64,000 nucleotides of DNA from Tetradesmus obliquus (taxonomy: Eukaryota > Chlorophyta > Chlorophyceae > Sphaeropleales > Scenedesmaceae): NCBI GenBank assembly GCA_030272155.1, contig CP126194.1:3339501-3403500 (forward strand). Direction: 5' to 3'. Made by a program: the position numbers and the translations under genes. This document shows positions 1 through 64,000 of this stretch, piece by piece. Below the pieces are notes generated by a model, which searched no databases, was not told the DNA's origin, and saw nothing but the letters and a program-made list of their open reading frames with translations. Position 1 is the stretch's first letter, and each line of letters begins with the position of its first letter.

Positions 1-904
1 TCTGCCCTGCACGAGTGATCAGCTTCAGGTGACCCCCTAGCTGCCTATTGAGCAAGTTGCCCTTTGCCGCCAGTTTGAGCAGCGGATCATGATGATTAGC
101 TTGTAATCGGCAGCCAGTCTGCTGTGTCGGTTGGCAGTGCCGCACAAACTGTGCTGCTGGAGGCTGCTGCTTGCTGCAAAGCATTGTGGCATCAATGGAA
201 CAGGCAGACTAATCATTTACTGACACGTGAGACCATCAGTCTCAACACATGCATGTTACAGATGAGGTGTAACATCAACATGGGTGAAAGGAGCTAAAGG
301 CACAAGCTGCTGGAGCCGAGCAGAGCACGGTCAAGCAAAGTAATTCATCCAACAGCAAGCACGGTCAAGGAATGGAGTTCGTGCAACTGGCTGCAGCCAC
401 CTGGCGATGATCAGGCAGTAACGAACTATTGACGGCATGGCTGTCCTGATCAAGTCAAGGTCAAGCACAGGCGGTGCAGGTTTCAAACTGCCACAAAAGC
501 AGTTGCCCTGCAGACTGTGCTGCATAGCGACTTCACCATAGAACTTCAATCTGCCATGCAAAACACAGAGCCGCTGTACGCCCCAGTCCAACATCTGCCA
601 TGAAATGCAAATTCACCAAAAGCACGTGCATGGGTTTCCGTACAGCGCATCACCGCATGTGCTCGGCCATGAGTGCATGGCTTCAGCTGGTATGTGCAGC
701 AATTGTCATCAGTCACCAGCACAATCGCAGTGCATCATTGATCCTGTCCTTATTCACATTGAAATGATGCAGACTCCAAACACTTCTGACAACGGTGCAA
801 GCTGCGCTCTGTCATAATAGATGTTGCGTTCGACGCAGCATCCTTGCTAGTGGCAAGCTGCGCACATAGCATTTGCCTTTGTGACCTCTGTGCGCTTGGG
901 TCTA
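1..904. other. Left flank, no gene recognised
   Basis: No reading frame here resembles a family I know and none links by good splice signals to the Tubby gene. It probably holds distal 3' untranslated or intergenic sequence. A short (CAG)n tract lies at about 1000-1020, just to the right. TTACA at 256-260 and TGTAA at 267-271 are back-to-back polyadenylation-type motifs on the two strands, so another 3' end could lie left of the window. Confidence 0.4.
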
Positions 905-933
905 TTACAGAACATTCACAGGAAGAATTTACA
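905..933 (-). terminator. Polyadenylation signals (TGTAA) for the Tubby gene
   Basis: Two TTACA words on the + strand (905-909 and 929-933) read TGTAA on the minus strand, 270-300 bases after the Tubby stop codon. TGTAA is the established polyadenylation signal of chlorophyte algae. Use at this place is inferred from position only. Confidence 0.45.
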
Positions 934-1200
934 TCGTATAGCACAGCTTTGAGTCAATGCTTGATAGCGCTGCAGGAAGCAATCACAGTAGTGGTGGGCA
1001 GCAGCAGCAGCAGCAGCAGCAAGGAATCACGTGTTAGTGAACTGCTTGATATACTCATAGAGAGTGCAAAGTACAACCAAGGATCATTAACCAGTTTGCA
1101 TTGTGTGTACGTGTTGTTTGGGTCTTTGGATAAGTGAGAGCAAGCTGCATCCTACAAGACTTAGAGCAGTTGTTAGCATGCCAAGCTGAGTGCAGTCCAG

Positions 1201-4200
1201 TCACAACGCACCTAGTGCAAAGGCCTGCAGCAGGCTCAACGGGTAGCAGAAGTCCAGCGCATACTCTCCATGGCCCTTCTTGCCAAACTGCATGACAAGG
1301 TCGTTGCCCAGCTGGTTGCTGTTGTGGTCCCAGTGCACCAGCTGGAAGTTCTTGGTGCTGAGCTTGGTCACACGGCCCTTGAAGTCCAGGTAGTGCACTG
1401 CACAGCAGCAGATGCAGTGTGAGCACAGAGCAACAGCACATCTACACCACCCTGTGTACTTTGATCTGATGCGAACCCAACCTAAAAATGAACCGGACAA
1501 CAACATCAAGGCAGGTTTGAGCTGACACTAAGATCTGCTGATTCCACCAGGACTCTTTGAGCTATCCTTTGCATGCCCAGCAGGCCCGCACCTTCCTTCA
1601 CGGGGTCGTAGTGCGGCTTCATGGTGTGCAGCATCACCAGGTTGCGCTCCAGCGACATAGGCAGCTCCCGCGCGCGTGCAGCATCCATGCAGGTCAGCAG
1701 GCTGTCATACTGGCCATTGCCAGCAGAGCCGTCCCACGCCTGGTGCAAGACAGCAATGAGCCAGGAGTCTTGTTATGGGTGCAGTTGATAAGCCTACACA
1801 AGCAACATCGTCTGCACGCTGCAGCACAAAGCAGGGCATTGCTGCAGCCACTCTCCTGCAGGCCCTTATTGTGCAATGCAGCTCACAACACAGCTGCTGT
1901 GGCTGTTGCACGTGCTGAATGCAAAGCAACTGCATCTGCGAACAAAAGAACCCAGCAGCTCGCACCTGCATCGCCTCAGGCACAGGCACGCAGGCGGTCA
2001 TGGTGCGCGGGCCTGCCTTGACCTGGTTGATGGTGGGCTTGAAATTCACGGCCAGCAGCTGCGCGTTGAAGCCCTTGTGCAGGACGGGGTCACCGCCCTT
2101 GCCGCACAGCAGGAACTCTGTGCCCAGCACGTTGGCCTTGAGCTGCAGCACACACATGGCAACAGGAGCAGCAGACCACCACAAACATGATGAGTCAGCT
2201 GCTGCGCTAGTGCAATCACGACAACTATGCACAGTGGCTTGCCAGCTTGCAGGAAAGCTGGCGGCACACTTGTGTGTACTTCAGCTGTGCAGACCTAGGA
2301 TTGGCGATTGCATTGGTATTACAGCGCTCTGTCAAAACCCTCAGACGTGTATGGTGCATGGCACATCAGCACAGCACACACATCCAATCCTTCACCTTTC
2401 CGGTCAGCTCTTCATCGCCGCGCGTCACTGCTGCTGCACTGGCCCCAGTGCTGATGAGGTAGCTGCTTGTAGCGCTCTTCTTGCGCCGCCGCGCAACAGC
2501 AAGCAGCTCGTCTGACGACTCCAGCCGCAGCTCAAACGAAGGCGCCATACCCAGCATGCCGTTGATGCGCCGCACGTAACACTGCACGATGCTACTGCTG
2601 GGCCCGGGCAGGTGCAGCGCTGCTAGCTTGTCGCCGCTGCTGACAGCTGCCTTGAACTCAGCTTGCCACTCAGCGGCCGTGCGGCTGGCTGCACTGGCGT
2701 GTCCTGTAGCCAGCAACCTGCAAGCACAACACCAACAGGTTGGATAGGGTGTTATTTGGCGTGACAAACTGCACAGCAGCGCCGTTGGCTGCATGAGAAC
2801 CTTCCCAGGTGACGCTCGTGGTCACCCCTCATTGCAGCAAACGACACGGCACACTATGTTCACTGCTGCATTCTATTTCGACACAAGCGGACACACACAC
2901 CTGGTGGCCTTGCCTGCAGGCCGCTGTGCCACCGCTGAGTTGCCGCTGCTGCCAGGTGCTGTGAAGGATGAGGTTGAAGAGGAGATGGCCACTACCCGCT
3001 GCTCTTCAGGCTCCTTGAACGCTTCTATTACGGTAGCACTGCTGCCAGGTGCTGAGGCGTGACCAGTTCTGCAGAGCATCACACAGGACTGGGTGCTTGA
3101 AAGCCTCGATGGACGCAATGGCTTTGCTCAAAGGAACTTGGAGAACTTGTGCAAAATGGGGCAGCACATGCCTTACTGCCTGCATAATGCCCATGATTAC
3201 ACACGTGTACGCGCAGAGTAATGGCAGATGCATATGCTGTTGCTGCTGTTGCTGTCGCTGTTGCCGGACACGCCTGTTTCACTGCTTGAGCTGGCAATGT
3301 GTGCACAAGGTGCACTTTCAACTTCAACTACTCACAGCCTGTCTCGCAGCTTGGACATGCCGCTAGGAGATGCCCGGCCTGTAGGGGTGCTGCTGCCGCT
3401 TGAGCCGCCCATGAGGTTGTTATGCTGTGCTACAAAAGGCTGGGCTGCAAGCACAGCTGCGCCTGGAGAGCCAGGCCTGCCGGAGACGCCTGCAGCTTGA
3501 TTGTATGCTGCGCTGCTGAATCCCTGCTGAACGGCTGGTGGCGTGACAGGCTTGCCCATTCTGCTGTTGTAATCAGCTGTGACACATGCAGTTGCGCTGC
3601 AGTTGGGGTTGTCGAATTCTAAGTCCTGCATCTCTCTCTCCAGTGCCTCAGCTGGGCTCAAGCGTGGAGGCGTGTTGGCTGCACAGTGGGTGCATACAGG
3701 TGCATATGACAGTGATACATTGACTCAACAGCAAGCACTTGATTGTTTGCACCAAGGGCGAGAACAAAGCAGAACATGTGCCACGGTCTGAACCGCACGC
3801 GACCTGTAGTTAAGCCCTTTAGTCAGCAACTGATGTTCAAACTCACATGACCGCAACTTGCTTGGTGTCCACGACCTGGGAGCTGGTGCGTCTATGGCTG
3901 CTGCTTTCCCTGCCGCTGGCGGAGCTGCTGTCCAGCTGCTGCTGCTGACAACAGGCTCTGCTTTCATGCTGAACCCATTGCTACCGGCTGAGTATTGTGC
4001 TGCCTGCTTTACGGCAACTGGACTGTAGCTAGGTGGGGCCTGGTAGCTTGGAGGCTGGGTCGGGCTGCTGTATGTTGGCTGACTGAGCTGCTGCGGTGAG
4101 CTTGCTGCTGGGCTCTGCAAAGTACAACGCAGTATGCGGTGGTATCAACATTCATGGCAAGAAGGCATGCATAAGGAAGCCTCAATCATTTCATGCATCG

Positions 4201-4354
4201 TTCAAGCTCATCAAGCTCACTTGCATTTGCATATGCCATGGATGCGAGCTTTCAAGTGAGATGCACTGCTGCTGGTTGTGGTGGTGCTATGCTGACTGGC
4301 ATAAGTGCAACAGCAGCGCCTCACCCCAACACGAGCCCTCTGCCTGGTAGCCAT
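1201..4354 (-). CDS. Tubby-like protein (TULP family)
   Basis: Spliced model, minus strand, eight exons: 4354-4325, 4114-3847, 3678-3336, 3068-2901, 2717-2396, 2142-1966, 1739-1592, 1397-1201. All junctions are GT-AG and keep phase; product about 550 aa. Residues 1-300 are low-complexity (Ser/Pro/Ala/Gln). The C-terminal half is a Tubby domain: SIVQCYVRRINGM, then basic RRRKKSATSSYLIS, then GKLKANVLGTEFLLCGKGGD, then VMLHTMKPHYDP, and the family-typical end with FKGRVTKLSTKNFQLV, QFGKKGHGEYALDF and YPLSLLQAFA. Tubby domains form a beta-barrel around a helix, bind phosphoinositides at membranes, and in ciliates/flagellates serve ciliary trafficking; the role here is not shown. The start is the only ATG in the first exon (MATRQRARVG), but the frame stays open upstream, so a further 5' exon is possible. 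Confidence 0.92.
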
Positions 4355-5157
4355 ATCGTAGCTGCTGTTGCGGGTGCTGGCCGCGCCAGGTCCAGCCTGA
4401 CTGCAGCACAGCTGCTTTCGCGCGCCTTCGCGTCCCTGTCCAGCCCTTTTGCTGTTTTCACATACGCATGTCAATTGAGAAAGCAAACGAAAATTTAAAC
4501 AGTTCTCAACACCCCAGCCTGTCTTACGAGGTCACAGGGTGAAAGTGCACTGTGGTTCGCCTTTTGCACACTCAGGACGTTCAAAAGCAATCAGGCAAAG
4601 CAAACACCCTGCGCTGCGGGTTCTGCGGGTTCTACTATTAAACTGGTTGCTGCTAACGCCGCGCACCACCTGCGTGTCTTGGCAGAGCAGTGCTCATCAC
4701 CATTGTCATCACAGTACTGCCTGGCAGTGCCAGGGTACAGGAGTGTTCAATTGGACACAAAGATAACACTGCCTGGCAGGGCCACATCAAGCCCAAGTGT
4801 CGTATGCCATAGCCATGCATTAAGGTGTACCGTCTGTCTACAAGTGGACCAGATCCACGACCAGATCCAGTGACTTGAAGACGAAGCAACCCCATCAAGT
4901 CAGTATGATCATCAGGCAACACATGCAGGAGACAGATGTACACCGTCACCAAGCATTGAGTTGATTAAGTTCATCAAGGTCATCATGCTGCGCAGTTGTC
5001 CCGTATGGCCAGAGCATGAGCACACAGATGCGCACCTGCACAGGTGTGCATGCTCAAATGTCCATGGCTTCCACCCAATGGCGCACCCACTCACACACAC
5101 CCACTCCCCGCTGGTCAAACAAAACAGCGACAGCAGCGGCTAGCCATTTTTGCACTC
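4355..5157. other. Intergenic: Tubby 5' side / HIRIP3 3' side
   Basis: An 803-base interval between the Tubby start and the chaperone stop, both on the minus strand. It should hold the Tubby promoter and the chaperone 3' untranslated region. I found no TTACA motif here for the chaperone. A possible 5' untranslated exon boundary of Tubby lies near 4450-4460 (acceptor-like AAAACAG on the minus strand). Confidence 0.4.
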
Positions 5158-8100
5158 TCAATCGTCATCCATCACATCCTCAAAGTCGCTCTCCTCCTCC
5201 TCGTCCTCTTCCTGCTGCAGCTCTTCCTGCTCCTCCTCGGCTGCCTGCTCCTCTGCAATCTCCTCATCATCGCCCTCGCTGCTGTCCACTACAGCCTTGC
5301 GGGCCTCCTTCTGCTTGCTGCCGGCTGCTGGTGACTTGGCTGCCGGCTTAGCCTCTGCCTCACCGTCACTGTCATCGTCATCTAACACCAGCTGCTTGGT
5401 GCCCGCGCGTGGCCGCTGCTGCTGCTGCTCCTCAGCATCACTGTCATCCCCAGCGCTGCCACTGCTTCCCTCAGCACCATCGTCTGAGTCAGCTGCTGCT
5501 GCTGCTGCTTTCTGCTTGGCAGCCGCTGCACCAGCACCTGCCCGCTTCCCAGCAGCAGCTGCAGCACGCTGCTTTGGCTGTGGCTTGCTTGCAGGAACCT
5601 CCTCGTCATCGTCAGCATCTCCCAAGTCGCTGTCAGCAGCTGCATCCTCACTCTCGCTGCCGCCGTCACTGCCGTCTCCGTCGCTGTCAGCTGCTGCCGG
5701 CTTGCTGCGCTGCTTCTTCTTCGCCTTCTGCTGCTGCTGCTTGCGCTTGCCTGCTGCTGCCTTGCTGCGCTTGCCAGCACCCTCATCATCTGAGCCCAGC
5801 AGCTCATCAGATTCTGAGCCGCTGCCTGACTCAGACTCCTCGTCCTCCTCTTCCTCACTGGCATCCGAGTCAGCCGCAGGCTTCAGGATGCTCCTGCAAG
5901 CAGAACAGGCAGCAGACAGCAGGGGCAGGCAGCAGCATGTAAGCTGGCAGCAGCAGCTTTAGAGGCGCATGTATAAACAGAACTCACTCTGAACCACAGC
6001 TGTGCCTGCACAGGTGCAGCCCTGATAATGCCTAATGCAGACACGCTCTGAACAAAGACGAGCAACATGTACTTTCCTGCAAGTATGCTGCCATCTTAAA
6101 AGAACGCTTTTGCATCCCAGCCCTCCATGCACAGCACTTCTCCAGCAACCTGCCATCTCCCTTTTGCACTCACTTGCTCCGCCCGCCTACAACCCTGCTC
6201 ATCAAAAACATTCACAACCAAGCAGCTGAAATCCCCACCCCAAGCTTAAATCGCCCGCTCACTTGTAGTCAATGCGCGCTGCTGCGCGCCGGCTGGGCCG
6301 CCCGCCGTCCTCGCTGATGATGTTGCTCATGTCGATGCCCTCCAGGTCCCTGCTCAGCTCCAGCTTGGCCTTCACACGGGCCAGCGCAGCAGAGTCAGAG
6401 CTGGTGCTAAGCCCCTGCCTGGCAAGCAGCTCCTGCAGCGCACTTATCAGCGCCGCCTCACCCTTGTTCTGCAGCAAAGAACAGGTAAGGCAAGCAGCAG
6501 GGCGGAACATGGGCTTGTGAGTAGGATAAATACATGAGGGCGGGTGTTCGCCACTGCAAGCAGAGATGAATGCGTGTTTGATTAGAGGGATGAGGTTGCG
6601 GTGCAAGAGCAGTAGCGGCGTGCCTCTGCTGTCAGCATGGGTGCGCGCATGCCAGCGTGTGCGCCTCTTGCACATGGGCAGCGCAAAACACCCATTGCAC
6701 TGCCAAAGGGCAGCCTGCACTTTGTTACGGCGTGCTCCATGTATCGCTGCTGCTGTTGCAGTTTCATCACTATCCAGATCAACACGGCAGCTCTCCTGCA
6801 TTCCAACCTGAAGACGCTAATAGCAGCACCAGCACCAGCAGCAGCGCGCACCTTGACATACACGCTGGGCCCAATTGTAATGCCAGCTGCCCTGCACATG
6901 CGCCGCAGCTTCTCCACCTTGGGCCCATACTTGCTGCCGCCACTGGCTGCTGCTGCTGCCTTGCTGCCTCGGCTTGCAGGAGCATTCTTGCTGCCTCGCC
7001 GCTTGGCGGTTGGCGCCTCTTCAAAACCATCCTCGCTGTCTGCTGCTGCATCGTCGCTGTCGCTGCCAGCTGCTGCTGTCTTGCGCTTCTGCAGCGGCAC
7101 AAGAAAGCACACAAACATGCTAAACGACTTTGAAAACTCCATGTTAACAAACAAGTATGCAGTGGCGGTCAGCAACCTGTCAAACACAGCTGATGACATG
7201 CAGCGCAGCGATGGCCTGATGACTCCAACAGCGCACAGACAGGGCCATTCTGCTGCTGCTGCTTGCAGGACGGCAACGCACCCTCGCAGGAGAGTCATAC
7301 GGCTGGCATGCTGCCTTCAAACGTGGACCAGCTGCATTAGGCCTGAACTCGGGTGTGACTGCGTTCACGTGCGTTGCCGGAATCCACAACAATCTACAAC
7401 CCGACACGCCCAAGGCAAGCCTATGTCACGGGCTCACAACCTCAGCCTGCGATATTGGCCAGTGTTGCTGCAACAACCACCATTCGGCTGTGCACGCTGC
7501 CGGCCTCAATCTGGCCTACCCACCTTGATTGCAGGCTGGCTTGCCTTCTTTGCCTGCTGCTTCCTGCGTGGCGCATCAAAGTCATCTTCAGCTGCATCCT
7601 CCTGCTGCTGCTTGCTGCGCTTCTGTCCACTGGCCTTGTCATTTGTAGATGCTGCTGCTGCCTCTTTCTTGGCTGGCTTGGCGGCATCCTGCTGCTCTGC
7701 GGCTGCCTCGCTCTTCTGGAACACGATCTGAAAGCAACATAGGGAGGTGTGACGGCACCGCTGGCACCATAGTGTAGTACTACAGGTGTGATATGCAGGA
7801 ATGACTGGTGCAGGCAGGCAGATGCCGTTCCTGTCAGTGCCACTCGATACACACAATGCATCAGCAGTACCGCAGCTACCAGTTGCTATCATCCAGTACC
7901 TTTTCTGTAGTGCAGCATAGGCTAAGACAGGGTGGCGGCGCTCGCAACTGGGTATATTCAAGACAGCAGTGCTAACAACGTGCACAAACTTGCTGACGTT
8001 TGACTAGTAATGCATGAGCAAGCACCTGCGAGCTAGAACTCAGCAGCACTCCAACTTGGAGGCTTGCCAAGTTGGCAAGCCACACTAGCAGCAGCAGTAC

Positions 8101-8363
8101 GCACCTGATCCACCAGTGCTGTGACCACGTCCTTCTGCTCGTCCAACTGCTTCTTTTCCAGCCCCAAATCACCTTCAATCAACCGTCTAACGGCCTTCAT
8201 ACTCAGCACCCTGTACATACACCCAGGAATTTGCGTGGGTTGGCAGGCGTGCACAACAATGGACGTCACCTGCAATGACTGAAGGGAAAACTCACTGTGC
8301 ATCCTTCAAAAACTGAGTCTTCCGGGCACGAATTGCACCGGCTATCTGAGTTTCGCTTGCCAT
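5158..8363 (-). CDS. HIRIP3/CHZ1-like histone chaperone with N-terminal DEK-C-like domain
   Basis: Six exons on the minus strand: 8363-8296, 8210-8105, 7727-7524, 7088-6852, 6468-6263, 5893-5158; about 518 aa. Residues about 20-58 (VLSMKAVRRLIEGDLGL then KKQLDEQKDVVTALVDQ) match the DEK C-terminal-type helical domain. Residues about 185-215 (KLRRMCRAAGITIGPSVYVK) match the HIRIP3 motif. Residues about 255-273 (LEGIDMSNII, then GRPSRRAAARIDYK) are the CHZ motif that binds H2A-H2B or H2A.Z-H2B dimers. The last 245 residues are acidic/basic low-complexity ending in a Glu/Asp-rich tail, as expected of a histone chaperone. The role is nuclear histone binding or deposition by family knowledge. The start ATG is followed by ASETQIAGAIRARKTQFLKD and lies 256 bases from the divergent aminotransferase. 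Confidence 0.82.
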
Positions 8364-8618
8364 GGCTGCCTGCCGGGTGGAAAGCTGGCGCTATCCTCTG
8401 CACGTCGAACAACTATATAGTAGTGCCGGTGAGTCTGCAGCATTCAACGTCAGTAGCGTTTAAAAGAACGCAATGATATATGAAAGTGGGGACTACTGTG
8501 TCTTCAACTTGAACTCGCTTGAATTCACGTCATATGACAGTAAGTAACACAGCAGTGGTTTCTTGAACGTTTATTTGAGATTGCTGACCTGTCAGTCCCT
8601 TAATCTCTACTCTGCATC
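8364..8618. promoter_or_regulatory. Divergent promoter, HIRIP3-like / aminotransferase
   Basis: Only 255 bases separate the two start codons, which point away from each other. A TATATAG word lies near 8412-8418. Compact head-to-head pairs are common in green algae. Shared regulation is inferred from spacing only. Confidence 0.5.
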
Positions 8619-11600
8619 ATGCATTTAAAGCTACGGTGTCAGACGCTCGCCTTCCCAGGCTGTGATATGCGCATCGCTGCACGCACTGCTGCTGCTGCTG
8701 CTGCCACGGCAGGAAGGCGCCTACATCCAGCCAGCGTTGCTGCTTGCAGCACCTCTTGCGCAGCAGCCAGCAGTATGGCAGAATCTAAGCTACCCAGCAT
8801 TCAGCTGAGCGAGTTTACGCAGCGACAACTGGATTCTGATGTTATCGACTTCTCTGCTGGCCAGGCAAGCACAGTGCTGGAAAAACTGCATTTGCAGCCT
8901 GCCTCACACTGTCAGGGCTTCCGTTCCAATGCATCACTTGGCACTGTGTTTGTGAAACAGTATTGTGTGCCAGCTGCAGTGCTCGATTGTTGGTGCTCTG
9001 CACGCAACCCCGTACATTGGACGCACACCCGGACCAACCAACAGCAGCAGCGTCCAGCACACATCAAGCTCTCTGCACCCTTCATCCCTGGCAACCATAA
9101 CCCCGACCTCAGCTGTTGTATGCGAACGTTTAAAACAACTGCACCTGCAGCCTGGGCCGCGGCTGCTGCCCCTGGACATGGTAGCTGCTGGTGCTGCACA
9201 CCGCTTCACTGGGGCGGCTGCAGACCCATACATCCTCCAGTGAGCAATGAAACGGCAGGCGTTACAGCATGCACCAGCAAAAGAGGCTGTGATGCATTGC
9301 TTTTGCATAGGCTGTTTAGCAGTTGTGAACAACTCGAGCATGCTGCTGGAGATATGCCAGCAGCAGCAGCGGCAGCAGCAGCAGCAGCAGAAAGACATTT
9401 CTTCGACCACAAGCGGACGCGTATGTCTGCAACCGCAGCTGATTTGCAAGCCGCAACTTTCAATGTGTGACGCAGGTATGGCACTGTGCAGGGCTATAGC
9501 TCATTCCGCCACTGCCTGGCTGCCTTCCTGAGTGACGCAACACAGCACAAGGTTGACCCTGATGAGCTGCTCATCACAGCAGGTGCGCTGGCAATTGACA
9601 TGACAATTTGTGGATGTTGAACACAGTGCTGCAAGGAGCCAGCGGCACAAAAGTGTGCGGGAGCACTGCTCATCAGATCACACTCTGCCGCCCTGCAGGC
9701 GTGTCTCACGGGCTGGACCTGGCCTGTCGGCTACTGGCCAGCCCGGGTGATGCTGTGCTGGTGGAGGCGCCAACATACTTCCTGGCAGGAGACATCCTGC
9801 GGCAGGCAGGCCTGACGCTGGTGAGGCTCTGCTTTCATCACGCTGCTGCTGCCGCTGCTGCTGCTGCTGGTGGTGGTGGTGCAAGAAGTAGCGTTGCCGC
9901 TGCCACTTGCTGAAGTGCTGGACATGAACCGGCAGGTCTGCAGCAGCGCCGGCGCAGCTGGGCTTTGAGCTACTGTGGCAGCTGTGCTTGCACTGCGTCT
10001 TGATTGGCAGCGGACTGACGTGATAGCGGCTGCAATGCAGGTGCCTGTGCCCACCTGCGATGATGGGCTGGATGTGGATGCACTGGAGGTGATGCTGCAG
10101 CAGCAGCAGAGCCCCAGGTGGGACCAAGCACTGACATATATCTATCACATCCTACACCAATGCAGGCACTGGATTAGGATGTGTAAGTAGGCAGCTGGTA
10201 GTGCATCGCTAAGAACCCAGGTGTGACAGGAACCCTGGTGCATGCAGCATCGAGTTGGTTGTGGATTATGTGGATAACAGATAGACAAGCAGCCGCATGT
10301 CTCGAGCTTGTGTCCGCACTGCTGATGGTCCTCTCTTGTGCATGGCACGGGGTAAATGAGTGTGAGGTGTATTTCCTCTGCCCTGCAGGCCCAAGCTGCT
10401 GTATACCATCCCCATCCACAACAATCCAGCAGGTACGCCTGTGCACTGCTGATGCTTGTGGAGATGGCAGCTGCTGTACGACTTTCTCTGACGTACACTT
10501 GCTCAACAAGCCTGCTTCCAGAGCCATGGAGTTGCCCCTTGTATTTGCTACAGCTGATAGGCAGTGAAACAGCGTCAAGCAGGCAACCTAGCATCACATG
10601 ACGGCTGCTGTCATCACATACCCTGCCTGCAGGCACCACCATACCTCTGGCTAAGCGCCAGCAGCTGCTGCGGCTGGCACACCGACATGACTTCACAATC
10701 GTTGCGGATGAAGTGTACCAGCTGCTAAGCTTCCCAGGTGATCCGTTGATTGCAAACACCAGCAACGAAAGCAGCAGCAGTATGCACGTGGCAGCACATG
10801 CTGCTGCACACATGTTGCATCATGGGGTGTGTGGGTACACAGTTTGACTGGTCATGTTGGTAACATGCTGTTTGCATTGAGCAACACAGAGCAAGACACC
10901 ACTGCTGCATGGCAAAAGCCTTTGCCCTGCAAGGAGTAAAATAGGGTCGTACTACTGGTACGTAGTACGCTGTATGTGTGGCATCAACACGCAAATACCC
11001 TCCATGCCACTGCAGACTCGCCTGAGCCACCGCCACCTATGAAGGTTGTGGAGCAGCAGATGCTGCAACAGGGGCTGCTGGATGGCCTGGCAAGCAGCAG
11101 CAGCAGCAGCAGCCGCCAAGATGCCAATGGTGGCAGTATCAGCAATGGTGCGGGCGGCAGTTCTGGCAGCCAGCCCCAGGGCTGTGAGCGTGTTGTGTCT
11201 ATGGGCAGCTTCTCCAAGATCATGGCACCTGGCATGCGGTTGGGGTGAGTTCTGCTGAAGGCCAGCTTCGAAAAAGCCCTTGTTGAAACGGTAATGCCGA
11301 GCATCTGTAGCGCCAGTGCTATGGGTGTGCTGCATGCTTGCATTGCACGGATGCCTTCATCACCCGACCTGCCTGCATGTACGTAATGGAGGGCATGCAC
11401 CATGTGCTGCACAGGCTTGCCAGAACAGAGACATCTATGCCTGCCGTCAACACCAATAATCCTTATGGCTGCTTGGCTCCTGCTTACAGGCATTGTCCTG
11501 CAAGCTATGCACCCTGCTCAACAGTTGTAGTTGCAATCACTTTTTGCGGTCGCACAACAACATCACCAGCATCTCCTGCAAGTCCTGGCCCAACCTACAC

Positions 11601-13045
11601 CGCACACGTGGAGCCTGTCACAGGTGTACAGCTTTACCGTAAAGCTCCTACAACATCAGTAATCTTCACTGTCAAGGGGCTGTTGTGTTTGTCTCCATTT
11701 GTTGCGCTGCTGCAGGTGGATGGAGGCCGCGCCCAGCCTGCTGCAGCAGCTCTGCAGAGACGGCGTGCTCAACTCCGGCGGCTCAATAGCACCCCTTGCC
11801 TCTGGCATCGCGCACAGCTGCCTCGAGCTAGGCCTGCTGCAGCAGCATCTGCACCAAGTCATCAGGCCCAGCCTGGCAGCTGGCTGCGCTGCTGTGTGTG
11901 AGGCGCTGCGCAGGGAGATGCCTCGCTGCAGCTTCCAGCAGCCGCTGGGGGGCTACTTTGTGTGGGTGCAGCTGCCGCAGGTGAGGGCGCATGCATGACA
12001 GGCAGTTTGCGGAGGGATGCATCCCGCACGTTTTGACTGTGTAACAGATGCAGCTGCGGATCGGGCGATGCAGGTTTATGCATGACAGGTGTCGGGCGTT
12101 GCTCTGGGCATTGTTTTTGTGTTTAAATGCAGCAGCAGTTGGTGTAGGGCAGCTGTACTTGCAGCTGACCACAGTGCTGGTGCTGGTGATGGATGCAGTG
12201 AGTGCTGATTTGCTTAATGTGTGCTGCTTGCCCTGTAGTCTTTGTTCTCCGGATTTCAGCCTGCTGAGGTTTGGGTGTGTCGCGGATTAGCTGGGCTATT
12301 CGCACTTTTTTTGGATTGAGTTGTGCATGGGCCTGTCGCCCCCCTAGGATTTTGCTGTCGGGACAGGATGACGCTTGGCACAGTGCTGGTGCTGGTGATG
12401 GTTGCAGTGGATGCCGCTTCGCACAGTATGTGCTGTTCGCCCTGGATTACACTCTGATTGTGCTTGATTTCAGCCTGCTGAGGCTGCTGGTTTGATACAG
12501 ATTTGCTGGACTAATGACCTTCTTTTGGCTTTGATTGTGGATGGGCCTGTTGCCCTGCTAGGACTCTGCTGCTGGTACAGGATGACGCTTGGCACAGTGC
12601 TGGTGCTGGTGATGGTTGCAGTGGATGTCGCTTAGCACAGTGTGTGCTGATTGCGCTTGATCTTGATTAGATCTTGCTTGATTACATATGTCATTCAGGT
12701 GATTTTGGACCCCATGAGCCTTGTCTGGCTCCTTAGTGGGTGGGCCTGCGGCCCTACTTTGGTAACTTTGGTAAACAAGAGTGTGTCGCGCCTGTTAACC
12801 ACCCTACTGCCTGACTCGTACTTTGCACCGCATCTGTGCTGCTGTGCCAGGTGTGTGCAGAGGAGCTGCTGCAGCTGGCAGAGGCCAAGCACCGCGTGCG
12901 CTTCGTGCCTGGGCGGGCCTGCCAGGGCCTGCGGCACATGGTGCGCCTCAGCTTCAGCTTCTATCAGCCTGATGAGCTGCAGCAGGGCGTGGCGCGGCTG
13001 GCGGCAGCATTGGACGACTATTTGGGGGGCGAGCGAGCTGCATGA
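8619..13045 (+). CDS. PLP-dependent class I/II aminotransferase (2-aminoadipate aminotransferase-like)
   Basis: Ten exons: 8619-8864, 9151-9239, 9476-9582, 9699-9820, 10041-10117, 10389-10432, 10633-10737, 11016-11244, 11716-11980, 12851-13045; about 492 aa. Intron 1 needs a GC-AG splice (CCAG|GCAAGC), which restores the family motif as DFSAGQ followed by PGPRLLPLD. Other fold-type I motifs: YGTVQGYSSFR, ITAGVSHGLDLACRLL, PGDAVLVEAPTYF, IPIHNNPAG, IVADEVYQLLSFPG (PLP-binding Asp about residue 254), and SMGSFSKIMAPGMRLGW with the Schiff-base Lys about residue 331. The C-terminal exon has FVPGRACQGLRHMVRLSFSF, which should hold the carboxylate-binding Arg. Substrate cannot be read from sequence; closest in feel to LysN/YER152C-type enzymes. 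The first 45 residues are Ala/Arg/Ser-rich and could be an organelle transit peptide. A Ser/Gly-rich insert sits before the Lys motif. Confidence 0.9.
12164..12770 (+). repeat. About 214-base tandem repeat, three diverged copies, in intron 9
   Basis: The phrase CACAGTGCTGGTGCTGGTGA recurs at about 12170, 12379 and 12593 (spacings 209 and 214). Each copy also carries a GGGCCTG...CCC block, an ACAGGATGACGCTTGG block and TTTCAGCCTGCTGAGG. The third copy is partial and fades near 12770. All lie inside the 870-base last intron of the aminotransferase gene. Confidence 0.8.
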
Positions 13046-13875
13046 AGCCGTAATACATGGCAGCGCATGCCCTTGATCCGTGGAATCCTCGAGCGCATGG
13101 TGTGCAGCTGGTGGTTGCAATTTGCAAAAGCAGGATAGCTCGGACGTGGTCTGCAGGCAGGCAGTGTGTCACAAGTGTTTGATTGCGTCACATATGTACA
13201 AAAAGCATGCGGTGCATGGCAGCAGCAGCAGCTGCACAGTGTTTGGCTACTGGTTTGCATTGGGGCCATCCGTGTACATCCTGCTGGAAGCAAGCGATGT
13301 GTGCAGGTGCGGACAGGGGTTGTCAACAACCATGGTCTGCATTCAAGCTGCCGTGCAGCTTGCAGTTGTCTCTGTCTGGACAGAGAAGGCCATCTTGCAT
13401 TTGCATGGGCAAATTGCAAAGACGTGGTTCTGCGCTGACGGCGACAGTTGACCAAAACTTGCTGTGCAAGCTGCATGAACAAGAGGGAACCAACACGCTG
13501 GGTGGGCTTGCAGTTCTTTGTGCACTTGATGTACCGGCATGTGCAGCTGTACTGCAATTCGACCATAGCTTGCTGGCGCTGGTGTGGCAGCATGCCTGGA
13601 CTTCAGGCTGATTACTGTTTATGTTCATTCGGTCAATGCATGTGGGTGTAGTGTGGTGATGTTCCTTTACTCACGTGGTATGGCGGGACTTTTTGGTGCA
13701 GATTTGCTGCTGCACACCGTTTCCTGCAAGTGGCCACCTCATTCGATGTGTGTTGTTTACCAATCCTTGACCAGCAACAGCCAGGCTAAATTCTTGCAGC
13801 TGTGATGCTTACATTACGCAGGTGGCAGCCCATGGTCAGCAGCTGACTGATCAGCAAGCCATGAAATTGCCGCCA
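13046..13875. other. Convergent 3' region, no gene recognised
   Basis: Lies between the aminotransferase stop and the stop of the minus-strand single-exon gene. Reading frames here have the mixed, Cys/Trp-rich composition typical of non-coding sequence in this window. No TGTAA was seen for the plus-strand gene. Confidence 0.4.
13809..13813 (-). terminator. Polyadenylation signal (TGTAA), minus-strand gene
   Basis: TTACA on the + strand, about 65 bases past the stop at 13876, reads TGTAA in the sense of the unknown one-exon gene. Position fits a short 3' untranslated region. Confidence 0.5.
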
Positions 13876-14811
13876 TCAGGCCAAACCGCCTTGCAGGAAC
13901 ATTAGGTCAAAGGATGCCAGCTGCTGCGCGCCGCGCTGCTGCCTGGCACCTGCTGCATGCTGCATGTGCGCCTCCTGCATCACCTCAGATGCGCTGCCTG
14001 TGGTCTGCTGCTCTGGAGCATCATCAGCAGTGGCAGCTGGCTGTTCAGGCGCCTGCTGGTGGTTGTCAAGGGCCGCGCCTGTGCCCAAAAGCATTACATG
14101 CCAATCTGCGCACCGCCCAGCACTTGCTGCTGCCCCAGCCTTGGTTGTGCTGTTGTAGCTCTGAGTGAGGCCTGTTTGGGCGAAGGTGGATGCTGTTAGG
14201 GCAATGGGCAATGCTGCAGGTGGTACTGGTTCTGCTGCTTGGGGGCTGATGCTTCCTGCAAGCAAGGATACTGCAGTAGGCTGCTGCTGGGTTGCTGCTG
14301 GAACAGCGCGCTTCCAGCCAGGAGCGTGCAGGCTTGCTATGTTTATGCTGCTTGCGTGGTCACTATTGCTGCTGTGGTTAGCTATGCTGCTGGTGTGAGG
14401 CCCTGCTCCAGCTACTGCTGCTGTTGCTGCATGTCCGTCCCTAGAGGTTGGCTCTGCCTGATCATGCTTCAGGTGGCCATCAGCGGCACCTGGCTGTGCA
14501 GACACGGTGTGTGGCTCTTCCAGGTGCACTCCGTTGCACATCAGCACATCCATGCTCTGTGAGGAGTTGGCCACGCGCAGTCGTTTAGTGGTTGCTGCTT
14601 GAAGCTGGCTGTAGGGTCCATGCTGCACGTGTTGCTGGGTGCTGTGCTGATACGCGCGCTTGAGTGTTTGCTGCTTGCGTTCTGTCGTCGAGCTGCGCCC
14701 ATTAAGTGACTGTTTCGGAGCTTGCCGGGCTCCTGCAGGAGCTGAGCTGTTGGCGCCTTTCGCTTTTGCCGTCTCAAGCAGCTTGCGTTTGCCACCCAGC
14801 CAGGCAAGCAT
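13876..14811 (-). CDS. Uncharacterised single-exon protein, 311 aa
   Basis: An uninterrupted frame with a true ATG at 14811 (a GTG six bases earlier is not needed). The N-terminus MLAWLGGKRKLLETAKAKG is basic and ordered-looking. The rest is Ala/Ser/Gln/His-rich, with SQSMDVLMCNGVHLEEP near residue 85 and a C-terminus SFDLMFLQGGLA. No domain, signal peptide or membrane segment is evident. Basic segments (TTKRLRVAN, TERKQQTLKRAYQ) would suit a nuclear protein, but that is a guess. Evidence for a real gene: long open frame, ATG start, and a TGTAA signal just past the stop. I do not recognise the family. Confidence 0.6.
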   Translation of the reverse strand: MLAWLGGKRKLLETAKAKGANSSAPAGARQAPKQSLNGRSSTTERKQQTLKRAYQHSTQQHVQHGPYSQLQAATTKRLRVANSSQSMDVLMCNGVHLEEPHTVSAQPGAADGHLKHDQAEPTSRDGHAATAAVAGAGPHTSSIANHSSNSDHASSINIASLHAPGWKRAVPAATQQQPTAVSLLAGSISPQAAEPVPPAALPIALTASTFAQTGLTQSYNSTTKAGAAASAGRCADWHVMLLGTGAALDNHQQAPEQPAATADDAPEQQTTGSASEVMQEAHMQHAAGARQQRGAQQLASFDLMFLQGGLA

Positions 14812-15362
14812 TTTCACAAGAGACGAATTATCTCACATAGAGCCAAAGAACGGCAATTGACTACACGTGAGGTGCAACATCATTGCAACGGGTGAGTATT
14901 TGAAGTTCGGGGTTTTCGGGACGACATAACAGATTCGACAAACGTCCCCCAAGAGAAGTTCCCCTTCCTTCCATACTGTCAATTCCTTACAAGATTGAAG
15001 GCAACCCAGTGTTGCTCAAAACCGAGACAAGAAAAAACATTGTCCCTCCAGAAGAGCAGGTGCGCCACTCAACATGAGATGCAGTGCATCAGCTTGGTAG
15101 TTCACCCACATGCAAATCGTCCATCCAGGGCGCTGCTTAGCTGGCAGCACTGACCAGACACCCCTTGAGGCATGGCTGCCGCAGCGCACCCAACACCCTA
15201 GCAGTACCACTGCACTGCCCATGCCATGTTGCACTGCATTGCAACAAAGCCATGCCCTAGTGCAACACTTCACACCTCTCTTCTAGCCACAACCTGCCCG
15301 CACTCGCCTCCATGCAAAATTCCACTTGCCTACGCTGCTCCACCGCCACCGTACGTCAGGGT
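14812..15362. other. Intergenic; promoter of unknown gene and 3' UTR of eIF4B-like gene
   Basis: 551 bases between two minus-strand genes. The TGTAA signal at 14987-14991 divides it into a roughly 375-base 3' untranslated region and an approximately 175-base promoter. Nothing else is visible. Confidence 0.45.
14987..14991 (-). terminator. Polyadenylation signal (TGTAA), eIF4B-like gene
   Basis: TTACA on the + strand, about 370 bases past the stop at 15363, reads TGTAA in gene sense. Confidence 0.5.
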
Positions 15363-17959
15363 TCACAACGCAAACGGCGCCTGCCGCGTAGGCAGTGCAC
15401 GCCTGAACACACCACCGTCGGCCTCTGCCTCAGCATCATCCTCACCGCCCCAGCCACCCCTGCCACCCCAGCCACCAGCCCCAGCCGAGCTGCGCTTGCC
15501 ATAGCTGCCGCTGTAGCCATCATCATCGTAGCTGCTGCCGTACTTGCCGTGGCTGTTGCCGTTGTTGTAAGGCCTGTAGCTGCTGCGCATGATGTCGCGC
15601 TCAAACGCGCGTGGTGCGGGCACGGAGACATGGCCACTGCTGCCACCAATGAGCTTGCTGCTAGGTGCACTCGTGTGGCCAAAGAACGGGTCCAGGTCAT
15701 CAATCAGCGCAGACCCAGCGCCGCCCTTCGCCCCTCCTTTGCGGCCGTGCACAGTGTGCCAGTCATCATCACCCTGGCTGACATTGCTGCCGCCGCCCCA
15801 GCGGCCGTTGGCGGCGCTGCCAGTGCTGCCCAGCCTCGCCACAGCAGCCTCAGACAGGTGGCTGCTGCCCGACCTTCCTGCAGCAGCATCCATTAGCACG
15901 GGGTCTGGCAGGTCCTTGGGCTTGGCCGCACCAAACACTGATGCCTTGCGTGTAGCAGCATCGCCTTCTGCTGGTGCAGCGCTGCTGCCACGTGGCAGCA
16001 GATTGAGGCGGTGCCTGCCAGAGCTGTCGGTGCTGCTGTTGCCGTTCGCTGTGGCATGCTCACTAGAAAGCGGCAGGCTGCGCGGCTGCAGGGTCAGGCG
16101 AGGCCGTGCAGAGCCAACACTGCTGCTGGCGATGCTGCCCTGCTCGCCCGCGTCTGTGCCGCTGTCACTGCTCGCGCTGCTGCTGGCCTCACCGTGGTGC
16201 GAGGGTGTTGTTGCCCTGCTGCTGTCAGCAGCCGCAGCAGGCACGCTGCGCGGCTTGAGCACCAGCCTCGGCCTGCCAAAGGGGTGGGATGGCTTGACAA
16301 ACGCACCGTCACCGCATGCGTTGTCCTCTGCACCTGGCGGCAGCGCCTCACTCCCTGACAGAGCTGACCCCAGGCTGCTGGCGCTGCCGCTCGCCAGCAG
16401 GCTGGACTTGCCACGAGTGGCGTTTGCCAGTGCCTTCTGTGCAAGCCGCTCTGCAAACTCGTTCTTGGGGCCGGATGTGGGTGCGGCTGCAAATGGTGTC
16501 GCTGCCGCTGGCTTGACTGAAGCAGCCTGCAAGTGACAGGGCATGTAACTTGGGTCAGGCAAGCAGCAAGGCTGGCGATGGTCGACATGAGGAGATACTC
16601 ATAAAGCCACTGCAATTATGCTTGGCAACCACTACAAGGTTGCTGCACTGCCCAACTGTATCGTTAATAGATAGAAGACCACTCCCTATAGGTGAACACT
16701 CCGTCCTGCAAGTCACGCATAGACAAGCCAGATATGCTCACCTTAGCAGCTGACTCCCCGCCCGGCACAGTCGTCTCCATGGTGCCACCGCTGCTGCACC
16801 TCGCGAGTGGTGCTGCGTGTGCACCTGACACCACTCCCTCGGCCACCCCATCACCTGCTGGCCTTGCTGCAGCAGCCGGTGCTGCAGCCCTGACTGCTGC
16901 TGGCTCAACTGCTGGCTGCTGCCTGGCATACTGAGCTGGCACTGGCTCTCCCTGGTGCATGTCTGGCAGTGCTGCCGCTGATGCGCCCATCTGTGCTGCG
17001 GCTGCGCTGTGCTGCTCTGCTGGTGCTGATGCTCCTGGCTGCTGGCTGTTGGGGCTTGGGCACGCACGTGGAGGGGGAGGCGGGGGTGGTGGGTACCACA
17101 CCTCCTCCTCATCCCCTGCTGCTGCATATGCTCTGTTGGGGCCCCTGCCATAGCCAGCTGGTGGGCCACCGTATGGCCCTCCTCCGTAGTGTGCACTGGG
17201 AGCTGCACTGCTGCCCATGGCAGCTGGCGCTCCTGGTCCTGCAGGGCCAGCAGCTGGGTAAGCTGCTGAGCCAGCAGGGCCTGTGCCACTGCCAGGGGGT
17301 GCTGTGGCCCCATAGGGCCCACGGCCATAGGAGGGTAGGGGCCCGCCATAGGGGGGGCTGTTGCTGGCACTGCCATTGCTGCTGCCATGATAGTCGTCAT
17401 CACCGTGAGGGCCGTTGCCTACAGGCCCGCGGCCGCCGCCATAGTACTGGTTGCCGCGGTAGTGAGGTGCTACGTGTGCATGGCTGGGCCCACGACCGTA
17501 GCCAGCACCATACACCGGCTGATTGCTGTACTGATTCTGCGGCCTGCTGATGCGGGGGTCTAGAGACAGGTCTGCTAGCCTGCTATGTTGGTTGTCGTAG
17601 CAGGTGCGGTCACCGTCCCTGTGACAGACAGACAGACAAGCAGCAAGTGGCAGTCGCATCATGAACACCCACATGGCAGAGCAGCAGTACTAACGAACTC
17701 CAATGCTTCAAAGTCATGTATGTTATTGTTCTATGATGTTTAAAAAATGTGGTGCTGGCCAGTGTGTGGCTGCATGCCCTATCAGAGAGTCTCCTCTTTG
17801 ACCCCTGCTTGCTACCCTGCTGCAGCACCTGCCTCAACCTCTGCCCCGCCCATGCACTGATGCTTACCGTGCATCTCCTGGCTTGGTTGGCAAAAGGGCA
17901 ATAAGCGGTTTGGTATTCCCATTTTCGTAGAACTCCTTTAGCGACAGCTTCTTGACCAT
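15363..17959 (-). CDS. eIF4B-like glycine-rich RNA-binding/translation factor
   Basis: Three exons on the minus strand: 17959-17868, 17618-16742, 16526-15363; about 710 aa. The N-terminus MVKKLSLKEFYENG followed by IALLPTKPGD resembles the K-x-L-S-L-x-E-F start of eIF4B/eIF4H-type proteins. The middle is Gly/Tyr/Pro-rich (YGRGP and YGGGP repeats, a proline run near residue 210). The C-terminal part has recurring RPRLVLKPRSVP, RPRLTLQPRSLP and RHRLNLLPRG blocks and SVFGAAKPKDLPDP, which look like the eIF4B motif combining PRLxLxPR with FGxAKPRE. Near the C-terminus are RGG/GYGG-like segments. By analogy it would stimulate the eIF4A helicase in the cytoplasm. No RRM is visible, so a generic RNA-binding protein is the alternative. 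A 5' untranslated intron may end 16 bases before the ATG (CTGCAG). Confidence 0.62.
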
Positions 17960-19349
17960 GGATAGACCCTGCAGGAAGGCAGAGCGCACCGCACAGGCAG
18001 GGGTGTTGACACGCCAAGTGCACGCTGATCGTGTACTTAGTAAATTCCAAGCTGACGTCGACACCCGAGCTGCCTTGTGCAAAGGGTGCGTTTGAAACAA
18101 ACTCCGCTCCCACATGGAAGTCTTTACTCGGGCGAACGCATGCCTAATGCTCAAGCAATTGCACGTGTTCATATCAAAGATGCTGGTTTGTCGGTCAAGA
18201 CGACGTTGCAGCTGCATACGCAATGCCAAGCCCTCTGCTGTCCCTGAGCCGGGTCAGACATATAAAATGCTGAAGCTAGCTTAAACTAGCTGACAAAGGT
18301 GCCATGCAGAGCTGCGTGCTGATTAGGTCTTCACTCCCACGGCCCGACCAACACACCTCGGTGAAAGGTAGACGGGGGGCAGCTACTAATGCAGCGGCAT
18401 TACCAAGCAATAGCATCGGCAACGGTGTATGTAGTCCGTGGTCACGAAACCCTTGCACTGAACCCTTGTCACACACAAGTGTCATGCTGGTTTTCCTTTC
18501 AACCGAGGCCAGATATCAGTGAAGTCTGTTTCTGAAGTTGATTTGCCTGTTACAGCGACCCTTGGACGCAAAGATCGCAGCTACAGCTTCTTGCCACACC
18601 ACACCTGCAACCCTGGCCATGCCGCGTGCACTGCACGGCATGCTGGCATTTCAAGCAGTCAGGGCATGTCAATAGCCAGCTTCTCCCTGTGGCTGGCCAC
18701 CCACGACTTGCCAGCATGCATCACACTGTTGAAAACTGGCATTTGCTATCGGCACACAGGGCTGCACTGTCCACAGTGCGGCACGTGAAACTGGCACTAA
18801 ACAACGCGTGACTTGTGATTCTGTCGCTCAAGGACGGCAGGTATGCTAGTATGCCTTTACGTGAAACATTTGAGAAGGAGCACACGCTTGCACTGCACAA
18901 GACTTCACTTGAAACCTACTCACACACAAACAGCTACCCCATGGACAGGAAAGCAAGTGCGCAACAAGCTGCTAGCGTAGTGGCAGCTGCTGAGCCACGG
19001 CACGGCACTCCCCACATCAACCACCTGTGGACAGCCAGACTTAAAGCTACGAGGCAGCATTGATGCTCAACACCTGACTGAGCAAAGCTACTGCCTCAGC
19101 AGATGCTGCCAGAGCTGCAGACAAAGTCCACTGCATACATGTTGTTCGCGGCACAGACGAGGCCTGCAGGACGCTGATCTGTACATCTTGACAATCCGCT
19201 GCGCACACAGCAACACGGGTTGGTAGCGATGTTGCATGGCGCAGCCGTAGTAACCAACCCCAAATGCTGTGCAGGATGCAGAGACGCACGCCATCACACA
19301 AACTTCAAGGTGCCATGTGATGCACATACTGCAAGTGTCCACGCCGCCC
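17960..19349. other. Intergenic 1.4 kb between eIF4B-like and NUP35 genes
   Basis: Holds the eIF4B-like promoter (a TATAAAA word lies at 18260-18266 on the + strand) and the NUP35 3' untranslated region. TTACA at 18550-18554 is the first TGTAA-type signal past the NUP35 stop, giving an unusually long 800-base 3' region. No convincing gene was seen. Confidence 0.35.
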
Positions 19350-21033
19350 TCAGATGCCCAACACAAACTCGCTGAGCTTCTGCACCAGCGTGCGCGAGCG
19401 CTGCGGCAGCGCCTGCGCCCCTGACACGTCTACCCTGTACGGCCGCAGCGGCCCCTGCTGCGGTGCACGCAGCCGCGGGCCAGGCGAGCTGTTGGCCCCT
19501 GACCCATACGCCTCAACCAGCGCGCGGTGCTGCGGCTCGAGCTGCTTCACGCCAATGATGAGGGTGCTGCTCAACTGCTCGCCGCTGCGCAGCAGTGCGC
19601 GCTGCGCGCCGTACTTTGTCTGGTACTGCACGTGCATGAAGTTGCTGTGCAGCGGCGCGCCAAAAGTACCCCACTGCAATATGTCCCCGCAGCGCTGGAA
19701 CTCCTGCGGGGCGGCATAACATGTGATGCTGGCACCGTCAGCAAGTTCCAAAGGCGTGAAATAGCACCCTTCACGGAAGACACACTCTTCCATCTGGAGA
19801 ACAAGACGGACGGTGGGCGAGGATGCTGCTTGCAGGACATGTGCCAGGTCATCAGGGCGAAAGCTTTGCAGGAAAGCATAACACCCTCACTAGGCGCAGT
19901 CGTAGACATCGCAATCCAATGCAACAACACATAGACATATTGGTGCTACATGTTTGTAGCGTGCACAACGTCGTTTGCAGGCGTTTGAACACAGGCCGCA
20001 GACAACTCACTTGCAGGACCAGCGCCAGGTCATCAGGGCTGAAGCCAAACACCGTGACCCATGTGTCCTCGCTCTGCGTCACTGGCTCCACCTGCATCAA
20101 GTTGCTGCCAGGCTGCTGCGCTGCTGCTGCCAGGGGCCCATTGCCCCCAGCGGGTGGGGTGCCAGCACCCGGGCCGTCGACATCTGCAGGCAGGTGAGTA
20201 GCCAGGGAACAATTTAAACCGCACAAAGCAGCACAGAGGCAGCAGGATGAATAGCATCAGCAGGCCATGCATGAGAGGAGCGACATGGTTGAGCTCGTGC
20301 ACCACAACCCTGGCATGTCGACACTGTGCTACCAGCAGATGCTGCACGCATAACCACATTCGTGAAGCACACGCAACAGAGCACGCGAGCTTTATGATAG
20401 ACGGTGCTTGAGCTTCTTGTGCGCTACCCACCAGCACTGCAGCTGCCATCATCATGTATGCTACATGAGCTGTGATGCTGCTGTTGAGTGTGTCCTGCAG
20501 ACACGACCGCTTCTTACCTGACATGAGTGTGTCCTGCAGCCGCATGATTGGCGGTGGCCGTGGTGGCGTTGTGTCTGTATGCACAGAGCCTGGGGGCGTG
20601 ACACTACGGCGTGCAGTAGAAATGGAGCCAGATGCATCGCGCAGGGGGCTGTGTATGCTGCGAGGGGTCCTGAACTCTACTGGCTGCTCGCTGGGCAGTG
20701 TGAACAGCAGCGGAGGGTATTCCTGCAAGCATACAGCAGGCGTTTAACGCAATCGCTCTTTTGTGTATCAGTTGCATCACTGGGCTGCAGTGAGGTCAGG
20801 GGCAACATTTAGAATGCTGCATGCCCTTGCTGTGCTGCCAGCGCGCCAGCCGCTGCTGTGGCAGTTACCGCTGCTGCGCTGAAGCACGCTATGCAGGACA
20901 CAAGCAGTGTGGTGTGACTATCAAACCAAACCAAACACAGTTGCTCAATACCAGCTGGTTATCCATCTGCGCCTTGCTGATGCTAATGACACACAGCAGT
21001 ACAACTCTTGCCCACCTGGCTGACTGCTGCCAT
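19350..21033 (-). CDS. Nucleoporin NUP35/NUP53 (MPPN/RRM-Nup35 domain)
   Basis: Model on the minus strand: 21033-21016 (tentative start exon MAAVSQ), 20722-20518, 20183-20011, 19703-19350; about 250 aa, shorter than the human protein (326). The first long exon has PLLFTLPSEQPVEFRTPRS, a plant-type N-terminal motif. The RRM-Nup35 domain is clear: EDTWVTVFGFSPDDLALVL, then FQRCGDILQWG, then NFMHVQYQTKYGAQRALLR and STLIIGVKQLEPQHR. The C-terminus SRTLVQKLSEFVLGI matches the short amphipathic membrane-binding tail of this family. NUP35 is a scaffold nucleoporin linking the inner ring to the pore membrane. The three C-terminal exons keep phase and homology; the first exon is the weakest part. It is head-to-head with EDC4. 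Confidence 0.87.
19830..19860 (-). repeat. Intronic echo of the NUP35 exon-3 end
   Basis: Within the last NUP35 intron, 19830-19860 repeats the exon end at 20011-20041 with about 85 percent identity. It still reads FRPDDLAHVLQ against FSPDDLALVLQ in the exon. Spacing is 181 bases. The copy lacks the GTGAGT donor. Confidence 0.75.
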
Positions 21034-21475
21034 GATGCCAGTGCTGCCACTGGTGCTGCACCGGTGTGCTGTCAAGCCTACTGTAAACTAAAGGTGTACA
21101 ACTTTGCTCAACACTGCTTCCAGATCACAAGGTTGCAGGGTGACGCTACTGCAGGAGCCTCTGTAATGGCCTGTGATGACAGTAGCAGGACAACCAGTTG
21201 TTCTGCTGTTCAGACCAGCAGTATACATTTGAGTACGTTGTTTGACTAGCTTCTTACGCCCGTGGATGCAGCGATCAAGGTGCCGGCACGATGCAGTGGC
21301 ACCCTGCAAAGCCCCACACAACACAACTGTGACAGCTGCCCGACTGCAGCCTGTCGCGGGCAACTGCACGCACCACCCTTCCGGATCATAGCTGTATTGG
21401 AGCTCCTAACAGTTTTAGACTTTTACGCATCTTTGTTGTTGCACTATGAGGTAGTTGCCACAACAGTATCGCAAC
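21034..21475. promoter_or_regulatory. Divergent region NUP35 / EDC4
   Basis: About 440 bases between the start codons of the two oppositely oriented genes; it must hold both promoters and both 5' leaders. No clear TATA box was identified. Confidence 0.4.
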
Positions 21476-24400
21476 ATGATGTTCGGCTTCCTGGGCAAGG
21501 GAAAGGGCAAAGCAGGGCAGCAGAACGGCCCACCTGTTCAAACAACATCTGCAACAAGCAGTAACATGTTCAGCAGCCAGGCTGCAGCAGCGCTTGCTGC
21601 TTCTGCAGCAGCAGGAAATGTTCCCGGCAATGCAGGGCCTGCACCCACGGGTCGCAGGCTGCAGGGAAGCGACATAACGGTGGATCTGGATGCTTTGAGA
21701 CCGGGGGAAAAAGTGCCGGAGCTGCAGGTAGGTGTCCATCATAGATCAGCAGCGCACATGCGTACAGCAGCGGTTGCAAGGTGGTTTCAGCCAATGCTGT
21801 TTGGATCAAACACTGTATTGAGGGCTAGCAGGCTGCAGATGTACACACACATGATCGTCTTGCCTACAGTAGCACTAAATGCTCCAGCAGTGTGGCGGAC
21901 TGCAAAGCCCGCTGAGTTGCTGACGTCTCTAGTGCATCAGTATGCTCACTCTCACCCCCTGCTTGCACATCGCCTCGGAAGAGACACACCTGCATGCCAT
22001 CACATGCTGAACATTGAAGTATGTCTCCACAACTTCGTTCCTGCAGGTGCAGCCCATCACGCTGCTCAAGTTTGACTACAAGCTGGAGCACACGCAGCAG
22101 GTGGCCATCAGCAGCAGCTTCATCTGCTACGGCCTCAAGGCCGGTCACATCCGCGCCCTCAACCGCAACACTGCCAGCCGGGCGCTCTTTAAGGGCCACC
22201 CCACCAGCCTCTCCCACATGGCCTTCTTTAGTGCGGCAAGCAACCTACTGGCCAGCGCCAGCCGCCAGGGCGACCTGGCGGTGCGGCTGCTGACTGATGG
22301 AGTGGGGTCGGAGGGTGATGCAGTGCCTGCAGAGACGCTGCTCATGCGCGCGCAGCTGGCACTGCCGCCAGGCGCAGAGGTTGCCAGCAGCAGCAGCAGC
22401 AGCCCGCCGGTGAGCTTGGCGTGGCACCCCAGCACGCCGCAGATCCTGGCAGCGGGCGCTGGCGGCAGCGTGAACATCTTCCAGGTGCCTACCACGCCGC
22501 CAGCTGAGCAGCCGCCGGAGCTGAGTGCCCCTGGCATCCAGTATTCGCTGCCCAGCAGCGGCAGCAGCAGCAGCGCTGCTGTTACTGCGGTGGCGTTCTC
22601 GCCTGCAGGAGACCTGCTGGTGGCAGCAGATAGTGCTGGCAGCGTGCACGTGTGGTGGCTTGAGGGAGATGGAGAGGAGGGGGAGGCGCCTATGCTGAGC
22701 TGGCAGCCCTTCAGCGGCAGCAGCGCAGCAGCAGCAGCAGCTGCCGCTGCTGTGGCGAGCGTGCAGTTCCTGCATCAGGCAGATGACGGCAGCAGCATAC
22801 TGATGACCGGCGACGCGCGCAACGCTGCGCTGAAGCTGTGGCTCCTGCTGCCGGCAGCAGCGCTGAACGGCGCAAGCCCGGCATGCCTGCAGGCCATGCA
22901 GTTTGTGTCATCTGCAAACGGCCCCAGCGACGTGTTCTGCCATGCGGTCGTGCAGCGCGAGCTGCAGCTGCTGGTGCTGGCCAACACAGTGCGCAAGCAG
23001 GTGTACACACTGCACTACAGCCTGGGGGGCAGCGGTGCTGCTGCATTCGATTACGCGGCATTCTGGGGTGTCATGCAACCCATATTGAGCCTGGCCACAG
23101 GCCTGGAGGCAGTAGAGTCCCAGGCAGTGCCTGGAGAGGTGGCACCGCAGCAGCTGCTGCTGTACACTGTGCAGACAGATGCAATCCAGCAATACTCGAT
23201 CAACCCGGCGCTGTGCAGCAGCAGCAGTGGCAGCGAGGACGAGGCAGCAGCAGCAGCAGCACTGCCAGGTGCCAGCGTGGCAGCAGCAGATGCAGCTTCA
23301 GCAGCAGCAGGAGGGGCAGCAGCAGCGGCAGATGTTGAGGAAGGGGAGGAGGTAAGCAGCAGCATTACAGCACCCCCTGCAGAGGCAGCGGCTGCACCTA
23401 CAGCAGCGGCAGAGCCTGCAGCAGCAGCTGAGACTCCGGCACCGGTTGCAGCGGCGGTGCCGCCGCCTGCTCAGCTGCCCACGCCTGGGCTGCTGCTGCA
23501 TGCTAAGGCCGCTGAGCAGGACGCAGCAGCACCGGCAGCTGCAGCAGCGGAGCCAGCAGCAGCACCTAGCGCTAAGGCAGATGCACCCAGCCCAGCAGCA
23601 GCAGCAGCAGCGGACGCATCTGCAGATGACAGTGAGACGCAGCAGGAGGCAGCAGCAGTACACGAGAATGCGTCGACAACCACTGTTGTGCCGATCAAGC
23701 TGCCTCCCATGCCCACTAGCAGCCTGCTGCACAGTGCAGAGAAGGCCCCTGCAACCCCAGTTGCCGCCCAGGCACCTGCTGCTGAGCTGCAGGAGGCTTC
23801 AGCAGCAGCGCCTGCAGCAGCAGCAGCATCTGCTGACGTGGCTGCGCTGCAGCAGCAGGTTGCGCAGCTGCTGGAGATGCAGCAGGCGATGGCAGCGCAG
23901 CTGCAGGCCAGCAGCCAGCAGACAGTTGCAGGTGAGGCTGACTGTACAGCTGCGTGTGGGCTTGCGGGGTTAGGGTTGAATAACCACCTACCCCCTCCCC
24001 TGCAAACCGTCTCAAGCAACACAACAAACTCACGCAAGCATGCTGTGCGCCGCACGCTCACCCCCAAAGTTTTTGGCCCACTGTTTGCAGGTGTGAAGGG
24101 CGAGCTGTCGCGCGCGCTGAACGCCACCATCAAGCATGTGCCTGTGCCTCCTGCCAAACACACACAGTCCCGCTCATTCTCATACATTCTCTCCGTGCTC
24201 ACAGGTGTGAAGGGCGAGCTGTCGCGCGCACTGAAAGCAACTGAGGCCAGCCTGGCCAAGCAGGTGGAGGCCAGCCTCAAGGCCACTGCCAAGCGCAGCG
24301 AGGAGGAGCGGCGCAAGGCGGCAGCCAAGGAGCGCGGCGAGCTGGCGGCACAGCTGGAGAAGAGCATGGCGGCACAGCTGGGGCAGGTGCGCAGGGATTG

Positions 24401-26868
24401 CTGGCGGTAGTGGTTGGCCATGGCCGATTTGTTTGTGTTCATGGGCGTATAGTGTGAGGTGCGGTGGCAGCGCAGCTGGAGAAGGCCGTGGCGGCACAGC
24501 TGGGGCAGGTGCGCGGGGGTTGCTGGGTTGCTGGTTGCTGATTGTGGCCGGTGGTTTACATGTGGAGGATTGTGTTTTTGGTGAGGTGTTGGTGCAGATG
24601 GAGAAGAGCATGGCGGCACAGCTGGGCCAGGTGCGGCGGCCTGCAAGGTTGCTGGTCACTGATTGAGGGCTGTTGAAAAACGTGTGGTTGATGATAGCTC
24701 TTCTTCACCCGAGTCTCACATACACGCTGCTGCTGTGCTGCACTGAAACTTTCCTGTGCAATGCCGCCTGCAGGTGTCCGCTGCGCTGCAGCGTGACCTG
24801 CTAAAGGGTATGGCCGATGCAGCGCGCGAGCAGTCGCGGGCCACAGTCACAGCCGTGGTCAACTCTGTGAGCCCTGTAGTGGCGCAGGCAGTGGCGGGCA
24901 GCCTGCAGCGGGAGCTGGCTGGCAGCGCAGGAGGTGAGGCTGGATGGCGCAGCTGCTGCTCGCCTACTTTTGGAGATGAGATGCGTGGAAGTATGCTTTC
25001 TGCCTGCTTCCTGCAACATATGGAGGTATTTGCAAGCTAGCAGGACGATTGTGGGTGCAGTTGGTGCTCTTGAAGTGGGTGCCACTGTCTACTGCTACCG
25101 TGACAGCGTTGGCTGGTGGTTACAGCAGCTGTGCCAAGCGCAACTGCTGTGCCTCATGTGTGCATTGGTGTGTGTGGTGGCTGCAGGCGGCGGCCAGCTG
25201 GCTGCTGTGCTGTACTGGCTAGCTGGCTGCAGCTGCAGCTTGGTTGTGCATTGTTTGGCTGTACGCGCAGGCTGTGTGCAGTGTGCTCCCTGGTTCACTG
25301 CTTGATGCATGTGTATGGCTGCAGGCGGCGGCCAGCTGGCGGCTGTGCTTGAGCGCAGCCTGGCCAGCAGCCTGGCTCAGCCGCTGCACGAGGCGCTGCG
25401 GGAGAACTTTGCCGCCTCCATCATCCCAGCCTTCGAGCGCGCCACACAGGTGCGCTCAGCGTGTGTGGAAGTGGCACAGAGAGTGCCACAGATGTAGCGG
25501 TAGAGAGAGATGTGCATGCGTAACTTTGCGGCCTCCATCATCTCAGCCTTCGAGCGCGCCACGCAGGTGCGCGTGTGACAGTGTTTGAAAGCGTGTGAAA
25601 GTGCGACAGATACAGTGGTATAGAATGGTGTGGGCATGTGTATGTGTGTGTGGCTTGCATTCTGCACCTGATTTGGCGCAAAGCGTTGTTGCTGTGTGCG
25701 TTTGCAAGCACAATATAATCACACAGCTAAGCCTTGGCATATACCGAGGCAGCCAAGCACCCCAGCCCTTCTGCAACAACTTCTATCCTGCTACGGCTGC
25801 TCCTGTCATCTCTTGTACCACTACCCCTGGCAGGTCATGTTTGGCCAGGTGGAGTCAGCCTTCACTGCTTGGCTGGCAGACAGCAGCCGCACCGCAGGCG
25901 CGGCTCAGTCTGATGCGGCTGCCTCGCTCAGCAGCAGCCTGCAGCAGCTGCAGGCGGTGGTGGGCAGCATGCGGGGTGACCTGGCTGACACCAGCCGCTC
26001 CCTCAGCCGCATTGCCAGCAGCACAGCCAGCAGGTGCGTGTGATGTTATCCTAGCTGTGTGAGCGTGGGGCCTTTGTCAGTGGTCCTGCCGTGCTGCCGA
26101 CTGCTGCGTTCGCAATCATGCATTGATTTGGGTTCTGCCGCGGCCAGCAGCACAGCCAGCAAGTATGTGTACTCATTCTGCTGGCACTCCTCCGCCTTGT
26201 TATCTCTGTTCATTCTGTTCTTCATGTTATTTCTGTTGTTATCTTGTAGGGCTGCTGAGGCCAGCTCTAGCGGTGGCGCGGGGCCGCGCACCGCGCAGCA
26301 GCTGGAGGCGGGCGCAGGCGCAGCGGGAGCAGCAGCAGCAGCGCCTGCTGACCCTCGCATCGAGATCGGGTCGCTGATGTCTGTGCGCAAGTATGATGAG
26401 GCGCTGGTGAAGGCGCTCAACACAGCCAGCCTGGAGGTGCTTGTGTGGGCCTGCAAGCAGGTGGGGCGTCAGCTCAGGCCTTTGTTTTTGTGTGTGTTTT
26501 GTGTCATGTTTTGGCGCTTGTGCCACTAGTAAAGCACTATTTAATGCCCATGGCAAGCAGGGCCTGCAAGCAGGTGGGGTGTTGAACTTGGTGACACTTG
26601 TCTTGCTGTGCCATGTGTCGTGACTTGCCGGTTTTGATTTGCGCAGCGGGAAGGTACTGCGCAGAGCCTGTGCATACCCATGCTGCTGCTTGGCGGCCAG
26701 TTCAGTATCGCCAGGAGGGTGCAGCTGCTGTCTGCTGAGCTCCCGCAGCAGTGTGCGGCTGGACCATTGCTGGGTGCGCTTGCGAGCATGTCGTTACCAC
26801 TGCAGCAGCTTCTAACTTGCTGCAGCAGCTTGCTTTGTTGCGCCACTTTTGTTCTAAGCTGCCACCTA

Positions 26869-26901
<33 letters not shown>

Positions 26902-27212
26902 AGGTTGACCCCCAGGTCGTGCTGGGCGGCAGCTCCGTGGCCCTCAGCCAGACCACGCTCCTCTCCCTGGTGCACCAGCTGTCATCGGGGCTGGTCAATG
27001 ACGCTGCCACACCTCTGAAGCTGGCTTGGCTGGCTGAGGCGGCACCTGTGGTGGACCCACATGATCCGGTGACTGCGCCACACCTCAAGGTGGTGCTGAC
27101 CGGGGTGATGAGCAGCCTGAAGGCGCTTGTGAATTCGCTGCCGCAGAATGACGTGATGGCCAAGAAGGGCAAGATCACGCTGCACCTGTTCAACAGCCTG
27201 CTGCACCAGTAG
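21476..27212 (+). CDS. EDC4/VARICOSE, mRNA-decapping scaffold
   Basis: Eight exons: 21476-21727, 22047-23931, 24205-24386, 24774-24933, 25325-25449, 25834-26033, 26250-26460, 26904-27212; about 1107 aa. Residues about 85-440 are the WD40-like domain (FICYGLKAGHIRALNRNTASRALFKGH in pieces; LLASASRQGDL; VTAVAFSPAGDLLVAADSAG). Residues about 450-690 are an Ala/Glu/Pro-rich linker. Residues about 715-900 are a helical coiled-coil segment (SLAKQVEASLKATAKRSEEE, LRENFAASIIPAFERAT). The C-terminal alpha-helical domain has MSVRKYDEALVKALNTASLE, WACKQVDPQVV, LSLVHQLSSGL and the typical end LKALVNSLPQND. In plants and animals EDC4 bridges DCP1, DCP2 and XRN in P-bodies and activates decapping. Almost every intron from 23932 on contains an echo of a flanking splice junction. 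Confidence 0.92.
24091..24240 (+). repeat. EDC4 acceptor echo (spacing 114)
   Basis: GTGTGAAGGGCGAGCTGTCG, preceded by an acceptor CAG, occurs at 24091 and again at the true exon start 24205. The upstream copy reads GVKGELSRALNATIK and the exon reads GVKGELSRALKATEA. The first copy has its own usable acceptor (TGTTTGCAG), so an alternative 3' splice site is possible. Confidence 0.85.
24354..24660 (+). repeat. EDC4 donor echo, three copies at exactly 122-base spacing
   Basis: The exon end (about 24354-24386, reading LEKSMAAQLGQ, followed by GTGCG) recurs at about 24476 and 24598. Spacings are 122 and 122. All three copies keep the Q|GTGCG donor and the frame (EKAVAAQLGQ, EKSMAAQLGQ). Confidence 0.88.
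25181..25350 (+). repeat. EDC4 acceptor echo (spacing 138)
   Basis: GGCTGCAGGCGGCGGCCAGC occurs around 25179 and again across the true acceptor around 25317. The copy keeps an AG acceptor and reads GGQLAAVL as in the exon. Confidence 0.85.
25404..25575 (+). repeat. EDC4 donor echo (spacing 117)
   Basis: The exon end reading NFAASIIPAFERATQ, followed by GTGCGC, is repeated at 25522-25566 as NFAASIISAFERATQ, again followed by GTGCGC. Confidence 0.88.
26014..26165 (+). repeat. EDC4 donor echo (spacing 129)
   Basis: GCCAGCAGCACAGCCAGCA at the exon end (26014) recurs at 26143. The copy is followed by AGTATGTG instead of GGTGCGTG. Confidence 0.75.
26446..26590 (+). repeat. EDC4 donor echo (spacing 113)
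   Basis: GGCCTGCAAGCAGGTGGGG spans the exon-intron border at 26448-26466 and recurs at 26561-26579. The copy preserves the CAG|GTGGGG donor. Confidence 0.8.
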
Positions 27213-28899
27213 GTAGGCAGGGGTAGGGTGAGGTGCGGGTTGAAGAGGGCAGCACAGGAGAGGTGTCGCGGCTCGTGGCAGGGCGGTGGCAGTTCCTGGT
27301 GTTGGCACTTGTATCGGTGGTGAAATGTGGATTGCGCAAAGGTGGCCGGGTGGGGCCGCGGCTGGCAGTGGTGGTAGGCAATTCGCAGCAGATGGTTGCA
27401 ACCGTGGAGCGGATTGTGGGGACGTAGCACGTGCGTGTTTGCAGACTGTTGTTGCAGGTAGTTGCAGTGACAGCAGGCTGCGCTGGGATGGACAGAGTCG
27501 GCAAGGCGATGAGCTGAAACGTGTTGTGGCAGGGCAGGGCTGTGTGCATGGTGTTCAAGACGTGTTGGATGTCGTGATTTTTGTAGAAGCTGCAGCTTGT
27601 GACAGCATTGCGGTTAGGAGGTTACGCTTGCGGCAACCGCATGTGGTGAAAGCCGTCTGCTGTTCTGGGTGCATGCTGTTGGCCGTGTCTGTGCATTGTA
27701 GGCAGGTGTGCACGTTGTGCAGGTTGACTTCATTGTGCCAGCGCATTGTGTGCTCTTGTCCACGTGCGCCAGTACCAATGCCAATAGTATGGCCACACGA
27801 AATTGCCTGCTGTGGGTGCAGCAGCAGCTGCCCAGAATGGACAAGTGCAGTGTACAGCAGTCTCACAGCTATTGAACTCTCGACCATGACAGCTTGATGT
27901 CTGGTGTTGCCGGTATGTTTCTCAGGCGTTGTAACATGTGAGTGTCGCGCATGTTGTGCGTGTGTTAGGCCCTTTTTGAGCCAACTATATGTGCTTGGTC
28001 GCAGTTGCTGTGGATGCTTGCTACATGTGTGCAGCATGCTTCCTACATATGTGCAGCATGCGCGCCCGTGAAACTGTCTGCTGCTCAGGAAACCCTCACG
28101 ACATTTGCAGCAAATCTGCCACCACCGACCGCAACCATCTTACACGAGATCAAGGTCTAGCCAACTTTCCTGTATAACGCAGTTCTTGCGTATTCGGCTG
28201 GAGCAGCGCCGAACGAGCGCTGGTCGTGCAATCTTTCGGCGCGAACAGCGACATTCAGGCACGACCCAAGCACGGCTGCTGACGTCAAGCACGTAAATGT
28301 TCCGAAAGCAGTTGATCTGATGATGAAAATGCAACTAAGGCGCCTGCCCTGATGTTATGACAGTGGAGCCGACGCTGCAGTTGCGCAGCGCAGGTCGCAC
28401 CTATAACTTTCGAGCACGCAGCGCCAGTCCAGCAAAGCCTCATTCACCACCACATCACGTGGAATTCAGGATTCTCTCGTCATATAGAGAGTTCTCCGAG
28501 TGCTCCACACCCACTCGCCCTCCGTCCCGCCCTTCACTATCCTGTCAGCCCCCGTCATTCTATACGCTTGGTGCGTGTCAGACTCTACAATAGTATTATA
28601 GTACTCTGACAGCTTTAAATAGTGGCAGCGCAGGAGCGCAGGCGCTGGACCGTCATCAAGCAGCAGCAGCTGGCAACTGCGTAGCACGCCATGTCATGGC
28701 AGCACGTCGCAGCCACATCTGTTTAAGCGACTGCGCAGCGCAACAGTTTCCTTGAATACAGCGTTTATGTTTGCAATAAGCATCAGACACGTTCGCGCAG
28801 CAGCAGGCAGATCGCTCAGCCGGTTCCCGCCCTTACTCAGCTGTCCTGCGACATTGCTTTCACTCTTGCTTGCAGGTCATCTTAAACACACAATCAAAC
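27213..28899. other. EDC4 3' region and promoter of the secreted repeat protein
   Basis: A TGTAA signal at 27930-27934 would give EDC4 a 720-base 3' untranslated region. The right part should hold the promoter of the secreted-protein gene: TTTAAATAG at about 28613 and a possible 5' untranslated intron acceptor (CTTGCAG at 28869-28875). No gene is recognised. Confidence 0.4.
27930..27934 (+). terminator. Polyadenylation signal (TGTAA), EDC4
   Basis: First clear TGTAA downstream of the EDC4 stop codon. Confidence 0.45.
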
Positions 28900-31800
28900 A
28901 TGAAGCTGGCTATTGCCGTGCTGGCGCTGCTGTGCATCGGCGCACACGCCCATGGCATCCCCAGCGTCTCAATCGAGAAGACGAACGAGGGCGTCAAGTC
29001 GCCCGAGGTCACTGTGAAGCTGCCAGCAGTCACTGTGCCAGTGCCTAAGATCAATGTGTCCATGCCAGAGATCCGCCTGCCCAAGATCAGCATGCCAGGC
29101 CAGGGCAAGAACATCAACTTGCAGGTGCCCACAGTGGACGTGCAGGGCCTGCTGAACGCTGCGCTGAACAAGCCCATGCCTAGCATCAACATGACAAACC
29201 TGGCAGCCCTGCTGTCCAAGCCAGCCATGCCTAGCCTCAACCTGGACCTGAGCGGCCTGCTGTCCAAGCCCTCAGTCAACATCAGCGCGCTGGCAGGCAT
29301 GATCCCCAAGCCAAGCATCGACCTGTCTGGCCTGCAGGTGAGGAGGCGGGGGTTGCGCTGCTGGTGACACAGCCGTGTGATGCTGCTGTGTTAATTTTGT
29401 GGTAAATGATATGCCAGCATGCTTTTTGCAGTGTAGTATTCTAGAAGCATGCAGGCAGAATTACAAGGCTGTGTGTGTCAGCAGCATCCAGGTTGCTTGC
29501 ATGCACAGCAGCAGCACTGCCGCTATACCAGCAGCCAACTGCTTTTGCTGTGCAGCAATCTTAAAGGTGAGGACCTAGTGCTGTGAAGGTTTCGGCTGGG
29601 CTGCAAACTTCTTCAGACTCTGCTGGTGCATCTCGCAGGACTGCCTGCCACATGCCATGCCTTCAGCCCGCAAGCTAGCTGCACATTCAGCACGCAAGCA
29701 CAGCTGTGCGCTGTCACCCTGGCTGCTGCCAGCAAAGCACTCATCATCACATGCCGTACTCCTCTGTGTATGAATCTTCCTGCAGGGCTTGATGGCGTTG
29801 CATGCTGTGAACACATACCATTGCATGCTGTGCTGCAAACAACAACATAAAATCCTCTTGGTTGCCCCACCTGCATGCAGGCCCTGATGGCTGCCAAGCC
29901 CAGCGTGTCAGTGGAGAACATGCCAGATGCTGCCGAGATCATCAGCGCCCTGCTCGCCAAGGGCACCAGCGACATGAACGCCGTCGTGGCCCTGATCAGC
30001 GCCCTCAGCACCAAGCCCAACATCACGCTGCCCACCGTGGCGCTGAACATCCCCCAGATCAACATGCCCCAGATGCCGACGATCAACATGCCCAACATCA
30101 ACCTGCCTCAGATGCCCAGCGTGGACCTCAACATGCTGGTCAAGGCCGCAACAGCACTCAAGGGCAACAGGTGCGGCAGAATTGCTGGGATCTGATGATG
30201 TGTAGTGGCTGAAGAATGCGGCAAGCTGTGTGGAAGCAACCCAGCATGCTGTTTGTCATTGCATCAATGTGGCTGCTGTTGCGAGCCAGCCGTCCTGCGG
30301 CAGGGTTTGCAGGGGCGGCAGCAAACCAGCAGCGGCAGTAGCAGCAGTGGCATCTGCTGCACATAGTGTGTAGCTGCTGCCTGACACTATCGTAATCAAG
30401 GATAGGGCTACACAACTCTCAACACAGCTGTGAATGTGCAACACACTACTCACCAATGCGTGTGCCCTACCGCCTGCAGGGAGCCCGCTGAGATCGCCAC
30501 CCAGGTGGTGGGCATGATCAACAGCCTCATGAACGCCAAGCCCGCCTTCCCCGCCCTCAACCTGACCATCCCCAAGCCAGTGTTCCCCAGCTTCAACTTC
30601 TCCACCCCCCAGATCGACATCAGCGGCCTGGTGGCAGCAGCAGCCAACATGAAGCCCATGCCCAGCATTGACCTGAGCGGCCTGGCCACCCTGGCCCTGA
30701 GCAAGCCCATGCCCCAGATCAACCTGGCCCTGCCAGACAGTGAGTGCCATTGTTTTGACTGCCGTTTGAATGTCCTGCTGATGCTTGTAGAGCACGCTGT
30801 GATGTGCCGCTTGCTTGTGACGAATAATATAGCATGCCAGTGATCAGCTGGCGCAGCAGCAGCTGCCTATTGTTTGCAAGCATGCAGAGTGCAGAACCCG
30901 CCAGCATGCCTCTCATATACCATACCACAGCAGCACCCACTAACACGCTGCCACCTATCTACCCCACCTTCCTGCCACCTTCCTTCCAGTCACCGCTCTG
31001 ACCAACCTGGCCCTGAACAAGCAGCACGTGAACCTGACCCTGCCCTCAATTGAGGCGCTGGTCAACATCGCTGCCGCCAAGGCCAGCCTGCTGCCCAACA
31101 ACATCACGCTGCTGCCCGAGGTGACAGCCATCCTGAGCACCACCAAGCTGCCCAGCGTGGACCTAAGCGCCATCACCAGCATGCTGCGCAAGCCCAACAT
31201 CGACCTGAGCGGCCTCACCGTGAGTGGCCAGTAGCAACACACACTTGCACCACGCAGCTCCAGCAACACTGATAACAGTTTGCATGGATACATACCATCA
31301 TGCCTGTGTACCTGGTTGTTTGAGCGGCCTCACCATGAGAGGCTCCTGCGGCTGCATAGCTCTTGCAGCAAGCCGCTGTGGCGGCAGCGCTGACGGTTTG
31401 GATGCCACCATGCTTGGTTGTTTTGAGCGGCCTCAATGTGAGTGCACATCTTGTGGCTGCAGCATTTTCACCAATCAATCATGTTCAACATCAACTTGTG
31501 TGTTCTGTCGAGTTTGCAATCGCGTACACAAGCATGCGCTGTGTGTTTAAAACATGGTATCTCCTGCACCTGCGCTGCATCTGACTTTGTTGCCTGGTGC
31601 TGTATGTGTGCTGCTGCTGCTGCTGCTGCAGTCCATGCTGCAGAAGCCCAACGTGACTCTGCCAGACGTGAACGCCATCCTCACCGCAGCCCTGGCACAG
31701 CACACCGCCAACATGCAGGTGGGATAAAGGTTACAAACTCTTTAGATGGCTGCCGCGCTGATGCTTGCATACCCGTCCTTGCTTGCGCTTGTACATAACA

Positions 31801-33071
31801 ACATCATGCTGTCCGCTTTGTGGCCAACCTGCTGCCTGACATCACAATTTACAACCCGGTAAACCCTACTGAAAACATACCAAAACATCCTCACCCTGCT
31901 GTACTGTGTACTGCTGCCTTTGTTTTCTCTCTTGATTGCCCGCAGGCCTTTGCCAGCGCCGCCACCGGCGTGATCAGCGCCCTGGCCGCCAAGCCCAGCG
32001 TGCAGCTGCCAGACCTGTCCGGCCTGTTCTCCAAGCCCCACGGCTTCAACATGACCCTGCCCACCATCTCCATGCCCACCATCTCCATGCCCAACATCGA
32101 CCTGGTGAGACTGATATAGTTGTCTGTACAACATATATATTGTGTTTTTTTGAGAATTGTTATCATGCGCAGCATTGATATGTTCGAGCGGCTGCACACA
32201 CAGACGCTTGTAAACGGTTCAGCAAAGCATCCTTGACTGTTCCTTTGCATCATGCCTGCACATTGTGGTTGCAGTGGGGGGTAGGAGGCTGAGCATGCAC
32301 GATGCCATGCACAAGCTGCAAGCTGCTGTTGCCAGCTGGGCAATAACCAATGTTGCTGACACGTGTGTGTCCTGCTGCTGCTGTTGGCTGCTGCAGTCTG
32401 GCGTTGTGAGTGCCCTGCTGGCCAAGCCCGCCAACGACCTGGCTGCCCTGAACAACGTGATCACCGCGCTGGCCACCAAGCCCAACATCACCATGCCAAA
32501 CCTGACCATCGACCTGGTGAGGCCACATGATAATAATTTCAGTGTGTAGCAAGCAACACAACGTAGGCGGCTGTCTGATTACTTTCTGAACAGTTGTGCA
32601 GCAGCAAGCACAGCACAATCGTAAGCAGCAGACGCGCTTTGAGTTGACTTCAAAAAGGCAGGCTGCTGCGCTATGTAAGACACGTGCTCCTGTCCTTGGG
32701 GAGTGCTTCAACTGTCGCGCAACATGCACCATCCATCAAACCTGACAAAACCCATCTGCCTGCCTCTGCCGCCTCCCTGCACATCGCACTTCTTTTTTGA
32801 CCCTGCAGTCCGGCCTGACCGCGCTGCTGTCTGCCAAGCCCAGCCTGCCCAACGTTGACCTGAGCGGCCTGAGCGCCATGCTGGACAAGAACATGACCAT
32901 CCCCACACCAACGGTGCGTGAACTGCTGATACCATGTCACGCTGCTGCTGCTGCTGGTACCGGGGATAGCTCATGCTTGCAGTGAAGTTACAAGCAGCCG
33001 GTGCTGCAGCTTATACCTCATGCCAGCATGTTACATGTGTTACCCAATTGCTGACAGCAATGTGCTGCCCA

Positions 33072-33104
<33 letters not shown>

Positions 33105-33684
33105 AGCTGCCCACCCTGCAGATCCCAGGCCTGCAGCTGCCCACCATGCCCAGCATGGACCTGAGTGCAGACAAGATCCTGGCACTGCTCAGCCAGCACG
33201 CCGGCCTGAAGCCAGTGCACAACGTCACCCTGCCAGTGCGTTGTTAACTACACCTCGTTTTGCCCGTTCTGTGATCCATTCATATTGTCGCGTCAGACAG
33301 CAGGCAGGTCATGCTGTGTGGAACCTCTGCTTGCTGAGTTTTCCAACCAGGCACATGCGGCATTGCCACACACCACAACAGCGGCTCACACATCTTCTGC
33401 TGGGTTGCTAACCAACCTTGTCCGTGTTTTGCTTCTCCCTGCAGAACGGCCAGGTGGTGATTGACCTGGCCAACAGCGCCATCGCCGCCAAGCAGTCTGC
33501 CCTGAACAGTGCCGTGAGCACCGTCAACGGCGTGGCCAGCCAGGTGCAGGCAGCCAAGCAGAGCGCAGTGAACAGCGCAGTCGGCGCTGTGAACGGCGCT
33601 GTGGCAGCACAGCAGGGTGCAGCCAAGCAGGTGCTGAAGCAGGTGCAGGGGCAGATGAAGAAGAACACCACCACAAAGCCTTGA
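28900..33684 (+). CDS. Secreted Cys/Trp/Tyr-free Pro-Asn-Leu repeat protein (novel family?)
   Basis: Ten exons: 28900-29337, 29881-30170, 30480-30739, 30990-31219, 31632-31718, 31946-32104, 32397-32516, 32809-32913, 33107-33235, 33445-33684; about 685 aa. The start MKLAIAVLALLCIGAHAHG is a typical signal peptide. The mature part is made of loose repeats of two kinds: helical-looking ALLSKP/ALxTKP units, and alternating strands such as INMPQMPTINMPNINLPQMP, TISMPTISMPNIDL and PSIDLSGL. About 15 N-glycosylation sequons (NMT, NIT, NVT, NLT, NFS) are present. I find no Cys, Trp or Tyr after the signal peptide. The last 80 residues are an Ala/Gln/Val helix (SALNSAVSTVNGVASQVQAA and a near repeat). 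Codons are strongly C/G-ending (ATC, AAC, AAG, CTG), suggesting high expression. I do not recognise the family; extracellular matrix or wall is inferred from the signal peptide only. The MPxIxMP pattern recalls AHNAK-type repeats without proof of kinship. Confidence 0.83.
31205..31440 (+). repeat. Donor echoes after exon 4 of the secreted-protein gene
   Basis: TGAGCGGCCTCA at the exon-4 end (31206) recurs at 31321 and 31424, spacings 115 and 103. The last copy retains a GTGAGT donor, the middle copy has ATGAGA. All are in intron 4. Confidence 0.85.
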
Positions 33685-35044
33685 AGCGCAGCTTGTTACT
33701 AACACGTTTGTACATGTCATTGCGTGTGTTATAACAAGGGTGGCGAGTAGCTAGTGTGGGAGCCAAGGAGTGCTGCGGCGTGCAATGCTGCAGTGTGCAG
33801 CAGTGCCGAGTGCGGGACGAGGCTCTGGGGGTCAGAACCGCTGCTGCAAGCAGTGTGTTTGTTGCAAGGACCCAGCTACGGCTGTTCTTCTTGTTGTCTG
33901 TGACACCGTTTTTTTCTTTGTAGGAATGTCTCGTGATGAGTTGTGTGCTGCAAAAGTGAACAAAACTGGGCTGGCCGCAAGGCCGGCAATGTACGGGTGG
34001 GCTGCTGAAAGGTGCCCGCCTGGCATGTTAAGCCAGCTGTAAGGTTGGCAATGGCAGCGCTGGGAAAGCGCTAGTGCAATGCATGCTGTTACAAAATGCA
34101 CCCCAAACTGTTTCTACTGCACAGTTGACCGTGTGTGCGACTGGCACTGACGCACGGGCTTTGTACATGCTTTCTGTACATGGGAATGCACAGCTGTGTA
34201 GTGTGCAGATGCTGCCTTGAGTCAGCTGGTGATGGTTGCCACTGTAACAAGCAGCAGGTGCACAGTAGCGGTCATCTATAGGACAGCCGTTGAGTGACTG
34301 ACCCGGTCCCTATGATAGGAAGCATTGCCGAAGTGCCCTATCCTACAATTCAAATCATAGTGTTGAACGGCTGTGTGATGTTGATGGTGATCATCACCAG
34401 GTCATCGTCACAAACTTGGAAGTAAACACTGAACTATCTCAATGCCGGAGGCTGCAGGTTATTCGTGCTGAACGACCTTGAAGAAAGTTGCTTCTGTACA
34501 CCAAGTAGTTCGTCACTACTGACAAGTGATAGTGGCAAAAGAGGGGCTTTATATTCATCAACTAACAACAGGTACGACCGTACAGCAAGCGCACAGGCAT
34601 CGTCATTGCAGGTGGCGCATTCGGGTGCCAACACGCGTGTCGCGGCGCGGGACCGCGCCGGAAATGTGCCTGAAGTAAGCAACCTTCACAAGCCACTTAA
34701 GACAGGCTTTTTGAAGCATGTTACTGACCTCCAGGTTGCTGACGCGTTGGATAACCCTTTTAAATCATGAATGTCACTTCGGTTGGAATGTAACGAGTTC
34801 CAAAGATAAATTGCCATCACCAACAACCGTCGATCACAGCTGATCTTTAACTACTGGCCCTTATTCATCACAGATTAAGCGTCTAGCAGCATTTCAACTG
34901 CTACAGGCAGCAGACATGAAATGGTCCATACCTGTTTGCAAAGGCTACGAGACACTAGGTAGGAACGACTCAGCACCTGAATTCAAGTCAGGTTACTATT
35001 CGGAGAGGTTTAGGAGCTTATTTGTAGAATCTTCATGACTGCTA
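33685..35044. other. 3' UTR of secreted-protein gene and intergenic
   Basis: The TGTAA at 34038-34042 marks the probable 3' end. An open frame at 34426-34770 (read SSLLTSDSGKRGALYSS, then GNVPE followed by a GTAAGC donor word) has no ATG; it could be an exon of an unrecognised gene but I could not connect it. Confidence 0.35.
34038..34042 (+). terminator. Polyadenylation signal (TGTAA), secreted-protein gene
   Basis: TGTAA 354 bases after the stop codon, the first on this strand. Confidence 0.55.
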
Positions 35045-36073
35045 ATGCCGCCGGACGCCTACTTCTGCTTTGTTGGTGCAGGTGCTATGCAAGTGCCAGA
35101 GCAGCAGAGCATAAGCAGCAGCAGCAGCGGCGGCAGCAGCAGCAGCTCCAGCAGAGGCATCTCTGCTCAACTGCAAGACATACTGCGACAGCAAACTGAA
35201 AAAGAGACTCAGTTGCAGGCATTTTCGTGCGAGCTTCGCAAGCTGGAGGAAGCAGCAGCACAAATGGCAGACTCTGTGTCAGACACAGAGTTGCTTGCAA
35301 AAGCACATAGCACACACATACCGGAGCCTGCAGAAGTGCAGCTGCATGAAACTGGCATCAACTGCAACCACAAAACGTATGCAGGCTATCCGGCAGTGTC
35401 GGTGCGTGTGCTTCCTGCAGCAGCTGCAGCTGATGCTTGCAGTGCCGCAGGCGACTGTCAGGCAAAGGGTCACATCAAAAATTCCAGCAGCGCTGCAGCG
35501 GCTGGCAGGCGGTGGCGCTGCATTGCCAGCAGGCGTGCTGAGCTACTGCTGAGGTGGCAGTGCCTGCTGGAGGAGCGGAAGCAGCTCACGCTGCTGCTGC
35601 AGGCTGAGCAGGGTGAGTGGCAGCTCTGCAGCAGACGTGTCCAAGGAGAACTGCCAGCCGTTGGCAGTGGGTGACGCACAGACGCATCAACCAGCAGCAG
35701 CACAAGTTGTCGATGTACTTGCACATGTCTAGTCACCTGCACACATCTTGTGCAAGAAATTGCATTGCGTGAGCTAAGCTTGGCGTCTGCTGCATGTGTA
35801 AAGGGAGAGTTTTCATTTTAAAACATGTAAGAAGGGCTGAAGCTGGCTCTGGCGCTGAAAGGCTGTAACCTATTCGTACTGTGTGCTGCTTCCATGCAAT
35901 GAGAGTGTCTGAGTGTTTACCAACCATCCATCCATGCCATGTGCCTGGCTGCTGCAGGTCACTGCAGGCTCACAGACTTTGAGCCAGGACAGTCGCCTGT
36001 GCGTGACGTCACCTGCGCCGTTGTGACGCATCAGTTTGACCTGCCGTGCTTCAGCTGCTGCTTCCAGCGCTGA
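35045..36073 (+). CDS. Uncharacterised Ser-rich, coiled-coil-like protein
   Basis: Two exons, 35045-35612 and 35958-36073, phase-1 GT-AG intron; about 227 aa. It starts at an ATG (MPPDAYFCFVGAGAMQVPEQ), then a poly-Ser/Gly tract (residues 25-37), then a helical, Glu/Gln/Leu-rich stretch (AQLQDILRQQTEKETQLQAF, ELRKLEEAAAQMAD), a middle region of low order, a second helix (RRAELLLRWQCLLEERKQLT), and a short C-terminus LTDFEPGQSPVRDVTC. A TGTAA signal lies 197 bases past the stop. No family recognised. Alternatively the second exon could splice on to an open frame at 36361-36549. Confidence 0.5.
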
Positions 36074-37218
36074 GCTATGCTTGGGGCCGCAGCTACAGCT
36101 GCAGCTGTAGCTACGGCGGTGACAGCTTGCCTCTGGTTGAAGGGTGTAAAGATTTGATAAAGTGTGTCAAACTCTGATCTGTGACAGGTATTTGTCTGTT
36201 GCGCTGGGTGCATGTTGACACGAATATTGCATTCATGATGCATGCAAGCAAATCTGGTCTGGCTAGCAATGTAATCGTGTGCACTGAAGTCCTTGAATTG
36301 AGATGTCAGGCGCCCTGGCGGCATACATGCCTTATATAAGGCTCTGCTGCAGCACCTGCTGTGACGGATCTGGGCGAATTGCATGCTGTCTGGCTTCCGC
36401 CTGGCTTCAGATGCGCCAGAGCTCTTGGCAGCGTGGCAGTGGAACTGAGCTCGGGCTTGACATTGGGTCTTGAAGACGGGCTACTAGCAGAGTTCACAGT
36501 GCAGGGGACTCAGTCAAGTGTTACGTGGCTGCATGTCAGCCAGCCTTGAAAAACTTTACCATGCGTGCAGCGAGATGTACCAGGGTAACTCTGTACCACC
36601 CGGTTCCCTCAGCGCCCCTTGATTGAAGCATGCATGCTTATGCCCATCACATGCATTCATCCTAGGCACACAATGCTGGCATTCAGTGCCTGCATACAGT
36701 GCAGCTGCCCCAGCTGCAGCAGGCAGTTTGACTGGGAATCAAGATGCCCTTGCCTGTTGCTGCGGCATCAAGGACTGCACATGTGCAGCCAACTGTGCGT
36801 GCTTGTAGACTAGCGACCCAGGTACCTGAGCAAGGAGCAGCAGCACCACTGTGCTTCACAGCAATTGCACGGCTCTGGTATGCGAGCATGCGCTCAGGCA
36901 TCTAATAAGTGAGTCATGCAACCTGGCTTGCGTGAACACTTCATGTGAGGGCACATGCTGAGCTGGCACATGGTGTGGACGCATATAAGCAGTATGCATA
37001 CTGCTTGAGTAAATGACCAGCCAGCAGCTGTGTGTGCAAGGCACCATACGTGTGGTGCGCCACACATGTCGAAAATTGGCTGGAGCAACATGCCAGCATG
37101 CTGGAGACACATGCAGCGTGCTTGCTTGCTGCAATACGCTATGGCGTGTACCATTTTGGCGTTGACATGTCTGCCATCTCAACACCACACAACTTCGGCT
37201 CTTCTATGCTTGCTACCG
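36074..37218. other. 3' convergent region
   Basis: Contains TGTAA at 36270-36274 for the plus-strand gene. A 62-residue open frame at 36361-36549 looks protein-like (LHAVWLPPGFRCARALG, LGLEDGLLAEFTVQG) and follows an acceptor CTCTGCTGCAG, but lies past that signal. The rest should be the 3' untranslated region of the minus-strand membrane-protein gene; no TTACA signal was seen. Confidence 0.35.
36270..36274 (+). terminator. Polyadenylation signal (TGTAA)
   Basis: TGTAA 197 bases after the stop of the small coiled-coil-like gene. Confidence 0.5.
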
Positions 37219-37853
37219 TCAGCTGCGGCCATCCTGCTGCGCCCCTTGCTTGTACTGCTGCGCAAACTGCTGCCAGTCGTTGTCCAGCTGCTGCTGCACC
37301 TGCTGCTCCTTTTCAAACTGCTCAGCTGCAAGCTTCTTGTCCCTGCGCCACTGCCATCTCCACACCAAGTATATAAGCGCAGTCGCCCACAGCCACACCT
37401 GCAGCGAGGGTCAGGCAGGCACCACAGCAGAACATACGGCATGTGTCAGTCCTGTGCTGCATCAACGCACACCACACCTGCAGGCAGTAAAGCGTAGCCA
37501 GAATCGGCACATAGGCATGCAACAGACAGTGGGACATACCGAACCTCACATATGTATGCAGTGATGGTGACGGTCAGTTGGTGTGAAGCACGCGGGTTGG
37601 GTGAAATCTGCATGGCCTGGGCCCCGTGGGCAACAGCTTGCGATTGAGCAAGCCAGCAACTCCCGATATACATACAGACAGCACAACAGACATGAATGCA
37701 GAAAAACAGACACTCTGACCATACACCCACCTTGTACCAGGCAGGGAATTGTGGGCCATCTGGTGTTGGCCCGTCGCCGCTGCTGCTGTCGCCGCTGCTG
37801 CTGCCGCCACCACCAGCGCCTCCACTGCTGCCCCAGCCACTGCTACCACCCAC

Positions 37854-37884
<31 letters not shown>

Positions 37885-38246
37885 GATTGCAAGTCAGGGC
37901 CACTGGTGCTGCTACTTTTGCTGCTGCTGTTGTCTTTGCTGTCTCCAGTGCCAGCAGCGCTGCTTCCAGCACTGCAGCATGCAACAGCTGCTGCCAGATG
38001 TGTTGCTCCAGCTAGGCCTGAAGCTGCATATGGCTCTTGCTTCCGGCCGCTGCTCCTTATGCTTTTGCTTGGCGACAAGTTTGCGCTCTTGCTGCCAGCA
38101 GCAACGCAGCTGCAGGCAATGCCGCTGCACCAAGTGTTGATCGCAAGTGCTAGCACAGGAGCAGGCATTGCAGGCAGCCTGAAACTGCGCTTTTGATTGC
38201 TTGCGTGAAGATGTATAGTGGTTGTGTTGATCAAAGCAGCTTGCAT
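37219..38246 (-). CDS. Small single-pass membrane protein, possibly organellar
   Basis: Two exons on the minus strand, 38246-37731 and 37398-37219, phase-0 intron; 231 aa. The N-terminus (MQAALINTTTIHLHASNQKR, then SFRLPAMPAP) is rich in Ser/Thr/Arg/Ala and poor in acids, compatible with a chloroplast or mitochondrial transit peptide. Residues about 90-165 are Ser/Gly-rich low-complexity. A hydrophobic WLWATALIYLVWRW segment (about 174-187) is followed by a charged helix (RRDKKLAAEQFEKEQQVQQQ, LDNDWQQFAQQYKQGAQQDG). The architecture - transit-like leader, disordered linker, one membrane helix, C-terminal coiled coil - is clear, the function is not. It is head-to-head with the acyl-CoA synthetase. 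Confidence 0.7.
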
Positions 38247-38271
38247 GTTTGAGGATGCAAGGGTAAAGAGG

Positions 38272-38325
<54 letters not shown>

Positions 38326-38753
38326 CCGCAGCAACAGCAGCAACAGCAGCAGCCTTGTAGTGTTTACAGCAATGTGTCTCGCGCGCAACGATGCGAGTTT
38401 CAAGAGGCAACTTCCGTTGTTCCATGCCGGCTTCTTGCTGTGACAAAACCATAAGCCAGCCTGTGCATTATGCAGCACCTGCACATACAAATCCCCAGGT
38501 ATTTCCTGACTTCGACTTTAACTTTATGTGAGGCGCTATCGCATCAACGGCATTTCAGCAGTTGCCTCAGGCCCAGCAAGCCACGAGTGTGTAACCACAG
38601 CGGTTGTGAAACCCTTGTCTCACATACGTCAGTCTCGCAGCGATCCAGATCACTGACATCTAAGACGTGGCAGTTACAAAACGTTGACGCGCTTTCTAAG
38701 GGTACTGGTGTTCAGCTTGCGAAGTGGCAGCCTGCAACGCACGCAGGAATATT
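38247..38753. promoter_or_regulatory. Divergent region with a (CAG)n tract
   Basis: 507 bases between the divergent start codons. It holds a long CAG/CTG run at 38274-38322 (CTG in the sense of the membrane-protein gene, about 30 bases before its ATG), followed by interrupted CAG repeats to about 38355. The run may be 5' leader sequence. Confidence 0.5.
38274..38322. repeat. (CAG)16 microsatellite
   Basis: Uninterrupted CAG units in the divergent promoter, followed by AGTAGCCGCAGCAACAGC-type interrupted units. Confidence 0.95.
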
Positions 38754-38845
38754 ATGGAGATCCTGCGAGCTGCAGCGCGCCACAAGGGCTCCTTAGCCGT
38801 AAAGCATACGACAGGTGGAAGTTGTAGGTGAGCACGCACTCGTTT

Positions 38846-38892
<47 letters not shown>

Positions 38893-40734
38893 TTCTTGCT
38901 GCGGCACACGCAACATCTAGACACACCTGTTGGCTGCCATGTTGTGTGCTTCTCCTGCAGCTTTGGCAAGCTACTGGACAGCAGTGCGTCAATCAAGGCA
39001 GAGCTGCAGCGTGTGCTGCCAGCTGCAAACAACAAGAATGGCAGCAGCTGTGATGGTCCGCGTGTGGGCATCTATTCAGAGCCGGGCATGCAGTATGTGG
39101 CAGCAACATATGCAGCCTGGATGGCAGGTGCTGTGGCGGTGCCTCTTGCTGTGTCACACCCGCCACAGGAGCTGGATTACGTGATCAGGGATGCTGGCAT
39201 TTCAGCGGTGAGTGCTGCCAGACAAAGACATGTTAGGTAACAGCAAGCAGGAGGGCAGGAAAGGAGACAGCACGGAAGCAGAGCGTGCAGGCGCATGCGC
39301 ATGCGCACGTCAGTGGACACCAATATTACAGTTGTGAGGACTATGCAGGCACTGCAAGTGCACTTCCTGGCCAGACAGCAGGTGTGAGACATGTTTGCGT
39401 TAGTGTGTGGCTGCATTGCACTGCAATATACTCTTCCGTACGGACGATGCCCCGCGAACTTTTTGGAGGGGTTGCGTCCGCCGTTTGTTGCTGCGAGGCT
39501 TGATACTGCGGCGTGCACAACTTGTGCGGGTGGGGTGGGGTGGGGGCTACCCGCCTGCGCTGCAGCAGCGGCGGCTGGCGCATGCTGCGCAGTGCAGCGC
39601 TGGGCGAATGCAAAAAGTGCCAGAAAAACTCAAAAAGCCAGTTTGCAGAAACTAAGGCCTTGGGTGCACTGCTTACTGTCAGAGTGCATCGTGATGCTGG
39701 ACGAGTTGCATGGTAAGAGAGTCGCAGTTTTTCGTGGTGTTCCAGGAAACCTTGGCACGTTATCATACGTCAGCTGTCAGCTGCGTGTCAGCAGGCTGGC
39801 CGTAGGTTGTAGCGAACACACGTAAACGTATTATTTTGTGCTGCTCCGTGTCGCCCGGTATTATATATTGCTGCAATCCTCATCACAGTGCAACCTCGTG
39901 TGCTGGGCATTCGCTGACGATACACGACAGCGGATTGTGAATAAGCACAGCAACAACGATCCATATAGACACATATTGAACAGAATTTGAGTCGGCTAGC
40001 CTAAAAGAGTGCAGCACAACAAGTCGCCAGTTGTGATGGGTGGTGGCAGTGTCGATCTGTTTCGCTAGTTCTGGCACGCCATGTCCCCGTATCGCAGGAT
40101 GGCAACGCTACACATCACGGATTCGATCATCAAATCGGATGCGATAGTTATTGGCGGGGAGTCTTGCAGCAGCTGCTCACTGCAGAGTGCATCAGGCCAA
40201 ACTCCCAGTTTCTCTTGCAGTGACAGCAGCGCGCATCCATGCTTGTAGGCTGCGCAACTCAGACAGCAAACAGTGCTGCGGCAGCTGCCCAGTGTAGCTA
40301 TGCTGCGTTTACGCACATGATCTGCATGGCGTCACTGTACAGTCACTGCGCTGCACTGGGGAGGGTTTAGGGCTGCAAGTTGTGACGTGCTGAACCCTAG
40401 TGCTGACCACCGACAGTTTGTAACTGCAAACCTATGCAAACGGCCCCACAGCGGGCACAACTTCAAAAAGGCCTTTTGGAATTTTTGCAAAAAGTCAAAA
40501 GTTGAAAAGGTGGGGCATGCTCCACATAGTATAGGGGCGCTGCGCATGCTCCAGTTGCTTGGCAGTTATTGGTAGGTCTGGCGTAGCACTTGATTGTTGC
40601 ATATGCTGCCTCTGCAGGTGCTCACTTCTGCTTCAGGCCATAACAAGCTCAAGGATGTGACGCATGCAGCAGGCGCAGCACTGCATGTGGTGCAGCAGGA
40701 GCTGTTTGAAGGCAGCGACCCTTGGCTGACCACT

Positions 40735-40766
<32 letters not shown>

Positions 40767-43551
40767 TGCGGAGCAGCAAGACTGGCAAGAAATCGCAGGC
40801 AGCAGCACGTCTGATGCGTCCTCTGGCGCACTGATAGTGTACACAAGTGGCACTACAGGCAGGCCGAAGGGGGCGCTGCACACTCACGGGTGAGCAGTTG
40901 CTGCTGCTGCTGCTTCTGCTGCTTGGGGAGGATGGTGGTGTAGCTGGCAGCAGCAGCAGCTGCCATGCGCCACGCATACTGCTGATAGCAAGCAACAGCC
41001 ACACAGCTTACCATGAAGCAGAGCTGATCACCACCAGTCAGAGCGGCTATCCTGCCTGAAGCGTGCAACCTCCCAACCCTTTTCTCACCCAGCTCCCCTG
41101 ACATGCTTAGGCATGGCCCTGTGTTGCAGCATGCTGTTGCTTTGCAGCACCCTCTGCTGCCCTGCAGCTGCTGCCATCTATCACTACAACCCGCACGCCC
41201 ATTGCATATGCGCTACTGCCACTGCCTATGCACTTGCTGCATATGCAGGAGCCTTGCCGCGCAGGTGGAGTGCCTCACGCGCGCCTGGCAGTGGCAGCCG
41301 TCAGACGTGATGCTGCACGCGCTGCCGCTGCACCACGTGCACGGCATCATCAACGGCCTCTACTGCGCACACTACAGCGGCGCTGCCATCAGCTTCTTGC
41401 CCAAGTTCTCACCCGCTGCAGTGTGGCAGCAGCTCATGGTGGGTGGCTTGGTTGGCTGCTTGTATTTACCTCTGCGTGTGGTGTGCTAGTGAGGGATGCT
41501 GTGGCATGGGCTGCTGCTGCTGCTGCTGCTCGCCCGGTTACCAATAGCTTCATGCTCAAGTTGTCGCCCACTGCAGCGTGGCAGCAGCTCATGATGGGCG
41601 GCTTGGATGCAAGAGTGGCTGCTTGTGTGTGCTGCGCGTGTGTGATGCGCTAGTAGGGGATGCTGAGCTGCCTCCGCGTGCGTGCTTGGCTTGCAGGTAT
41701 GTGCTACGTGCAGCATCCTCATCCTCTGCACTTTGGCTGCTGTACCACTACACCTGACCTTGTTATGACGTCACAATGTAACATATTAATCTGCAGGAGG
41801 GTGACGTGTCAGTGCTCATGGCGGTGCCCACCATGTACAGCTACCTGCTCTCACACTACGAGTCACACATGTCGCCAGAGGAGCAGCACGCAGCGCGCGC
41901 AGCAGCAGCGCGGCTGCGCCTGACTGTGAGCGGCTCCGCGGCTGCTCCTGTGCCGCTGCTGCAGCGCTGGCAGGCCCTGTCTGGGCAGCGGCTGCTGGAG
42001 CGCTACGGCATGACGGAGACAGGCATGATCCTCAGCAACCCTTATGAGGTGCGGGGCAGGCGTTGGAGTGATTGTATGCGATGCTTACAGATGTAGGGTA
42101 GTTGAACACTGTCATGCCGTGAGTCCAACACGTTACAAATGTGGCAGTAGCTGAGCTCGTCTGGGTGCTTGCATGCAACCTTCTGCAGTTGAGTCTTCTG
42201 ACATACACACCGGCAGCTCTTGCAGCTCAGCCAGCTGCACCCTGCTGCTTCTGCAACTGCACTGCAGGGTGAGCGGCGTCCAGGGTTTGTAGGGCTGCCG
42301 CTGCCTGGTGTAGAAGTGAAGGTGGTGCAACAAAGCAGCAGCAGCAATGGCAACGGCAATGGCAGCGGTGATGCCGCAAATGAACCTGCAGCCAGCAATG
42401 AGGACTCCGGTGCAGAAGGTGGGCAGAAGGCCTGTGGCTGTGGCTTGCTGCTGCATATGCAGCAGCACGCGCATGCCCTGATGAACCTGTTGGCACAGCC
42501 GTGCAACCATGTCTGCTACCAGCTGCAGCACCCTGCATAACATATGCACTGCTGCTGCTCCTTGCATCAAAGCTTTCACCGTGCTGCCACGTGTAGAGTT
42601 TCAGCAGCCTGCTTTGCACACTATCAGTGCCTGGCTAGCCTGTGGGTCCAACGCCTCCCAACACAAGTTGCTGAAACTCCCTCCTGCCGCCTTCCTGCTG
42701 CTGCTGTTGCCGCTGCTGTTCGGTCTCTCGCCAAACGCCGTTGCAGTGCTGCGCCAGGGTGAGCTGGCGGTGCGCGGCCCCATGCTGTTCCGCGAGTACT
42801 GGGGCCGCCCCCAAGCCACGGCTGAGGCTTTTGATGGGGAGGGCTACTTCTTGACTGGCGACACAGTCAGCCTGGAGGGCAGCCCACCTTACTACAGGGT
42901 GAGCACACATGCGGCCATAAACATTGAGCTATGTTATGTGCTTTTCTCATATGTTTTGATGTGTCCGGCTGGGCACTTGGTGAAGGTTGCATTATTGGCC
43001 AGGTATGTCCTTGGAGTGCCTGTGTGCCAGCAAGGCATCACCAGGCGGGCCAGCAGCCGGCACAGCAGTGAAGCCCTCTCCATACGTTGCTGCTATCATT
43101 CCTGCCGTCTCTGCTGCTGCTGCTGCCGCTGCTGCAGATCCTGGGCCGCAGCAGCGTGGACATCATCAAGTCTGGCGGCTTCAAGATCTCTGCGCTGGAC
43201 ATTGAGGGGGCGCTGCTGCACCACGCTGACGTGGCAGAGGCAGCAGTGCTAGGCCTGCCTGATGAAGCCCTAGGCGAGGTTGTGGCAGCACTCATTGTAC
43301 CAAAAGCAGCATCAAAACCAGCAGCAAATGAGGCTGGTAGCGATGCAGCAAAGACTGGTGATGTGCTGCTGGGGCAGCTGAAAGGGCTTGCCAGGCGTGA
43401 GCTGGCTTCATATTGTTTGCCGCGCGTGTGGCGGCTGCTGGATGCGCCGCTGCCGCGCAATGCGATGGGCAAGGTGAACAAGAAGCAGCTGCTGAAGGAG
43501 TTCTTCCCCGAGCAGGCTGCTGCTGCTGCTGCTGCTGCTGGGGTGAAATAG
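38754..43551 (+). CDS. Malonyl-CoA synthetase-like acyl-CoA synthetase (ACSF3/AAE13/MatB group)
   Basis: Eight exons: 38754-38827, 38961-39207, 40618-40889, 41249-41438, 41797-42048, 42268-42418, 42747-42898, 43138-43551; about 583 aa. The AMP-binding motif IVYTSGTTGRPKGALHTHG (about residues 179-197) is complete. Then SLAAQVECLTRAW, MLHALPLHHVHGIINGL, LERYGMTETGMILSNPYE followed by GERRPGFVGLPLPGVEV, FLTGDTV, and SGGFKISALDIEGALLHH; the catalytic Lys lies in LPRNAMGKVNKKQL near the end. The ERRPGxVG and SNPYEG features are those of malonyl-CoA synthetases, which make malonyl-CoA from malonate, CoA and ATP, in plants in cytosol or mitochondria. The first exon begins MEILRAAARHKGSLAVKH with an in-frame stop upstream; no clear transit peptide, so a 5' exon may be missing. 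Intron 2 is 1.4 kb and holds sequence unlike the rest. Confidence 0.91.
41393..41690 (+). repeat. Tandem duplication across the exon-4 donor of the acyl-CoA synthetase
   Basis: The exon end reading LPKFSPAAVWQQLM|GTGGGTGGCTTG (caagtt at 41402) is repeated 155 bases on as LKLSPTAAWQQLM followed by ATGGGCGGCTTG. Similarity continues through intronic GGCTGCTTGT and GCTAGT(G)AGGGATGCTG phrases, so exon end and intron start were duplicated together. Confidence 0.85.
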
Positions 43552-43814
43552 GCATACTGTGGAGGTGTGCAGTGTCATTGCAGCTGCGCAGCTGCTGTCA
43601 CTGCCACCGATGGTTGGTGTCTCGTGGTTGAAACTGCAGCGCTGCACTTGCTGGCACATGGCAGCCTGCCGCTCAGCTGCAATACGCAAGGCAACAGTGT
43701 TTATTGTCAGTAGACACGGCGCCCTGTGCAAACCTGTCAGCTGATAGTCAGTAGAGGCTGGCGGGCAGATACGCTGCTGAATTGTGGCAGCACCACACAT
43801 GCACACTGGTGCAC

Positions 43815-43817
<3 letters not shown>

Positions 43818-43862
<45 letters not shown>
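43818..43862. repeat. (CAG)15 microsatellite
   Basis: Uninterrupted trinucleotide run about 270 bases past the acyl-CoA synthetase stop, probably in its 3' untranslated region. Confidence 0.95.
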
Positions 43863-43863
<1 letters not shown>

Positions 43864-45334
43864 GGTTGTGGGCTGCTAATTTTCTTGTTTTGGGGTTTCG
43901 GTGAGAATGAGTGCTTGAGGGAATTTGCCGGAGTAACACCCCTGGGCCTGGTGGGTGCAGCAGGTCTTGTGTAGCAGCTGCAGCCAACTGGCTGCAGCCA
44001 CTGCTGAAACATGCGCAGTGCGACACGAGCGCCTGCGCCTGACATGTGCTGTCGCAGTGCGTGACAGTGCAGATCTGACTTGCATTATTGTACGTCCAGT
44101 AACCTTAGGTTGTAGGCTGGCTGTTTGGTCCTTTGGTTGGTGGCTAGATGACGGCAGCATGTTGCCATCAACTCAGGTTCATGGAGCACGAGCCTAACAC
44201 GTGCAACCTCAGGCTCTGCGCAACATCTGGTCAGCAGCTATGTGCAGGCTGCACTGTGCAAATTCAGTCACGCAGCACGAAGCAGAGCGAGTAAAGCAAA
44301 GTAAACAGTGTTACCTCAAGAACAGAACCAATCTAGCACTGTCCCAGGCTCTACAAAACAAACAAGGAGCTGACTGCAGTTCCTACAATCAAATGGCAGC
44401 AGCAGGTGTGCATGCCTCAGTCATACAGCCCCTGCAAAGCTACCAGGTGCTACTTCCTGGCTATCAAGTGATCAAGGAAGCAGGCAAGCACACCAGCGAG
44501 GTTGCAGTAAAGAAACCAAACGACAGGCTCATCACAAGGCATGCATTACAGTTCGCTCACTCCCACCCAGCACTGTTGAGCTGCTGCAGCAGGCCTGCTG
44601 CGCCACACAACAGTGCCAGTCAATCACAGCTCACTATTAGTAGTGGCGATGTGGCAAGCCTTGTCTTCTATGCTGCCTGCTGCTGCAGTGCAGCATCTTG
44701 GCACTGACAGGCAACAACTTGCAACCAGGCGAGGAGCGCAACACACAGCCAAACACCCACAGACACACGCTAGTCACTCCATCGCAGCTAGCTGTCGTGC
44801 AGTGGCTGCTGATGAGTAGCAGCACACGCACGCCACACACTCGCACAGACAGGCATGTGTGCAGCAGCTGCGACACGGCTTGTAGCGCACACCCAGCTGG
44901 CAGGATGTACAGCAGCCCCTCCGGCAGGTACACAATGTGCAAAGATCACACCTGCATGGAATAGATGCAGCATGCAGCTGCGTGCCAGCATGCATTCCAG
45001 GCAGCAACATATGCACACACAACAACTGCTGCTCCAAGTTGTGTTGTGTCCGTGCCATGCACGCGTGGATCACAGCTTTGTGTTTCCGCTTCAGCAGATG
45101 AGTTGCACACATATGAATGTGTGTATATGTTGGGATAAGGTTCTGGCTCGAGTGCTGCAACTACACAACCACACGGGATTCAGCACAAGCGATGCACGCT
45201 GGCCGCTGCATGTGTGTTGTAACAAGCTATGACATGTTATGTCAGCACGTGCATGCGTCACACGCCCGCAGCGACGGCTGACGAGTCACGCACCGCCATG
45301 CGAATGCAGCTCAATCGGCTGGCTCAAGTTGCTG

Positions 45335-45534
45335 CACGTGACGACTGCGCACTGCACGTGACGACTGCGCACTGCACGTGACGACTGCGCACTGCACGTG
45401 ACGACTGCGCACTGCACGTGACGACTGCGCACTGCACGTGACGACTGCGCACTGCACGTGACGACTGCGCACTGCACGTGACGACTGCGCACTGCACGTG
45501 ACGACTGCGCACTGCACGTGACGACTGCGCACTG
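45335..45534. repeat. Perfect 20-base minisatellite, 10 copies, each with a CACGTG palindrome
   Basis: CACGTGACGACTGCGCACTG is repeated 10 times head to tail without a mismatch that I can see. Each unit carries a G-box/E-box core CACGTG, a TGACG bZIP-type half site and TGCGCA. Because 20 is not a multiple of three, the repeat cycles through frames and produces spurious open frames on the minus strand. Confidence 0.95.
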
Positions 45535-46034
45535 CAAGACGCTTCAACAGCCAGCGAGCGTAGGTGATCACGCCACACAGCCAACCCTGCAGGATCACAA
45601 TCAACACCCCGACTCTGACACATCACAGAAAGCAAGCTAGCAGACGATGCTGCTCCAAGCAAACGCACACTGGTGCATACAACCTCAAAAACTGCCTGGC
45701 AATGAAATCACAAAGGCACGCTATGGAACGGAGCACCCTATGTACAGACTCGACCCTGCATGCCCAAAGCCCTATGGAACGCTGCCTAGCTCTACACTGC
45801 ATTGCTGTTGCACAGTACACACAGCACGATTGCTTGCTGCTGTGCACAATGGGCGGGTGGAATCACACTGAAGCAGGGCATTCTCAGACACCCACCCATG
45901 TGACGGAGCACACGCACATACCAGGCTGTCTGCAGCATTGCGGCGGTGCCACCTGCAGCCACAAATCAGCCGGGAGGTGCTACACGACGCCACAGTTGTG
46001 CTGCAGCACCTCCTGCACAGACCACCAACTCCAA

Positions 46035-46061
<27 letters not shown>
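46035..46061. repeat. (CA)n microsatellite
   Basis: About 13 CA dinucleotides in the gene-free interval. Confidence 0.9.
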
Positions 46062-46065
<4 letters not shown>

Positions 46066-46901
46066 GGAGGGCGCACCATGGCACCCAGCGCCATGCCTGT
46101 ATGCAGCACCACACCCCATCCCCACCATCTAGCCGACAGCAGCAGCTGGTTGCTGGTCTTGAAGCAGCTAGTGTACACGGCTGTTGTAGTGCACTTGATT
46201 AGGCGGTATCACGATGATCAAGCCAGCATGACGCCCAATGCAGACATGCGGCTTGAAACGGCAAGACACAGTCTTCAGGCCCACCAGCAGCACATCACAG
46301 CGCTCCACCACGCACACTACCAGGCTTCACAGCACGCCACTTTAGATGCCAGCAGGTTCAAGTCCAAGTAGCATTTGGCAAAGCCAGGTGCCACCAAGCG
46401 TCATCAGAGCTCATAAATAGGCTGTGGTCACGGGGTAGTCAGGTTTGCAGAAGCAAAAACTGCTGCTGGCCCCTGCAAGCCTCAGGGCTTGCAGGCAGGC
46501 GTCCTTGCAGCGGTGTCAGCAAAGGTTAGGTGGTCACACGAGTTCAATGATAGCCGTCCTCAGATAAATAGGGCGCAGCCTGCATGTGCATGTGCACACA
46601 AGGACCGCGCCCGAAGTGACCACGCTGCAGCCGTGGTGTGTGCACAGCTGCAGCACCTGCTGACATTGCTGTTGCTGGCGTACGCTGCTGCTGGTGCCCA
46701 GTGCTGCTGCAAAGCTGCAAAAGGCACCCAGCAAGCATGTGCACGCACCCACACCACAGAGCAGCACAGTGGCCATACAACGACGATGCTGCTGCTCACA
46801 CAGCAGCACACCTACACTATTCCAAGTCGATGCAACAGACGCAGCACAGCTGGATCTACCTTGCTAGCCAACCGACCTAGTCAACGCCTGCTGCTACCCG
46901 G

Positions 46902-47054
46902 TTACAGCGTGGGCTTGTGCCAGCTGCCAACAGCCGTGGTGTCCAGCGGTGCAAAATGTGTGCATCGCTCAAACAGCGCGTCTGTGCCGATCCTGCTGGT
47001 GTCCACAAACACATCAGCCAGCCGCGCATGGCCCAGCAGCACGCGGTACTCCCT

Positions 47055-47108
<54 letters not shown>

Positions 47109-50100
47109 AGTACGCAGACTTGTCAGGCCTCACTCACAGCAAGCATGCTTCCAGTGCAGCATGGCTGCAACCACAACTCAGCCTCAGCCACCCCAAGGGC
47201 GGTGAAACGCAGCTGCTACCATAGCAGCGTCAATCCATGCAGCAGCAGTTGCAAACTGCTACCTGTCAGCCTCGGGCACATCAACACATTTTCCAGCAGC
47301 TGCAAAACCTCGCTGCCGCGCCTCACCGCAGGTACACGCTAAAGGTGCTGCTGCCCAGGCCCACAAAGTTGTCGCTGTTCGCCAGCACCAAAAAGTCCAC
47401 CAGCGCTTCCTGCTCCGGGTTGAGGCTGTTCAGCATGCCCGCTGGCAGGTACATCTCCTTGTACTGCACACTCCTGCGGGGCGCAGCAGGCACAGCAGCA
47501 GCAGCAGTGCAGTTCAGCACCAGCGCAGCAACTAGGCAGTATAACGCAGAGTGTACCTCCAGAAGGGTAAGCACCTCACCACTCTAGGAGGGTGATGCTG
47601 CATCTGAATTTCTCAACAAGGTGTAAAAAGATGCTGCAGCATTCCCAGCAATGGTCAACAGCCACAACGCATCACTCCCAGCACCCCTCCCAGCAGCAGC
47701 AGCAGCAGCACCAGCCCAGGTGCTCCCCGCCCACCTGGAGTGCGGCTCCAGGAAGGTGAGCATGTCCTTCATCTCCTGCGACGCGTTGTAGGAGAGCAGC
47801 CCGCTGGCGATGTACAGGTCCTTGCGCTTGTTGAAGCCCGCGGCGGCGAAGGAGCGCGCGTACTCCGCGAGGTACTTCTTGAAGCCGCCCAGGATGCGCG
47901 CCCAATCCACCGCGTCCTTCTCCAGCCTGCAAGGAATGAGTTTGCAAGCAGGTTTGCAGGAGGGGTTGCAGGAGCGCTTTTGGTTTGAGCCGAGACTGTC
48001 TGCACACAAATTGCATACTTCACAAGCGGCTTGTAGAATGCCAAGGCCCAAGCACCACAGCGTTGCTGCCAGCTACACATCTAGCTTCGACCGAAGCCGA
48101 ATTTGCACCTGCCAGAGCAGTGGCCACAGCTGCGACGCCTCCACCACAGCACCTGCTGTCGAGATGCACCTGAAAGCCTCACGTCCTGCAGCCGCCTCAC
48201 CTGAGGTGTGCGCCGTTGTAGCGAGCAATGCCTGCGCCGCGCATGCCGTTGATGATCGTGCGCGCCATCTGCACGATCGTGCGGTTGAACTTCAGCGCCG
48301 TGGCTGCCTCCTGCGCTGCCTCCATGCACGTCAGCGTCATGATGCTCAGAAACGGGCACGGCAGGTCCAGCACGACTGTCGTGTTGGGCGGGTGGCCTGC
48401 TGCCACCAGCTGCTTGTGCTTTGCGAGGATCTTCTCTGCTGCGCGGTCCCAGATGTACCAGATGTGCATCGACTGCAGGTACGTGTCACCCAGGCGCACG
48501 ATCTGGTCCTTGTGCACGTCTGGCATGTTGTAGCGCGGGAATGCATCCTGCGGGTGCATGCAGTCCGGGAAGGACTCGTAGGGTGCTGTGCGCAGCACCT
48601 TGATGCCTGCAGCAGCAGCAGCAGCAGGAGCAGGAGCACAGGACGACAATAGCAGAAGTAAGGTCCTGTGCAGTGTGGTGTGCGATGAATAAACTTTAGC
48701 TGATGAATGTAAGTTGCACTGCCACATTCTGCCGCACACAGCATATCAGGTGTGCTAGGTCATCAGAATGGTTGCGCTCTGCTTTGGCCGCTGCAGCTTG
48801 TTCACGGCTGCTGCTGCTGCTGCATGTACACATGCGTGGGTGATTGGCAGCTGCAGCAAAGTGCAGCTGCTCTGGCCCAGATGCTGCCTACTGCTGTTGC
48901 GCAGGAAGGCAAGCACACATCACATTGTGCTTGCATGTTCTGGCTGCCTGCTTGCAGAACATGCTTATGCAGAAATGCGTGCAGCAGTATCCTTGCACAA
49001 TGTGTGTGTGAGCAGCTGCACACACCAATGCCTGTGCTGCCGAGCATCCTGCCTGCAGCACTGCTGCTGCTACTCCGCTGCTGCTGATGGGCACACTCAA
49101 ATGCTGCATCCACCCCTACTCCAGCATGCTATGCAGAGTGTCTGCACAGCTGCCACTCCTGCTGCCAGCCACACAGGCACGCTGCAACCCTGCACCCCTG
49201 CGCACCTTTCTGCGCGTAGTGCGCCTGTATGGCGTCCACGTCCAGCAGCGCGCCAGTGTCAGCAGGCGTCCACTTCACCTCATTCTTCTTCAAGTCCATG
49301 CTGAAATACTTGCTGAAGCTCTCGCGATACACGCTCGGCGGCAGCATCACATCAGCGCCCAGATAGTCAGCCAGCACCAGCGCGTTGAGGTGCGCATACA
49401 TCTGGTTGAACAGGCCCTGGCACGCCGTGTAGCGCAGCAAGATAGGAATCTTGGCAAAGGAACGGTGCTCCTTGTGCCCCTTCTGCGTGTAATGCCATGC
49501 TGCTGCCTGCTTCGTGCGGATGTTGCCTGACCGCAGGTCAGGATACCGCAGCAGGTACGACTTCCAGTTGAAGTCAGCCGGCTCAGGTATGCTGTCCGCT
49601 GCTGCTGCTGCTCCGCCCGGCCCGGGGCCGCTGCCGCCGCTGCTACTGCTGCTGTGTTGGCCCGACGCAACGCCGGGAGGCTGCGCTATACTGCCTGCAG
49701 CTCCTGGCTGCTGCTGCTTCAGTGGCACCAGCTGCGAGGCTGGTACCGGCTGCCGTGTGCTATCCCATGCCCTGCCTGCTATGCCTGCAGGTTTTCATAA
49801 TACAGAAGCAGGCAATAGCAGCAGCACAATAGAGCAGCAGCAGCAGTGGCAGCAGCAGCAACAGCATAGTTTGACGAGTTGAGCCAAACGTTCAGCACAT
49901 TGGCCACTGATAACAACTGCAACATATGTTTCATCATACTTTTGCAATCATCGGTATGCTTCGCCGCCCACCAACGCCATCAACGCACTGCTAGCGAGTG
50001 ACCAGGCAGCGCAACCCCCAGTTCAGCAGAACGCGACACGGCAGCCTCGAAACTGGTCTTTGAATATTGGGTAATGACCATGAGAGATGCTGCAGCAGCT

Positions 50101-50552
50101 TGACACTAGCAACGCATTGCTCGCTCAACTGTCCAGTGCCATCTATCACTGCAAATGGTCAAACGCGCCCGTCATGCAGCTGTAACCTGTAAAACCAGAC
50201 AATGAATACATAATAATGTTTTATTTCACTCACCACCGCTACCGGCTGTGTATAGGCTGCGTCGTGAGACAGAATCGCCTGGCTTCACCAGCACCGTCAG
50301 TCTAGAGCCTGTGGAGCGCTCGAGTTGGCTCTGTGGACTCAAGCTGAGAAGCCATGCTGTCATACAGCATCCAGATGCGAAGACTATGAGGTAGAAGCTG
50401 ATAATTTTGATCCTAGCATAAGAAGGACTGCTGCTTGGCGCGCCATAGGCGGAGTAGCTCCCAGGTCTGCGTAAATTTACTGATGAGCTTCTCCGTATTT
50501 TCATACTCTGGTGGAGCTGAGGTTGGCTGCTGGAGCGAGGCAAGAGGCCCAT
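46902..50552 (-). CDS. O-fucosyltransferase-like (GDP-fucose) type II membrane enzyme
   Basis: Six exons on the minus strand: 50552-50234, 49784-49206, 48606-48201, 47926-47735, 47473-47327, 47052-46902; about 597 aa. Residues about 49-71 (KIISFYLIVFASGCCMTAWL) are an uncleaved membrane anchor after a basic cytosolic tail, the Golgi type II topology. A Gly/Ser/Pro/Gln-rich stem follows. The catalytic region has YTACQGLFNQMYAHLNALVL, then GADVMLPPS, then ARYNGAHLRLEKDAVDWAR (the family HxRxE/D block), DLYIASGLLSYN, SVQYKEMYLPAG, and the C-terminal ALVDFLVLANSDNFVG then STFSVYLREYRVLLGH. These match the PF10250-type O-FucT fold. Before it is WKSYLLRYPDLRSGN...AAAWHYTQKGHKEHR, a small module seen beside many glycosyltransferases. 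Sugar donor and acceptor are inferred from family only. Confidence 0.82.
47053..47107 (-). repeat. (CTG)17-18 run forming the 3' splice site of the last fucosyltransferase intron
   Basis: On the minus strand the intron ends in an unbroken CTG run running directly into CTGCAG|GGAGTACCG. There is no other pyrimidine-rich tract before the acceptor. Confidence 0.9.
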
Positions 50553-51339
50553 GTTTGCCTCAGTGCAGGCTCTTCACTCTAGCGAGACAGCCTCAGAGCA
50601 TCGTAACGATCCATGCTGTTCAGTTTGGAGTGAAGGAGACAGTGAAGCTCGTGAACCTGATCAAGGGACACCCTGTGTGCGTGACAGTCACTGGACATGT
50701 CAGTATGTGTCACACATAATGTGTGCCACCGGGCAGGCTTTGATAAAGCCTGTCGGAGCCTCCAAATCATTTTGAAAGATTACCTGCGCTTTGTTTTGCT
50801 CAGCTAAGCAACCCCAGTGCACTTGAGGATTTTTACCCGCCCATCAGCCCGCCAAGCAGCAAATAGGCAACCGCTCGGGCCATGCCGGCAGCGATGCTTA
50901 AAACCGTATGCCAGCCAACCCCAAAACATCATACGAGCATGCTGTCTCGCCTGTTGCCCCAGTGGCTAGCTGTGCGGAGAGCAGCTGCACATGCTGACAT
51001 TCCAACTTGAAGGCAACCTTCCACCCCAAGCACGACCACACGCCTCAGCTACAAAAGAGCACACCTGAAACACTCAACACACCTCAATAACTTGCAAATA
51101 ACTTGCAGTACTCCAGCTGTACTGATATGCGTGCCATTCACTGCTGCCAGCAGCCGCACGTGTTTGCACACGTCGCGGCTGCCATCACACGTGCCAAGGA
51201 AAGCTATTGACAGATGTCACGCTGACCTACAATCGATCTCTGCCAGCAGCAGAGCGGTCCACCGACACCAGCTGGAGACAGACTTCCCACGCGCAGCGCC
51301 ATACTTGAGCAGATGCATCACAGCCGCAGCCTACTGTTG
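50553..51339. other. Intergenic: fucosyltransferase promoter and SET-gene 3' UTR
   Basis: 787 bases between two minus-strand genes. No further gene, TGTAA signal or repeat stands out. Confidence 0.4.
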
Positions 51340-52541
51340 CTACTGCTTCTTGTGCCACCTCCCCTTCTTCTGCTGCTTCCACTGCTGCTTCTTGGGCGTC
51401 TGCCTCGCCTTCTTCTGCTGCTGCTGCTCCTCCTGCTGCCTCGCCCGCTTCCTTGCCCTTTTCTGCTGCTGCTTCAGCCTCTTCATCTCGCGCTGCTCCT
51501 GCTGTTGCGGCTCCTCTTCCTCCTGCTGCTGCATCTCCTGCAGCTGCTGCAGCAGCTCCTGCTGCTGCTTCACCACCAGCGCCCTCAGGAACACCAGCGC
51601 GCGACTCCAAGTTGCCTGCAGCTGCTGCCAGCGCTGCAGCTGCTCAGGCGTTGCAGCATCGCCAGCAGCAGTGAGAGAAGCTACCCGCACAGCTGCTTCG
51701 TCTGCTTCTGCTTGCACACAACAATGCTGGCTGAGCAACTTCAGTGCGGCAGCTTTGCTACTGATAGGGTCGTCTTCTGACACATCTAGCTGCTGCATCA
51801 GCTCCTCTAACGCATGCTGCTGCTGCTCAACCTGCAGCAGCAATTTCCCCTGCTCACCCCACAGCTTGGAACGCTCACGGGTCAAGCAGTTGTGCTGAAG
51901 CTGGAGGTCAGCCTGCTGCTGCAGCAGCTGCTCCTGCAGAGCCTCTGACTGCTTGCTGACAGCCTGCTGCAGTAGCGCCAGCGCTGCCTGCCAGCTCTGC
52001 TGCAGCTGCTGCCACTTGTGCAGCAGCTCCGCAGCTGTTTTGAGTTTGAGCTGCAGGTCCTTTGCTGCTGCTGATGCAGCGCAAGCAGCTGCTTGTGCTG
52101 CTGCAGCAGCTGCTGCAGCTTCTGCCTCCTTCAAGCACGCGTGCCCTTGCTTGCCCTGCACGGTAACCTGCACAATCTTGCTGCTCTGACCGGCACTCTC
52201 AGCTGTTGAGCCTTGGCCGTGGGCCTGCTTCTGCTTCTTAAGCTCCTCGTGCTGCTGTTGAAACTGCTCTGCTAGTGCCTGCTGCTGCGCCTGCAGCTGT
52301 CTATGCTGCTGCCTGCTCTGCAGCACCAGCCGCTGGTGTGCAGCTGCGCGTGCTGCCAGCTCAGCCTGCTCCTGCTGCTCGTCCTGCAAAATCTTCTCAG
52401 GCAGGCCTGCATAGCGCTGCTCCCGCTGCTGCTGCAGCTGCTTCAGGCCCTGAAGCTCCTCAGGCTGCATCTGCGCACCCTGCTCCCGCTGCTGCTGCAG
52501 CTGCTTCAGGCCCTGAAGCTCCTCAGGCTGCATGTGCGCAC

Positions 52542-52581
<40 letters not shown>

Positions 52582-53421
52582 GGCTTGCTGCAGCATGAGA
52601 GCACTCCAGTGCAGCTCCTCAGCCTGGACGTCCAGCTGCAGGTTCTGTAGCAGCTGCCGCTGGTCCTTCTGCTGCTTGCGCTGCTGCCAAGCGCGCTCGC
52701 GCTCCTGCCGCTGCTGCTGGCCCCACTGCACGCGCTCTGCAAGCGACATGCCAGCAGGCGCCTGCGGCATGCCCAATGTTCCTGCAGCAACTGCTGCATC
52801 CTCCAGCCTGTTGTCGACATCTTCATCGATGCTTTTAAACACTGCGCTTAGCTGGAACTTGGGACGTGCGCTGCTTCCCTTGCCCTGCTGCTGCTGCTGC
52901 TTGGCGCCAGGTGCTGCAGCAGCTGCTGCTGCTGTGGTCGCTGCTGCTGCAGGCTTTGCCGCTGTTTGCTGAGACCCTTCCTTGTTTTGCTGCTGCAGCT
53001 GCGTGTCAGGAGCAGAGCTGCGGGATTTTGCTGCAGCGCCAGTACCAGCTGCTGCAGCAGCTGATGCTGCTGCAGACCCTGCTGCTGCATATGTTGCTGC
53101 TGTTTGGGGAGACCCTTCCTTGCTTGGCTGCTCCAGCTGCGAGTCAGTGGAAGAGCTGCGCTTCTTTGCGGCAGCCCCAACACCGCCTGGAGCAGGTGCT
53201 GCTGCTGCTGCTGCTGCTGCTGCTGCAGCTGTGGGCCCTGCTGAGGCAGGCGTGACTGCTGTTTGGGGAGGCCCTTCCTTGTGTGCCTGCTGCAGCTGCC
53301 TGTCAGAGAGAGAGCTGTGCCTCTTTGCTGCAGGGCTAACCCCGCCTGCTGCAGCTGCTGCTGCCCGCTTCACGCCTGTGATGGCTGCAGCTGCACCAGC
53401 CTGTTGTGCTGCTGCTCCCTT

Positions 53422-53457
<36 letters not shown>

Positions 53458-54426
53458 AGGTGACGACGACGGCACTGCCATAGGCTGCTTCCTGCTGCGC
53501 TGCTGTGGCTGTTGGGCATTACCCGTGGCAGGCCGCTTGGCAGGCAGCAGCGATGCACTCTGCTTGGCAGCAGCAGCAGCAGCAGCCTTGTTGGGTCTTG
53601 CAGTTGCTGATGAACCTGCAACCCTCTGCGCACCCTTGCCAGCAGCTGTAGCTCTGCCTGATCCTGCAGGCGATCCTGGCTGCGGTACTGCTGCTGGTGC
53701 TGCTGCTGGTGCTGCTGCTGGTGCACTGCCTTGTGCATCAGCCTGCTGCTGACTGCTTGGGTTGCGCCTCGAAGGGCTGGTAGCAGGTGGAGCCACAGCA
53801 GCAGCAGCTGCTGCTGTCTCAGAGCTGGCCCGCCTGCTGGCTGCTGCTGCTGCTTTGGGGCTTGTCTGCTTGCCAGTTGCAGCAGCAGAAGCGCGCCTTG
53901 CATGCATCAGGCTTGCCAGTGCTAGTGACGCCTGTGCTGTGCTTATGCGTGAGCCGTTGACATTGCGCTGCTGCTGCTGCTGCTGCTGTGCTGCTGGCTC
54001 CAGCAGCGGCTGCAGCGGCTGCGCTTGGCCCTGCGGCACAGCCTGCTCCACAGAGCTAGCAGCAAGCTCTTGCTGTTGCGGCTGTTGCTGCTGCGGCGGC
54101 TGCTGGCTCTGTTGCTGTTGTACCCTCGCCTCAGCGCCGCAGGCGTCCACAGCCATGTCATTGCCTGCACCTGCAGCACGCGGTGCTGCTGCATGCACTG
54201 CAGCGGGGAGTTGCGGGTCGTGCTGTCCCTGTGCAGCATCACGACAGTGCAGAACCTGGTGTGGCTGCTGCTGCTGCTGCGACTGCTGCTGCTCCTGCTT
54301 GACCACAGCTGGACGCCCTGTGGCCAGTTCTCGCACTGGCAGCTGCTGCTGCTGCTGCTGCAGGTCCAGCTCCTGCTTCAAGTACACCGGCAGCAGCTGC
54401 TGGCCGCCATGCTGCACTTGCGTGCC

Positions 54427-54474
<48 letters not shown>

Positions 54475-57400
54475 GTCTGGTGTAGCAGGACCATGCTGGC
54501 CTTGCTCTTGCTTCACTGACACGCCCTGGGGAAGCTGCACCAGCTGCTGCTGCTCTTCCAGCTGAGCCGGCTGCAGCTGCTGCAGCACATACCAGGGCAG
54601 CTGAGCTCCCTGCAGCAGCTGCTGCTGCTGGTGTTGTTGCTGCATTGGTTCCTGCTTGATCAAGGCCTGAGGCAGCACGTGCTGCTGCTCCTGGGCTTGC
54701 AGCTGCCCCTGCTGCTGCCCCTGCTGCAGTGCTGCTGGGTGCTGCAGCTGCTCCTGTGCAGCTGCAGCTGCAGCAGGGCTGCTGCCAACAGCAGCGTCAG
54801 CTGCCGCTGCAGCAGGGACAGCGTCACTGCCGCTGCTGGTGGGTGCTGCCACTTCACTGCTGCTTCTGGCCTGATCCTTATCTGCTGGCTTGCTGCTGGT
54901 GCTGCTGCCGTTGCCGCCAAGTTTGCCGGGCTCCACAGCCGAGCAATTGCGGTCTGCTGTAGGCTCCACCTGCAGTACGTCAGCCTGGCTGCTGCCGCTG
55001 CTGCTGCTGTGCCTGCTCAAGTGCACACCAGGCGCCGCTGCTGCTGCTGCTGCAGGTAAACATGGAAGCTCAGCAGCAGCATGGAAAGCAACACCAGCCC
55101 CAGCTGCTGTGGCAGCGCTTGGGCTGCTGCAATCCTGGGCAGCTCTGGCAATGCTGCTGTTGCTGCAGCCCAGCTGCTGCTGCTGGAGTGCTTTGTGGTC
55201 ACTGCCGCTGCTACTCCTGAGCAGCAGTACCTGCAGGTTGCTGCTGTCTCCTGCTGTGACTTGCTGCTGCTGCGGCGGCAGCTCCTGGGAGGCTGCCTGT
55301 GCCTGCTGCAACGCTGCCAGCTGCTGCCGCAGCTGCAATGCACAGGACACAAGGCGGCAACGCGGCGGGCCAACAGCAGGTGAGTGTTACAGCAGGTGAG
55401 TTGTTTAAGAACAGGCTTGGAGATGGTGTTCCAGACAAATGACATGAGCCATGCGTTCTGCATGCAGTCTGGCTAGGAGTGCGAAGTTGCCGGACACACA
55501 TGCTTCCACAACACTACAGGTACACAGCTGCACTGTGCTGCGCTGTGATGCGCGCCCCTGGCTTGAATAGATACTAGGTGAGCAGCCAGGCGGCCATGCC
55601 ACCTGCAGCCAAACATCATCTGCTGACTGCCAACCACCTGAAGTTCAACGTGCGCTAGCCGTTGCCGCCAGCAGCCAAGCAGGCTGCGCACTCACCCATT
55701 CGTTCTGCCGCCGATGCTCCTCTGCTGCTGCCCTCTCAGCCTGCAGCGCAGCCTCTGCCTGTGCAGCGCGCTCCGCTTCCGCTTGGGCTTGCAGCCTGGC
55801 ACGCTCGGTTTCTGCTTGTGCCTGTGCAGTGCGCTCTGCTTCTGCTTGCGCCCGCAGCGCGGCACGCTGGGCCTCTGCCTGCGCCTGCAGCAAGGCATGT
55901 GCAGCAGCAAGTGCAACAGGCGGCAGGTAGTCAGTGGCACAGCACACTTATGTCATGCAGCTGCTGTGGCGTCCAATGCACAAGCACAATCTCGTGCAGC
56001 AGCTGCAGTGTTATCATCAAGCCCACACCAAGTACTTTCTGATCAGGCAAAACTCTGTGAACTGGACAGGGAGCATCGCGAAAAAAAACACAAGCGTCGT
56101 CACTCTAGTGGAACTGGCACCCTTTCAGCTGACACCTATGGCAGCGGTGCTGACCGCGCTGCAGGCCGATTCAACCATACGACCGTACGGCCAAGCACAG
56201 ACCGCACCACTGAGCCGGTACAGGAGCAGCATGTCACATGCCGCTGCTGTGCTGATGCTACCCTACTTGCAGCCCTCAACCTATTCACCCATCTAGGTAA
56301 TGGCAGACTCAGCACATCCCCTACCTATGTGCTCTCCCAACCGCAAACAACACCCCACACATCATACACATTATCAAAAATCACACTTTCGCCCCACTTT
56401 TTGATCATCCGCATTGAATAATTGCACTCCTAATCCACCACCACATCATCCTGCTTCACCCCCTTGCCTCACCTGCTGCAGCTGGTTGGCCATCTCCCAG
56501 TCATTCCACACGCCAAGCTTCGCATCCCAGTACTCCGGCCCATAGTCCAGCATCAGCTCCTCTCCTGCCGCGATGTTTGCGAGCGCCACCACCACCAGCT
56601 GCAGCCGGCACGCGCCAGCATCCAGCACTGGCAGCAGCATGCAGTTGGCCTGCAGCATGCCTGCCACGCGCCACTGCCGGTAGCCTGCAAGAAGCTGCTG
56701 CTGCTGCTGCTGCTGTTGGAAATGGTCAGGTTCTCCTGAGGGTAGAGCTGTTTCTGCTGTCGGGCACTGCAGTTGGCCAGCAAGCTGCTGCTGCTGCTGC
56801 TGCTGGGTGTGGGTGGAGGTGGGCTGTCCGGAGGGTGCAGCTGTATCTGCCATCGGGCCCTGCAGCTGGTCCCCAAGCTGCTGCTGGTGCTGCTGCTCTG
56901 CGTTGTCCAGCCTGCCAGCTGCGGCTGCTGCGCCCGCGCCTAAGCCGCTGCCGCTACCTGTGGAAGAGGTCGTCGCAAGCATCAATGCACAAGGCGTCCA
57001 CCAGCGGGCCAGTAGTAGCAGCAGGAGCACGCGCGAACAAAGCAGGAGGCGCTCCAAAAGCATCACGCACCGAAGCAGTCGCGCAGTAGGCAAGCACAAC
57101 AGGCGCATCAGCAGCATCAGCAGCAGCAGGCACACCCATTCCACAGCCAGTGGCCACCTGCAGCCGCACACCCTGAAGGTTGCCGCCGCCTGGTGACGTA
57201 CTGCAGCACGCCACCCCATCCGCACCTGTTCCGCTCCTTGTATATGTCATTAAAGATGTTATAGCATTTGGCCGCAGTGTGCCACTGTTGCTTTGGCTCA
57301 GAATGCGAGCGCTCAGGCCATACGGCCGCTCATTATGCAGCAGCCTGCCACATACCTCTCGTTGAGCACACTGCTCATGATCAGCACACTGGCTGTTGCA

Positions 57401-58984
57401 GTGGCCCATTCCGAGCTGAGCAGCACGCCGGCTGCCGCAGCGGTCCATGACAGCACCTGCACAGCTACCGAGCTGTGCACGGCCCGTGTCCTGTTGCTGA
57501 GCAGCGCACTGGCTGCTGCAGCGGTCCATGACAGCACCTGCACAGCTGCCGAGCTGTGCAGAGCTGTTGTCCTGGTGCTGAGCAGCGCACTGGCTGCTGC
57601 AGCGGTCCATGACAGCACCTGCACAGCTGCCGAGCTGTGCAGAGCCGTTGTCCTGTTGCTGAGCAGCGCACTGGCTGCTGCAGCGGTCCATGACAGCACC
57701 TGCACAGCTGCCAAGCTGTGCAGAGCCGTTGTCCTGTTGCTGAGCAGCGCACTGGCTGCTGCAGCGGTCCATGACAGCACCTGCACAGCTGCCGAGCTGT
57801 GCAGAGCCGTTGTCCTGGTGCTGAGCAGCGCACTGGCTGCTGCAGCGGTCCATGACAGCACCTGCACAGCTGCCGAGCTGTGCACGGCCCGTGTCCTGTT
57901 GCTGAGCAGCGCACTGGCTGCTGCAGCGGTCCATGACAGCACCTGCACAGCTGCCGAGCTGTGCAGAGCTGTTGTCCTGGTGCTGAGCAGCGCACTGGCT
58001 GCTGCAGCAATCTGCAACTGCACATACGTGCCCCTGGTACGGGGCACTGTGCGTAGATGTGCCTGCACACAAGTAATGTGCAGGCGGTGCGAGGTTGTAG
58101 CCGTGACCAGCAACAGCAGTGGCGTGGCCACTTGCAGCTGCTGGCGTTGGCGCGTTGGCACCTGCTGCTGCGCTACTGCCGCCAGGGTGGCTGACAGCAG
58201 CAACAACAGCAGGCGCGGGGTTGATGCGGTGACCAGCAGCAGTAACTGCTGGCGTTGGCGCGTTGGCACCTGCTGCTGCGCTACTGCCGCCAGGACCGCT
58301 GGCAGCAACAGCAACAGCAGCAGAATGTGCGATTGCCGACGATGGCGGGTTGTCAGGGTGAGAGCACTGCATGGAGGTGTTGCCCGGGGGCGACCCAGCA
58401 AACAGTTGCTGCTGAGCAGTAGCTTCAGCCTGTTGCTGGGAGCACCAAGTGCTCTCGAAGATGCGTATGTCGCAGAGCTCTGCCGTGCCATTGCGGTGCC
58501 GCCTTGCGTCCAAGATGACCTCTGAGCCGCCAGGCAGCGCCACATGAGCAAAGTAGGTGTCGTCGCGCCCAGCTTCCTCTGCACGCGTGATGACCTCAGC
58601 AGCATACACGCCCACCACCTCACTCGCCTGGATGGCTCGTGTTGCACATACTATGCTTGGTGGGCTGCTCCTGCTGCTGCTACTGCTGCTGTGCCGTGCC
58701 ACGGCACTGCAGGCGTGCAGCCTGTGCCCTGGCGGTGCTGGAAGCACCTCGTAGGCAGTACTTTCGCTTGCAGTGTGCTGTGTGGCAGCTAGCCGTGCCA
58801 GAGAGACGTGCTGCAAAGCAGAGCTTTTGGACACCCACATGCGCTGGCCGCGTATCTTTGACCAGTTCGGCACACTGCCTTTGTCAAGCATATAGTTGCA
58901 GGCGTTGAAAATCGTTTGCGCTGCGTCTGCGCTGACTTTAGCTTGTGCAGTGCAAGCTCGCTCAGGCGGATTGGTGAAGCTCAT
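51340..58984 (-). CDS. Giant SET-domain protein with poly-Gln coiled-coil tail
   Basis: Minus strand. Exon 1, 58984 to about 56958; exon 2, start uncertain (56911 keeps phase but makes a 46-base intron) to 56473; exon 3, 55884-55696; exon 4, 55332-51340. About 2,200 aa. SET halves are far apart: IVCATRAIQASEVVGVYAAE then TYFAHV and VILDARRHRN near residues 125-185, and WRVAGMLQANCMLLPVLDAG, then VVVALANIAAGEELMLDYGPEYW in exon 2. The canonical NHS motif is not seen between them. Between lie Ala/Gly-rich segments and seven 27-residue repeats. Exon 3 is a heptad-like Ala/Gln/Glu/Arg coil (QAEAERTAQAQAETERARLQ). Exon 4 is Gln/Ala-rich, with basic patches and a long Gln/Leu coil, ending KKARQTPKKQQWKQQKKG. 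Exons 2-3-4 join in phase 0, supporting one gene. A protein-lysine methyltransferase is likely, but activity is doubtful if the insert is really translated. Confidence 0.68.
52965..53340 (-). repeat. Three imperfect 45-50-residue repeats in exon 4 of the SET gene
   Basis: AKRHSSLSDRQLQQAHKEG, AKKRSSSTDSQLEQPSKEG and AKSRSSAPDTQLQQQNKEG recur with PQTA and a poly-Ala spacer between. Spacings are about 159 and 136 bases. Each unit has a basic-Ser cluster and could be a phosphorylation or nuclear-targeting element. Confidence 0.85.
57409..58010 (-). repeat. 81-base coding minisatellite, seven full copies plus degenerate ends
   Basis: The unit encodes 27 residues, read as QLGSCAGAVMDRCSSQCAAQ plus HQDNSSA or QQDTGRA variants. 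Copies differ by few bases, alternating H/Q and NSS/NGS/TGR in an order that suggests duplication of blocks. Three Cys per unit (C-x8-C-x3-C) recur. Both strands stay open for over 1.2 kb because 81 is a multiple of three; the + strand frame is a shadow. Confidence 0.92.
58138..58300 (-). repeat. 108-base coding duplication in SET exon 1
   Basis: A block beginning CTGCTGGCGTTGGCGCGTTG at 58138 recurs at 58246. In protein it is a 36-residue duplication (GGSSAAAGANAPTPA both times). Confidence 0.88.
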
Positions 58985-59670
58985 TTTCTGAACATCGGTC
59001 TAGTTTCACTGCGTTTTTTTGAGAAAGTCGAAAGCCCTGGCCACTGCTACGCATGATCATCTCTGATCATCACCAAGGAAGGCGTTCGGTTTCAGCCCGA
59101 CCACTGTGCCACCTTGCCGCAGGCCCACAATTGACTGCCAACGGCCATCTTGTTCGCATTTTGTACGTGTCAATAGCAGAATTTGCGCAGAACAGGAAAG
59201 CCCGGGGACGCTGGCCAGGTCACCAGTCACCAGTGCCTGGTCACCAGTGGCCAGTCTCACTGCCAGGCAGGTAGCATACTTGGTAGCCCACTTGACGTGC
59301 AGCTCCCCTTGCAGTCCGAGGTCACAAACCCAGCCGGCAACCCCCTAGCATGAGGATGCAGAACTGTCACAGAAAGGCTTCTGTAGCCTTTCACATGGCT
59401 CGTCACCAGCCAGACATGCAATGCTCAGCCTGGCAAAGCGATTGCTGCAAGGCATAGCACCTTTGCAGGCCAGGCTGCAGTCTGTGATGATGCAGGCGCA
59501 TGCCCAAGCAGCTGCCGCTGTGCCCAAACAAGCGGTAGACCCACTGAGTCTATAGAGTCCACTTCAGGCCTCAACTGATCCATGTCCGTGATCACACTCG
59601 CCAGCTGCTGCCGCCTGCCCTGCTTGCAGGATCCTATGCATCCGCCGCTGCCGCCAGCGCTGCTGCCGCC
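58985..59670. other. SET-gene promoter and AGT 3' UTR
   Basis: 686 bases between two minus-strand genes. Near 59213-59262 there are interleaved direct and inverted copies of GGTCACCAGT. No TGTAA signal in AGT sense was seen. Confidence 0.4.
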
Positions 59671-63948
<4,278 letters not shown>

Positions 63949-64000
63949 GGTTGCTCCAAGCACTGCATTTAAATGGGAAATAGGCGAATGTTGTTGGTCA
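63949..64000. other. Right edge, AGT 5' leader
   Basis: 52 bases upstream of the AGT start codon, probably its 5' untranslated region. Contains ATTTAAATG near 63967. The promoter lies outside. Confidence 0.4.

Follow-up and report, generated by a model that had tools for sequence, protein, structure and literature searches.

Splice-border echoes in introns of EDC4 and other genes of Tetradesmus obliquus as probable remains of ordinary tandem duplications

Mutually exclusive exons represent tandem exon duplication, internal gene duplication was reportedly treated by Gao and Lynch (2009), and the model of intron gain by tandem duplication is reportedly that of Rogers (1989), said to have been tested in ATP2A2 by Hellsten et al. 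(2011). Intron gain involving tandem duplication is covered by a review (PMC3443670), and in potato RdRp a copied intron-exon structure together with an 83-bp duplication within an intron of that gene is described in another paper (PMC4974935). According to PMC8355091, short tandem duplications arise in the repair of staggered breaks by Pol alpha-primase/CST fill-in and end joining, and in the human genome small tandem duplications are the commonest short (<100 bp) insertions. The repeats described here from Tetradesmus obliquus, in which a splice border is echoed inside the adjoining intron, share with tandem-duplication intron gain an intragenic head-to-tail duplication that copies splice signals. 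In contrast to that model, existing introns are lengthened, and new introns flanked by direct repeats are not in excess (1/406). They resemble internal gene or exon duplication in that pieces of an exon are copied in tandem within one gene, as in the six-copy array of GCL, but most echoes copy a single border, and both borders are echoed in 11 of 284 introns. Like the duplications from staggered-break repair, they seem to be homology-independent head-to-tail copies of adjacent DNA and would likely belong to that mutational class, although their mode of 100-160 bp and their density of about one cluster per 3 kb differ from the human small duplications (<100 bp). With introners, reportedly treated in PMC9860276, they have in common many similar-sized events affecting introns, but no dispersed copies were found of the one 491-bp region searched genome-wide. 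Among the matches listed from open-access literature (titles and abstract openings), no report of echoes of this kind came up for Tetradesmus or any other alga, and the words 'intron' and 'tandem' are absent from the main text of the S. obliquus genome paper (PMC7590803). The kind of duplication is already known; its density and size class look unusual.

The window, by which we mean the whole analysed stretch of 64,000 nucleotides, contains a gene for EDC4 (enhancer of mRNA decapping 4). P0002, a protein record of 1107 aa from another strain, fits the eight-exon model throughout with nine residue differences and two one-residue gaps, and the Pfam domains EDC4_C and Ge1_WD40 were detected on it. 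P0001, from the genome analysed here, has identical downstream borders but lacks 147 residues of exon 2, which is rich in alanine. The window showed no tRNA and no Rfam match at the gathering threshold. The features of EDC4 are as follows.

21476..27212, + strand: EDC4 gene, 8 coding exons, model matched by P0002
21476-21727, 22047-23931, 24205-24386, 24774-24933, + strand: EDC4 coding exons 1-4
25325-25449, 25834-26033, 26250-26460, 26904-27212, + strand: EDC4 coding exons 5-8
24088..24127, + strand: echo of acceptor and start of exon 24205, spacing 114, in frame; acceptor 24091 used in P0004
24465..24508, + strand: first echo of exon end 24386 and donor, spacing 122
24595..24630, + strand: second echo of exon end 24386 and donor, spacing 244 = 2 x 122
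25178..25211, + strand: echo of acceptor and start of exon 25325, spacing 138; echo exon start 25187
25522..25572, + strand: echo of exon end 25449 and donor, spacing 117
26143..26170, + strand: echo of exon end 26033 and donor, spacing 129
26560..26582, + strand: echo of exon end 26460 and donor, spacing 113

The six direct repeats that a sequence-only reading had noticed in EDC4 are real: they comprise seven copies with exact spacings, each lying across a splice border of the model (24088/24202, spacing 114, 40 nt, 93%; 24336/24458/24580, spacings 122 and 122; 25178/25316, spacing 138, 34 nt, 97%; 25405/25522, spacing 117, 51 nt, 94%; 26014/26143, spacing 129, 28 nt, 89%; 26447/26560, spacing 113, 23 nt, 96%). 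That reading frame and splice dinucleotide are kept was also borne out, as GT or AG stands at the matching place in 7/7 copies and the exon part is free of gaps. On the other hand, the introns were said to be otherwise unrelated, and here the reading was mistaken, since five of the seven unit pairs (122 A/B, 122 B/C, 138, 117 and 113; P <=0.033 relative to other introns) repeat the unit's intron part as well; the 114 and 129 pairs have no intron-part homology detectable by comparison with other introns. In the 117 unit, 25405-25522 and 25522-25642 align head to tail over their whole length (76%). One of the echoes reaches a protein record: P0004, of another T. obliquus strain, takes its EDC4 acceptor at the echo 24091, which adds 38 aa, and the echo peptide in it is slightly altered (P to R). 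The insert is absent from P0001-P0003 in a comparison of the protein records.

The same pattern had been proposed for five other genes of the window. We observed border echoes in three of them (NUP35, the AMP-binding enzyme and AGT). In the class I/II aminotransferase the repeat is a 209-bp tandem array lying mostly within an intron, not a clear border echo, and in the secreted protein the sole sign is a 23-nt match with spacing 115 across a predicted exon end.

19830..19864, - strand: NUP35-like gene, echo of exon end 20011, spacing 181; GC replaces GT
41546..41593, + strand: AMP-binding enzyme, echo of exon end 41438, spacing 155; AT replaces GT
60415..60791, - strand: aminotransferase class V (AGT-like), 130-nt predicted exon piece repeated, spacing 247, 95%
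62622..62659, - strand: AGT-like gene, echo of acceptor and exon start 62564, spacing 96, AG kept
12170..12661, + strand: class I/II aminotransferase gene, 2.3 copies of a 209-214 bp tandem unit, mostly within a predicted intron

The pattern of EDC4 is genome-wide. It was followed in a sample of 314 kb of the T. obliquus genome (104.7 Mb), in which gene models outside EDC4 came from a home-made predictor seeded with the EDC4 model, predicted exons shorter than 40 nt were counted as intron, and L017 (satellite DNA) was dropped from gene-based counts and retained in the spacing spectrum at score >=44 and in the cluster density. A border echo was present in 56 of 284 predicted introns of at least 150 nt, as against 0.1-0.2% per border in unrelated introns. 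Donor echoes occurred in 43/284 own introns and in 0.15% of unrelated ones, acceptor echoes in 31/284 and in 0.35%; where the alignment comes within 2 nt of the border, GT is kept in 32 of 45 donor echoes and AG in 24 of 28 acceptor echoes. Recurrent tandem duplication of segments was supported by the spacing of direct repeats in the 314 kb, which places the size at about 100-160 bp, where the spectrum peaks: at score >=44 there are 54 self-matches at 100-149 bp, compared with 39 over the entire range of 1,000-4,999 bp, and an ungapped scan without L017 (136 collapsed places) gave 48 at 100-159 bp, 2 at 40-59 and 18 below 40. Altogether 99 repeat clusters were counted, about one per 3 kb. In line with the expected enlargement, introns with an echo are longer, the median being 414 nt with an echo (n=56) and 283 nt without (n=221), with seven introns of intermediate scores left out. 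Extra splice sites are indeed supplied, as echo sites enter two protein records, P0004 and P0015; in the latter, a record of the sequenced strain, GCL is read through an echo donor, adding 49 aa. Echo events are unevenly distributed over loci (chi2 79.6, df 23, leaving out L005 with its one intron), and such strongly unequal densities run counter to a uniform duplication process, which does not explain them.

The echoes are probably what is left of ordinary tandem duplications, head to tail and for the most part about 100-160 bp long, which have occurred in many parts of the genome, and those at borders would stay recognisable longest. A duplication over a splice border would put exon sequence and splice site in two copies, and it would be tolerated if one border were still usable by the spliceosome. 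The intron would gain one unit, with the spare border ending up inside it; selection would keep the exon copy while its duplicate drifted together with the intron sequence, so that border-spanning duplications could be recognised for the longest time. Most echoes would accordingly be neutral, and their mutational origin would most likely be staggered breaks that were filled in and end-joined. Local alignment of the unit's intron part gave homology for 26 of 47 echoes, none that could be detected for 16 and a borderline result for five; of the initial 67 pairs, classed as echo or mixed, 17 had been removed for not containing exactly one border and two for lying at gene ends, and one of the remaining 48 was too short for the test. 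The idea that the intron half was not duplicated was discarded, as it came from fixed 30-nt windows, where identity was near control partly via indel register shifts.

A process aimed at borders, for example coupled to splicing, could instead make the copies and create new introns by tandem duplication, which we regard as very unlikely. Repeats of which one copy is coding and the other noncoding are more frequent than under shifted annotation (41/89 vs 25.2 +- 4.1), as this process would have it, but young whole-unit duplications are not significantly enriched at junctions: 8 of 13 span one, against 8.7 +- 1.6 expected, a set whose small size calls for caution on random placement. At five looser thresholds (19-35 events) the junction counts were each slightly over expectation (smallest P 0.11), and noncoding young events were somewhat scarce (P 0.04 without identity limit). 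Old partial duplications, by contrast, lie at junctions in 40/54 cases (26.8 +- 3.8 expected) and in noncoding DNA in 7/54 (19.0 +- 3.4 expected). The view that junctions are special at the origin of the copies is therefore not supported, the excess being in the old partial events, and the association with junctions mainly reflects survivorship, with one copy preserved by exon constraint. Duplications internal to introns occur too, in 17/219 probes; donor-border probes find an echo about twice as often (43/284), which is expected if one of the two copies is preserved. Nor was intron gain by tandem duplication, a model that the sequence-only reading had said the pattern fits, upheld: in-register donor/acceptor repeats (at least 30 of 60 matching) occur in 1 of 406 introns, no commoner than the control rate of 0.21% predicts, and the Rogers-type origin is disfavoured. 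Introner-like insertions, or mobile insertions of another sort, are highly improbable as carriers of the repeats: the numerous intron insertions of similar size would suit them, but few far-distance matches lie inside loci, and the 491-bp region with the 117 unit, the one region searched and with very common words skipped, matched only itself in 104.7 Mb. Least credible of all is an assembly artefact, since the EDC4 record of another strain contains the 24091 echo in translated, slightly altered form, and copies are diverged by several percent.

The ordinary-duplication reading meets its main difficulty in the codons. Differences between exon and echo fall at third codon positions in 134 of 214 cases (base context handled by tabulation only), whereas simulation of a neutral echo gave 0.417 +- 0.033 and reached the observed value in 0 of 200 runs. 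The differences are too concentrated for a neutrally drifting echo, and this counts against our best explanation. The excess fits best, among the values tried, with an echo dN/dS of about 0.25, and is just as large among the 33 echoes that the predictor assigns to intron (81/128). A sizeable share of echoes could thus be, or have been, alternative exons or exon ends that are translated and retained by selection, with duplication feeding alternative splicing genome-wide; we hold this to be unlikely, although well ahead of the other alternatives. The two echo peptides in protein records (+38 aa in P0004, +49 aa in P0015), the AG and GT that bound the 33-nt EDC4 echoes, and the presence of gaps in 12 of 48 echoes, two of which have two one-base gaps cancelling out, speak for it. 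Differences between echoes also fall at third positions (71/141 over 19 junctions, bootstrap 0.40-0.61), but successive copies of a changing exon may explain this as well. Against it, the 14 gaps in the exon parts of echoes all have lengths not divisible by three, multiples of three are not favoured among the spacings (19/62 junction places), P0001-P0003 lack the EDC4 insert, and GCL is a conserved enzyme whose 49-aa insert is absent from the 12 other aligned records, S. acutus P0012 included. The codon test favours strong selection on the echoes, and the gaps do not. Under coding selection with a dN/dS near 0.25, the alga would retain thousands of duplicated exon edges and translate them in part of its transcripts, and tandem duplication would keep supplying alternative exon ends across the genome; we give this slightly less credence still. 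The third-position excess is a concrete and testable puzzle over the silence of these scars.

If the density holds genome-wide, which by extrapolation would give tens of thousands of cases, tandem duplication of about 100-160 bp would be a major source of intron length in T. obliquus and would keep generating spare splice sites. Ranging from recent, intact units to barely recognisable traces of exon, the duplications form a dated series in which the fate of a duplicated splice border can be traced. There is also a warning for annotation, as a second exon edge in an intron can mislead gene prediction, and perhaps splicing, and P0015 shows a conserved enzyme extended by way of an echo donor. The six-copy array in GCL and the repeat in AGT approach a complete duplicated exon with both splice sites.

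All the repeats that the sequence-only reading had described in the gene for enhancer of mRNA decapping 4 (EDC4) were found to be present. The EDC4 model of eight exons was derived from the sequence and its identity is backed by Pfam; the protein record P0002, from another strain of T. obliquus, agrees with it from end to end with nine residue differences and two one-residue gaps, and P0001 (OEZ86_006385) differs from it in one residue and skips 147 residues of exon 2. Echoes, meaning copies of an exon border inside the adjoining intron, are borne by six of the seven EDC4 introns, and in all seven copies the exon part is without gaps and the splice dinucleotide is retained. The introns had been described as otherwise unrelated sequence, which does not hold, as the intron part is also duplicated in five of the seven pairs. 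When the region of the unit at spacing 117 was searched against the genome, no second match was detected anywhere.

The statistics are based on 25 stretches of 10 kb and the 64-kb window, together 0.3% of the genome. In the self-comparison, direct repeats were sharply overrepresented at spacings of 100-150 bp, where 54 self-matches scored at least 44, compared to 39 across the entire 1,000-4,999 bp range. The peak recurred at 100-159 bp (48 of 136 collapsed places) in an ungapped scan unbiased against short spacing, in which 40-59 bp formed a trough (2 places) and periods below 40 bp a distinct group (18 places). The 314 kb contain 99 repeat clusters, the fullest 10-bp class being 110-119, and the window is unexceptional, several other loci having a higher repeat density. 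Gene models came from a small self-trained HMM gene finder with the EDC4 model as seed; they are ab initio only, compared with proteins only for the genes named in this report. On EDC4 the trained finder recovered 7/7 donors and 6/7 acceptors, which is not an independent check as EDC4 was the seed, and in place of the missed acceptor it chose the echo acceptor at 24091, as does the EDC4 record P0004. It also added tiny EDC4 exons, several of them at echoes; these are absent from all four T. obliquus EDC4 records, and exons shorter than 40 nt were therefore counted as intron.

The 284 predicted introns that reach 150 nt were each searched with 48-nt probes of their own borders, unrelated introns serving as control. 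The donor border was copied in 43 introns (0.15% of unrelated introns) and the acceptor border in 31 (0.35%), and intron-internal probes were copied in 17 of 219 (control 0.1%). With a stricter threshold, 56 of the 284 introns had an echo and 11 had both borders echoed. In line with the proposed enlargement, introns are longer when they carry an echo, the median length being 414 nt with an echo versus 283 nt without, a gap of about one unit. Echo density was strongly uneven across the loci (chi2 79.6, df 23): echo-bearing introns were frequent in the sampled stretches L011 (9/16), L006 (6/9) and L020 (5/7), and none was found among the 3 to 12 introns per locus of L002, L003, L004, L008, L018, L019, L022, L023, L024 and L026.

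Whether junctions are special was examined by randomly shifting the annotation relative to the repeats. Repeats in which one copy is coding and the other noncoding were in excess (41 of 89, 25.2 +- 4.1 expected) and wholly noncoding repeats in deficit (11 versus 27.1 +- 4.1). The junction excess is carried by old partial duplications (40/54 versus 26.8 +- 3.8), and the split by age thus accounts for it: whole-unit duplications with an identity of 85% or more lie at junctions about as often as chance predicts (8/13, 8.7 expected), with 3 noncoding versus 3.2 expected. At five other thresholds (19 to 35 events) the whole-unit junction counts were each slightly above expectation, none significantly (smallest P 0.11), and without an identity limit noncoding cases were somewhat few (4 versus 8.3 +- 2.3). 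An excess carried by old duplications is what decay predicts when coding constraint holds one of the two copies, and border echoes are probably for the most part survivors of randomly placed duplications.

The duplicated units are arranged head to tail. Local alignment detected a repeat of the intron part of the unit for 26 of 47 echoes, none for 16 and a borderline one for 5. Some loci are arrays of units. Repeats observed in the sampled stretches and the window include the following.

L006:3767-4618, array of a glutamate-cysteine ligase exon end, six copies (the first the exon itself, about five more within the intron), spacing 149-151 bp
L012:4430-200, minus strand, gene for an OYE-type reductase with at least five border echoes
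Window 60415-60791, AGT-like gene, 130-nt exon piece repeated at spacing 247 bp with 95% identity, GT after both copies
Window 57415-58008, 81-bp repeat, seven copies, 94% matches, period a multiple of three, in a predicted coding stretch
Window 45332-45536, 20-bp unit in ten copies, 100% matches, a young minisatellite
L017:1-6039, satellite-like arrays of 274-bp and 351-bp units, 91-95% alike, 6 kb in total, contig C16 at 1.0 Mb

Only some copies in the ligase array retain the donor GT. For the reductase, several residues in two other T. obliquus records are not those of this strain, and at one of these residues the echo near 1230 has, by eye, A and not V, as in both of these records.

In 48 echoes, differences between exon and echo fell 43, 37 and 134 times at codon positions 1, 2 and 3. 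A null was simulated with free drift of the echo and mainly synonymous changes in the exon, single-base mutation rates being modelled and CpG context tabulated only; under it the third-position share is 0.417 +- 0.033 versus 0.626 observed, a value reached in 0 of 200 simulations. The excess may result from partial selection on the echoes, the observed share fitting an echo dN/dS of about 0.25, or from quicker synonymous change on the exon lineage. Among the echoes of arrays, 71 of 141 differences are at third positions (19 junctions; bootstrap 0.40-0.61), which could stem from successive copies of a changing exon. Coding selection is countered by the gaps, located in 12 of 48 echoes, 0 of 14 having a length that is a multiple of three, and by the spacings, which show no preference for reading frame. 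In two echoes, two gaps cancel each other.

Related work in plants concerns paired nicks in Arabidopsis and insertions in rice. We infer that the mutational source would be the fill-in of staggered breaks followed by end joining, which in mammalian cells yields sequence-independent tandem duplications (PMC8355091). Intron creation by tandem duplication is established (PMC4974935, PMC3443670). The suggested fit of the echoes to such intron gain was not borne out, as new introns with in-register flanking direct repeats were not in excess (1/406). Within the literature searched, three features appear to be new: how dense the duplications are, their narrow size class of 100-160 bp, and the evidence of random-placement survivorship at borders.

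Echo sites are also seen in protein records. P0004, from another strain, has 38 extra residues through use of the EDC4 echo acceptor that lies upstream, an insert that P0001-P0003 are without. P0015 (OEZ86_012514), a glutamate-cysteine ligase, extends to an echo donor and gains 49 residues, encoded letter for letter in L006 and missing in the 12 other aligned records, including P0012 of S. acutus and P0017 of T. obliquus. Both P0004 and P0015 may be gene predictions, and so the idea of decoy splice sites stands as far as the sites look usable and are included in two records, and does not extend to demonstrated use by cells. That the EDC4 echo is common to two strains, with one residue changed, argues against the assembly error that had been considered.

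EDC4 and the downstream secreted-protein gene (window 27213-28900) are fused in P0001 and P0003 (1660 and 1661 aa), and P0002 and P0004 stop at the EDC4 stop codon without this fusion.
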